Positions 1 through 38,867 of a stretch of DNA of 38,867 nt are shown piece by piece; within the stretch, counting starts at the first letter, position 1; every line of letters starts with the position of its first letter. The stretch is from a virus. The notes under the pieces were generated by a model that searched no databases, was not told the DNA's origin, and worked only from the letters and a program-made list of their open reading frames with translations. The stretch is taken from IMG/VR virus record IMGVR_UViG_3300033979_000256, positions 1-38,867 of that record. The stretch is one strand, 5' to 3'. The translations under genes and the position numbers were made by a program.

Positions 1-2
1 CC

Positions 3-186
3 ATAGTAAAGTATTTTGCTTACTGCCTGCTCGCGCATGAGTTAATCTTCCTGCCATATGATCCCGCTAAGGATCGGCTACGATTAACTTCAGCCCGCTT
101 TAGGGATATACCGGCCGGGTACCCTTATTTCTCTGGGCTGCAATGTCCTGTTTATTTCACCTAGGACGAACAAAATACTTAACTAT
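3..186 (-). ncRNA. Candidate structured RNA A, directly downstream of tRNA-Leu
   Basis: The stretch is closed by a long helix: bases 3-18 (ATAGTAAAGTATTTTG) pair with 171-186 (CAAAATACTTAACTAT), 15 of 16 positions. Inside are separate helices 41-47/82-88 (GTTAATC/GATTAAC), 60-64/71-75, 91-96/135-140 (CAGCCC/GGGCTG) and 145-149/163-167, giving a multi-way junction of GC-rich arms on an AU-rich base. No ORF fits. On the minus strand it begins at the last base of the CCA of tRNA-Leu, so both probably come from one precursor. The strand is inferred from the tRNA; the helix itself is strand-neutral. I do not recognise a known RNA family (not 6S, tmRNA or RNase P). It may continue past the window edge. 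Confidence 0.55.
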
Positions 187-268
187 GGTGCCCTGGGACG
201 GACTCGAACCGTCACGCTCGCGCACTGGCTTCTAAGACCAGCGTGTCTACCAATTCCACCACCTGGGC
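186..268 (-). tRNA. tRNA-Leu (anticodon UAG)
   Basis: The reverse complement folds as a class II tRNA: acceptor GCCCAGG/CCAGGGC with one A-A mismatch, D arm TGGTGGAATTGGTAGACAC as in bacterial leucine tRNAs, anticodon stem CTGGT/GCCAG around loop CTTAGAA (anticodon TAG), an extra variable arm, the T loop TTCGAGT, and an encoded 3' CCA. It reads CTA and other CTN leucine codons, which are very common in the phage core genes. A minus-strand promoter lies at 362-390. RNA A follows without a gap. Confidence 0.93.
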
Positions 269-361
269 ATGGTAACGATCTAAGGTTTTAATCGTTGTGG
301 CTCATGCACCCCAAGCTGACGCTTGTTGAGCTTTTGCGGTTTGTGCCGCCCCATATATAAT

Positions 362-390
362 ATTATACAGTATTAGTTAGCGTGAATCAA
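362..390 (-). promoter_or_regulatory. Sigma-70-type promoter for tRNA-Leu and RNA A
   Basis: On the minus strand TTGATT (385-390), a 17-bp spacer and TATAAT (362-367). Transcription would start near 355 and run through a GC-rich leader with hairpins GCGG/CCGC and CAAGC/GCTTG before the tRNA. Confidence 0.7.
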
Positions 391-452
391 GACAAGAAAT
401 TAAACGGTAATAGTTGTATTGCTATTTCTTTCTTAATTCACACTATACACAT

Positions 453-481
453 ATTATATCACGTTTACTGGTCTAGTGCAA
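453..481 (-). promoter_or_regulatory. Sigma-70-type promoter downstream of uvsE
   Basis: Minus strand TTGCAC (476-481), 17 bp, TATAAT (453-458). It starts a transcript just after uvsE. The first ~75 nt (about 446-373) fold on themselves: GTGAATTAAGA pairs with TCTTGATTCAC (one G-U), with an inner AAGAAAT/ATTTCTT helix. A second promoter follows at 362-390. The 269-483 gap contains no convincing ORF. Confidence 0.65.
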
Positions 482-483
482 GT

Positions 484-1485
484 CTAAATTTTCATTTGCT
501 TGACAAAAGCAGCCTGAGCAAGGTTTTTCTCTTTGGACTCTAGCATAATGTCGCTATACTCTAGAAAACTACCGGCCCACTCGTTACAAGCTAGGTTCCA
601 GTAGTAGTCACTATGTGCACGCAATTTAGCTCGCGTGAATCCTTGTGTTAACAATTCCTGCAGGTTGGGTCGGGCATTGCGATCATGTTCGACTACAACA
701 TCTTCACGACTCAAGCTGTAGTGGATTACTGGCCTAACACCTCGCCAAGATTCCCATAACCGCTGTACACGAGGATCGGTTGGCTCAATGTATTCCCCAC
801 TCATAATCCAGTGATGGTGAATGTCTAGGACTAGTGCACAGTGATCTACTAGCTCTAGACTAGCATTAATACCCCAGCTAAACTCAGCGTTCTCAATGGT
901 AAGCACATTGCGAGCTTCACGACTAAGACGCTTAAGTGCTTGTTTGATACCTTCTGGACCTTGTTTGCCACCAATATGTACGTTGCACTTAAAGTCTTGA
1001 AATTCACGACCATAACCCATGTAGCGAATAAGGTCTACATGATACTCAAACTCTTGAATAGAGTTTTCAACAACATTTGGGTTTTCACTAGCTAGTACAC
1101 AAAACTGACCGGGATGAAAACTAAGTCGAATATCGTGTTGTCTAGCTAGGTTGCCAATCATATCAAATCTAGCCTCTAGCTCGCGAACTACGTCTGGCTC
1201 CCAGTACCACCACGACCAGTCGTCGTGGGTATATGCTGGAAGCAAGTCGCTGCTTAGGCGGAACATACGCTCTTGTGCTGGCTTTTTAGCTACCCACTCT
1301 AGTTGCCTGATTATGGCGTTAGTATTCTTGTCCAGAATACCCCATAGCTTGGCTACAGCTACATCTCGGGTCTGATTATTTAGCCAAGTAATTGTGGTAG
1401 TGCCGGTGTTTAGGCCTGGAGCTGCTTTGTCATGGCTTTCTTGAATCTTGCAAGCAAAACCAACTCTGGGGTGTTGTTTGAACAT
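484..1485 (-). CDS. uvsE: UV-damage endonuclease (UVDE/UvsE family)
   Basis: A 333-residue protein with the metal-binding TIM-barrel signatures of UvsE: RLSSDLLP near residues 76-83, HPGQF at 124-128, NVHIGGK at 168-174, ENAEFSW at 198-204 and DIHHH at 221-225. Family members nick DNA immediately 5' of cyclobutane dimers, 6-4 photoproducts and other lesions, starting an excision route independent of UvrABC. The length is normal. The ATG overlaps the stop of the upstream 62-codon gene as TAATG, so the two are probably translationally coupled. Transcription most likely comes from the promoter at 1698-1726. A phage copy would repair its own DNA in a light-exposed habitat (inference). Confidence 0.92.
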   Translation of the reverse strand: MFKQHPRVGFACKIQESHDKAAPGLNTGTTTITWLNNQTRDVAVAKLWGILDKNTNAIIRQLEWVAKKPAQERMFRLSSDLLPAYTHDDWSWWYWEPDVVRELEARFDMIGNLARQHDIRLSFHPGQFCVLASENPNVVENSIQEFEYHVDLIRYMGYGREFQDFKCNVHIGGKQGPEGIKQALKRLSREARNVLTIENAEFSWGINASLELVDHCALVLDIHHHWIMSGEYIEPTDPRVQRLWESWRGVRPVIHYSLSREDVVVEHDRNARPNLQELLTQGFTRAKLRAHSDYYWNLACNEWAGSFLEYSDIMLESKEKNLAQAAFVKQMKI

Positions 1486-1673
1486 TATCGTGTGTTTTTA
1501 TAGTTACGGACTGCTTCGGCGTCCAAGCTAGCATAGACTCTGAATTTGTCTTTGCCGACTTGGTCGTAGAGGTCGCTAGCCAGTTTGTACTGCTTTTCGG
1601 TGGTTTCAAGTCCCAGTGGCTCATATCTGCTCGCAAAACATTCCAACAAAAATTCACGGGTATAGCCTGCCAT
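1485..1673 (-). CDS. Small protein of unknown function upstream of uvsE
   Basis: A 62-residue ORF beginning MAGYTREFLLECFASRY. I chose the ATG at 1673 because GGAGAA lies seven bases upstream and a strong promoter (1698-1726) ends just before it; longer in-frame starts would lie upstream of that promoter. The protein is charged and predicted helical, with no cysteine pairs, membrane segment or motif I recognise. Its stop overlaps the uvsE start by one base (TAATG), so it is made from the same mRNA and may be coupled to uvsE. Function unknown. Confidence 0.72.
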   Translation of the reverse strand: MAGYTREFLLECFASRYEPLGLETTEKQYKLASDLYDQVGKDKFRVYASLDAEAVRNYKNTR

Positions 1674-1697
1674 GTTTTCTTCTCCAAATGAAAAGAT

Positions 1698-1726
1698 ATT
1701 ATAGCACACCGTATCCACTAAGTCAA
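1698..1726 (-). promoter_or_regulatory. Sigma-70-type promoter of the 62-codon gene and uvsE
   Basis: Minus strand TTGACT (1721-1726), 17 bp, TATAAT (1698-1703), about 25 bases before the start codon at 1673. The -35 abuts the stop codon of the 35-codon ORF at 1718-1825. Confidence 0.8.
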
Positions 1727-1825
1727 GATTAAAAATAACCCAACTACACACCCCACAACAATAATTAGTCGCTCTACTACGGTAAAACTTCCACAATGTA
1801 TAAAGTTGTGTAATCGGATATTCAT
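1718..1825 (-). CDS. 35-residue single-TM micro-protein
   Basis: This ORF runs ATG (1825) to TAG (1718) and encodes a short basic start (MNIRLHNF...) followed by a hydrophobic stretch, LIIVVGCVVGLFLILT, that would span a membrane. GGAG sits six bases before the ATG, within the last codons of the metallophosphoesterase gene, so it would be translated from the same message. Its end overlaps the promoter of the next gene. I recognise no family. Small phage TM peptides can be lysis regulators or superinfection factors, but nothing here decides that. Confidence 0.5.
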   Translation of the reverse strand: MNIRLHNFIHCGSFTVVERLIIVVGCVVGLFLILT

Positions 1826-1828
1826 AGC

Positions 1829-2686
1829 CTACTCCAAGTCAATCCAGACTTTACTGCTAGCCTGTTCAAAACGCTCAGCCTGTCGCTCGTAACCAGCATA
1901 TCCACGAGGATTACTTACCACACGGCAACTACCGATCTGGTAGTCATTCATCGAATGCACATGACCATGTGCCCATAGCTTAACCTGCGGATTGTCTAGG
2001 ATGATGTTAGTAAGATCACTGTAGTATGCATGGTTGATATAACCATGTACGTGCTCACGGTACTCACTAGCAATTGACTCGTAGCTAGGAGCATGGTGAG
2101 TCATCACAATAGTTTTGTGGTTGGGGTAGGCTAGTAGAAATTCTTCTAGTCGAGCACGGCTATACCGGTGCTCTTGCTCACTATCACTAGGGGTGAACTT
2201 GTTAGTCCAGTAGCCACCACCAGCTCCCTCTACAAACCTAGCAGGCTCGTGTTTGATTACTTGGTAATCACTCATGAGTCCACCAATAGCATGGGCAACT
2301 GTGGGATTGCCACGATCATTATCCGTCCACATGGTAGCGCCCCAGATCAGGTAATCTTCAATCTTAACATAACTGTTTTGTAGAATAGTTACGTTAGGGG
2401 GTAGAAGGGGTTCAATACGCTTACGCGCAGTTGAGAAATCATGCTGGTAGTACTCGTGATTGCCAAACACGTATAGGACCTGTGCATACTTAGGCAGTTG
2501 GGTATCACAAAACTTGTGGTACGCATCTAGAGTACTCATACCACGACCCACATTGTGTGCTAGTCGGATATGTCCTGCCTCTAAGAGGTCACCGCATAGG
2601 AGCAGGAGATCACCACCCGGCAGGACTAGTGTGTCGTGTCCGGTATCAAAGTTAATGTGTAGGTCGCTAGCGATATGCACTCGCAT
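1829..2686 (-). CDS. Calcineurin-like metallophosphoesterase
   Basis: A 285-residue protein with the full metallophosphoesterase signature: D8-x-H10 (ASDLHIN), GD at 32-33, GNHE at 75-78, THH at 196-198 and HGHVH at 240-244. These residues bind the two-metal centre that hydrolyses phosphomonoesters or diesters. It is full length for a stand-alone domain with no signal peptide, so cytoplasmic. Possible substrates include nucleic-acid ends, cyclic nucleotides or protein phosphates; the sequence does not choose between them. It has its own promoter (2717-2745) and lies just downstream of tRNA-Arg on the same strand. Confidence 0.88.
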   Translation of the reverse strand: MRVHIASDLHINFDTGHDTLVLPGGDLLLLCGDLLEAGHIRLAHNVGRGMSTLDAYHKFCDTQLPKYAQVLYVFGNHEYYQHDFSTARKRIEPLLPPNVTILQNSYVKIEDYLIWGATMWTDNDRGNPTVAHAIGGLMSDYQVIKHEPARFVEGAGGGYWTNKFTPSDSEQEHRYSRARLEEFLLAYPNHKTIVMTHHAPSYESIASEYREHVHGYINHAYYSDLTNIILDNPQVKLWAHGHVHSMNDYQIGSCRVVSNPRGYAGYERQAERFEQASSKVWIDLE

Positions 2687-2716
2687 GATGTTCTCTGTGT
2701 GAATTATTTATAAAAT

Positions 2717-2745
2717 ATTATATAATTTTTGAGATTTAGGGTCAA
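2717..2745 (-). promoter_or_regulatory. Sigma-70-type promoter of the metallophosphoesterase
   Basis: Minus strand TTGACC (2740-2745), 17 bp, TATAAT (2717-2722). The sequence TTGACCCTAAA at the -35 resembles the -35 of the terS promoter at 17441. Confidence 0.8.
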
Positions 2746-2757
2746 GATAGAAATCTT

Positions 2758-2832
2758 TGGCCCGGCCGGAGGGAATCGAACCCCCATTCGCACTTTAGAA
2801 GAATGCTGTCCTATCCGTTGAACGACGGCCAG
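2758..2832 (-). tRNA. tRNA-Arg (anticodon UCU)
   Basis: The reverse complement gives acceptor CTGGCCG/CGGCCGG, D arm GTTC/GGAC, anticodon stem GCATT/AGTGC around CTTCTAA (anticodon TCT), T arm with TTCGATT and an encoded CCA. It reads AGA and AGG, and AGA is frequent in the A+T-rich tail genes of this phage. It lies between two minus-strand genes and may be cut from their mRNA. Confidence 0.93.
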
Positions 2833-2836
2833 TGTT

Positions 2837-3064
2837 TTACATACCAGCTATATCCCTGCATACACTACAAATGGGATTTTGATCTAGGTCTAGGATTAGT
2901 CGCTTAGACCAGATGTTACAGTGTGTACACTGCTCTATGCCAATGTCCATTTCTAGTATACTTTCGTAGTCTAGGTCAAGTTCATTGCATACTTTTTTAA
3001 GCGGCACACGGGTACGCTCTAGGCGTTTAACCAGCTCACTTAGTTTCAGGCTTCCAGCGGTCAT
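2837..3064 (-). CDS. Small zinc-ribbon-like protein
   Basis: About 75 residues. The N-terminal half is helical and charged; the C-terminal half carries two CxxC knuckles (CTHC and CSVC) about 18 residues apart, a typical zinc-ribbon spacing. Such proteins bind DNA or RNA or dock on polymerase, but I cannot assign one function. The reading frame extends to a TTG at 3088; I prefer the ATG at 3064, although no strong Shine-Dalgarno decides it. The start overlaps the end of the diphosphohydrolase gene, so the two are one operon. Confidence 0.6.
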   Translation of the reverse strand: MTAGSLKLSELVKRLERTRVPLKKVCNELDLDYESILEMDIGIEQCTHCNIWSKRLILDLDQNPICSVCRDIAGM

Positions 3065-3491
3065 CGAGTTCACGGTGTGTTTTTTCAAATTCTAGGAGGA
3101 ACATAATGCAACACATAGCATGAGCTAGGTGGCTTAGTCCCGATTCAGGGTCACGATCTTCGCCGTCTTGAAAAGCTAGGATGTGACGTAGTGCTGCACT
3201 AAGTGGACGAGACCACTCAAATCCGCCACGCCAATTATGTGCAGCGTACTTCTCTTTGCCAAAGGCTAGTACCATAGCAGTTTGATGTAGTGCTTCACTG
3301 CTGAGTAGGCTCATAGGAGCCTTATAACTATCGTACTTTAGTGCAGTACCTTGCGGTTTTGGTGTAGCCTCTTGCCAAGCAGGCTTACTCCAGCCAGGCC
3401 CAAAAAACTGATTTGTTTCTATAGCCTGCTTCATTTTGTCTACTTCTTCTTGCGAGTATAGTGGTGTTTGTGTAAAATTTATAGTTGTCAT
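3036..3491 (-). CDS. MazG-like dATP/dGTP diphosphohydrolase (DUF5664-type)
   Basis: A 151-residue protein with the pattern of the phage dATP/dGTP diphosphohydrolase family: KYDSYKAPMSLL, then GKEKYAAHNWRGG, SAALRHILAFQDGED and ESGLSHLAHAMCCIMFLLEF. The acidic residues of the last two segments form the metal site of this MazG-like fold. Members hydrolyse purine dNTPs to dNMP and pyrophosphate. Some relatives act in 2-aminoadenine genomes, but no PurZ-type gene is seen in this window. The ATG at 3491 has no clear Shine-Dalgarno; an in-frame GTG at 3551 directly abuts an upstream TAA and is the alternative. A hairpin-bearing leader lies upstream. Confidence 0.72.
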   Translation of the reverse strand: MTTINFTQTPLYSQEEVDKMKQAIETNQFFGPGWSKPAWQEATPKPQGTALKYDSYKAPMSLLSSEALHQTAMVLAFGKEKYAAHNWRGGFEWSRPLSAALRHILAFQDGEDRDPESGLSHLAHAMCCIMFLLEFEKTHRELDDRWKPETK

Positions 3492-3698
3492 GGTTGTAGT
3501 ATAGACAAAGGCGGCCAAGTCTCGTAGGAGAACTTGGCCGCGGGAACACACTTACCTGTACACAGGACTTATAGTGTAGCATCCAACTTGTACCTCCAAG
3601 CCGTGTACGGCCCAGATTATATAGTGGATTAAGGCATTTGAGTTGTTTCTTGCAACTAGCAGTTCGTGGTCAAATCCTTGAACACCACGCAAAGTAAT
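3492..3698 (-). other. Leader region of the diphosphohydrolase gene, with strong hairpin
   Basis: About 200 bases separate the promoter at 3699-3727 from the ATG at 3491. A 10-bp perfect helix (GCGGCCAAGT at 3511-3520 with ACTTGGCCGC at 3532-3541) ends 20 bases before the ATG. An ORF in this stretch ending at 3552 lacks a start codon downstream of the promoter, so I do not call it. The leader could be regulatory. Confidence 0.4.
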
Positions 3699-3727
3699 AT
3701 TATAGCATTTGTGGAAGATTATGTCAA
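3699..3727 (-). promoter_or_regulatory. Consensus sigma-70 promoter
   Basis: Minus strand TTGACA (3722-3727), 17 bp, TATAAT (3699-3704): a perfect match at both hexamers and spacing. It overlaps the end of the 60-codon gene upstream. Confidence 0.85.
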
Positions 3728-3729
3728 CG

Positions 3730-3912
3730 CTACTTTTTTGGTGGTTTAAATAGTGCGGGAACCTGCTGTTCACGACGAACCGCAAGTGTTTCTATAAGTT
3801 CATTTACTTTAGGACTAGTTTCTATGGTGTGTTCTCTATTATACTTTAAATACGTAGGAAGCAATTCTTGTCTAATAACCTGTTCTAGGTTTTTAGTGTA
3901 ATCTGTTTGCAT
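3730..3912 (-). CDS. 60-residue protein of unknown function
   Basis: Starts MQTDYTKNLEQVIRQELL and ends in a basic, proline-containing tail. The ATG at 3912 is chosen because GGAGGA lies seven bases upstream and a promoter at 3937-3966 precedes it; the longer frame runs through that promoter. The sequence is charged and mostly helical, without membrane or metal motifs. It is the first minus-strand gene of the left block and is divergent from the plus-strand promoter at 4012. Function unknown. Confidence 0.68.
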   Translation of the reverse strand: MQTDYTKNLEQVIRQELLPTYLKYNREHTIETSPKVNELIETLAVRREQQVPALFKPPKK

Positions 3913-3936
3913 AGTAAATCCTCCACAATTTTTATA

Positions 3937-3966
3937 ATTATAGCACTCTAGCAGAACCTTGTGCAA
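3937..3966 (-). promoter_or_regulatory. Sigma-70-type promoter of the 60-codon gene
   Basis: Minus strand TTGCAC (3961-3966), 18 bp, TATAAT (3937-3942). The TTGCAC hexamer recurs in several minus-strand promoters of this phage. Confidence 0.75.
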
Positions 3967-4011
3967 CACAAAATTTTTATTGCCCATCAAAGACCTGGTT
4001 ATATTTCGGAC

Positions 4012-4040
4012 TTGATTTATTTTTGTTGATAGAGTATAAT
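4012..4040 (+). promoter_or_regulatory. Sigma-70-type promoter of the left plus-strand operon
   Basis: TTGATT (4012-4017), 17 bp, TATAAT (4035-4040). It is divergent from the promoter at 3937-3966 and is the only clear promoter before the lysin and thyX genes. Confidence 0.75.
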
Positions 4041-4105
4041 ATATAATCTAGTCATTACTTTTTAGGCTAGAACCCATTAATAACCTTTACCAAATCACAC
4101 CAAAA

Positions 4106-4252
4106 ATGCAAATCGTAAAAATGGATAAAGTGCCGCTTCTAGCTAACGAATTCCTATTCTATCTAGACGCATGGCTTCATTGTTACAAAAATCAAATTGA
4201 TCTTAACCGAATCCAACGAAAGAACTGGCAAGTATGGCAAATTGTAGACTAA
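4106..4252 (+). CDS. 48-residue protein of unknown function
   Basis: An ORF beginning MQIVKMDKVPLLANEFLFY and ending QVWQIVD, rich in aromatic and charged residues and using CTA/CTT leucines like its neighbours. No Shine-Dalgarno is visible before the ATG at 4106, so initiation is uncertain. It fills the space between the promoter at 4012 and the lysin gene, which would otherwise be a 250-base leader. No family recognised. Confidence 0.5.
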   Translation: MQIVKMDKVPLLANEFLFYLDAWLHCYKNQIDLNRIQRKNWQVWQIVD

Positions 4253-4291
4253 ACTAGTGTGTGATTTGAGCAATCCACCAAGGAGGCTCAA

Positions 4292-4717
4292 ATGAAAAAG
4301 TTTTTTGTTGTGTTGTGTGGCGCAGTGCTAATTTCTGCTGCTGGGGCAAAGCCCACGGATCCAGAAACACAGTGCTTGGCCCGTAATGTTTACCACGAAG
4401 CTCGTGGTGAATCTTGGCAGGGTAAGATGGCAGTGGCTATAACTACCATAAATCGTACTAATCACTGGCAGTTTCCTAAAACTATTTGTAAAGTAGTTTA
4501 TCAACCCGGACAGTTTCACTGGACTAGAAACAAACATCTTAGGATAACTGATATACCGGCTTGGAATGATAGCATCCTAGTAGCACTTATTGCACAAGAG
4601 TTTGCACATGAGTATGCAAAACACTTTCCTGCACTATACTTTCACAATCACACAGTTCGTCCACGTTGGCAACACCGCAAGCTGGCTACTATAGGTCGGC
4701 ACACATTTTACCACTAA
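4292..4717 (+). CDS. Exported cell-wall hydrolase, SleB-type (probable endolysin)
   Basis: 141 residues. Residues 1-19 (MKKFFVVLCGAVLISAAGA) form a Sec signal peptide. The rest matches the Hydrolase_2/SleB domain: CLARNVYHEARGE with the catalytic glutamate E36, then AVAITTINRT, TICKVVYQPGQFHW and a C-terminal FHNHTVRPRW. The family cleaves peptidoglycan glycan strands. Only the catalytic domain is present. AAGGAGG sits before the ATG. A Sec-exported lysin with a two-TM gene nearby (5612-5812) fits a lysis module. The thyX gene starts one base after the stop. Confidence 0.87.
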   Translation: MKKFFVVLCGAVLISAAGAKPTDPETQCLARNVYHEARGESWQGKMAVAITTINRTNHWQFPKTICKVVYQPGQFHWTRNKHLRITDIPAWNDSILVALIAQEFAHEYAKHFPALYFHNHTVRPRWQHRKLATIGRHTFYH

Positions 4718-4718
4718 A

Positions 4719-5618
4719 ATGAGCAATATAAAAGCTACTATTATCAGGGACAGTGTATATACTCCCACTAAGTCCAGAATTACTACATTTGAAATTGAGT
4801 ACCCACGCTTTATCCTAGCTGAGTTTAATACTCACCGTATGCTATCGCGCAATACAGCTAGTTCGCGTGCAATTCCTGTACAAAAAATGCACGAACACAT
4901 TCGTGATAACACTGCGGTTCCTGTGGTTTGGGGTCAAAATAAAGCAGGCATGCAAGCAGATGAAGAAATACTGCCAGATATGCAAAACTATGCTAGGCTA
5001 ACTTGGATGGAAGCTCGAGATAGTGCTATTCGCTACAGCAGGTTACTAGCAGATTTTGATGTACACAAGCAGATTACTAACCGGCTCACAGAGCCATTTC
5101 AAATTGTTAAAACTGTAGTAACTGCGACGGAGTGGGAAAACTTCTTCTGGCTACGAGACCATGAGATGGCACAGCCTGAGTTTAAGGAACTTGCCCATCA
5201 AATGCATGAACTGTACCGCGCATCACAACCTCAAGCACTACAACCGGACGAATGGCACCTACCCTATGTTCGTACAACTCGTGCTGCTAATCATACGCAG
5301 ATGTTTATTGATGAACAAACAGGCCTAGAAATCAAGCTGGCCGACGCTATCAAGATTAGTGCTAGTTGTTGTGCACAGGTAAGCTATCGCAAGCAGGATA
5401 CCTCACTAGACAAAGCTATTCGTATCTATGATCAATTAGTAGAATCTAAACCCGCACACGCTAGTCCAGTTGAACATCAGGCTACTCCTATTACGCAGTG
5501 GGATACCCTAGAGCGTATTGGTGTATCGCATCAGGATCGATATGGTCAGCTATGGTCGGGCAACTTCTGCGGTTGGGTTCAATACCGCAAACTTATTCCA
5601 GGAGAAGCAAAGTGGTAA
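4719..5618 (+). CDS. thyX: Flavin-dependent thymidylate synthase (ThyX), divergent phage type
   Basis: 299 residues. The segment RFILAEFNTHRMLSRNTAS followed by SRAIPV corresponds to the ThyX signature RHR-x7-S, which positions dUMP and FAD; the first arginine is replaced by threonine, as in other phage ThyX proteins I recall. The C-terminal half has HASPVEHQATP and WSGNFCGW. ThyX methylates dUMP to dTMP using methylenetetrahydrofolate and reduced flavin, supplying thymidylate for phage replication. It is longer than typical bacterial ThyX (about 210-250 residues). It is tightly packed between the lysin gene and the two-TM gene, whose GTG lies inside its last codons. Confidence 0.8.
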   Translation: MSNIKATIIRDSVYTPTKSRITTFEIEYPRFILAEFNTHRMLSRNTASSRAIPVQKMHEHIRDNTAVPVVWGQNKAGMQADEEILPDMQNYARLTWMEARDSAIRYSRLLADFDVHKQITNRLTEPFQIVKTVVTATEWENFFWLRDHEMAQPEFKELAHQMHELYRASQPQALQPDEWHLPYVRTTRAANHTQMFIDEQTGLEIKLADAIKISASCCAQVSYRKQDTSLDKAIRIYDQLVESKPAHASPVEHQATPITQWDTLERIGVSHQDRYGQLWSGNFCGWVQYRKLIPGEAKW

Positions 5619-5812
5619 AAAATATTGGATTTAATTTATTAGCCCTATTACTTTTTCTACCACTACTAGTAGGCGTGGTTGATTTGTGGGCACTAATTAT
5701 GCTGGACACTACATTTATTGTGGAATGGGATTCTCAAAAGTTTACGGGTGCTTGGTTGCTTAGCATTGCTGGTGTTTTTGTTAAAATTGCACATACCTGG
5801 AGTAAGGCATAA
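5612..5812 (+). CDS. Small two-TM membrane protein, possible holin
   Basis: 66 residues from the GTG at 5612, with GGAG about eight bases upstream inside the end of thyX. Two hydrophobic segments are visible: roughly residues 8-30 (LLALLLFLPLLVGVVDLWAL) and 44-60 (FTGAWLLSIAGVFVKIA), with a basic C-terminus. Size and topology fit class II holins, and the exported lysin is one gene away, but there is no family signature. It could equally be another inner-membrane phage protein. The next gene starts in its stop (TAATG). Confidence 0.55.
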   Translation: MVKNIGFNLLALLLFLPLLVGVVDLWALIMLDTTFIVEWDSQKFTGAWLLSIAGVFVKIAHTWSKA

Positions 5813-6591
5813 TGAGAACCCACTATTGGTCGTGTACACCACTAGCGGACAGGATTCGTGGTACACTTAAGCCCACAGCCTTGGGCTGGGACGAGTGGGA
5901 AGGCTGGAAGGTAGAAGCTAAGCAAAAACATCCCCTACGCTACTGGATTGCCGAAACACTTCTAGATAAGGTACAAGCCACCATCCACTGGGTTCCGGAT
6001 CGGATTGATAGCCTAGTATACTGGGTGTACACTCGCTGGCAGAGACCAACACACGTGCTCAGATCACACAAGGAACACATCCGGCCCGGAACAGGCTGGG
6101 ACTTCTGTGATCGTCTCCTACCCTGTGTAATGAGTGAGCTGGTCGACTTTGTAGAGATTGATAAAGCACTGGATCAAGTTCGCTGGGATCGGGAGGCCGG
6201 TAAACGGTATCAGGCACCGTGGTGGTTGTTCAAGTGGCCATACCCTCGTGGCTGGCGGTGTCCCAAAGCAGGTCTTGACTACCTAGACTGGGAGATCCAA
6301 CTGGGTTCGGAGAGTCCAGATCAAGCTCACGCTGCACAAGAGCTTAAAGAACTCTACCTTTGGTGGACTCAGGCGCGACCCAACCGGCCTGATCCCTACG
6401 AGGTCACCGGCTGGAACAAATGGTCGGCAAGTCAAAAGGGGCTAGGCTTTACTAGTCGTGAGTTTGATCCTGATACCAAGGCTCAAGTTGAACAAATGCT
6501 AGACGAGCTTAACAGGCTAGAGATGGCCTATCTAGCCGAAGATAAGCAGCAGCTTCATCGTGTAGTTGATATTTACAGGAGACTGTGGTGA
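5812..6591 (+). CDS. Tryptophan-rich phage protein of unknown function
   Basis: 259 residues with many tryptophans and charged residues, no signal peptide or membrane segment. Features include IRPGTGWDFCDRLLPC near residue 91 and FVEIDKAL near 114. It resembles uncharacterised proteins of large phage early operons that I cannot name. The start overlaps the stop of the TM gene and the end overlaps the next GTG (GTGA), typical of translational coupling. Confidence 0.72.
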   Translation: MRTHYWSCTPLADRIRGTLKPTALGWDEWEGWKVEAKQKHPLRYWIAETLLDKVQATIHWVPDRIDSLVYWVYTRWQRPTHVLRSHKEHIRPGTGWDFCDRLLPCVMSELVDFVEIDKALDQVRWDREAGKRYQAPWWLFKWPYPRGWRCPKAGLDYLDWEIQLGSESPDQAHAAQELKELYLWWTQARPNRPDPYEVTGWNKWSASQKGLGFTSREFDPDTKAQVEQMLDELNRLEMAYLAEDKQQLHRVVDIYRRLW

Positions 6592-6956
6592 ACATAGTAC
6601 TATATACCCGAGACTTTGAGCCTATCACAATCCTTGACCTGCCCACTTGGTTAATCGAACAAATGGAAAAACAGGGCCGAGTACGGGTAGCGGTACAAGA
6701 GCCGGCCACTACCCAGTGGATGACAGATGCAGACTCCAGCACCCCCCACCAGCCAAAAACTGTGGTCCTAGAGTGCTACAGGCTGCGCTGGAGTGACGGC
6801 TCTCAAAAACCTATTATTGTTACCCAAGACGACGAGCTAGCACTTACCCTTAGACCCGACTGGCTGCCAGGACAACGTGCTAGTATCAACAACTACAAGC
6901 AAACTATTAATAACCTTGTTTATATGCTTAAAAAGGCAATGAATCGCAATGACTGA
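6588..6956 (+). CDS. Protein of unknown function
   Basis: 122 residues from the GTG at 6588. AGGAG is seven bases upstream and the GTGA overlap with the previous stop supports this start over the GTG at 6585. The sequence looks like a mixed alpha/beta soluble protein with no motif I recognise. It continues the tightly overlapping operon. Confidence 0.65.
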   Translation: MNIVLYTRDFEPITILDLPTWLIEQMEKQGRVRVAVQEPATTQWMTDADSSTPHQPKTVVLECYRLRWSDGSQKPIIVTQDDELALTLRPDWLPGQRASINNYKQTINNLVYMLKKAMNRND

Positions 6957-7155
6957 AAAACTTACTTGGAAGATCCTACTTGGCAACACTTGGATTCTGG
7001 TAGATACCATGAACCGTATTCAAGCACAGGTAATGCGACCTGGTGTGCATAGTAGGGACTGGATTGCTATGGCTGAGGGTCGTAGCCTAGGCCGATTCCT
7101 AAACCCGGATGAAGGCAAACTCCTAGTAGAACAAACCTTAGGAATTCGCACTTGA
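6949..7155 (+). CDS. 68-residue protein of unknown function
   Basis: Begins MTEKLTWKILLGNTWILVD. Predicted mostly beta-strand, no cysteine or membrane motif. It overlaps the previous gene by eight bases and its stop codon lies within the -35 of the next promoter (7152-7180), marking an internal operon boundary. Confidence 0.62.
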   Translation: MTEKLTWKILLGNTWILVDTMNRIQAQVMRPGVHSRDWIAMAEGRSLGRFLNPDEGKLLVEQTLGIRT

Positions 7156-7180
7156 TTGTGTGCGACTAACTGTGTATAAT
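7152..7180 (+). promoter_or_regulatory. Sigma-70-type promoter
   Basis: TTGATT (7152-7157), 17 bp, TATAAT (7175-7180), ahead of the zinc-ribbon gene at 7208. Confidence 0.75.
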
Positions 7181-7207
7181 ATATTCTTTGCAAAATTAAA
7201 AAAGGCA

Positions 7208-7426
7208 ATGACTACAATGTTTTTCTGCGTTAATCCACAGTGTCAAGATGATGTGCCCCGTGAGCGGTATCTCCACATTAGTAAACTGTGCATGGTGTGT
7301 GGTGAAAAACGAGCACGCCAACAAACACACTGCGTAGTTCCGCTCGCTAAAGGTGCTTATCAGCCTATTATTAATCCCGAACTGCTCAAGGGTCTTGGCA
7401 AGTATCACAACATGGAAACGGTATGA
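7208..7426 (+). CDS. Zinc-ribbon-like small protein
   Basis: 72 residues with four cysteines in two clusters: CVNPQC near the start and CMVCGEKRARQQTHC in the middle. This suggests a structural zinc site. The ATG at 7208 (AAGG close upstream) is chosen over the longer frame, which would begin upstream of the TSS; an ATG at 7217 is also possible. Small zinc-ribbon proteins in phage early operons can bind host RNA polymerase, but there is no direct evidence here. Its stop overlaps the next start (ATGA). Confidence 0.6.
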   Translation: MTTMFFCVNPQCQDDVPRERYLHISKLCMVCGEKRARQQTHCVVPLAKGAYQPIINPELLKGLGKYHNMETV

Positions 7427-7617
7427 ACGAAGAAAATAAAACCCTGGTACACTGGACAGTAGTAGGTATGTTTGTGCTGGTCACACTAGCCTATGTAGCA
7501 AACACCATCAAATACCACCTAGACCCACACCAAGACTGCTTTACCCGCGGCGGTGTAGTAATCAAAACTCAACATGGATGGCACTGCAGTGAACAATCAA
7601 GTTCAGCATATAAGTGA
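7423..7617 (+). CDS. Small single-TM protein
   Basis: 64 residues. Residues 10-26 (HWTVVGMFVLVTLAYVA) form one membrane helix after an acidic/polar start, so the C-terminal ~35 residues with two cysteines could face the periplasm (N-in) or the cytoplasm. No lipobox. A spanin or superinfection-exclusion role is conceivable but unsupported. It overlaps both neighbours. Confidence 0.6.
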   Translation: MNEENKTLVHWTVVGMFVLVTLAYVANTIKYHLDPHQDCFTRGGVVIKTQHGWHCSEQSSSAYK

Positions 7618-7813
7618 AGGGGTTTGGGACCTGTGGGTTAAATCTCAACTAGCGGCCCCAATTAATACCAGTCCAGTAGAATGGTTTGTTACACAACTAG
7701 TAGAACAGGTTGACCAAATTCTTGCCAACAGCTATGGTGGACCGCTTCCACAATGTGCCGAGGCTATTGAGCTAGCCCGGTTGAGGGTAAAGGAGTGGGC
7801 ATATCGTGGGTAA
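7574..7813 (+). CDS. 79-residue protein of unknown function
   Basis: A predicted all-helical soluble protein (for example SPVEWFVTQLVEQVDQILA and EAIELARLRVKEW). It starts 44 bases inside the previous gene. No motif recognised; the gene order and overlaps suggest co-expression with its neighbours. Confidence 0.58.
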   Translation: MDGTAVNNQVQHISEGVWDLWVKSQLAAPINTSPVEWFVTQLVEQVDQILANSYGGPLPQCAEAIELARLRVKEWAYRG

Positions 7814-8141
7814 TTACTACATAAACGAACATGGGCAGGTTGGGGTACTAGTCACACACCGGTACGGTAGTGGTTGGTTTACCTACCACTGGATCTGGCG
7901 ACTATGTGTGGATGCCGAGTTGTGTAGAGCTGTTGATGAAGAGGACTGGGAACTTGCGCTACAACTAGCCAAGGATATTGCTGAAAATGAAGGCACCGTA
8001 TTCCTAGATACAACTACAGTAGCCGACATGCAACAACTCGAAGTCTGCTGGACCGACCGGCGTCGTAAGTTCTTTGTACAAGAGTATGATGGCCTAGAGT
8101 GTGTAGTCTACAAAGACGACATTAGCTGGATTCAGCTGTAA
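7806..8141 (+). CDS. 111-residue protein of unknown function
   Basis: Starts at a GTG (7806) inside the previous stop region. It is acidic and rich in aromatic residues (GSGWFTYHWIWRLCVDAEL). No known domain seen. It is the last gene before an intrinsic terminator at 8152-8193. Confidence 0.6.
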   Translation: MGNYYINEHGQVGVLVTHRYGSGWFTYHWIWRLCVDAELCRAVDEEDWELALQLAKDIAENEGTVFLDTTTVADMQQLEVCWTDRRRKFFVQEYDGLECVVYKDDISWIQL

Positions 8142-8151
8142 AACACCACCG

Positions 8152-8193
8152 GGGCATTCACCACAATTATTTTTGTGTTGAATGCCCTTTTTG
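8152..8193 (+). terminator. Intrinsic terminator ending the first plus-strand operon
   Basis: GGGCATTCA pairs with TGAATGCCC, extended by an ACAA/TTGT-type inner stem, then a T-rich tail. The -35 of the next promoter (TTGAAT, 8178) lies inside the 3' arm, so termination and re-initiation overlap. Confidence 0.85.
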
Positions 8194-8206
8194 TTTGTGC
8201 TATAAT
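8178..8206 (+). promoter_or_regulatory. Sigma-70-type promoter embedded in the terminator
   Basis: TTGAAT (8178-8183), 17 bp, TATAAT (8201-8206), driving the small-gene train 8235-9446. Confidence 0.72.
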
Positions 8207-8234
8207 ATTATATAATTTGAGAAAAGGACAAACC

Positions 8235-8456
8235 ATGACGCCGCAAGAACAGTGGAGTTATAAGCAGAGGTGGATTCCCCAAGCGTATCAAGCTCCATTT
8301 CACAGCGATTTACTGTGGCAAGTAAAACATTGGCTACGGGCCAATGTTCCACAACACCAGTGGCACATTCGTGAGTGGACCAACGTCTACGAACATACTG
8401 TGTGGTTTAAATGTCTAATCCACAAACACCAATTTGAGGCATACTTTGGTGACTAA
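8235..8456 (+). CDS. 73-residue protein of unknown function
   Basis: The ATG at 8235 follows AAAAGGA. The protein is rich in tryptophan and histidine (for example LLWQVKHWLRANVPQHQWHI). The longer frame from 8175 starts upstream of the promoter and is not used. No family recognised. Confidence 0.62.
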   Translation: MTPQEQWSYKQRWIPQAYQAPFHSDLLWQVKHWLRANVPQHQWHIREWTNVYEHTVWFKCLIHKHQFEAYFGD

Positions 8457-8667
8457 AACCATAATTAACCCTTGTTCGCCCAACAACCACACTGGCCAAA
8501 AGCTTTTTCACTACAACGGCTTAGGCTGGTCTTGGTGGTGGTGTCAAAGGTGTGGTAGGCGATTTGATATTATAGACCCCTATGGCGAACAACTTCCAGA
8601 CGACGAGGCAAATGATGCACCAGACAAACACCACAAATCCTATCGACTTTCCACACCATCCATTTGA
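8449..8667 (+). CDS. Zinc-knuckle-containing small protein
   Basis: About 72 residues from a GTG at 8449 that overlaps the previous stop. It carries CSPNNH near the start and CQRCGRRFDIIDP later, a CxxC knuckle with a possible second ligand pair (C and H). Possible metal-binding protein; otherwise unknown. Confidence 0.52.
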   Translation: MTKTIINPCSPNNHTGQKLFHYNGLGWSWWWCQRCGRRFDIIDPYGEQLPDDEANDAPDKHHKSYRLSTPSI

Positions 8668-8896
8668 AGATCTGTTATATAGTAGTGGCCTCATCGCCCA
8701 AGGTGGCTGGGATGAGCTGGACCCCTACCAGCAGGAGTGTGTTAAACACCTAGTACAACTCACAGCTCGTGACTGTGCTACCCAACTGGCCATGCTACCT
8801 ATGCAACACCTAGAAGAACCACAAGCTACTGTAGAACTAAATGCTATCAGCGATTGTATCCGTACTATCCTAGAGAGGTATCACTATGTGGGATGA
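8612..8896 (+). CDS. Protein of unknown function, mostly helical
   Basis: Around 94 residues if started at the ATG pair at 8612/8615, where GAGG lies a few bases upstream; an ATG at 8582 extends it by ten residues. The sequence has several helices (for example LNAISDCIRTILERYHYV) and no recognised motif. It overlaps both neighbours. Confidence 0.55.
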   Translation: MMHQTNTTNPIDFPHHPFEDLLYSSGLIAQGGWDELDPYQQECVKHLVQLTARDCATQLAMLPMQHLEEPQATVELNAISDCIRTILERYHYVG

Positions 8897-9083
8897 TAAC
8901 TATAAAAAACCTGATTTCGATAATAACCTATGGCGAACCCAAATCACCGAAACTATTTACACCATTCAACTACACGAGCTGGAGCAAGTTCTCCAACTAC
9001 TAGAGTCCGGCCAGATTGGTAAAGCCTATGACCAACTGTACCAGATTGTATATCCCCCTAACTTTAATGTGAGCGCACCATGA
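8886..9083 (+). CDS. 65-residue protein of unknown function
   Basis: Preceded by AGAGAGG at normal spacing. Two predicted helices (ETIYTIQLHELEQVLQLLES and IGKAYDQLYQIVY). No motif recognised. Stop overlaps the next start (ATGA). Confidence 0.6.
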   Translation: MWDDNYKKPDFDNNLWRTQITETIYTIQLHELEQVLQLLESGQIGKAYDQLYQIVYPPNFNVSAP

Positions 9084-9262
9084 CTCCTAAAATTGTCCCC
9101 GTACTAGACCAGTGCATTGAAACCGGCATTCAGCTGGGCTGGCAACGTGCACATAAGCATACAAGCAACCCCAGCCAAGACGAGATCCACACCCAGATCT
9201 ACCAAGCCGTCTGGGCAGAATTGGATGCATGGTTTAACTTCGAGGACCAACCCAATGAATAA
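9080..9262 (+). CDS. 60-residue protein of unknown function
   Basis: Begins MTPKIVPVLDQCIETGIQLGW and is predicted helical throughout. Four-base ATGA overlap with the previous gene and eight-base overlap with the next. Function unknown. Confidence 0.58.
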   Translation: MTPKIVPVLDQCIETGIQLGWQRAHKHTSNPSQDEIHTQIYQAVWAELDAWFNFEDQPNE

Positions 9263-9446
9263 CCACCCACAACTTATCGAAGTCCTTAACCACAATACGT
9301 GGTGGGTCAAGAACCTGGACCACGAACCTGTCAACACCGAACAGGTTAGGCTTTATTTTAACCAGCTATTCCCCGGCAAAGAAGTCTACGTATTTACCAG
9401 CACTCCACTATACACAGATTGCTATGTCAGGGTGGAACACGACTGA
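9255..9446 (+). CDS. 63-residue protein of unknown function
   Basis: Begins MNNHPQLIEVLNHNTWWVKN and ends in a beta-rich stretch (EVYVFTSTPLYTDCYVRVEH). The ATG at 9255 is preferred to the longer frame because GAGG lies nearby and the upstream frame overlaps a better gene. Last gene of the small-gene train. Confidence 0.58.
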   Translation: MNNHPQLIEVLNHNTWWVKNLDHEPVNTEQVRLYFNQLFPGKEVYVFTSTPLYTDCYVRVEHD

Positions 9447-9473
9447 TAACTACCACCTCAACTAAAAATACGC

Positions 9474-9502
9474 TTGCAAAACACAAAAAAGTATGATATA
9501 AT
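9474..9502 (+). promoter_or_regulatory. Sigma-70-type promoter of structured RNA C
   Basis: TTGCAA (9474-9479), 17 bp, TATAAT (9497-9502). Start site expected near 9509. Confidence 0.75.
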
Positions 9503-9508
9503 ATTGTT

Positions 9509-9690
9509 ATATCTAAAGAGATTAAACAATTGGTGATTAAACCCTAGTTTAAAACAACTGCACCAAGCTGTGCAGGACCAGGCGACGTTTCGCGAGGGCC
9601 CCTGAGTACCAGCAAGCCTAGTGCAGTTGTTGTAAGAACTAGAGGTGTTAATCACTACCAACTTTATAAGTTGGAGAATTGTTTTCTTTT
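9509..9690 (+). ncRNA. Candidate structured RNA C
   Basis: A promoter-driven, ORF-free stretch with nested helices: AAACAATT (9524-9531) with AATTGTTT (9677-9684); TGATTAA (9534-9540) with TTAATCA (9648-9654); CTAGTT (9544-9549) with AACTAG (9637-9642); and a perfect 10-bp helix ACAACTGCAC (9554-9563) with GTGCAGTTGT (9621-9630). A GC-rich core inside includes the hairpin GCGA-CGTT-TCGC. A 7-bp hairpin CCAACTT/AAGTTGG (9658-9674) and a T-rich tract end it. No known RNA family fits; there is no hammerhead or group I core. It could be a trans-acting RNA or the leader of the 9740 gene. Confidence 0.6.
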
Positions 9691-9739
9691 ATACAAATTA
9701 TAATAAATTTTTATACCCCAATTTTTACGCTAAAACTCG

Positions 9740-10522
9740 ATGCAAAAACTAAATAAACTGGAAGCAATTCCACTCCATGAAATTGCCAACCAGGTCGACC
9801 CTAAACTGCTGGAGGTTTGGGTGGCCGAACAACAACTCCAGACCAAAGAGGAGTGGTTGTGGCCTCAGATTCTAGCACACTACAATCGCTGGAATCTTAT
9901 CCTAGACCCTCAAGGTAGGGTAGACATTCCTAAAACACTCCGTATCAACATTTGCAGCGATTGGGAGCTGGGCTTGTGGAGGCTAGTTAATCGAGTAAAT
10001 CGCAGCCACCTGATCAAACGTCAAAGCCATCCCAGCTCTGTCAACTGGAGTAGTCTAGCTCCTACTATCCTACTAGCACAACGTCGAGATCGGGGAGTTC
10101 CATACCAGAGCTGGCCGCTGGAAGGCTTGGATCGTGTGATTAGTAAAGAACTTTACGAATGTTTGCTGTGGGCTAGCCATAACCCACACTTCCGCGATTT
10201 AGGGTCACAAGAGCTCATCGAAATTCGCCAGCAGGGGTTGCTGTACAAAACTGGACAAAAACAAGGTCAGTATAAAAGTGCGCTTACAACTTGGCAGCTT
10301 ACTGGACTACCCACTCCATGGCGTGAGATTCCTCGTCTGGCGATTACAATGTTGACACAAATCTGGGTTTGCCATCCACAGCTACGAACACAATACTTAA
10401 TCCTAGACCCCTGGCAGTGGGATCGTATGCCACCGCCGCTCCTACCCGACGAGATTTTTTCGGTTGTGGCGACTGAGGGTCCAAAACACGTTAAAGTCGC
10501 AGATATGCCATGGGACGACTAA
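9740..10522 (+). CDS. Phage protein of unknown function
   Basis: 260 residues, soluble, tryptophan- and leucine-rich, no membrane segment. The middle includes DIPKTLRINICSDWELGLW and the end TQYLILDPWQWDRMPPPL. I do not recognise a domain. It follows RNA C by about 50 bases of A+T-rich DNA with no strong ribosome site before the ATG. The HTH gene starts five bases after its stop, so the two share a message. Confidence 0.65.
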   Translation: MQKLNKLEAIPLHEIANQVDPKLLEVWVAEQQLQTKEEWLWPQILAHYNRWNLILDPQGRVDIPKTLRINICSDWELGLWRLVNRVNRSHLIKRQSHPSSVNWSSLAPTILLAQRRDRGVPYQSWPLEGLDRVISKELYECLLWASHNPHFRDLGSQELIEIRQQGLLYKTGQKQGQYKSALTTWQLTGLPTPWREIPRLAITMLTQIWVCHPQLRTQYLILDPWQWDRMPPPLLPDEIFSVVATEGPKHVKVADMPWDD

Positions 10523-10526
10523 CAAC

Positions 10527-10838
10527 ATGAAATATACTAAAGAAATCACTGACCGTCTAGTGCAAAGATACCGAGAAGGTGTCCCAGTAGAGGAGCTTGC
10601 CCAAGAGCTCCAGGTGCCAACTCGTAGCATAATTGCCAAGCTCAGCTCCCTCGAGGTGTACCAGAAAAAACAGTACCTAAACAAACGCGGTGAGGTCCCG
10701 GTTAAGAAGTCAGAATACATCGAACGAATCGCCCTACTGCTCAACATGAACCTTGAACTGCTCGAAAGTCTGGAAAAGGTCAATAAAGGTGTGCTTGAGG
10801 TCATAGAACGGGAATTAAGTAGGAATAACCGACCCTAA
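10527..10838 (+). CDS. Small HTH DNA-binding protein, paralogue 1 (plus strand)
   Basis: 103 residues. The N-terminal ~45 residues (YTKEITDRLVQRYREGVPVE then ELAQELQVPTRSIIAKLSS and EVY) form a Myb/GcrA-like helix-turn-helix; the C-terminal half is helical and ends ...LESLEKVNKGVLEVIERE. The same layout occurs at 11479, 12458 and 16575. This copy is the most diverged and uses CTA leucines like the phage core. Likely a sequence-specific transcription factor, by analogy only. Its stop codon lies in the first copy of the GACCCTAAACCG motif. Confidence 0.72.
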   Translation: MKYTKEITDRLVQRYREGVPVEELAQELQVPTRSIIAKLSSLEVYQKKQYLNKRGEVPVKKSEYIERIALLLNMNLELLESLEKVNKGVLEVIERELSRNNRP

Positions 10839-10933
10839 ACCGTATAAAGTGAAAAAACCCCCAAAGCTGTGGAAGCCTTGGGGGTTTTTGTTTTGTGAGC
10901 ACAACTTGTACCGACTTGCCGCGGCTTAGGGTC
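10831..10933. repeat. Inverted pair of the 12-bp GACCCTAARCCG motif (copies a and b)
   Basis: Copy a is GACCCTAAACCG at 10831-10842; copy b is its inverse CGGCTTAGGGTC at 10922-10933. Transcribed RNA could close a ~100-nt domain by 12 pairs (one G-U). Copies b and d share a longer stretch, TTGCCGCGGYTTAGGGTC. The terminator lies inside this domain. Confidence 0.7.
10855..10889. terminator. Bidirectional intrinsic terminator
   Basis: AAAAACCCCCAA and TTGGGGGTTTTT flank an inner AGC/GCT stem; T-rich tracts follow in both directions. It ends the plus-strand genes up to the HTH gene and could stop minus-strand readthrough. Confidence 0.88.
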
Positions 10934-10954
10934 AGAACCCCAACAAATCTGCTC

Positions 10955-10993
10955 TTGACACATATAGCTTTAGCACTGTATAATATTGGCGCC
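10955..10993 (+). promoter_or_regulatory. Promoter P1 of the TTGACA-N18-TAWAAT-GGCGCC family
   Basis: TTGACA (10955-10960), 18 bp, TATAAT (10979-10984), GGCGCC (10988-10993). Unlike P2-P6 it lacks the palindrome across the -10. It fires toward the hammerhead/RNA B locus, which is transcribed from the other strand. Confidence 0.8.
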
Positions 10994-11002
10994 CTACCGC
11001 AA

Positions 11003-11035
11003 ATAAAAAAGCCCACCAGTTTGCACTGGTGGGCT
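11003..11035 (-). terminator. Intrinsic terminator of the hammerhead-containing transcript
   Basis: Perfect 10-bp hairpin GCCCACCAGT-TTGC-ACTGGTGGGC. On the minus strand it is followed by TTTTTTATTTG. It lies about 10 bases downstream of the ribozyme cleavage site. Confidence 0.88.
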
Positions 11036-11038
11036 CGG

Positions 11039-11123
11039 TTCCTGACCCTAAACCGTAGTCTGCTGGGCATGGGGCACCAGTTTTCGGGTTTGGGTTTCGC
11101 TCTTGGTGAGCTCATCAGAGGAA
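11039..11123 (-). ncRNA. Hammerhead ribozyme, type I
   Basis: Minus strand, 5' to 3': stem I TTCCT (11123-11119), core CTGATGA (11118-11112), stem II GCTC with loop ACCAA and GAGC (11111-11099), GAAA (11098-11095), stem III CCCAAACC (11094-11087), a 31-nt loop with a CTGG/CCAG hairpin, stem III GGTTTAGGG (11054-11046, one bulged A), the GTC cleavage triplet with C17 at 11044, then stem I AGGAA (11043-11039). Every invariant core base is present, including the G10.1-C11.1 and A15.1-U16.1 pairs. Cleavage is predicted between 11044 and 11043. Hammerheads are known from some phage genomes; this one sits between a structured RNA and a terminator. Confidence 0.93.
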
Positions 11124-11171
11124 TAGGGGGAAAAGCAGCAACGATGGTTGAGATTGCCGCGGTTTAGGGTC
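11044..11171. repeat. Inverted pair of the 12-bp GACCCTAAACCG motif (copies c and d)
   Basis: Copy c, GACCCTAAACCG at 11044-11055, is on the minus strand the stem III substrate strand of the hammerhead. Copy d, CGGTTTAGGGTC at 11160-11171, is its exact inverse. In the minus-strand RNA d can form 12 pairs with c, in competition with the ribozyme fold. Confidence 0.75.
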
Positions 11172-11416
11172 TGGTTGATTTCCGTGAGTGCGTTCCCCAG
11201 AATTTACTGCTTCCAGGTACTGAGACATTAGGGACCGATCAGAGCCAGACATCATAAAACTACAGACCAATATTACCATCTGCTAGCAGTAACTAACTGC
11301 TGCCTTTCTGAAGGGATAGTTTGGGAATCAAACTTGAGTCTCGTACTTAGGTTATCGACACTTGTAGTTGGCTAAGTGGACTCTGTTTGTGCGCGTTATC
11401 GCCCTTCCCAAACTAT
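11044..11416 (-). ncRNA. Structured RNA B, 3' end defined by hammerhead cleavage
   Basis: The transcript starts near 11416 and would be cut at 11044, about 373 nt. At the 5' end ATAGTTTGGGAA (minus strand, 11416-11405) pairs with TTCCCAAACTAT (11327-11316), enclosing GAGTC/GACTC (11383-11379 with 11340-11336) and ACTTAG/CTAAGT (11377-11372 with 11350-11345). Further on is the hairpin GCAGT/ACTGC. No ORF fits. The gap from 10839 to 11478 is otherwise filled only by terminators, promoters and the repeat motif. I recognise no family. Self-cleavage could set a defined 3' end with a cyclic phosphate (known hammerhead chemistry). Confidence 0.7.
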
Positions 11417-11422
11417 AATAAT

Positions 11423-11451
11423 ATTATACACTGTTTGAGTGGGGGCTGCAA
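11423..11451 (-). promoter_or_regulatory. Promoter of RNA B and the hammerhead
   Basis: Minus strand TTGCAG (11446-11451), 17 bp, TATAAT (11423-11428) with an extended -10 (TGTATAAT). The start site would fall at the first base of the terminal helix. Confidence 0.7.
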
Positions 11452-11478
11452 GAGTAAATTTTTGCAGCCCCCGGTTGA

Positions 11479-11787
11479 TCAGGCTTTGAGCACTTCGACC
11501 AGGCGGGTCAAAACATCCTGATTTGCTTTTTCCAGCGATTCAAACTGTTCACTATTCCGATCACACACCTTAGCAATGCGCTCGACCAGCTCAGCTTTGG
11601 TAACCCGGGCCGCCTGTGTAGTCCGGGTCTTCGCTACGTACACACCCTCGCGCGAAAGTTTAGCAACCACACTACGCACACTTTTACCAACCTGCTCAGC
11701 CAGTTGCTCAACACTTACACCTTGCTGATACTTCTGGACCAGTTCCTGAACTTGTTCAGGGGTATAGTTCATTACTTTGTCAGTCAT
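11479..11787 (-). CDS. Small HTH DNA-binding protein, paralogue 2
   Basis: 102 residues from the ATG at 11787, preceded by GGAGAA. The first ~50 residues hold the shared HTH signature YTPEQVQELVQKYQQGVSVE, then IAxx-type helix (QLAEQVGKSVRSVVAKL) and SREGVY. The C-terminal half is helical and acidic, ending in a leucine/valine-rich helix. It resembles the GcrA/Myb-type wing-less HTH pattern (Y/W...G.S...IA..LG.S.R...KL.R.G). It has its own promoter (11816-11844). Probable regulator; target unknown. Confidence 0.75.
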   Translation of the reverse strand: MTDKVMNYTPEQVQELVQKYQQGVSVEQLAEQVGKSVRSVVAKLSREGVYVAKTRTTQAARVTKAELVERIAKVCDRNSEQFESLEKANQDVLTRLVEVLKA

Positions 11788-11815
11788 TTGGGTTCTCCAA
11801 TCAATCAATATAAAT

Positions 11816-11844
11816 ATTATACAGGGATTAGGCTTGGGAATCAA
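11816..11844 (-). promoter_or_regulatory. Promoter of HTH paralogue 2
   Basis: Minus strand TTGATT (11839-11844), 17 bp, TGTATAAT (-10 at 11816-11821). The -35 abuts the stop of the 22-codon ORF. Confidence 0.75.
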
Positions 11845-11845
11845 G

Positions 11846-11914
11846 TCAAGATTTTTTAGGCTTCAACCAGTCAGGTAAATCGCCTACGGTATCCGGTGGC
11901 ACAAATTTGTTCAT
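11846..11914 (-). CDS. 22-residue micro-protein
   Basis: ATG at 11914 preceded by AAAGGAAC, TGA at 11846-11848. The peptide starts MNKFVPPDTVGDLPDW and ends LKPKKS. It has a dedicated promoter (11947-11975) and a good ribosome site, which argues that it is translated despite its size. It has no hydrophobic segment. The alternative is a leader peptide for the HTH gene downstream, although that gene has its own promoter. Confidence 0.55.
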   Translation of the reverse strand: MNKFVPPDTVGDLPDWLKPKKS

Positions 11915-11946
11915 GTTGTTCCTTTAATCGCTGACTCAATATAAAT

Positions 11947-11975
11947 ATTATACATGGCTTAGCGGTCGCGGGCAA
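11947..11975 (-). promoter_or_regulatory. Promoter of the 22-codon ORF
   Basis: Minus strand TTGCCC (11970-11975), 17 bp, TGTATAAT (-10 at 11947-11952). Confidence 0.68.
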
Positions 11976-12025
11976 GACTAGATTTTTCGATTTGCCACTT
12001 TAGCACTGGCGCAGGAAGACCAAGT

Positions 12026-12098
12026 TTTTGCACTTGCCAAGGTTTTGCACTGGCGCACGCGCAAGATTTTGCACTTGCCAAGGTTTTGCACTGGCGCA
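12026..12098. repeat. Two identical 32-bp direct repeats, 41-bp period
   Basis: Units at 12026-12057 and 12067-12098, each beginning TTTTGCACTTGCCAAGG and ending TTTTGCACTGGCGCA. A diverged third partial copy lies at about 11990-12013. They start a non-coding stretch (11976-12457) packed with regulatory-looking sites. Confidence 0.85.
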
Positions 12099-12110
12099 AC
12101 CTGCCCTGGA

Positions 12111-12183
12111 GGTTAGTAAGTGCTCACTAACTTGGTCCGGTTAGTAAGTGCTCACTAACTTGGTCCGGTTAGTAAGTGCTCAC
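12111..12183. repeat. Tandem 28-bp repeat, 2.6 copies, with internal dyad
   Basis: Units start at 12111, 12139 and 12167 (last one truncated after 17 bases). Each begins GGTTAGTAAGTGCTCACTAAC, in which GTTAGT/ACTAAC and AGTG/CACT form a dyad. The 28-bp spacing (close to two and a half helical turns) fits binding sites of an enhancer-binding or iteron-binding protein. Confidence 0.85.
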
Positions 12184-12192
12184 TTCGCTAGG

Positions 12193-12228
12193 CTGGCACG
12201 AATCTTGCTAGTGGCACGAATTTTGCTT
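12193..12228 (+). promoter_or_regulatory. Two tandem sigma-54-type -24/-12 elements
   Basis: CTGGCACGAATCTTGCTA (12193-12210) and GTGGCACGAATTTTGCTT (12211-12228) are abutting 18-bp units. Each matches the sigma-54 consensus TGGCACG-N4-TTGC with exactly 10 bases between the GG and GC. Confidence 0.72.
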
Positions 12229-12235
12229 GGTGCGA

Positions 12236-12252
12236 ATGAGAATCATTCTCAT
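12236..12252. promoter_or_regulatory. Fur-box-like palindrome
   Basis: ATGAGAAT-C-ATTCTCAT is a perfect 8-1-8 inverted repeat containing TGAGAATCATTCTCA, the 7-1-7 form typical of proteobacterial Fur boxes. It lies between sigma-54-type elements 2 and 3. Confidence 0.65.
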
Positions 12253-12258
12253 CTAGGC

Positions 12259-12276
12259 CTGGCACGAATTTTGCTT
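12259..12276 (+). promoter_or_regulatory. Third sigma-54-type -24/-12 element
   Basis: CTGGCACGAATTTTGCTT, with 10 bases between GG and GC. It is nearly identical to the tandem pair at 12193-12228. Confidence 0.72.
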
Positions 12277-12294
12277 TGTGGTAAAAAAGCCACG

Positions 12295-12313
12295 GTTACA
12301 AATTGTTACAATT
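12295..12313. promoter_or_regulatory. 10-bp-period direct repeat upstream of P2
   Basis: GTTACAAATTGTTACAATT: two GTTACAA half-sites 10 bp apart, ending exactly 6 bp before the P2 -35. This tandem layout resembles OmpR/PhoB-type response regulator sites. Copies precede P4 and P6 at the same distance. Confidence 0.55.
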
Positions 12314-12319
12314 CTGCGC

Positions 12320-12356
12320 TTGACACGGGCCGATTTTATATGATAAAATCGGCGCC
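12320..12356 (+). promoter_or_regulatory. Promoter P2 with palindrome over the -10
   Basis: TTGACA (12320-12325), 18 bp, TAAAAT (12344-12349), GGCGCC (12351-12356). CCGATTTTAT-ATG-ATAAAATCGG is a perfect 10-bp inverted repeat across the -10. Confidence 0.82.
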
Positions 12357-12359
12357 AGC

Positions 12360-12399
12360 GCCTGGCACAGTTTTTGCCTTAGCAAGAACTGTGCCAGGC
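12360..12399. repeat. 18-bp inverted repeat after P2, containing a sigma-54-like element
   Basis: Arms GCCTGGCACAGTTTTTGC and GCAAGAACTGTGCCAGGC around loop CTTA (one G-U in the plus-strand RNA). Each arm reads TGGCAC-N5-TTGC, a -24/-12-like spacing, on both strands. Confidence 0.75.
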
Positions 12400-12410
12400 T
12401 GGGCCGGGCC

Positions 12411-12438
12411 GAAAAAAAGCCCCGACCGGAGTCGGGGC
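12411..12438 (-). terminator. Intrinsic terminator of HTH paralogue 3
   Basis: AGCCCCGAC-CGGA-GTCGGGGCT hairpin, followed on the minus strand by TTTTTTT. It lies about 20 bases past the stop at 12458. Confidence 0.87.
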
Positions 12439-12454
12439 TGGCACAATCCTTGCC
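12439..12454 (+). promoter_or_regulatory. Fifth sigma-54-like -24/-12 element
   Basis: TGGCACAATCCTTGCC with 10 bases between GG and GC. Weaker than the first three because G after CAC is missing. Confidence 0.45.
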
Positions 12455-12457
12455 TAG

Positions 12458-12784
12458 TTAGATAGGCTTGGAATTGGCAAGCGCATCAAAAATCGCCTTC
12501 AGCGCGCGCTTGTTCGCTTTGGTAAGCGAGTCGGTATCAGCTTCGCTCAGGTTCAGAATTCGACCGATAGCATCCGCAGTCATATCCTTTTTCTGAACGG
12601 GTTCGCCGGTTTTCGTGGTATAAACCTTTTTCTGGTAAACACCCTCGCGCGACAATTTTGCCACAATCGAACGAACCGATTTGCCGAGATTTTCGGCAAT
12701 GCTTTCCACGGTAACACCCGCGAGATAATCCGCGACAACCTGCGCGGTTTGCTCGGGAGTGTAGTTCACGGCTTTTTCTGCCAT
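12458..12784 (-). CDS. Small HTH DNA-binding protein, paralogue 3
   Basis: 108 residues from the ATG at 12784 (AAGGG at good spacing). Residues 6-51 carry YTPEQTAQVVADYLAGVTVE, then SIAENLGKSVRSIVAKLSRE and GVY, nearly identical to the copy at 16575. The C-terminal part ends SLTKANKRALKAIFDALAN. Codons are G+C-rich with almost no CTA leucine, unlike the phage core, so the gene was probably acquired or duplicated from another background. It is flanked by terminator 12411-12438 and the P2/P3 cassettes. Confidence 0.77.
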   Translation of the reverse strand: MAEKAVNYTPEQTAQVVADYLAGVTVESIAENLGKSVRSIVAKLSREGVYQKKVYTTKTGEPVQKKDMTADAIGRILNLSEADTDSLTKANKRALKAIFDALANSKPI

Positions 12785-12906
12785 TTTGCTACCCTTCACA
12801 GTTTTGGCAAGCGCCCCATGCACCCGCCACAGAAAAGATTCTACACGAAAATCTAGCCCTGCGCCCTGGGCAAGCGATTGTATTTTTTAATCGACTAGGC
12901 GACCCC

Positions 12907-12933
12907 GATAGAAAAATATTTTGTAGAAAACCC
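12907..12933. promoter_or_regulatory. A+T-rich element upstream of P3 (shared with P5)
   Basis: GATAGAAAAATATTTTG followed by TAGAAAACCC directly abuts the P3 -35. The P5 copy at 15662-15688 is almost the same. A related ATTGTATTTTT...TCGAC block precedes both. Confidence 0.5.
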
Positions 12934-12971
12934 TTGACACGGGCAAATTTTATATGATAAAATTTGGCGCC
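12934..12971 (+). promoter_or_regulatory. Promoter P3 with palindrome over the -10
   Basis: TTGACA (12934-12939), 18 bp, TAAAAT (12958-12963), GGCGCC (12966-12971). CAAATTTTAT-ATG-ATAAAATTTG spans the -10. Confidence 0.82.
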
Positions 12972-12977
12972 AGCAAG

Positions 12978-13022
12978 GTGTGATGTTATAACATCACACG
13001 GGTGTGATGTTATAACATCACA
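12978..13022. repeat. Two copies of the palindrome TGTGATGTTATAACATCACA
   Basis: Perfect palindromes at 12978-12999 and 13002-13022, two bases apart, immediately after P3. The core ATGTTATAACAT recurs in the 58-bp palindrome after P4 and near 17345. It looks like a dimeric repressor operator; a Zur-type metalloregulator site is one weak resemblance. Confidence 0.8.
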
Positions 13023-13037
13023 TAGGCCTGGCAAAGT

Positions 13038-13057
13038 AAAACCCCTTTCGGGGTTTT
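13038..13057. terminator. Bidirectional intrinsic terminator
   Basis: AAAACCCC-TTTC-GGGGTTTT hairpin with T-rich flank on the plus side and TACTTTG on the minus side, directly after the stop at 13060. Confidence 0.82.
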
Positions 13058-13059
13058 AT

Positions 13060-13404
13060 TTATTTATTGAATCCTGCAATATTAACCTGATAATGTCGCC
13101 GGAAATATTTTCGCCACCGATCAAAATAACCTGATGGAGAATGATTTACTGGAAGATTATTTTCAGATTGCCAAGCGTGAATATATTCATGCACAATGGT
13201 TGCAAATAATTCCATGGGATTCCAGATTTCAGCGCGTGAAACTTGGATTAGGTGATAATCGAATTCATCTTCCCATAATCCTACACAATAAACACCGCCG
13301 AGATTTATAGTCTTGCAAACCTGTAAAACTACGGGTTTGCGGATTTGAATTTCGGTTTCCGCAATTCGCTGGAATAGTTCAATGTCTGATTTGTGAAACT
13401 TCAT
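13060..13404 (-). CDS. SprT-like small zinc metalloprotease
   Basis: 114 residues with HEYIH at 72-76 (HExxH zinc protease motif) in the context ELFATIVHEYIHAWQSEN, and a C-terminal FDRWRKYFRRHY. SprT/Wss1-like domains digest DNA-bound proteins or act as minimal gluzincin folds; this is shorter than bacterial SprT (about 160 residues). Start overlaps the stop of the SemiSWEET gene by four bases. Substrate unknown. A second HExxH gene of similar size lies at 15244-15585. Confidence 0.65.
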   Translation of the reverse strand: MKFHKSDIELFQRIAETEIQIRKPVVLQVCKTINLGGVYCVGLWEDEFDYHLIQVSRAEIWNPMELFATIVHEYIHAWQSENNLPVNHSPSGYFDRWRKYFRRHYQVNIAGFNK

Positions 13405-13655
13405 TTTCTGGTATCCTCAATTTTGAAAAAAATCATTACCGCAAGGCAAAGCGAATTAAATAGATAATTGCCCAGCAAAATCCAGTCTTGTTTAGGCCAA
13501 ATATAAATAATGGTGAATATCTCGCCAATTGCCCAAAGGATTAAAAACATCCACGACAAACCCTCAGCGGATCGTTTACGGTAGCATTCGACAACCTGTG
13601 GAATTGCACAGGTTGCAAATGCAACCGATCCGATAATACCGATTGCATCCGACAT
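13401..13655 (-). CDS. SemiSWEET/PQ-loop-type membrane transporter
   Basis: 84 residues with three predicted membrane helices: IGIIGSVAFATCAIPQVVEC, LSWMFLILWAIGEIFTIIYI and WILLGNYLFNSLCLAVMIFF. The PQ in helix 1 and the KRSAEGLSW turn match the SemiSWEET unit, which dimerises to form a sugar-type uniporter. Length is normal for a SemiSWEET. Its presence between an exonuclease and a protease gene is unusual for a phage; it may adjust uptake in the infected cell (inference). Two bases separate it from the exonuclease stop. Confidence 0.78.
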   Translation of the reverse strand: MSDAIGIIGSVAFATCAIPQVVECYRKRSAEGLSWMFLILWAIGEIFTIIYIWPKQDWILLGNYLFNSLCLAVMIFFKIEDTRK

Positions 13656-13657
13656 AA

Positions 13658-14359
13658 TTAAATTGCCTTAAAGTGATTTTTGACCTGAAAATCGTACCAT
13701 GTATGCGCTTTAAGATTATCGCGCCATTGTTTGCGCTTGATAATACTGGTCAGGATGGGCAATTCAAAATCGCGCGCATCCTCGATAGCGGTATGGGGTT
13801 CAATCTTAAATTCACCCTGAATAAATCCGCATACTGCCTCAGCGGTAGTCTTAAAAGACATATTACCCTTATCAGTCGGCGGATTAAATAAGTGATTCTC
13901 TAAACAGAATTGACGATATTTGCGAGTTCCGCAAATATTACCGATTGCCGCTTGCCACAGGCAAAACCGATCCGTGAATAGGTCAAGATCAATCGCAGTA
14001 TTGCGACATTTACCCTCATCAAAGTTTAGATTATATGCCGTGAGAATAGGATTATATTTGCCTACCGCAAGCGCAAGCCAGCGATTAATTGCCGCAACTG
14101 ATGCAAGCATACGCGCGCCAGAATCTAGCATGGCGACATATTGTGCTTCACGTTTACGCAAACCCGCAAAACCCCAAATATCTGATTTGTTTTTGTCGTG
14201 GAATAGAGTCTTATCCCCATATTCACCGCGAACCAGAACAGCACATTGTGTGAAAATCTTACCCTCACGATCAACAATTACCGCGCCAAAATCGGCCACG
14301 GTATCATTAATCGTTGTCTCAGTGTCAACGATACAAAAAAACTGCTTGCGAGCCATCAT
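13658..14359 (-). CDS. DnaQ-like 3'-5' exonuclease (DEDDh type)
   Basis: 233 residues. The DEDD residues are visible: D12-x-E14 in IVDTETT, D114 in YNLNFDEGK, and H189/D194 in PHTAIEDARDFE, the DEDDh arrangement of DnaQ/RNase T/ExoX exonucleases. Function could be proofreading, RNA trimming or DNA turnover. The start is one of two adjacent ATGs (14359 or 14356; AAAGGG favours the second). It is driven by the promoter at 14413-14441. Codon use is unlike the phage core. Confidence 0.82.
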   Translation of the reverse strand: MMARKQFFCIVDTETTINDTVADFGAVIVDREGKIFTQCAVLVRGEYGDKTLFHDKNKSDIWGFAGLRKREAQYVAMLDSGARMLASVAAINRWLALAVGKYNPILTAYNLNFDEGKCRNTAIDLDLFTDRFCLWQAAIGNICGTRKYRQFCLENHLFNPPTDKGNMSFKTTAEAVCGFIQGEFKIEPHTAIEDARDFELPILTSIIKRKQWRDNLKAHTWYDFQVKNHFKAI

Positions 14360-14412
14360 CTACCCTTTACCGGAAAGCGCCGGAAATCGCGCGCGGCAAT
14401 TGCCACACCCAG

Positions 14413-14441
14413 ATTCTAGCACAGAATCCAGCCCCATGCAA
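14413..14441 (-). promoter_or_regulatory. Promoter of the exonuclease operon
   Basis: Minus strand TTGCAT (14436-14441), 17 bp, TAGAAT (14413-14418). Confidence 0.68.
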
Positions 14442-14495
14442 AAAATTCTAGTGGGGCAAACCCTTGTGTACAAAATACGACACGGGCCAGGTTTT

Positions 14496-14514
14496 GTTAC
14501 AATTATTTACAATT
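14496..14514. promoter_or_regulatory. 10-bp-period direct repeat upstream of P4
   Basis: GTTACAATTATTTACAATT: two TTACAA half-sites 10 bp apart, ending 6 bp before the P4 -35, as for P2 and P6. Confidence 0.52.
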
Positions 14515-14520
14515 TGGTCC

Positions 14521-14557
14521 TTGACACCGGCCCAATTTTAATAGTAAAATTGGCGCC
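14521..14557 (+). promoter_or_regulatory. Promoter P4 with palindrome over the -10
   Basis: TTGACA (14521-14526), 18 bp, TAAAAT (14545-14550), GGCGCC (14552-14557). CCAATTTTA-ATAG-TAAAATTGG spans the -10. Confidence 0.82.
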
Positions 14558-14564
14558 AGCATGG

Positions 14565-14622
14565 TGTGATGTTATAACATAACATTGTTTCATGTGAAAC
14601 AATGTTATGTTATAACATCACA
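14565..14622. repeat. 58-bp palindrome with a parS-like centre
   Basis: Two perfect 28-base arms around the dinucleotide TG at 14593-14594. The outer arms hold TGTGATGTTATAACATAACA. The centre TGTTTCATGTGAAACA (14586-14601) matches the ParB site parS (TGTTTCACGTGAAACA) at 15 of 16 bases. The element sits 7 bp after GGCGCC of P4. Confidence 0.85.
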
Positions 14623-14639
14623 TGGCCTGGGCAAAATAA

Positions 14640-14657
14640 TAGGGGCGTATGCCCCTA
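14640..14657 (-). terminator. Intrinsic terminator
   Basis: AGGGGC-GTAT-GCCCCT hairpin, followed on the minus strand by ATTATTTT. It overlaps the stop of the 38-codon gene. Confidence 0.72.
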
Positions 14658-14771
14658 TCGTCCTTCAACCCATTGCCACATTACGGGTTCCTCCTCAAGG
14701 TATTCGCGCGCCCTGTATCGAGAGGTTGTTACCAGATGACCGACCAGTAGGAAGCAAAAGGCAGTTTTCAT
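14655..14771 (-). CDS. 38-residue protein of unknown function
   Basis: The ATG at 14771 overlaps the HAD gene stop as TAATG, and GGGA is upstream, so translational coupling is likely. The sequence has a hydrophobic start (MKTAFCFLLVGHLVTTSRY) followed by a charged segment with four acidic residues in a row. It might be a short anchored or exported peptide. No family recognised. Confidence 0.52.
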   Translation of the reverse strand: MKTAFCFLLVGHLVTTSRYRAREYLEEEPVMWQWVEGR

Positions 14772-15244
14772 TAGTGTCCCTGCTTGCTTGGAATGTAAAC
14801 TCCACGGATACCGAAACGGTCGCAGACTGCTTTAAGGTAGTCCACATTATCCTCATAAAAAACAACATCGTCAGTCTGGAAGTTGACAAGGTTGAAAAAC
14901 TTTGCTAGTCCACCGATTTTGAGGGTTCGACCTGATTGCGTATCGCCCTGTTTACGCGAAACGATATAATCGGGTTCGCCTAGAGTGTCGCGGATAAATT
15001 CTCGATCCGGTTCGCCTAGTACGCGCGCAGTCGCAATTATGGTATACGTTTCAGGATCGTCAAGGTCTTGCCAGTATTCTTCGACCAGCGGTAAGAGTGA
15101 ATCGTCAAGCGCGCGGTATTCATTCTCGCGCCAGTAGTCTAGGTCGATACGCTCGCCACGCTCATCGATGACGGTCCGGTAACGATGCAGCGAGCATACA
15201 ATGGTTCCGTCCATGTCGTAAATTCTAACGCGCTTGATTGCCAT
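14771..15244 (-). CDS. HAD-superfamily phosphatase
   Basis: 157 residues with DMDGT (nucleophile D10, acid/base D12), a motif II threonine in IIATAR near residue 72, a lysine near 109 and the motif IV acid in YEDN (D132). No large cap domain, so likely acts on an exposed or polymeric substrate such as a nucleic-acid 3' end or nucleotide. It overlaps the HExxH gene upstream (TAATG) and the 38-codon gene downstream, forming a three-gene operon. Confidence 0.8.
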   Translation of the reverse strand: MAIKRVRIYDMDGTIVCSLHRYRTVIDERGERIDLDYWRENEYRALDDSLLPLVEEYWQDLDDPETYTIIATARVLGEPDREFIRDTLGEPDYIVSRKQGDTQSGRTLKIGGLAKFFNLVNFQTDDVVFYEDNVDYLKAVCDRFGIRGVYIPSKQGH

Positions 15245-15585
15245 TATTTTAATTCCATTGTGTGAAAGGGTTTCGGTTCATACCCTAGAGTATACATGAT
15301 TTCCTGCCATGGTTTGCCGTGATGCCGCTTATATTTTCGCCATCCGTTCAGGCAGTAGTCGATATAATGTGCAGTCTCATGGGTGAGAATTTGCCCCATC
15401 ATTTCACGCCGGTATTCGCGCAAGTATGGGCCGCTGAGGGTAATCTCGCCAGTCTCCACAATGCACAAGCCAGCGGTACGGGTTAGCCGTTCCGAGATTT
15501 TGAAGGTTGGCGGGTTGTGCAATTCCAGTTCCGGCCAAATCCGGCAAGCATCTTGCCAAGGTTTTAAGAGCGGGTTTGAGTTCAT
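15244..15585 (-). CDS. SprT-like HExxH metalloprotease (second copy type)
   Basis: 113 residues with HETAH at 69-73 in MMGQILTHETAHYIDYCLNG, then a GxxWxxIMxxLG tail typical of SprT-like domains, which bind DNA through the region after the zinc site. Sequence is not closely similar to the protein at 13060. The promoter's -10 lies only about seven bases before the ATG at 15585 and there is no Shine-Dalgarno, so the message may be leaderless. First gene of an operon with the HAD phosphatase. Confidence 0.75.
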   Translation of the reverse strand: MNSNPLLKPWQDACRIWPELELHNPPTFKISERLTRTAGLCIVETGEITLSGPYLREYRREMMGQILTHETAHYIDYCLNGWRKYKRHHGKPWQEIMYTLGYEPKPFHTMELK

Positions 15586-15592
15586 GAGTAAG

Positions 15593-15621
15593 ATAGTACA
15601 GGAAAATCGCGCCTAGTGCAA
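15593..15621 (-). promoter_or_regulatory. Promoter of the SprT-like/HAD operon (leaderless)
   Basis: Minus strand TTGCAC (15616-15621), 17 bp, TACTAT (15593-15598). The start site falls at or one to two bases before the ATG at 15585. Confidence 0.65.
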
Positions 15622-15661
15622 GCCAGGTGCCATTGTATTTTTCTATCGACACGCTCACGCC

Positions 15662-15725
15662 CATAGAAAAATTTTTTTGCAAAAACCCTTGACACCCGCC
15701 AATTTTATATGATAAAATTGGCGCC
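15662..15725 (+). promoter_or_regulatory. Promoter P5 with A+T-rich upstream element
   Basis: Upstream element CATAGAAAAATTTTTTTGC (15662-15680) as at P3. TTGACA (15689-15694), 18 bp, TAAAAT (15713-15718), GGCGCC (15720-15725). CCAATTTTAT-ATG-ATAAAATTGG spans the -10. Confidence 0.82.
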
Positions 15726-15753
15726 CAGGTGTTGCGTTTCCGCAACACCTGGG
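15724..15753. repeat. 13-bp inverted repeat after P5
   Basis: CCCAGGTGTTGCG-TTTC-CGCAACACCTGGG. In minus-strand RNA the loop is the stable GAAA tetraloop, so this may also act as the 3' end of the gene at 15760, which lacks another terminator. Confidence 0.8.
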
Positions 15754-15759
15754 TTTACC

Positions 15760-16089
15760 CTAGTTTACGTCACCCTTGACAAATCGCAAAAAGTTCAGAG
15801 CAACTTCCAGCGTAGTCTCTCCGGGCATACGGGGAAACGAAACCGTTTCACCCTGAAAAGCCCGTTCCATTGCCAGAATCTCACCCTTGATCGGGTCATA
15901 GGCATCGAAGTCTGCACAATAGGCAACTGCGATTTTAACCCAGTTCACGGAATTCCGGCTCCATGATTCAGGCACACTGGGACGAACCGCGACGGTAATT
16001 CCGTCCTCAACATCATAAACCAGCGAGCCACCTTCTCCCTCAAGGTCGGACAGAAGATTACGCCGTAAAACTTGATCCCATTTTTTCAT
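15760..16089 (-). CDS. Protein of unknown function
   Basis: 109 residues from the ATG at 16089, preceded by AAAGGG. The frame opens at a TTG at 16104 but the ribosome site favours 16089. The sequence is soluble and acidic (LRRNLLSDLEGEGGSLVYD near the start). No motif recognised. It follows the 16114 gene in one operon and ends at the P5 inverted repeat. Confidence 0.65.
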   Translation of the reverse strand: MKKWDQVLRRNLLSDLEGEGGSLVYDVEDGITVAVRPSVPESWSRNSVNWVKIAVAYCADFDAYDPIKGEILAMERAFQGETVSFPRMPGETTLEVALNFLRFVKGDVN

Positions 16090-16113
16090 GATAAACCCTT
16101 TCAAGGTTAAGTT

Positions 16114-16344
16114 TCAGAGCCAGACCAAAACAAATTCTTCGTCGTAAGATACAGGCAAATCAGGAAAGTTATGCTCATCGAGCCAATCGTGTATATAGTA
16201 CACAAATTCCTGAGCATCGTGCGTGCTTGAGAACGATACCGCAACAGCCTTGCGATCCTTGTGAAGTGCAAGGTTATCGATGCCAGCCCAAATCGCGCCA
16301 CATTGCATGGCATGGTCAACTATCATTTGAGGATCGTTCATCAT
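16114..16344 (-). CDS. 76-residue protein of unknown function
   Basis: Starts at the first of two ATGs (16344/16341), preceded by AAGG. An upstream in-frame ATG at 16368 would sit at the transcription start and need leaderless initiation. The protein has a repeated-looking alpha/beta layout (FSSTHDAQEFVYYIHDWLDE) and an acidic C-terminus. Driven by the promoter at 16376-16403. Function unknown. Confidence 0.6.
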   Translation of the reverse strand: MMNDPQMIVDHAMQCGAIWAGIDNLALHKDRKAVAVSFSSTHDAQEFVYYIHDWLDEHNFPDLPVSYDEEFVLVWL

Positions 16345-16375
16345 TTTGTTGCCTTGTGTTTTGTCCATGTAGAGA

Positions 16376-16403
16376 ATTATACAGGTTTTTGGGGATTGTG
16401 CAA
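16376..16403 (-). promoter_or_regulatory. Promoter of the 16344 operon
   Basis: Minus strand TTGCAC (16398-16403), 16 bp, TGTATAAT (-10 at 16376-16381). Same design as the promoter at 17279-17306. Confidence 0.72.
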
Positions 16404-16447
16404 CCCAGGGCATATAAGGAAAACCCTAATGACCAAAAAACCACGCT

Positions 16448-16466
16448 GTTACAAATTGTTACAATT
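16448..16466. promoter_or_regulatory. 10-bp-period direct repeat upstream of P6
   Basis: GTTACAAATTGTTACAATT, identical to the P2 copy and also 6 bp before the -35. An inverted copy lies at 17313-17331. Confidence 0.55.
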
Positions 16467-16472
16467 AAATGC

Positions 16473-16511
16473 TTGACACGGGCCAAAATTATATGATATA
16501 ATTTTGGCGCC
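16473..16511 (+). promoter_or_regulatory. Promoter P6 with palindrome over the -10
   Basis: TTGACA (16473-16478), 18 bp, TATAAT (16497-16502), GGCGCC (16506-16511). CCAAAATTATA-TGA-TATAATTTTGG spans the -10; compared with P5 both arms have changed together. Confidence 0.83.
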
Positions 16512-16564
16512 AGCGTGTTGTAAAAATACAACACGCTCCCAGGCCTCGGGGCTTGCGCCCCGAG
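16512..16564. repeat. Two hairpins after P6
   Basis: AGCGTGTTGTA-AAAA-TACAACACGCT (16512-16537), then CTCGGGGC-TTGC-GCCCCGAG (16545-16564). The second follows the stop of HTH paralogue 4 on the minus strand but lacks a T tract. Confidence 0.78.
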
Positions 16565-16574
16565 CCGTAGTGTG

Positions 16575-16895
16575 CTACGCCTTGCTGCGGATAAACTCCG
16601 CAATCGCAGCAAGCGCGCGCTTGTTTGCTTTGGCAAGTGAATCGGTATCCCCTTCTGAAAGGTTCAGTGCCTTGCCGATCATATCAGCGTGCTCATCCTT
16701 TTTGACGGGAGCCTCGCCCGTTTTGGTTGTGTATTCCTTTTTCTGGTATACACCCTCGCGGGACAGTTTAGCAACAATCGACCGAACCGATTTGCCCATT
16801 GCCTTGGCAATATCCTCAACCTGTACCCCAGCCTTGTAATCGGCCACAAGTTTAAGGGTTTGTTCCGAAGTGTAGTTCGCAGTCTTTTCAGCCAT
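16575..16895 (-). CDS. Small HTH DNA-binding protein, paralogue 4
   Basis: 106 residues; GGGGA before the ATG at 16895. YTSEQTLKLVADYKAGVQVE, then DIAKAMGKSVRSIVAKLSRE and GVYQKK, followed by KTGEAPVKKDE and a C-terminal helix ending SLAKANKRALAAIAEF. It is most similar to paralogue 3 (shared SVRSIVAKLSREGVYQKK and DTDSL.KANKRAL). Codons are G+C-rich. Co-transcribed after the two-TM gene (3 bases apart). Probable regulator. Confidence 0.77.
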   Translation of the reverse strand: MAEKTANYTSEQTLKLVADYKAGVQVEDIAKAMGKSVRSIVAKLSREGVYQKKEYTTKTGEAPVKKDEHADMIGKALNLSEGDTDSLAKANKRALAAIAEFIRSKA

Positions 16896-16898
16896 GAT

Positions 16899-17084
16899 TT
16901 ATTCCCCTTTGTCAATAAATGAAATTCCAAGCAAGCCAGCAGCAAAGCCAGCAAGTGCCAGCATTACGCTGGTAAGCCAGTATACCACAGAACCAGTCGC
17001 GGGTATCTGGTCAAGCCCGCCGGCTACGCCGGCAAGCAACACAATCCCAAAAAACACAAGCCCAAAACCTAACGCGCTTTTCAT
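16899..17084 (-). CDS. Small two-TM membrane protein
   Basis: 61 residues, two hydrophobic segments: ALGFGLVFFGIVLLAGVAGG and VYWLTSVMLALAGFAAGLLG, joined by a short polar turn, with a charged end. GAGG lies six bases before the ATG at 17084. No family recognised; a holin-like or small regulatory membrane protein is possible. It forms an operon with the genes at 17092 and 16575. Confidence 0.65.
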   Translation of the reverse strand: MKSALGFGLVFFGIVLLAGVAGGLDQIPATGSVVYWLTSVMLALAGFAAGLLGISFIDKGE

Positions 17085-17091
17085 ATTAGCC

Positions 17092-17244
17092 TCAATAAAG
17101 ATTGTAATTCATAACGTGGAAGATACGGCAACCCTTGTGCATTGCCTTGACAAGCCCGCAAGCATCTTGCTCGCTTTGAGCCTGTAGTGTAACAGAACCT
17201 TGCTTGCCTTGCAAGTAGTAACTGATTGTATAGGTGTTCCGCAT
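17092..17244 (-). CDS. 50-residue protein of unknown function
   Basis: ATG at 17244 preceded by GGAAG. The peptide begins MRNTYTISYYLQGKQGSVTL and looks like a small beta-beta-alpha fold (SVTLQAQSEQDACGLVKAM). The longer frame from 17412 runs through the promoter and is not used. First gene of a three-gene operon. Confidence 0.6.
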   Translation of the reverse strand: MRNTYTISYYLQGKQGSVTLQAQSEQDACGLVKAMHKGCRIFHVMNYNLY

Positions 17245-17278
17245 TGTGCTTCCAGGGTTGTGTGCTTCGATGTGTTTA

Positions 17279-17306
17279 ATTATACAGGGTTGAAAATTTT
17301 GTGCAA
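17279..17306 (-). promoter_or_regulatory. Promoter of the 17244 operon
   Basis: Minus strand TTGCAC (17301-17306), 16 bp, TGTATAAT (-10 at 17279-17284). An inverted copy of the TTACAA direct repeat (17313-17331) lies 6 bp upstream of its -35, the same spacing as at P2, P4 and P6. Confidence 0.72.
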
Positions 17307-17312
17307 GCATTG

Positions 17313-17363
17313 AATTGTAACAATTTGTAACAGCGCCAGGCCTTGTGATGTTATAACGTAACA
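17313..17363. repeat. Minus-oriented copy of the intergenic cassette elements
   Basis: AATTGTAACAATTTGTAAC (17313-17331) is the inverse of the direct repeat seen upstream of P2 and P6. TGTGATGTTATAACGTAACA (about 17343-17362) is a diverged half of the P4 palindrome. No GGCGCC promoter accompanies them. Confidence 0.6.
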
Positions 17364-17440
17364 GGGGCGGTTTTTTGACTTGACAAACCAAAAAATCTGA
17401 GCGCCCACCCACGCGTGTAACACCAAGGAAAATTTACCCA

Positions 17441-17470
17441 TTGACCCTAAACCGCTAAACGTGTTACACT
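17441..17470 (+). promoter_or_regulatory. Promoter of the head genes, overlapping motif copy e
   Basis: TTGACC (17441-17446), 18 bp, TACACT (17465-17470). The -35 overlaps GACCCTAAACCG (17443-17454), the fifth copy of the 12-bp motif. A factor binding that motif would occlude or modulate this promoter (inference). Confidence 0.6.
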
Positions 17471-17491
17471 TTAAAAAACTACAGGATCACC

Positions 17492-17959
17492 ATGAACCAA
17501 CTACCCACCGACACCATCAACATAAGCCCCGAATTATTGGAGGTGGCTAATCTCTACCTAGAACACCAAAACACCCAGGAGGTAGCCACTGTCCTCCAGC
17601 TAGAACCCCACGACGTTGCCCAGATCCTAAAGCGTCCAGATGTGAAATCCTACATTAACCAGGTATTCTTCGACTTAGGCTTCAACAACCGGTTTCGTAT
17701 GCGCCGTGCCATGGACGCACTTATTAGTCAAAAGTTTCAGGAGCTGGAGGAGTCGCAAACGGGCAGCACCAAAGACATATCGGAACTACTTGCACTCTCA
17801 CACAAAATGAGCATGGAATTGCTAGACCGTGAGATTCAGCTGGAGAAATTACGGCAAGGTGGGCCTAAAAATCAGGTTAATGTGCAGATCAACGAGGGCG
17901 GTGACGGTACACGATATGGCCAGCTAATCCAGAAATTGCTGGGAGACAAACTTGCTTAA
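17492..17959 (+). CDS. Small terminase subunit (probable)
   Basis: 155 residues directly before the large terminase. An N-terminal HTH-like part (LLEVANLYLEHQNTQEVATV then LQLEPHDVAQILKRPDVKSY) would recognise the packaging site, followed by a long charged helix for oligomerisation (MSMELLDREIQLEKLRQGGP). Size fits TerS. The assignment rests on position and layout, as TerS sequences are poorly conserved. Stop overlaps the TTG of the large terminase by eight bases. Confidence 0.72.
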   Translation: MNQLPTDTINISPELLEVANLYLEHQNTQEVATVLQLEPHDVAQILKRPDVKSYINQVFFDLGFNNRFRMRRAMDALISQKFQELEESQTGSTKDISELLALSHKMSMELLDREIQLEKLRQGGPKNQVNVQINEGGDGTRYGQLIQKLLGDKLA

Positions 17960-19265
17960 GGTGTCGAGACCCGATGTAGAGTGGGACGGCATTCAAGAAT
18001 TCGACCCACATACCCGTTTTATTAAACTACCAATCGAAAACTATCTTAAGCTCATCGGAGCTTGGGATCAGCTAAACCGCGCGCAGCTGGCACTAATCAA
18101 TGCGGTCAACAATCCACAATACCGTTTTGTTGTAGCCGCACTAGCACGCCGTCTAGGCAAAACCTATATTGCAAATATCATTGCGCAACTAGTAAGCCTA
18201 GTGCCAAACTGCAATGTCCTAGTGATCAGTCCCAACTATAATCTGTCCAGCATTAGTTTTGAACTGCAACGCAGGTTTATCAAACACTTTGAGTTGGAGG
18301 TGGAGCGGGATAACCTAAAGGACCGGGTAATTGAGCTGAGCAACGGGTCTACAGTCAGGATGGGTTCGCTGTCCACAGTAGATAGCACAGTTGGTAGATC
18401 GTACCAGCTTATACTCTTTGACGAGGCTGCCTTAGGCGACGGCGGTGAGGAGGCATTTAATATCCAGCTGCGTCCGACCCTAGACCGGGTAGATGCTAAA
18501 GCTATATTTATCTCCACACCTCGTGGCAAGCAAAACTGGTTCTCCCGATTCTGGGATCGTGGGTTCTCGGCAGAATTTCCGGAGTGGTGTTCACTCTGGG
18601 CAGATTATGAAGAAAATCCCAGGATGAGCCCTAAAGATATTGAAGAAGCCCGCAGGTCTATGAGCAAGCAGGAGTTTGAGCAGGAATACCTTGCGTCATT
18701 CACTACATTTGAGGGTCAGATTTATGAGTTACGGGATGATAACATCGTGCCTTGGGACCCCAAACTGCAGCTGGATCAGAGTACTCAGTTTATTGCGGGC
18801 TGCGACCCGGGATACCGAGACCCCACAGCCTTCCTAGTAGTAGCCTACCTGCCGGATCCACGTGATGCAGGCGAGGATAGGTTCTGGGTTATACGTGAGT
18901 ACGAGGAGGCCGAGCAGACTACCCAGTATCATGCCCAACAGATTAAAAACATGGCAGACGAGTTCCAGATTGAACTAATCTTTATAGATAGTGCGGCAGC
19001 ACAGTTTGCTCAAGACCTTGCCTACCAGTATGATATTCCGACTGTGCGTGCTCGTAAAGATGTACTTCCCGGCATCGCGTACGTGCAAACCCTAGTCGCA
19101 CAGGGTAAGCTATGGGTAGATCCGGGCTGTACCAAGACCGTAGAGGCACTCAACCAGTACAAGTGGGATGATCGCGAGGGGCTTACACGTGAGAAGCCTA
19201 AGCATGATCGGTACTCTCACCTTATGGATGCGCTCCGCTACTGCTTATACTCGTTTACTAGATAA
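17952..19265 (+). CDS. Large terminase subunit (ATPase and nuclease)
   Basis: 437 residues. ATPase: Walker A AALARRLGKT (GKT at 69-71), Walker B LILFDEA (153-159) and coupling motif ISTPRG (187-192). Nuclease with RNase H fold: CDPGYRDPT (D285), FIDSAA (D346) and DRYSHLMDALRY (D426). It cuts concatemers and drives DNA into the prohead through the portal. The start is a TTG with GGGAG six bases upstream. Full length. Confidence 0.95.
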   Translation: MLKVSRPDVEWDGIQEFDPHTRFIKLPIENYLKLIGAWDQLNRAQLALINAVNNPQYRFVVAALARRLGKTYIANIIAQLVSLVPNCNVLVISPNYNLSSISFELQRRFIKHFELEVERDNLKDRVIELSNGSTVRMGSLSTVDSTVGRSYQLILFDEAALGDGGEEAFNIQLRPTLDRVDAKAIFISTPRGKQNWFSRFWDRGFSAEFPEWCSLWADYEENPRMSPKDIEEARRSMSKQEFEQEYLASFTTFEGQIYELRDDNIVPWDPKLQLDQSTQFIAGCDPGYRDPTAFLVVAYLPDPRDAGEDRFWVIREYEEAEQTTQYHAQQIKNMADEFQIELIFIDSAAAQFAQDLAYQYDIPTVRARKDVLPGIAYVQTLVAQGKLWVDPGCTKTVEALNQYKWDDREGLTREKPKHDRYSHLMDALRYCLYSFTR

Positions 19266-19296
19266 TAATTATAACATAACTAGAAGGATTACACAA

Positions 19297-19608
19297 GTGA
19301 AAAAATTTATTCTTGTTGCGGGATTGGTTTCCAGCGCGGCAGTGGCCCAAGATTTTGGGTATGTACAAACTCCTGTACTATGTGGCCCTTTTAGTCGGTT
19401 CTTAGAGGTAGTAGGTGACAAAGATATTGCTGAGCAACCATGGTGGCGTGGGCAAAATTTGGAGGCCAACTCTAGTTATCTTATATTTAAAAACCCTAAA
19501 ACTGATGCTTGGACGCTAGTTATAGTACATAAAAGTACAGCATGTTTACTAGGAGTAGGTACTGTAAGTGAAACGTACACTACCCCCAAGACTGAAAATG
19601 TGCATTGA
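19297..19608 (+). CDS. Exported small protein of unknown function
   Basis: 103 residues from the GTG at 19297 (AAGGA upstream). MKKFILVAGLVSSAAVAQ is a Sec signal peptide with a likely cut after AVA; no lipobox. The mature part (~85 residues, two cysteines) ends TTPKTENVH. A periplasmic protein encoded between terminase and HNH nuclease is unusual. Function unknown. Confidence 0.68.
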   Translation: MKKFILVAGLVSSAAVAQDFGYVQTPVLCGPFSRFLEVVGDKDIAEQPWWRGQNLEANSSYLIFKNPKTDAWTLVIVHKSTACLLGVGTVSETYTTPKTENVH

Positions 19609-19633
19609 CTTATAGCTGCCCCGGTGGTATAAT
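19605..19633 (+). promoter_or_regulatory. Promoter of the HNH nuclease
   Basis: TTGACT (19605-19610), 17 bp, TATAAT (19628-19633). The start site would be about three bases before the ATG at 19643, leaving essentially no leader. Confidence 0.72.
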
Positions 19634-19642
19634 ACTAACATT

Positions 19643-20101
19643 ATGGCAAAAAATACTCAAAAACGTATACCTGTAAAATGGATCCGAGACCGTGCCAAGG
19701 GTGCTTACCAAAAGCAATCCACTTGCTGGGTTTGTGGAACCAACCAAGACCTTGAACTACACCATACCCACAGTATTACCCTACTCCTTGAACGCTGGTG
19801 CCAACAACTGGGCATCGAGCTGGATACGGATGATGAGGTACTTAGGGTACGGGATCAGTTCATTAGTGAGCATCACCGTGAGCTGTACGAACTAGTGTAC
19901 ACACTATGTAATCCACACCACGTTCGCTTACACCAGATATTTGGCAAAGCGCCTGGTCTGGGTACTGCTCAAAAACAGCAGCATTGGTTGGAACTGCAGC
20001 GTCAGAAACAGAGTGGTGAAGTTTTCCAGCAGCCTACGTGGGGATCTCCGTTTAGTGAGTTTACCAGTGGAGATAGCCGTGGGAATAAAACAATTTTTTA
20101 G
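19643..20101 (+). CDS. HNH endonuclease
   Basis: 152 residues. Zinc knuckle C28-x2-C31, HNH catalytic LELHHTH (37-43) and C89-x2-H92-H93. HNH proteins next to the terminase of HK97-like phages help the large subunit cut DNA at packaging; this position between terL and portal fits, though a homing-type enzyme is the alternative. The mRNA appears near-leaderless. The end overlaps the portal gene by 23 bases. Confidence 0.85.
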   Translation: MAKNTQKRIPVKWIRDRAKGAYQKQSTCWVCGTNQDLELHHTHSITLLLERWCQQLGIELDTDDEVLRVRDQFISEHHRELYELVYTLCNPHHVRLHQIFGKAPGLGTAQKQQHWLELQRQKQSGEVFQQPTWGSPFSEFTSGDSRGNKTIF

Positions 20102-21260
20102 TGACTTGCGCTGGAAACTCAATCCTGCGCAGGTTAGAATAGCACAAGAAGAGGGTACCATGATTGGTACCACTGCGCCCCTTACCTATCAGCAAGCGTT
20201 TAAGCGTGTTGAAATGGTTAACCGCGGCGTTAACTTAATTGTAAGTGCTTGTGCGGGTTTAGACTATGACGTCAAGGATAAGTTGTACGAGGGTGTGGTT
20301 GTAGGTACTCGTCAAAAGTCCCTAGCTACCATGCTAAACTACAGACCTAACCCCTACCAATCGGCACAAGATTTTCGTAAAAACATATTTACCGACTATT
20401 TACTAGAAGGCAATGTGTTTGTACACTACGACGGTACGTTTCTCTACCACCTGCCCGCTTCGCGTGTAGAAATACTCACCGATGAAAAGACATTTATCAA
20501 AGGCTACCGTTACAACGGATTGGTAGACTTTCGGGAAGGGGAGGTATTTTCACTCAAAGACCTGAGTAGTGATAGTATTTACCGGGGATCTAGCAGGTTG
20601 GAAAGTGCGCAGCGTTCGATTCGGACCTTGTACAACATGGAACAGTTTCAGGATGCGTTCTTTGAAAACGGTGCTGTGTTTGGCATGGTGCTTACAACCG
20701 AGAATACTTTGAGCACTATTGCCAAAGAGCGTACTATACAGTACTGGCAGCAAAAGTACAACCCTAAAGTGGGTGGTCGTCGTCCGGTTATCTTGGACAG
20801 TGGTTTAAAGCCACAAAAGATCACAGACACCAGTTTTAAAGAAATGGACTTTGATCAATCGATCAAGACTCATCAAGAAAAGATCCTGCAAGCCTTAGGC
20901 GTTCCGCCTATCTTGCTCATGGGTGGCAACAATGCCAACATTGCTCCTAACTTGCGCTTATTTTACCTAGAAACTGTGATGCCTATTGCCAAGTCCTGGG
21001 TAAGTGCAGTAGAACGGTACTTTGGATATGACGTGGAAGCAATCACACAAACGGTATCGGCCCTACAACCAGACATTAAAGATATTGCCAGCTACCATAG
21101 TACACTGGTCAACGGCGGTATTATAACACCTAACGAAGCTCGTCAGGAACTCCGCTATGATCGCATAGACGGAGCCGACGAGATAAGAATTCCAGCTAAC
21201 ATTGCTGGTAGTGCAGCAAATCCATCCCAAGGGGGTAGGCCCCAGGGTGGAAATGAATAG
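20079..21260 (+). CDS. Portal protein, HK97 family
   Basis: About 393 residues from the GTG at 20079, chosen because GGAG lies six bases upstream; the frame extends to 19941 inside the HNH gene without a ribosome site. It has the HK97-type portal pattern: VNRGVNLIVSACAGLDY, then LLEGNVFVHYDGTFLYHL, a RGSSRLESA stretch, and GVPPILLMGGNNANI in the stem region. Twelve copies form the DNA gate of the head and the docking site for terminase and connector. The C-terminal tail is polar and glycine-rich. Confidence 0.9.
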   Translation: MGIKQFFSDLRWKLNPAQVRIAQEEGTMIGTTAPLTYQQAFKRVEMVNRGVNLIVSACAGLDYDVKDKLYEGVVVGTRQKSLATMLNYRPNPYQSAQDFRKNIFTDYLLEGNVFVHYDGTFLYHLPASRVEILTDEKTFIKGYRYNGLVDFREGEVFSLKDLSSDSIYRGSSRLESAQRSIRTLYNMEQFQDAFFENGAVFGMVLTTENTLSTIAKERTIQYWQQKYNPKVGGRRPVILDSGLKPQKITDTSFKEMDFDQSIKTHQEKILQALGVPPILLMGGNNANIAPNLRLFYLETVMPIAKSWVSAVERYFGYDVEAITQTVSALQPDIKDIASYHSTLVNGGIITPNEARQELRYDRIDGADEIRIPANIAGSAANPSQGGRPQGGNE

Positions 21261-21268
21261 AGGAAATT

Positions 21269-23203
21269 ATGGTAGACAAAAATAAGATCCTGTACTTTAA
21301 CAGTGTCTTTACTAAAGCTGAGCCGCTACCAGCAGAACCAGACGTAATTGAGATTAGTGGATATGCATCAACTGTGGATGTTGACAGACACGGCGATGTA
21401 ATCCCCACCTCAGTTTGGGAAAGAGGCTTAGAGAACTACATAAAAAATCCTGTTATCCTAGCATTTCATGACCATACTCAACCAGTTGGTCGTATGACTG
21501 AGCACAAAGTAGATGCAAAAGGATTATGGATTAAAGCTAGGATCTCAAAAGCTGCTGAAAAAGTATACCAGCTTATCAAAGACGAAGTTTTAACAGCATT
21601 TTCAGTTGGATTTAGAATTAAAGATGCGGAATATAATACAGCCGCAGAAGTTTTCCTAGTCAAAGACTTAGAATTACATGAAATTTCGGTAGTTTCGGTA
21701 CCAGCAAATCAAAACACACTTTTTAATCTTTCAAAATCGTTTAACTCCGTTACGGAGTATCGTGAATTTATCGCGCAATTTGCACCCCAAAGCGAGTCAG
21801 CTAAAGGGCTAGACACCACTAGGCAAGCAAAGAGCACAACCAAAGAGGAATTGGACATGACTCCAGAAGAATTAAAGCAATTACTAGCCCAAACAGCTCA
21901 AGACGCTGCACAGCAAGCTGCTAAGGCTATCAAAGAAGAACAAGCTCGTGTAGAAGCTGAGAAAGCTGCTCGTGAACAAGCAGAAGCTGAGCTACAAGCA
22001 CGTATCAAAGCAGCTGTTGCTGCTGTAACTCCTACTGAAACTGGTGCAGAAAAGCTACTAGCCGAAGTAGAGAAGCGCTTCCAAGAACAAGCAGAAAGCA
22101 CCAAGAGTGTTATCACTGGCCTAGAAGCTGCCCTAAAAGAAAAAGCACAAGAGCTAGAAGCTATTCAGAAAAGCAAGATGCAATTCGTTGATGGCAAACA
22201 AGGCGAAATGAGCTATGCCGACAAAGAGAAAGCAGTTCTCTTAGCCAAGATGAGCGGCAAAGCAATCGACCAGACACGTCTAGGTCGTGAACTAGTTCAA
22301 AAGTACGGTGGTACAGGTCAAAGCCCTCACCAGCCAAGCGCAACTTGGGAACTAGAAGTTAGCCTAGCAATGGAAAACGAAGTTCGCCGTCGCCTAGTTG
22401 TTGCTCCTACCCTACGTAGTATTGCAATGCAAACTAACGTAATGACTATTCCTGTTAACCCCGAAGCAGGTGTTGCAAGTTGGGTTCAGAATAGCCAGTT
22501 TGGTGCCTCAGCTTCAGCTGGTAATACTGCTGTTCACGCTCTTAAAGAGATCACTCTTAACGCATACAAAGTTGCTACCAACGAGTATGTAGCCTTCGAA
22601 GAAGAAGAAGATGCTCTAATAGCAATTATGCCTGTTATCCGTGACGCAATGGTTCGCCGTGTTGCTCGTGCTGTTGATCGCGCAATGCTACGTGGTGCCG
22701 GTGCTGGTGCAGATCCTGTTAAAGGTCTTGCCACATACGACGAAACAAGCGCAGTTAATCTAGACATTAGCGATAACGCTAAGCTAACAGTTGCACTTCT
22801 ACGTGCAATGCGTCGTGACCTAGGTGCTTGGGGCTTAGATCCTGCTGAGCTAGTTTATATTGTAAGCACAGACGGTTACTACGATCTCTTAGACGACGAT
22901 AACTTCCTAACTGTTGATAAAGTTGGCACACAAGCTACTTTACTAACAGGTCAAATCGGTAGCGTTGCTAATACTCCAGTTCTAGTAAGTGCTGAGTTTG
23001 CTGATAAAGCCGCTGCTGCTGTTGGAGCAATCTGCTTTGCACCAGGTAACTTCCTAGTTGGTAATCAGCGTGGTCTACGTGTTGACACCGATGACCTAGT
23101 TGAAACACAACGTCGCGTAATGGTTGCCAGCCTACGCACTGGCATGACCCAAGTTACTACTAACCTTGGTCAGGGCGTAAGCGCTCTACGTTACGTAGCC
23201 TAA
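21269..23203 (+). CDS. Fused prohead protease and HK97-fold major capsid protein
   Basis: 644 residues. Residues 1-150 match the caudoviral prohead protease: GYASTVDVDRHGDVI, AFHDH (H67), TAFSVGFR (S112) and LELHEISVVSVPAN (E138). Residues ~200-310 are a charged coiled coil (delta-domain scaffold). The rest is an HK97 capsid fold (GVASWVQNSQFG..., EYVAFEEEED..., VKGLATYD). An internal ATG at 21857 (Met197) has GAGG eight bases upstream and could start a separate capsid precursor. Usually two genes; here one frame. Protease must cleave between the parts. Confidence 0.92.
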   Translation: MVDKNKILYFNSVFTKAEPLPAEPDVIEISGYASTVDVDRHGDVIPTSVWERGLENYIKNPVILAFHDHTQPVGRMTEHKVDAKGLWIKARISKAAEKVYQLIKDEVLTAFSVGFRIKDAEYNTAAEVFLVKDLELHEISVVSVPANQNTLFNLSKSFNSVTEYREFIAQFAPQSESAKGLDTTRQAKSTTKEELDMTPEELKQLLAQTAQDAAQQAAKAIKEEQARVEAEKAAREQAEAELQARIKAAVAAVTPTETGAEKLLAEVEKRFQEQAESTKSVITGLEAALKEKAQELEAIQKSKMQFVDGKQGEMSYADKEKAVLLAKMSGKAIDQTRLGRELVQKYGGTGQSPHQPSATWELEVSLAMENEVRRRLVVAPTLRSIAMQTNVMTIPVNPEAGVASWVQNSQFGASASAGNTAVHALKEITLNAYKVATNEYVAFEEEEDALIAIMPVIRDAMVRRVARAVDRAMLRGAGAGADPVKGLATYDETSAVNLDISDNAKLTVALLRAMRRDLGAWGLDPAELVYIVSTDGYYDLLDDDNFLTVDKVGTQATLLTGQIGSVANTPVLVSAEFADKAAAAVGAICFAPGNFLVGNQRGLRVDTDDLVETQRRVMVASLRTGMTQVTTNLGQGVSALRYVA

Positions 23204-23222
23204 TTCTCAGGGATGGGAACTA

Positions 23223-23272
23223 ACAGGGCTATAAAGCCCTGTTTCTTGGCTAGATTCTAACGAGTCTAGCCC
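23223..23272 (+). terminator. Hairpins after the capsid gene
   Basis: ACAGGGCT-ATAA-AGCCCTGT followed by TTCTT (23223-23247), then a second hairpin GGCTAGA/TCTAGCC (23248-23271). The first is a weak terminator or attenuator that would favour capsid mRNA over the distal genes. Confidence 0.65.
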
Positions 23273-23291
23273 GGAAACAACAGGAGATAAC

Positions 23292-23861
23292 ATGGGATTA
23301 AGCCTTTTTACCAGACAAGAATATAAGTCGTACATAGGGATTAATAGCGCAAATTCTGACGGTGAAATTGATAGCTTAATTCCTAAGGTTTCACAGTTTG
23401 CAAAAACTTACTGCAAACGCACATTTATAGATTACTATAACGATCCGCTTATCGAGTACAGTACCGGCGGATTTGATCGTATTCTACTACGCGAAACTCC
23501 AGTGGTCACAGTAACTAGTGTTCAGCAGAGCAAAGACTACGGTCAAACTTGGACACCACTAGTAAAATTTACAGATTGGGTTGTAGATGGCGACGATATA
23601 ATAAGCCTACATCCTAGCGGCATATTTGAGAAGTTAATTCGCGGCTATAAGGTTGCCTACTTTGGTGGTTACGAGATTGTGCCAGAAGATTTAAAAGCTG
23701 CTTGTATGGATTTACTCACATACTACAAAGACAATGATGCAGCAGTAAAGTCAACTAAAGCTGCTGGTACTAATAATACACAAATTGAATATGTACAAAG
23801 TAGTAGCCTGCCAGCACACATTAGACGAGTATTTGATCTCTACATGGCGGATTATGCGTAA
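23292..23861 (+). CDS. Head-tail connector (HK97 gp6-like adaptor)
   Basis: 189 residues with the gp6/gp15 adaptor layout: an N-terminal helical segment (EIDSLIPKVSQFAKTYCKRT), a central beta domain (RILLRETPVVTVTSV) and a C-terminal helix (DLKAACMDLLTYYKDND). A ring of such proteins sits under the portal. Stop and next ATG overlap by one base. Confidence 0.78.
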   Translation: MGLSLFTRQEYKSYIGINSANSDGEIDSLIPKVSQFAKTYCKRTFIDYYNDPLIEYSTGGFDRILLRETPVVTVTSVQQSKDYGQTWTPLVKFTDWVVDGDDIISLHPSGIFEKLIRGYKVAYFGGYEIVPEDLKAACMDLLTYYKDNDAAVKSTKAAGTNNTQIEYVQSSSLPAHIRRVFDLYMADYA

Positions 23862-25354
23862 TGGGTATAGCAAATTTTACAGCAGCACTACAAAGTCAAG
23901 TATATAAAAATTGGTTATCTAATCTTGATAAAAATATTGTAACAGCCACCTCAAAGGCTCTTAGAGACCGAGAGCAGGTTAGTCAAAAAACTAGTTTTTA
24001 TATTACGACTAGCACTGTAAAACAGCTATATAAAACAATAGCCAATATAGACATAGATAACAGTGAAGCTCAAATATTCTTATCAGACTTGTTAAAAGTA
24101 ACTGCAACAAGCAAAGATACTATTAGTGGAACTCAAATTAATGTAAATGGTGAAACAGCAGTATTTTTTAAAAATATTGGTTTTGACACTATAAGTACAA
24201 AAATTACTAATATATTAGATGCTATACCTGAAATACAAGACGCATACTATGAGGCTGAACAAGTATACTATAAAAATGAAATAGAAGCCTTAAAAAATAA
24301 TCCTAAATATAAATCAAGTACCACAGCAGAAAAAAGAAAGCTAGAAAGAGAAATTGCTGATAAAGCAAAAGAACGAGGTACTTTAGGATATTATTTTAAT
24401 AAAGGTCACGTAATTAGTGTAGCCACCAATCTAGTACGACAATTCAGAAATCAATTAGCAAAAGTAGATTTTGAAACAAAGGCACAAAGAGATGCTCTAT
24501 TAGAAGTACTTGATAGTTACATTGATAAATTAGTTCAAGATGACTTAGCTACAGCAAATTTACCAAATGCTGTAGATCAAGAACTTTATGCAGGATATAT
24601 AAAATCTTCAAATACATACCTAGTTGAGCTTCAACATAGAGTAGGTAATATTCAGTCAGGACGAGCAAGTATTCCTATTATTGATGAATTAAGAAATATA
24701 TTTAATTTATCAAATCAAGAGTTTGCTACAATAATTAATAAATCTCCTGCTCTGGGTATTACATTAATAAATACTCCAGGATCTCCAAGTTTTATAGACT
24801 TAATAGCAAAAGATATAGCAGATACTATTGCTGGCAAAACTCTTAGTAAAAAAGTATATAAGCAACAACCAGTATTAGTTGCTAAAAAGTCAAATAAGAT
24901 TTCAAAACCAAAGTCTAATAAGCAAAAAATACAGACTTTGACCAATTTAAAAAATAAATTAAAAGCAGCAAAACCTGATACTAAAAAGATAAAAGAAAAT
25001 TTAATATTAGAAGATTTAGTATCTCAGCGATCCCTAACGGATCTTCAAAATATATTAGCATCACAATTAACTGCTAGAATTCGTCAAAATATGGGAACTG
25101 GTAGCAGAACCGATATTTTAAACTACAGAACTGGTAGGTTTGCAGAAAGTGCTAGAGTTGAGCGGATTACTCAAGGCCGTGAAGGCATGATAACTGCATA
25201 TTATAATTATATGCGATATCCATACGCTACTTTTAGTCAAGGCGGCAGACAGGAGTTTCCTAGATCCAGAGACCCTAAACTGTTAATCTCTAAGTCAATC
25301 CGTGAAATCATGCAAGAACAAATGATAACCAAAATGAGGGCCGTACTAGCATGA
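23861..25354 (+). CDS. Large neck or tail-completion protein, N-terminus unusual
   Basis: 497 residues. The last ~100 (ILASQLTARIRQNMGTGSRT ... NYRTGRFAESARV ... MITAYYNYMRYPYATFS) resemble small tail-completion proteins. The first ~390, lysine-rich and helical, have no counterpart I know at this position, where phages normally encode ~120-160 residues. The A+T-rich codon use differs from the connector gene. It probably joins head and tail; the extra domain is unexplained. Confidence 0.6.
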   Translation: MGIANFTAALQSQVYKNWLSNLDKNIVTATSKALRDREQVSQKTSFYITTSTVKQLYKTIANIDIDNSEAQIFLSDLLKVTATSKDTISGTQINVNGETAVFFKNIGFDTISTKITNILDAIPEIQDAYYEAEQVYYKNEIEALKNNPKYKSSTTAEKRKLEREIADKAKERGTLGYYFNKGHVISVATNLVRQFRNQLAKVDFETKAQRDALLEVLDSYIDKLVQDDLATANLPNAVDQELYAGYIKSSNTYLVELQHRVGNIQSGRASIPIIDELRNIFNLSNQEFATIINKSPALGITLINTPGSPSFIDLIAKDIADTIAGKTLSKKVYKQQPVLVAKKSNKISKPKSNKQKIQTLTNLKNKLKAAKPDTKKIKENLILEDLVSQRSLTDLQNILASQLTARIRQNMGTGSRTDILNYRTGRFAESARVERITQGREGMITAYYNYMRYPYATFSQGGRQEFPRSRDPKLLISKSIREIMQEQMITKMRAVLA

Positions 25355-25791
25355 CTAAGCGCACACAGATTACCAAAGCCCTAGTAGAAAAGCTAAAGCT
25401 AATAGACGGTACTGCACCATACACTACCAATGTGTATAACAACGCATATGCCAAATTAAAGTTCTGGGACGAAATACAAGATTTTCCTAGTATATATGCA
25501 ACCCCCGGCAGCGAAACCCGTGAGTACATGCCAGGAGACTTTGCTTGGGGTTTCTTAAATATAGCAATTAAAGCATATGTTCGTAGTGAAGATAACACAC
25601 AAGAGCAGCTTGAACAATTGCTAGAAGATATAGAACAATGCGTAGATTCTAACAGGGTTCTAATTTATGACACCGAACAAAATCTAGAAACAACAGAAAT
25701 TCTAGTACAATCAATCACAACTGATGAAGGACTATTAGTACCTTATGGAGTTGGAGAGATTAACTTACAGGTTAGATATCCAATCGTGTAA
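25351..25791 (+). CDS. Tail terminator protein (probable)
   Basis: 146 residues beginning MTKRTQITKALVEKLKLIDG. The order neck-tail terminator-tail tube, the size and the mixed alpha/beta layout (long N-terminal helix, then FPSIYATPGSETREY, then a helix EDNTQEQLEQLLEDIEQC and a final beta strand) fit gpU/Gp37-type terminators that cap the tube end. Starts within the stop of the previous gene (ATGA). Confidence 0.7.
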   Translation: MTKRTQITKALVEKLKLIDGTAPYTTNVYNNAYAKLKFWDEIQDFPSIYATPGSETREYMPGDFAWGFLNIAIKAYVRSEDNTQEQLEQLLEDIEQCVDSNRVLIYDTEQNLETTEILVQSITTDEGLLVPYGVGEINLQVRYPIV

Positions 25792-25868
25792 GAACCCGTG
25801 CTAGTATAGCTAAACGCAGATAAATGTCTTGCTACGGCTAGTACTGCACCCAATAACAAGGAAAAAAG
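25792..25868 (+). other. Structured leader of the tail tube gene
   Basis: GTGC and GCAC with inner AGTA/TACT and TAGC/GCTA helices can close a stem-loop covering most of the gap before the tail tube gene. It may stabilise or regulate this abundant message. No promoter is clear. Confidence 0.35.
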
Positions 25869-26975
25869 ATGAGTTATAATTTAATTCGTAACGCTAGAGT
25901 GTTTTGGACTAAGAATGTTGGTACAACAACTGGTGTAGTAGCCGCAACTGGGTTCACAGCAGCTAATACTCGTGAAATTCAAGTCTTGGATGGCATGAGC
26001 TTTTCACAAAACACTACCACAGAAACAGTTGCCTTAAACGAAGCCGGAGCTACTCCTAGCCGTGGTCAGCGTCAGTTTAATACTGCACTAGATCCAGTTG
26101 ACTTTTCATTTACTACTTATATGCGTCCACAAGATGCTGGTGCTAATATTACTGCAGAAGAAAGCGTACTATGGGGTGCTATGTTTAGTGCGGACGGTAC
26201 AGCTTGGAGTGATGCAACATCTGCTGGTACAGTAGTAGCTACCAGTTCAAACGTACACCAACTACAAAAATTTGGCCTAGTTATCGTTCTAGACGCCACA
26301 ACTTTTGTAATTGATGATTGCGTTGTAAACACAGCTACTGTAGATTTTGGCTTAGATGCAATTGCAAGTATTCAGTGGGCAGGTCAAGGCAAGTTTCTTC
26401 GTCAAATTGCTACTCCTACATTTGTAGACGCAGATACTTGGAGCGGTAGTTTAGCAGGCGACTTTAAAACTAAAGTTACAACTGCTCCTTACATAGCTAA
26501 TAAGCTAAGCGTGGTTACACTTGACAGTGAACTTAGCGGAGGCACAGCTTATACACTAGCACTTACAGGTGGTAGCTTAACAATTACCAATAACATTACT
26601 TACTTAACACCTGCTAACTTAGGTGTAGTAAATCAACCTGCTACATACTTTACTGGTACTCGCGGTATTACTGGTACCCTAAACTGCTACTTACGTACAG
26701 GTGCTACAAACAGTGCAGGACTAATGAGTGCCCTTTTAACTAGTAGTACTACTGACGTAGACCCTGCTTTCCGTGCTATAATTAAAGTAGGCGGTACAGG
26801 AGCAGATCGTGTAGAGTTTGACATGCCAGCTATTGTGCTAAGTATTCCTAGCGTAAATACGGAACAGGTTGTTAGTACAGCCATTACATTTACAGCTCAA
26901 GGCAGTGCAAATAGTGCCTTTGATATTGCTAGTGCAAACGAATTAACTGTAAGATATTATACAACTAATGCTTAA
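25869..26975 (+). CDS. Major tail tube protein
   Basis: 368 residues, beta-rich and high in T, A, G and V, starting MSYNLIRNARVFWTKNVG. It has the tail-tube pattern of an N-terminal domain (VLDGMSFSQNTTTETVALNE, then FTTYMRPQ) and an extra C-terminal domain. Position between tail terminator and assembly chaperone, and a strong terminator after it, fit the most abundant tail protein. Longer than lambda gpV (about 250 residues). Confidence 0.82.
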   Translation: MSYNLIRNARVFWTKNVGTTTGVVAATGFTAANTREIQVLDGMSFSQNTTTETVALNEAGATPSRGQRQFNTALDPVDFSFTTYMRPQDAGANITAEESVLWGAMFSADGTAWSDATSAGTVVATSSNVHQLQKFGLVIVLDATTFVIDDCVVNTATVDFGLDAIASIQWAGQGKFLRQIATPTFVDADTWSGSLAGDFKTKVTTAPYIANKLSVVTLDSELSGGTAYTLALTGGSLTITNNITYLTPANLGVVNQPATYFTGTRGITGTLNCYLRTGATNSAGLMSALLTSSTTDVDPAFRAIIKVGGTGADRVEFDMPAIVLSIPSVNTEQVVSTAITFTAQGSANSAFDIASANELTVRYYTTNA

Positions 26976-26988
26976 ATAGTAGTCCACG

Positions 26989-27016
26989 TACAGGGAGTAC
27001 ATACTCCCTGTATTTT
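26989..27016 (+). terminator. Strong intrinsic terminator after the tail tube gene
   Basis: Perfect 11-bp stem TACAGGGAGTA/TACTCCCTGTA followed by TTTTAT. Uncouples high tail tube expression from the assembly genes. Confidence 0.85.
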
Positions 27017-27034
27017 ATAAACCAAAGGTAATAC

Positions 27035-27442
27035 ATGACTCTTTCCCTAAAATCCCTACTAGTACCCTCAAAACAAGTTGAAGTAGAATATCCCGGAATG
27101 CCTGGGTTTTTAATTCAGATTGCATTCTTATCCCGCGAAACACTGCTCAACATTCGTAAAAAGTCTACCAAGACTACATTCAAGAATCGTCAGCCCAACG
27201 AAGAATTTAATGAAGATATTTTCCTACAACTATACGTAGAAAATGCTATTAAAGGCTGGACTGGATTTAAGCTACAATACTTAGAACAACTTGCCCCTGT
27301 TGATTTAACAGGCCAAGATTTAGAACACGAGCTGAAGTATACTCAAGAAAACGCACTATTCCTAATGAAAAATTCTAGCAATTTTGATGCCTTTATTAGT
27401 GAACAGGTAAGCGACCTGGGAAACTTTTCCAAGAGCAATTAG
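27035..27442 (+). CDS. Tail assembly chaperone, short form (gpG-like)
   Basis: 135 residues, MTLSLKSLLVPSKQVEVEYP... with a helical C-terminus; the G part of the lambda G/GT arrangement, directly before the tape measure. The 0-frame stops at 27442. A slippery GGGAAAC at 27418-27424, in phase (G GGA AAC), allows a -1 shift into the next frame, giving a longer form. The short and long forms wrap the tape measure protein during assembly. Confidence 0.82.
   Translation: MTLSLKSLLVPSKQVEVEYPGMPGFLIQIAFLSRETLLNIRKKSTKTTFKNRQPNEEFNEDIFLQLYVENAIKGWTGFKLQYLEQLAPVDLTGQDLEHELKYTQENALFLMKNSSNFDAFISEQVSDLGNFSKSN
27418..27424 (+). promoter_or_regulatory. -1 ribosomal frameshift site (GGGAAAC)
   Basis: The heptamer has the X XXY YYZ form in the 0-frame (CTG GGA AAC). 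After slipping, the frame continues open from 27424 to 27804 with no stop. Lambda uses a closely similar GGGAAAG. Confidence 0.82.
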
Positions 27443-27804
27443 CTCAAACTGAACGTGATATAAAAAATTATATTCAAAATACTAGTGTAGGTATGACTCA
27501 AGATCAGTATTTTGAAATGTGCGAACAATTAGGCACAGAACCTAATCCTGATGAAATTCCAGTAGTTTTTGATGATTTTTCTTTAGAAGTTCAAGAAGCT
27601 TTTGAAATATACAATCTATTAAAAGATGAATGGGATGGTTTTAATGGTTTATATTTAGGAAAAAATTTAGTTGGCATCACAGAAATATTTAATATTTCTG
27701 GCACAGAATCTGAATATAGATATATTATGGTGCTATTAATCAAAATGATTGATAGAATCCGCATACAAGAAACAAACGCAAAAAAAGAAAAACCCGCTAA
27801 GTAA
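27424..27804 (+). CDS. Tail assembly chaperone extension (T part of G-T frameshift product)
   Basis: 127 codons read after the -1 shift: LFQEQLAQTERDIKNYIQNT, then MTQDQYFEMCEQLGTEPNPD and so on, ending ETNAKKEKPAK. The full product from 27035 is about 256 residues. The ATG at 27493 has no strong ribosome site, which supports expression by frameshift. The T domain recruits tail tube protein to the tape measure. Confidence 0.78.
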   Translation, partial: LFQEQLAQTERDIKNYIQNTSVGMTQDQYFEMCEQLGTEPNPDEIPVVFDDFSLEVQEAFEIYNLLKDEWDGFNGLYLGKNLVGITEIFNISGTESEYRYIMVLLIKMIDRIRIQETNAKKEKPAK

Positions 27805-27820
27805 AAACTTTTGCGGGTTT
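27788..27820 (+). terminator. Intrinsic terminator after the chaperone genes
   Basis: AAAACCCGC/GCGGGTTTT with an inner AAGT/ACTT stem, followed by seven T residues. Confidence 0.87.
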
Positions 27821-27843
27821 TTTTACATCCTAAAATTTTTGGG

Positions 27844-27872
27844 TTGACACCACAATGGTTTTGTGTTAAAAT
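27844..27872 (+). promoter_or_regulatory. Promoter of the tape measure and tail tip genes
   Basis: TTGACA (27844-27849), 17 bp, TAAAAT (27867-27872), right after the terminator. Confidence 0.78.
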
Positions 27873-27905
27873 GGGTATACTAAATATTAAAGGCTTGGAG
27901 CTACC

Positions 27906-30900
27906 ATGGCTGGTAATACAATTAATTTACAATTAAAATTAAACTCTAATATAAAAGATGAAACTAGGGATGCCAGAGCGTTTCATAACGAGATAAAGGC
28001 AGCTGCAGCGGCATCTCAAAATATTGAGTATGGCCGTGCTCGTGGTGCTATGGGAAGCACTGGAGCTAGTGCTCGTGATTTTGCTAATCAAGCTCAAGGC
28101 TTAGGCGGACTAGTTCGTATATATGCAACTGTAGCTGCTAATAGTTTTGCAGCAATAAGTGCTTTTAATGCACTAAAACAAGCTGCTGATACTACTACAC
28201 TTAAACAAGGTTTAGATCAACTAGGAGCAGCTAGTGGTATTGCTCTAGGAGCACTAGCAGATGGATTTGTTAAAGCCACAGATGGAGCTATTAGTTTTCG
28301 TGAAGCTGCACAAGCTGCAGCAAAAGCTACTAGTGCGGGACTAAGTTCGCGGCAATTTTTACAAATTGGTGATGTAGCTAAAAAAGCCTCACAAGCACTA
28401 GGTATTGACTTAAATGATGCGGTAAATAGACTAACTCGTGGTATTACAAAATTAGAGCCTGAATTACTAGATGAATTAGGTATTTATACTAAAATTGGTC
28501 CTGCTGTAGAAGAATATGCTCGTAAAATAGGTAAAGCAGAAGCTAGTTTAACAGATTTTGAACGTCGCCAAGCCTTTGCAATTGCAGTCCTAGATGAAGG
28601 AAATAAAAAGTTTGGAGAAATTGATATACCAGCTAATCCTTATCAACAACTAGAAGCTAGTATACGAAATCTAACACAAGCTGGGCTTGAACTAGTAAAT
28701 AAATTCTTATTACCTATTGCAGATGTATTTGCAAAAAGCTCTACACTACTTACAGTTGCGCTGGGGGCTATTGCTATAAAACTTACGCAAATGGCAATAC
28801 CAGCACTTACTAGCTGGAGAAGTGAATTATTAGAAAGTGCAAAGGTAGCAAAAGACAAGTCTCAACAAATTAATGAAGCATTTGGAGAACGATTTGTTGA
28901 TCGTATTAATGCTAGTTTTAAAGTACCAGAACTAAAACAAAATTTAACTAATGTAGAACAGCAATATCAAAAAAGCCGCGAACAGCTATTAAATATAGAT
29001 AAAGACTACGCTGAAAAACGCAGATCTGCAGTATATAAAGCTGCTCGTGATCCTGGTGCTTTAGGCTCCATGAATGATGCTGCCCTAAGCAAATTGTCTG
29101 GCCAAGTACAAAAAGAAATTACTGCACAAAATAAATTAGGTACTGATGCTGCAAAACTACAAGTAATAGCCTTACAAGAATACAAACAAGCAATCTTACA
29201 GGTATTACAAGCAAGAAAATCTCTTACTATAGCAGAAGCAGGTGCACTAAAACAAGCTGAAGCCGGCCCAAAAACTTTTGCAGAATGGCAGCGTGAGCAA
29301 ATTTCTAGAAAGGCAGGTGCTCGTGCAGAACGCTTGGGTATACTTGCTGCAATCGGTGAAAATGTAGAAGTGCTAGGGTTTACCGAAGCGCTTAAAAAAA
29401 TGAACGAAGAAATTAAAAAATCCAGAGACATGAATGGTTTGGATAAATTAAGAACTCGTATACAAGGCACATTTACAGCCGGAATAACTGCTGTTAGCAT
29501 ATTTTTAAGATCAATTGGTACAATTGGTCAAGTAATAGCAGCAGCAGCAGCAGCTTTTGCAGCTTTTGACAGCTATATGAGTAGAAATACAAAGCAAGTT
29601 CAACTTTTCAATGAAGAAATTGAGAAGAATACTAAAGTTGTAGAAAATTCTCAACGAATGCTAAAGCTATATGTTGGTAGTATTACTACAGATAGTTTAT
29701 CAGCAGTAAGTACTTCTCTAGGAGAACTAATAGACGGGGTAGATGCACTAACTAAAAAATTACAAGATACTCTAACTAACCAAGGTTGGTGGGATAGTTT
29801 AAAACAAAGCGTTCTAGGGTTTTTTGGAGAAGGAGTACAAGCTGATTTTGCTACGCAGATTGCTAACAACTGGACTCAACAAATTGCAAGTATTCCAGAA
29901 AGTGAAGCTAAAGAAGCGGTTAAAGAAAAATTACGAAGTATTTTAAATATAACTGATTTAACTAGTGAAAATATTCGACGAGCAGTTGCAGGCTCAAAAA
30001 GTCCTACACAAATAGTTACTAGTGGGCAAGGAGAAATAGGCTCTGCAGCCGCTGAAGTACGTCGTGCAGGTGGTGCAGCAAATGCAACTCGTGAATCTAT
30101 AAATAACTTAACAAAAGCCAGTCAAGAACTACAAAATACTTTTGCAGATACTAGTCCCCTAACCAAATTTGCAGATGCTTTAATAAAATCTTCTTTTGAT
30201 ATACTAGAAAGTTTAAAAGATATGCGTAGTGGCATAGCTGCGTTTAAAGAAATTTTAGCTAAACCTGCAGCTTTTGCTATGCTTGAAATGGGCGATATAA
30301 AACAGTTCCAAGATATTGTAAAAGCACAAGAAAATTTACTAAAAGCAGAAAGAGAAAGAGCTACTCTTCAAAATGACTTATCAGTATTGCAGCCCCAAAT
30401 TACAACTGGATTAGCGGCTACTCGCGGAACATTTTTTGGAAGACAACAATTACAGCAAGCAGAACTACTGCCGGGTCAAAGAAACATAAAAGCTGTAAGT
30501 AGGCTTATACTTAAACGTGAAGATATTGAAGAACGTATACGTGAACTAGATACTAAAATTTCTGAAGCTGCTGATAAGGGTACAGCTACCGCATTTGAAG
30601 CAATTAGAAAAGTATTTGTTGATAATATAATAAAAGGTTTTGATCTACTAAATAAAGCCACGGAAATAGCAAAACGACAAGGAGTTATCCAAGTAGGTCA
30701 AGCAATTATTTCGGGTATTAGCGGACCAGGTTCAGCAGCAGTAGCTTCTAGTTTAAAACAAAAAGAACTTGACTTACAGCTTCAACAAATTAATACTATG
30801 AGCAATTTAGCAGATCAACTATTGCTAAATACCTTAGCAGTTGAGCGTGCTACTGCAGCCAGACAAGCAGAAGAATTAGGAAGAACAGCAAATAATTTTG

Positions 30901-32621
30901 GTTTTGAAGTAACTGGTCAAAATGCTTCAGAATATTTAGCAGCTAAAAGATTAGCTAGTGATTTGGGCAGAGTTAGTCAAATAGTTGCTGGTGGTGGAAG
31001 AATCACTGGCGAACAAGCGACAACTATGGAGCCTGGTGCTGGAAAGTTTGCTTTACAACGAGCTACTAGACAGTCTGGAGAAGATATTGCCAGACAAGGT
31101 ATACTAACACAAAAAGAAATTGATAGACTTAATTTAATAGTTGCCTTAGAAAATGAACGTAGAGCTGTCCAAAAAGATACAGAAAGATTAACAGCACAAA
31201 GAGTTGATAATGCTCAAAAAATTATAGGACTACAAAATTATAGTATTACCCTACTTGCAGAAGAGCAGCTTAAAGCCCAACAACAAATTGAACGTCAACG
31301 TCAATTTGAAACTCAAAAACAAGCTTTTAATGATGTAAATTTTGAAATAACTAAAGATATAAAAAGAGAAGAAAATTTAAGAGGTAAAAATTTAATAGAA
31401 GAAGCAAATATTGTTAAAGCAATAATACAATATAAAAAAGAACAGCTAAAAGAACTAGGAAGACAACAAGGTATAGAACGTAATATATTATTTATTCAAG
31501 ATGCTCAACAACAAATTGCCGCAAAAAGTGCTTTAGAAACGTTTCGTAGAACAAGTGCAGCCGAAAGCAGGTCTAGAGTTTTATCAAGTGTAGAAAATGA
31601 ACTACAAACAGAACAACAATTATTAGATATAGCTAATGAACGCGGAAGATTAACTCCAGATCAATATGCACAATCTAAAAAGTCACTTGACTTAAAAATA
31701 TTAGATTTAAATACCACGCGACAACAAGAGCAAGTTCAAAATAAATTAGTAGACGCCGAAACAAAATTAAATGATGAAATTAGTAAAGCTGTACTAGCAG
31801 CCACGGAACAAAACCCAATTACTCCTGAACAATTAGCGCTATGGGCAGAAAGAAGATCAGTAATTGAACAAACAGCTAATGATGAACTATTAGCAGATAA
31901 AAAAATTGCAGAATCAAAAAGACTTCTTATAACTCTACAATATGATTTAACTGATCGACAAAAAGCCTATACTGATATATTTAAAAATAGTTTTAATAGT
32001 TTAGCAGATGCAATGGTAAATTGGATGCAAACCGGTAAATTGGCAGGTAAAGAGCTATTTAATAGTTTGATTGCTGACCTAACTCGTTATGAACTTAAAC
32101 TACAAATGATGGAAGTGTATAAAGCAGCAAGACCTGGACTTCTTAGTTTGCTTACCCCTAGTTTTAATAATCAACCAGGGGTTCCTACAACTACACCCGA
32201 TTTTGAAGGAGCAGGATTTTTTCTTAATCAAGCTAAAGGTGGAGCTTTTGATTTGGGTATTAAAACGTATGCCAAAGGCGGCATGTTTACTAACTCAATA
32301 GTAAATCAACCTACACTATTTAAATTTGCACGTGGAACAGGCCTAATGGGCGAAGCAGGGCCAGAGGCCATAATGCCCCTAAAGCGTGATAGTCAAGGTA
32401 ATCTAGGAGTTAGTGGCGGTGGTCAAAAAACTGAAGTAGTTATCAACAATTATAGCAATCAACCAGCAACCACACAAGAAACCACAGATAGTCGTGGTAA
32501 TAGAAAAATAGAAGTAGTAATTGGTGAAATGACTGCTGGCGAGTTTCAAAGAAGCGGCAGCACTTCACAAAGAGCTATGAGAAGTACTTTTGGGCTTGCG
32601 CCTCAGCTAATTAGGAGATAA
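27906..32621 (+). CDS. Tail tape measure protein
   Basis: 1571 residues, the longest gene, mostly helical with repeated Q/K/E-rich coiled-coil segments. Two hydrophobic stretches are visible: LTVALGAIAIKLTQMAIPAL (~280-300) and VSIFLRSIGTIGQVIAAAAA (~530-550), which may insert in the membrane on ejection. The C-terminus has GLMGEAGPEAIMPLKR, a conserved end of lambda-like tape measures. Length sets tail length; by the usual ~0.15 nm per residue it would be long (estimate). A GGAG precedes the ATG. Confidence 0.93.
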   Translation: MAGNTINLQLKLNSNIKDETRDARAFHNEIKAAAAASQNIEYGRARGAMGSTGASARDFANQAQGLGGLVRIYATVAANSFAAISAFNALKQAADTTTLKQGLDQLGAASGIALGALADGFVKATDGAISFREAAQAAAKATSAGLSSRQFLQIGDVAKKASQALGIDLNDAVNRLTRGITKLEPELLDELGIYTKIGPAVEEYARKIGKAEASLTDFERRQAFAIAVLDEGNKKFGEIDIPANPYQQLEASIRNLTQAGLELVNKFLLPIADVFAKSSTLLTVALGAIAIKLTQMAIPALTSWRSELLESAKVAKDKSQQINEAFGERFVDRINASFKVPELKQNLTNVEQQYQKSREQLLNIDKDYAEKRRSAVYKAARDPGALGSMNDAALSKLSGQVQKEITAQNKLGTDAAKLQVIALQEYKQAILQVLQARKSLTIAEAGALKQAEAGPKTFAEWQREQISRKAGARAERLGILAAIGENVEVLGFTEALKKMNEEIKKSRDMNGLDKLRTRIQGTFTAGITAVSIFLRSIGTIGQVIAAAAAAFAAFDSYMSRNTKQVQLFNEEIEKNTKVVENSQRMLKLYVGSITTDSLSAVSTSLGELIDGVDALTKKLQDTLTNQGWWDSLKQSVLGFFGEGVQADFATQIANNWTQQIASIPESEAKEAVKEKLRSILNITDLTSENIRRAVAGSKSPTQIVTSGQGEIGSAAAEVRRAGGAANATRESINNLTKASQELQNTFADTSPLTKFADALIKSSFDILESLKDMRSGIAAFKEILAKPAAFAMLEMGDIKQFQDIVKAQENLLKAERERATLQNDLSVLQPQITTGLAATRGTFFGRQQLQQAELLPGQRNIKAVSRLILKREDIEERIRELDTKISEAADKGTATAFEAIRKVFVDNIIKGFDLLNKATEIAKRQGVIQVGQAIISGISGPGSAAVASSLKQKELDLQLQQINTMSNLADQLLLNTLAVERATAARQAEELGRTANNFGFEVTGQNASEYLAAKRLASDLGRVSQIVAGGGRITGEQATTMEPGAGKFALQRATRQSGEDIARQGILTQKEIDRLNLIVALENERRAVQKDTERLTAQRVDNAQKIIGLQNYSITLLAEEQLKAQQQIERQRQFETQKQAFNDVNFEITKDIKREENLRGKNLIEEANIVKAIIQYKKEQLKELGRQQGIERNILFIQDAQQQIAAKSALETFRRTSAAESRSRVLSSVENELQTEQQLLDIANERGRLTPDQYAQSKKSLDLKILDLNTTRQQEQVQNKLVDAETKLNDEISKAVLAATEQNPITPEQLALWAERRSVIEQTANDELLADKKIAESKRLLITLQYDLTDRQKAYTDIFKNSFNSLADAMVNWMQTGKLAGKELFNSLIADLTRYELKLQMMEVYKAARPGLLSLLTPSFNNQPGVPTTTPDFEGAGFFLNQAKGGAFDLGIKTYAKGGMFTNSIVNQPTLFKFARGTGLMGEAGPEAIMPLKRDSQGNLGVSGGGQKTEVVINNYSNQPATTQETTDSRGNRKIEVVIGEMTAGEFQRSGSTSQRAMRSTFGLAPQLIRR

Positions 32622-32623
32622 AT

Positions 32624-32989
32624 ATGGCATATACCTATACTTGGCCGGCTTGGTTACCGCAAGTTCCACAAAAAGGCTTTACCGAAACTGGTGGCGTAAA
32701 TATTATTAGAACTCCAACCGACGCTGGTCCTGCTAAACAGCGTCGCAGGGGTAAAAGGCCTAGTACACTAAATCTTACTTTTATAATGACTACTGCTCAA
32801 ACTACTCAACTTGAAAGTTTTGTAGATTATACTATTAACGGTACAGCTCGTTTTGGATATCTACACCCTAGAACTAATCAAATTATAGAAGCCCGAATAG
32901 TACCTACTCAAGATGGTCAGTTATACACTTATACCTATCTTGCTCCAGGCTACTGGACAGTTGCACTAACTTTTGAAGTATTGCCATGA
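32624..32989 (+). CDS. Minor tail protein (lambda gpM-like position)
   Basis: 121 residues, beta-rich, MAYTYTWPAWLPQVPQKGF, with AKQRRRGKRPSTLNLTFIMT and a YWTVALTFEVLP end typical of tail-tip distal-tail-like domains. It follows the tape measure and overlaps the next gene by four bases (ATGA). Probably part of the initiator complex at the tail tip. Confidence 0.72.
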   Translation: MAYTYTWPAWLPQVPQKGFTETGGVNIIRTPTDAGPAKQRRRGKRPSTLNLTFIMTTAQTTQLESFVDYTINGTARFGYLHPRTNQIIEARIVPTQDGQLYTYTYLAPGYWTVALTFEVLP

Positions 32990-33507
32990 GTAGATTAACA
33001 ACAATGAGTGCAGGTGCTTTACAAGCAGTATTTGCACAAGAAACAGAAAATGATTTAATATTGTTAGTTACTATATACGATCCACTAAATCCAACACAAG
33101 TAGTTTTGCGAATTTGTGATGGATTTACAGGACGCATATCAGAAACTGCAGATGAAGTAACTTACGGTGTTCCTAGTAGGGGGTTTAATTATACGTTCTT
33201 ACCCGTGGATATTACCCTACCAGACGAAGCTGAAAATTCAGCACCACAATGTTCTATTACATTTTATGATGTAACACAGTATGTAATGCCAATTGCTCGT
33301 AGTATTAGTGGCAGACCGAAGGTTAAATTAGAACTAGTATTAACTTCTACCCCTGACGTAGTAGAGGCTAGTTTTACCGGATTTTATATTACTAGTTTTA
33401 CTTATAATGCAGATAGAGTTACTGCAACTTTATCTATGGTAAACTATGAACTAGAACCCTTTCCACAATACTCATTTACACCAGTATATTTTCCAGGATT
33501 ATTCTAA
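32986..33507 (+). CDS. Minor tail protein, DUF1833-type (lambda gpL-like position)
   Basis: 173 residues with the DUF1833 pattern: RICDGFTG..., a central TFL-PVDITLPDE, and a C-terminal beta segment. The family replaces gpL next to NlpC/P60 tail-tip genes. Overlaps the next ATG by one base (TAATG). Structural role inferred. Confidence 0.75.
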   Translation: MSRLTTMSAGALQAVFAQETENDLILLVTIYDPLNPTQVVLRICDGFTGRISETADEVTYGVPSRGFNYTFLPVDITLPDEAENSAPQCSITFYDVTQYVMPIARSISGRPKVKLELVLTSTPDVVEASFTGFYITSFTYNADRVTATLSMVNYELEPFPQYSFTPVYFPGLF

Positions 33508-36500
33508 TGTGGGCAAATAAATACATAGGCATACCTTTTAAAAGCAATGGGCGAGACTGGCACGGCGTAGATTGCTGGGGACTGGCACGCCTAGTGTATA
33601 AGGAAGAATTTGGTATTGAACTACCTAGTTTTACTGAACAGTATTACATAACTGATACACCCAGAATTGAAGAGCTAATAAATCAGTACAAAGAAGGTTG
33701 GGTACCTGTACAGGAACCAAAATGCGGTGACTTAATCTTATTTAGAATTTTTGGAAGTGCTAGTCATGTAGGTATACTAGTAGATGAAGGCAGATTTATA
33801 CATAGCCGACATGGCTATGATGTAGCTATTGCTGAGTTAAATAGTACTCGCTGGCAACACAGAGTATTAGGGTACTTTAGATATGATTCAAATATTGCAG
33901 AAAAATTAAATGAACTACCCCCTGTACTAGAAACTAAAGTATTAACCGTTAGTGTTAATACACTAGATGAAGCATATGCCGATTTATCTAAACAGTTTGA
34001 TATTGCCAATACCAATTCTGTTGTTTTATTATTAAATAATCATATAATACCAAAAGAATATTGGCCAATTACAAAATTACAGCCAAACGATATAGTTAGT
34101 TATAGACAAGTTGCCGGGGATGACGGTATGGTTCGTATGGCATTAGTTTTTGCCGTAGTTATAGCAGCACCATACCTAGCAAATTTTGCTGCAGGTGGTA
34201 GTATTGGTATTGCTGCAGGTGCTTCAGGTGCAGCAATTACTGGGGCAACTGCAGCTTTAGCTACAGCTGCAGTAAGTACTGTAGGTATGTTATTAGTAAA
34301 TGCTATATTTCCTGTAAGACCACCCGCTGGTCCACAGGACCCAGGATCTACAGAAGCTCAACTAATGATAAATGGAGTAGCAAATAGAGCAACACCATAT
34401 GAAGCTATACCCGTTGTCTTAGGCACTGTAAGAATTACTCCTCCATTAGCTGCTGAGAATTATATTACTTATCCTGAAGAGCGTAATTCTTATTTAACCA
34501 CCGCAGTAGTGTGGGGATTTGGTCCACTTCAAATTACTAATCAAAAAATTGGCGATGTTGATATTAATAATTATATTATACAACAAGGAGCCACTTTAAA
34601 TGGTTATGATGATACTTTTGCAGGAATAGCTTTATTTAATAGTATTTATGCAAGAGATGTTGAGCAAGATACAGTAAATGTTTTATTAGTATGTGACGGC
34701 CCCGCAGAGCCTACAGTAACTGGCGGTGAAATTATAGGGTATCACCAACAGGACTTTTATGATACAGAAACTGGAAATTTTTGGAGTTATAATGACTATG
34801 AACGTCCTATACTAAGCCCAACTACTACAGTATTTGGAACACCTGGTCCTTGGGTTTCTGCAAGTTCTACTCAAACTGCTACAGAACTTACCCTTGCTTT
34901 TCATATGCCACAAGGTATGAGAAAGATTTTAACCACTAATGGAACTACGTCTAGCCATTCAGTGTATATAGAAACACAGTATAAGCACGATCCAAACAGT
35001 AATGTATGGATTCCTTGGGAAAAATTTACAATATCAGGTGATAAAAAAGATGCTTATACAATTACTAGAACCAAAACTTTTTCTACATCGCAATTAATTC
35101 AAGTACAAGTACGTAGAATAAGTGGAGATAATGTTGATGACGATCCAAATTATCGTTACATGCATGATGTAGTATTTTTAAGCGCAACTTATACTAGTAA
35201 TAGATTTCCAATGAAACTCCCCAAGGATTGCACTTTAGCTAAAAGTGCATACAGTATAAAAGCGGAAGGACAGCTAAGCAATCAATTAGAAGGTATAAAT
35301 GCACTAGTATCTAGTAGATGCAAACCTCTTGGTACATTAGATGGTAATGGCAATATAACAATTAATTCAACTCCAGGTACAACCTTTACCGAAGTAACCA
35401 ATAATCCTGCTAGTTTATTTTTTCATGTATTAACTCACCCTGCAAATCCTCAAAGAATACTAGATACCGAAATTGCTGAAAAAATAAATATACCACAATT
35501 ACAATATTGGTATAATTATTGTAATACTTCGCGAACAATAACTTATACTAGACCAAATTCAACACAAGTAACTAAAACTTATAAGTATACATATAATGCT
35601 GTAGTAGGTAACCAGCGAAGTATACTAGACGTTTTACGCGATATTTGTGCAGCAGGCAGAGCTAGTCCGGCACTAATTGACGGTAAGTGGACAGTTGTAA
35701 TAGATGAACCTAAAACTACTATTGTTCAACATTTTACTACACATAATAGTTGGGGATTCGAAGGTGTACGTGGGCTGGCAAAAGAACCAGATGGATTAAA
35801 AGTAAGTTTTTATGATGAAGAACAAAATTATCAACAAGTAGAAACAATTGTTTATAATAGCGACAAAACCGAACAAAATGCAGAACTTTTTGAAAGTATT
35901 ACATTACCTGGTATAACCAATGAAGCCATAGTAGTAGATCATGCTAAATGGCACTTTGCACAAGCTAAACTACGCAGAGAAGTTTATAGTTTAAATGCAG
36001 ATTTAGAATACTTAGTATGTAACAGAGGGGATAGAGTAAAAGTTACTCATGATGTGCCTGCTTGGGGCTTAGCTTCAGGCAGAGTAAAAAACTTTTATAT
36101 TACAAATACTAGTTATACTCTTGTAGAATTAACAGAAAACGTACCCATAAGTAATGGCAAAATATATACAATTAGATTTAGAGGAAAAACAGGACAAAGT
36201 ACAACATCTCAAGTAAAAACTACTTTTGTATTTACAGGTTTTACCAGACAAAATAATGTATTAACTATAAACTTAAGCCCTACTATAACTGGTGGAACAA
36301 TACCTTTTGATGAAACAAATATTATTAGTATTAGTTCTCAAAACTATCCAGCCATTGCAGCTACTAATATACCTGTAACCATTAATAGAACAAATAATAC
36401 TATTAGTTATCCAAATGTAGGAATTGATGAAACAGTTACTAATGCTATAGGAATCATAACTCTACAATCCGGAATGTATAGATTTGTACATTTGTTAAAT

Positions 36501-37463
36501 CCTATAAGTACTGAGACCCCCGGAATGCCTGGCATAAGAAATTCAACATTGCTAGACTACGATAATTTATTTATGTTTGGTGAACTAAATAAAGAAAGTC
36601 AAGATTTACTTGTAATTAGTATAGAGCCTAGCACAAATAAAACTGCTAAACTTACCCTAATGGACTACGGAGTTACAGATTCTTATAATATTTTTACAGA
36701 CTACAAAAATTTAACCTCTAGTATTATATTTGAAACTCAAATAACCTTACCTCCAGCAAGATTAATAAATAGTTTTACCAATAATCAAACTCCTATAGTA
36801 ACTCAAATTTATAGCGATGAACGAGCAGTAGATATAATATCTCCTGGAGTTAATAAGTATAATATAAAAATATCTTATGCAACAGTTGATGATATTCCGG
36901 TAACTACAAAATTTGTTCAGTGTGAATATAAATACGCAACAGTTGCAGATATAGATAATAGTAATACTAAAGTAATTAATTCTGAATTTACTTCTGGAAC
37001 TATTACTATAAGCGATGTAATAGCTGGAGAAAGTTATAAATATAGATTAAGATATTTAACTAGTGATACTATAGTAGGGCCTTGGACCGCTTGGGCTACT
37101 CATCAAGTAGCTGGTTTAACAATAAACCGTGCTTTAGTTTCTAGTATATCAGTAAAACGCTTGGGCAAAGTCCTTAGAGTAACTACTGTAGTAGGAATTT
37201 TACCAAATGATTTTAAATACTTTAAAATTAAAATATTTAAAAATACTGGAACTGGAGACTTTTGGTCTACTACGGATGCTAGTATAATAACTCTAAATAC
37301 TTCTGCAACCTATGTTGATGTAAATCTACTGGATTTTGCAAGTCCAAGAATTAGTGCTTCAGGAATTAAATATAGAATTGCATGCAGAATGGTCGATGCC
37401 GCAGGAAATGAAAGTTTGGTAAGCGCATTAACTGATATTACATTAACAACAATATCACCTTAG
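33507..37463 (+). CDS. Fused tail tip protein: NlpC/P60 peptidase, gpI-like and gpJ-like domains
   Basis: 1318 residues. Residues 1-130 are an NlpC/P60 peptidase (C23 in GVDCWGLARLVY, H87 in SASHVGILV) that would open peptidoglycan. Residues ~140-210 resemble the small gpI-like domain, then a long hydrophobic segment (MALVFAVVIAAPYLANF and following, ~205-270). From ~275 is the central tail tip attachment protein, gpJ-like, with many beta repeats. In lambda these are three genes (K, I, J). The last part contacts the host receptor. Confidence 0.85.
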   Translation: MWANKYIGIPFKSNGRDWHGVDCWGLARLVYKEEFGIELPSFTEQYYITDTPRIEELINQYKEGWVPVQEPKCGDLILFRIFGSASHVGILVDEGRFIHSRHGYDVAIAELNSTRWQHRVLGYFRYDSNIAEKLNELPPVLETKVLTVSVNTLDEAYADLSKQFDIANTNSVVLLLNNHIIPKEYWPITKLQPNDIVSYRQVAGDDGMVRMALVFAVVIAAPYLANFAAGGSIGIAAGASGAAITGATAALATAAVSTVGMLLVNAIFPVRPPAGPQDPGSTEAQLMINGVANRATPYEAIPVVLGTVRITPPLAAENYITYPEERNSYLTTAVVWGFGPLQITNQKIGDVDINNYIIQQGATLNGYDDTFAGIALFNSIYARDVEQDTVNVLLVCDGPAEPTVTGGEIIGYHQQDFYDTETGNFWSYNDYERPILSPTTTVFGTPGPWVSASSTQTATELTLAFHMPQGMRKILTTNGTTSSHSVYIETQYKHDPNSNVWIPWEKFTISGDKKDAYTITRTKTFSTSQLIQVQVRRISGDNVDDDPNYRYMHDVVFLSATYTSNRFPMKLPKDCTLAKSAYSIKAEGQLSNQLEGINALVSSRCKPLGTLDGNGNITINSTPGTTFTEVTNNPASLFFHVLTHPANPQRILDTEIAEKINIPQLQYWYNYCNTSRTITYTRPNSTQVTKTYKYTYNAVVGNQRSILDVLRDICAAGRASPALIDGKWTVVIDEPKTTIVQHFTTHNSWGFEGVRGLAKEPDGLKVSFYDEEQNYQQVETIVYNSDKTEQNAELFESITLPGITNEAIVVDHAKWHFAQAKLRREVYSLNADLEYLVCNRGDRVKVTHDVPAWGLASGRVKNFYITNTSYTLVELTENVPISNGKIYTIRFRGKTGQSTTSQVKTTFVFTGFTRQNNVLTINLSPTITGGTIPFDETNIISISSQNYPAIAATNIPVTINRTNNTISYPNVGIDETVTNAIGIITLQSGMYRFVHLLNPISTETPGMPGIRNSTLLDYDNLFMFGELNKESQDLLVISIEPSTNKTAKLTLMDYGVTDSYNIFTDYKNLTSSIIFETQITLPPARLINSFTNNQTPIVTQIYSDERAVDIISPGVNKYNIKISYATVDDIPVTTKFVQCEYKYATVADIDNSNTKVINSEFTSGTITISDVIAGESYKYRLRYLTSDTIVGPWTAWATHQVAGLTINRALVSSISVKRLGKVLRVTTVVGILPNDFKYFKIKIFKNTGTGDFWSTTDASIITLNTSATYVDVNLLDFASPRISASGIKYRIACRMVDAAGNESLVSALTDITLTTISP

Positions 37464-37471
37464 GTGTATAC

Positions 37472-38867
37472 ATGTCAGCACAATTATTTTCAGCAGTTAA
37501 AGGACTACAGCTAGTTGTAAGCTCTCCTGTAGATAGCGACGGCAGTCCACGCGACGACCTAATAGGCATTAAAGTATGGTATAGTATAACAAATGCTAAT
37601 TTTGATCCAACTATACCAGGCCAAGCCACTTTAGCATATAGTGGCGATGGTCTTAATGTGTTTATTCCTGATCTTACACCAAGTATTACATACTATGTAA
37701 AATATGCACTAATATCCTTTTTAGATACTGATAACTATGCTATTTCTAATGCGTTAACTGGTACTCCTACAATAGGTCCAGCTACAGTTGCATTAACTAC
37801 GACTGCTCAAGCATTTGCTTATGCTAGTGATGGAACTACTCCTACACCAGCTAATGCTACTATAACCGCTACAGCACAAAATACTACTGGAACAGTATAT
37901 TTTGAGTTTATACTAGCAGGAACTACAGTACAAAATACTACTAGTAATACTTATACATATTCTCCACAAGCTAATTACGGTTCAATGCCTCAACAAATAG
38001 TAGTTAAAGTACGAGAAGGAACCAATAATAGTACAGTATTAGCACAAGATACACTATCGTTGTTTGGTATTAAACCCGGTACTAATTCTATCTCCGGATT
38101 CTTAACTAATGAAGCAGCTGTAGTAGCAGCAGCTAATGACGGTACTGTAACTAGCTTTATAGGTACTGAAGGTACATTTAAAGTATACAATGGTACTACA
38201 GACGTTACTACTGCTAGTACTGCATTTAGCGTTGTAGGTACACCTACTGGTATTACTATAGCTATTAATAGTATTGGTGCATATAGTATTAGTGCATTAT
38301 CTGTAGATAGTACTACAGCCACACTAAGAGCAGTATATAATAATGTAACTATTGATAAAGTTTATAGTATTTCAAAAAGTAAGACCGGAGCACAAGGAGC
38401 ACAAGGACCTGAAGGAGTTAGAGGTAGTGTAAATAAATATTTAGATATAACACCCGGTACTACATGGAGTGACACTAGTGCAAATAATTATTTTACTACT
38501 ACTTATGGTACAAAAATATTAAATGATACACTTACTGAGTTTAATCCAACTCAAAATTTTTCGCAAACTAGATTTTGGAATGGTTCAGAATGGGCAGTAG
38601 TAACTCAAGTAATAGATGGTAATTTAGTAGTTAGTGGAACTATAGGTGCAGCTAAAATTAGTGCTAACGCTGTTACTGCTGATAAAATAGCCGCTGGTAG
38701 TATTACAGCTGATAAATTATCCGCTACTACAGCATTAGTTAATCAATCACTAACAGTAGGTAATCCAGTAGTAACAGACACAACTATTACATCAGGTAGT
38801 GGAGCCGTTATTACTGGAGGAAGTAGTAATGCTAGCAATACTGTAGCTTTTGGCAATAGTACTGCTA
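37472..38867 (+). CDS. Tail fibre/tip protein, partial (continues past the window)
   Basis: An open frame of 465 codons from the ATG at 37472 to the edge. It starts MSAQLFSAVKGLQLVVSS and is beta-rich with S, T, A and G repeats (for example TADKIAAGSITADKLSATTA). A short collagen-like run GAQGAQGPEGVRG lies around residues 307-319. It is a receptor-binding fibre or a distal tail spike; the C-terminus is missing. The start has no strong ribosome site, but the frame stays open throughout. Confidence 0.8.
   Translation, partial: MSAQLFSAVKGLQLVVSSPVDSDGSPRDDLIGIKVWYSITNANFDPTIPGQATLAYSGDGLNVFIPDLTPSITYYVKYALISFLDTDNYAISNALTGTPTIGPATVALTTTAQAFAYASDGTTPTPANATITATAQNTTGTVYFEFILAGTTVQNTTSNTYTYSPQANYGSMPQQIVVKVREGTNNSTVLAQDTLSLFGIKPGTNSISGFLTNEAAVVAAANDGTVTSFIGTEGTFKVYNGTTDVTTASTAFSVVGTPTGITIAINSIGAYSISALSVDSTTATLRAVYNNVTIDKVYSISKSKTGAQGAQGPEGVRGSVNKYLDITPGTTWSDTSANNYFTTTYGTKILNDTLTEFNPTQNFSQTRFWNGSEWAVVTQVIDGNLVVSGTIGAAKISANAVTADKIAAGSITADKLSATTALVNQSLTVGNPVVTDTTITSGSGAVITGGSSNASNTVAFGNSTA

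Follow-up and report, generated by a model that had tools for sequence, protein, structure and literature searches.

What does a self-cleaving ribozyme do inside the noncoding RNA of a phage? The question is raised by a virus record from IMG/VR of 38,867 bases (hereafter the window, meaning the whole stretch of DNA that was analysed), for which a preliminary description, made from the letters of the sequence, had proposed a type I hammerhead whose cut gives an RNA a defined 3' end. Type I hammerheads of phages and prophages often flank genes or short gene blocks, with several per prophage, and three tandem arrangements were reported to be active in vitro, the precise functions of bacterial and phage hammerheads being called unclear in the same source (PMC3088659). 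Ribozymes are also described as enriched near the genes of Mu-like phages (PMC10085705).

A type I hammerhead in the window

Read on the minus strand, the window holds every part of a type I hammerhead, and the core bases, three stems, bulged A, coordinates and cut position of the preliminary description proved right. The parts, with the basis of each, are as follows:

11039-11123, minus: type I hammerhead ribozyme (sequence, held-out model and covariation in relatives)
11123-11119 / 11043-11039, minus: stem I, 5 bp, open (sequence)
11118-11112, minus: core CUGAUGA, C3 to A9 (sequence; CUGA(U/C)GA in relatives)
11111-11108 / 11102-11099, minus: stem II, 4 bp, loop ACCAA (sequence and covariation)
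11095-11098, minus: GAA at 11098-11096, plus A15.1 at 11095 (sequence; GAAA in model hits)
11095-11087 / 11054-11045, minus: stem III, 9 bp, with bulged A11049 and an apical hairpin (sequence)
A11095-U11045, minus: the A15.1-U16.1 pair, U16.1 being 11045 (sequence)
11044, minus: C17, with the cleavage triplet GUC (sequence)
between 11044 and 11043, minus: predicted hammerhead cut site (sequence)

The window hammerhead carries CUGANGA and GAAA, the A15.1-U16.1 pair and a base other than G at position 17, and chance as its explanation is excluded. A covariance model (R3), trained on 37 relatives with the window clade left out, finds it as the sole match in the window at an E-value of 10 or better (40.9 bits, E = 3.4e-10). 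This search is the sole held-out test; model R1 was trained on descriptor-found sequences, and its training set, being among the loci searched, matches by construction. A relaxed descriptor gives the window hammerhead a score of 18, and 200 dinucleotide shuffles of the window, searched on both strands, yielded 11 matches scoring 13-17 and none scoring 18. The same descriptor matched 120 of 158 loci, a count that includes other phages and several loci of one contig, and found 3 sites in 3.0 million bases of reversed sequence. With an unbulged descriptor (threshold 11 on the plus strand, 12 on the minus strand), type I hammerheads were found on the expected strand in 50 of the 80 loci L003-L082, none on the opposite strand of these loci, where the threshold was one higher, and no site in 1.6 million strand-bases of reversed sequence; two type III matches (L042, L053) were set aside.

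The curated Rfam models, to which the preliminary description had pointed as a check, lent no support: a scan of the whole window listed no hammerhead at an E-value of 5, and in a short stretch no hammerhead model passed, the best, Hammerhead_HH9, reaching 17.2 bits where the gathering score is 52. The Rfam hammerhead matches of L084 and L093, which hold several clear type I hammerheads each, were likewise all below threshold, which suggests that the low scores reflect the sensitivity of the models rather than the fold. The observation of a type I hammerhead is confirmed.

The phage and the locus

The terminase encoded in the window shares no more than about 50% identity with its counterparts in Vibrio phages of 112-121 kb, which we take to be T5-like, and its tail-completion protein lies just over the Pfam cut-off for T5 p143 (27.9 against 27). 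The longest close relatives, the contigs L004, L005 and L007, measure about 98 kb each; a comparison over 2 kb showed no difference between L004 and the window, and 99.8% identity for L005. The RNA with the hammerhead lies downstream of one gene and faces another, in the order HTH1 > RNA < HTH2:

11479-11787, minus: HTH1, gene for a small DNA-binding protein, 5' of the RNA (phrog_323 D5-like regulator, E = 9.4e-8)
10527-10838, plus: HTH2, gene convergent with the RNA on its 3' side (same families, weakly matched; phrog_323, E = 3.4e-4)

The HTH1 protein was used to fetch 80 IMG/VR loci, the best 80 of 593, and the hammerhead model matched in 62 of them, L017 and L020 being cut off by a contig end. 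Some of the 18 loci without a match end just past the HTH gene, and others carry a different paralogue. Where the pair of HTH genes lies within 2.6 kb, the hammerhead is present in 47 of 50 loci, the exceptions being L060, L064 and L068. A pattern scan for the conserved 5' module described below added 11 further hammerhead contigs (L101, L111, L118, L120, L123, L125, L129, L133, L137, L138 and L156), which brings the total to 73 besides the window, many of them near-duplicates, with 51 distinct ribozyme sequences in 111 loci by descriptor. Contigs were counted by comparing locus names by eye, and the locus counts of 111 above and of 45 and 29 of 111 below include several loci of one contig.

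Among cultured phages, a sequence search with the window RNA gave no match, and with the RNA of L072 only the tRNA part matched, in the best 20 of 26 records. Fourteen matches came from scanning bacterial genomes with a pattern, and the 5'-module model backs only the one in L168 (16 bits, E = 0.067); as the others lack model support, we name no host. On the minus strand at 14771-15244, the window encodes a polynucleotide-kinase-like protein (phrog_415, E = 7.8e-8; no Pfam match) that could heal 5'-hydroxyl ends. End-healing RtcB was found in none of seven records, and RNA ligase in one of the seven, below the cut-off.

Conservation and covariation of the ribozyme

The core varies little. CUGA(U/C)GA is present in all 51 unique descriptor-found relatives (111 loci, several per contig pooled), a count that holds partly by construction because the descriptor itself requires CTGANGA, along with GAA(A) and a base other than G at position 17. 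Among the 73 covariance-model matches, GAAA is present in all and CUGA(U/C)GA in 71, the remaining two (L123 and L156) being misplaced by the model and reading CUGAAGA by eye. Of the 73, 64 carry the cleavage triplet GUC and nine carry GUA, so position 17 is C or A and never G, which the descriptor behind the model also required. The loss of core bases in close relatives, named by the preliminary description as a refutation, was not seen in the 73 model matches inspected.

The stems change freely in sequence and keep their pairing. In alignment A2, which holds 41 of the 51 unique hammerheads, 24 of 28 base pairs have changed on both sides, and stems I, II and III each contain such pairs; the window stands for L004 there, and L003, L007, L032, L051, L053, L054, L062, L065, L111 and L118 were dropped as near-duplicates, truncated, misaligned or with a long stem II. 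Double-change cells numbered 195 against 74.1 in shuffles, a value reached by none of 500 shuffles, which leave relatedness among the sequences in place; with the window clade removed, the figures are 177 against 70.8. Sliding the partners by one column lowers the paired fraction from 85.5 to 42.4%. Further pair types are a weak measure here, the observed value being reached by 29 of 500 shuffles. Columns 4, 25 and 26, examined for a possible contact between loop II and stem I, are A in at least 90% of A2 sequences. Most relatives have a longer stem III with further covarying helices. Alignment A4 leaves out the window, L010, L011 and L045. Within the window clade, 8 of the 85 hammerhead columns vary among six contigs, and 123 of 618 segments of 85 nt in the region vary as little; by eye, L010 carries a compensatory change in the apical hairpin. 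Selection on the RNA structure of this type I hammerhead is well supported by these comparisons. As a variant, L053, L065/L066, L123 and L156 have a long stem II whose loop holds the word GACCCTAAA (GACCCTAAATTG in L156), with an extra U after A9 in some.

Two alternatives bear on what is being conserved. A fold that serves purely as a structural three-way junction, with no catalysis, would accommodate the extra U after A9 seen in three descriptor-found sequences. However, the catalytic bases and position 17 persist through deep divergence (in part as a requirement of the descriptor) where the stems change freely, and we regard such a purely structural role as quite improbable. Conservation of a DNA-binding word with no RNA at all is extremely improbable. 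The word in question, GACCCTAARYYG, does lie in the 3' strand of stem III and is over-represented (59 occurrences against one in a backward control, in six records of which two share the window's locus), yet it covers one strand of one stem, and the covariation outside it, in stems I and II and in the apical helices of stem III, contradicts this reading. In the window, GACCCTAARYYG occurs at eight sites, for example 10831, 10922, 11044, 11160 and 17443, and is perhaps an operator of the HTH proteins.

A large modular RNA in relatives

In most relatives the hammerhead lies midway in a larger RNA with conserved parts on both sides. From the 5' module to the terminator, this RNA spans 592-1442 nt (median 948) in the 45 measurable loci, repeats of one contig included, values that rest on a loose terminator pattern. 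The hammerhead is preceded by an upstream module, GGGUGACAGCGG...CGUCUUAAUUGUGG...GAGCCACAGCCC (the UUAAU module), whose model matched 49 of 81 sources, one of them weakly, the window not being among them. In alignment A3, which holds 39 of the 46 unique 5' modules, compensatory changes occupy 41 cells against 12.5 in shuffles (reached by none of 500) and six pairs changed on both sides against 3.6 (7 of 500 shuffles), the result for further pair types being not significant (133 of 500). The 5' module has structure of its own. A second, weaker copy follows the first inside the RNA in L018, L045, L068, L118 and L120. On the other side of the cut, conserved blocks extend over several hundred nucleotides in other phages (25 loci aligned; among the blocks listed), with a terminator 3' of them by the loose pattern. 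An Rfam scan of 16 loci gave no convincing match other than tRNA.

Seven contigs that carry the 5' module (L060, L064, L068, L121, L148, L155 and L157) have no hammerhead match at an E-value of 10, which counts against both the proposal of the preliminary description and the explanation preferred below.

Could the cut instead serve the 5' end of the downstream part, the window's ribozyme being a relic? We think this rather unlikely. Sequence is conserved 3' of the cut in the aligned loci (among the blocks listed), as this explanation would expect, and in L111, L129, L133 and L138, which share one sequence, and in L118 a promoter-like TATAAT lies 38 or 33 nt before the core by eye, so that the ribozyme would head the transcript and its cut would give the downstream RNA a 5' end. 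The window clade, however, which lacks the 3' part, keeps the whole ribozyme, including the compensatory change seen by eye in L010.

In 22 contigs the RNA contains a tRNA-Glu(UUC), the only tRNA that ARAGORN found in the 1.5 kb searched at the module loci. Among the 18 tRNA contigs with a descriptor-found hammerhead, the tRNA ends 5-9 nt before the core CUGAUGA in 11, and 78, 100 or 273 nt before it in the other seven. One contig, 3300043436_004120 (L014 and L146), holds the large RNA twice, in differing versions that both include a hammerhead and a tRNA-Glu. Predicted tmRNA genes also occur within the tRNA arrays of related phages (L118, 7674-8028; L138, 5526-5941).

This proximity recalls theta ribozymes, which are HDV-like, self-cleaving and tRNA-adjacent, and cut at most 5 nt from the tRNA 3' end (PMC10879173). 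Both settings place a self-cleaving phage ribozyme fold beside a tRNA gene; unlike theta ribozymes, the fold here is a hammerhead and the cut lies beyond the ribozyme. A part in tRNA processing, after the manner of the theta ribozymes in gut phages, is distinctly unlikely: the presence of tRNA-Glu(UUC) in 22 contigs and its short spacing in 11 of 18 speak for it, but the cut falls on the side of the ribozyme away from the tRNA, a tRNA lies at most 900 nt upstream in only 29 of 111 ribozyme loci, with none in that distance in the window, and L068 has the tRNA without the ribozyme.

The apparently reduced RNA of the window

The window, L003-L006 and L008-L010 lack both the UUAAU 5' module and the 3' part and keep the ribozyme. 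L007 and L011 look intermediate, with the 5' module present and about 75 and 300 nt, respectively, from the cut to the terminator. We read the window clade as carrying a reduced form of the larger RNA, and infer the direction of gain or loss. Its predicted features are:

11003-11416, minus: predicted host transcript, 414 nt, reduced version (fold z-score -4.16)
11428-11423, minus: -10 box TATAAT (by eye; the promoter scan did not list it)
11316-11416, minus: 5' structured module closed by AUAGUUUGGGAA/UUCCCAAACUAU (fold; layout compared by eye)
11160-11171, minus: copy of GACCCUAAACCG, which can pair with the substrate strand 11055-11044 (possible competing fold)
11036-11009, minus: terminator-like hairpin (consensus scan)
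10955-10984, plus: perfect sigma-70 consensus promoter, 12/12, with an 18-nt spacer, antisense into the RNA (consensus scan)

By eye, the layout of the module at 11316-11416 resembles that of a small RNA found just before the large one in relatives, and 7 of the first 120 columns vary among six contigs of the window clade. A terminator-like hairpin does lie past the cut, as had been proposed; the gap is 7 nt by the scan, or 9 nt if the first G-C pair is at 11034. The promoter at 10955-10984 would make an antisense RNA, and similar sequence is present in relatives. Open reading frames over the window RNA were set aside because indels within the clade, by eye, are not in threes, and so was a match to BjrC68 (Rfam, E = 0.001), which corresponds to the terminator together with a short local hairpin and falls below the gathering score.

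Elsewhere in the window, 9474-9665 on the plus strand comprises a promoter-like site and, after it, a stretch that looks noncoding and structured, its inverted arms of 21 nt (9549-9569/9615-9635) being 86% complementary. Perfect inverted repeats occur at 14565-14622 (arms of 28 nt) and 12979-13022 (arms of 21 nt), each just after a promoter-like repeated cassette (14496 and 12909), a third copy of which lies at 12295.

Folding alone leaves the activity of the window hammerhead unsettled, and the modelled fold is ambiguous. With the hammerhead enforced, the transcript folds at -133.4 kcal/mol against a minimum of -133.6, and in the full transcript the pairs of stem I have a mean probability of 0.21 and those of stem III of 0.55; the rival pairing of the GACCCUAAACCG copy has a mean probability of 0.92 in the segment 11180-11039 and of 0.16 in the full transcript. 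A timed switch, in which this upstream copy blocks the substrate strand until it is itself sequestered, would draw on that strong pairing in the short segment, on full-transcript folds that lie only 0.2 kcal/mol apart, and on the invariance of GACCCTAAA before the ribozyme in eight aligned contigs. We nevertheless consider it unlikely, since most of the other relatives inspected have no such copy just before the ribozyme by eye. Moreover, the GACCCUAAACCG copy is part of a repeated DNA word, so no role in the RNA is needed to account for it, and a switch is possible without being required.

Discussion

The explanation that we prefer, and consider probable as a whole, is that the hammerhead is an active cutter built into a modular phage noncoding RNA. 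It draws together what computation shows: the ribozyme fold with its compensatory changes, a locus that stays fixed, a host RNA made of modules, a tRNA embedded in it and the pattern of presence and absence across contigs. The ribozyme would fold as the RNA is made and cut once. By hammerhead chemistry, the upstream piece would end in a 2',3'-cyclic phosphate and the downstream piece would begin with a 5'-hydroxyl; in the window, the former would be on C11044 and the latter on A11043. In most phages, the cut would split an RNA of about 0.6-1.4 kb into a 3' part and a 5' part, the latter made up of one or two UUAAU modules and, in some phages, tRNA-Glu, and in the window it would remove the terminator hairpin and leave an RNA of about 370 nt with an exact 3' end, which should be a poor target for 3' exonucleases.

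The earlier proposal that the cut gives the RNA a defined 3' end is thus partly supported: it fits the window clade, where the terminator lies 7-9 nt past the cut, and does not carry over to L011, with about 300 nt in between, to phages with long conserved 3' sequence or to the five contigs with a promoter-like site before the ribozyme. Comparison across contigs suggests that the common consequence of the cut is most likely the separation of pieces of a larger RNA, not the making of one particular end.

The hammerhead class and phage hammerheads are known; what appears to be new is the setting in a large, modular and sometimes tRNA-bearing phage RNA. The core, the three stems, the open stem I and the noncoding phage location are shared with the hammerheads of PMC3088659. 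The present hammerheads differ in occurring singly, each embedded in a large, structured noncoding RNA, and in having, in most relatives, a stem III domain that is long and covaries. The kind described in PMC3088659, with several per phage, was found as well: the stretch fetched from each of the other phages L083, L084, L086, L088, L090, L093, L094, L097, L098 and L099 contains between one and five small type I hammerheads, L083, L084, L090 and L093 being among those of the several-per-phage kind. VIPR arrays, phage RNAs of alternating GGY/NN motifs with interspersed hammerheads (PMC13142463, a preprint), likewise place hammerheads in a phage noncoding RNA locus; assignment to them was rejected on the RNA motif, no run of four GGYNN being present in the window or the 23 loci checked.

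GOLLD and ROOL are large ornate phage RNAs that form cages and are often found near tRNA islands; GOLLD has a variable 5' region and a conserved 3' region, sometimes with tRNAs in the linker (PMC12286853). The relatives, in 22 contigs and not in the window, resemble GOLLD in carrying a tRNA in the linker between a 5' and a 3' region. Unlike GOLLD, they have a hammerhead between the two parts, and the main text of PMC12286853 contains no word with the stem 'cleav'. The GOLLD model (RF02032) was over its cut-off in none of six records (best 3.9 bits against 150), and neither GOLLD nor ROOL matched in the Rfam scans of the window (all families) and of 16 loci. A more tentative version of our explanation, possible though on balance doubtful, is a new class of large modular tRNA-bearing RNA with a GOLLD-like assembly, in which the hammerhead would release a tRNA-Glu cargo or separate the parts at a set time and the window would be a streamlined form that keeps only the cut. 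A search of the open-access literature, which takes in few subscription papers, found, among the papers listed, none on a hammerhead inside such a large phage RNA, and this family of large RNAs with a built-in hammerhead, from uncultured T5-like phages, is apparently undescribed, a provisional statement.

Beside the 73 contigs that keep a hammerhead at a recurring place, the comparison offers natural experiments, namely RNAs without the 3' part (the window clade), with the ribozyme near the apparent start of a transcript (L111 and L118), without the ribozyme (seven contigs) and with or without a tRNA, so the function of the hammerhead can be tested by comparison. The known large structured RNAs of phages are few, GOLLD and ROOL being examples, and this family, for which the scans found no entry in Rfam 15, may be a further one. 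These phages seem to make an RNA that dismantles itself.
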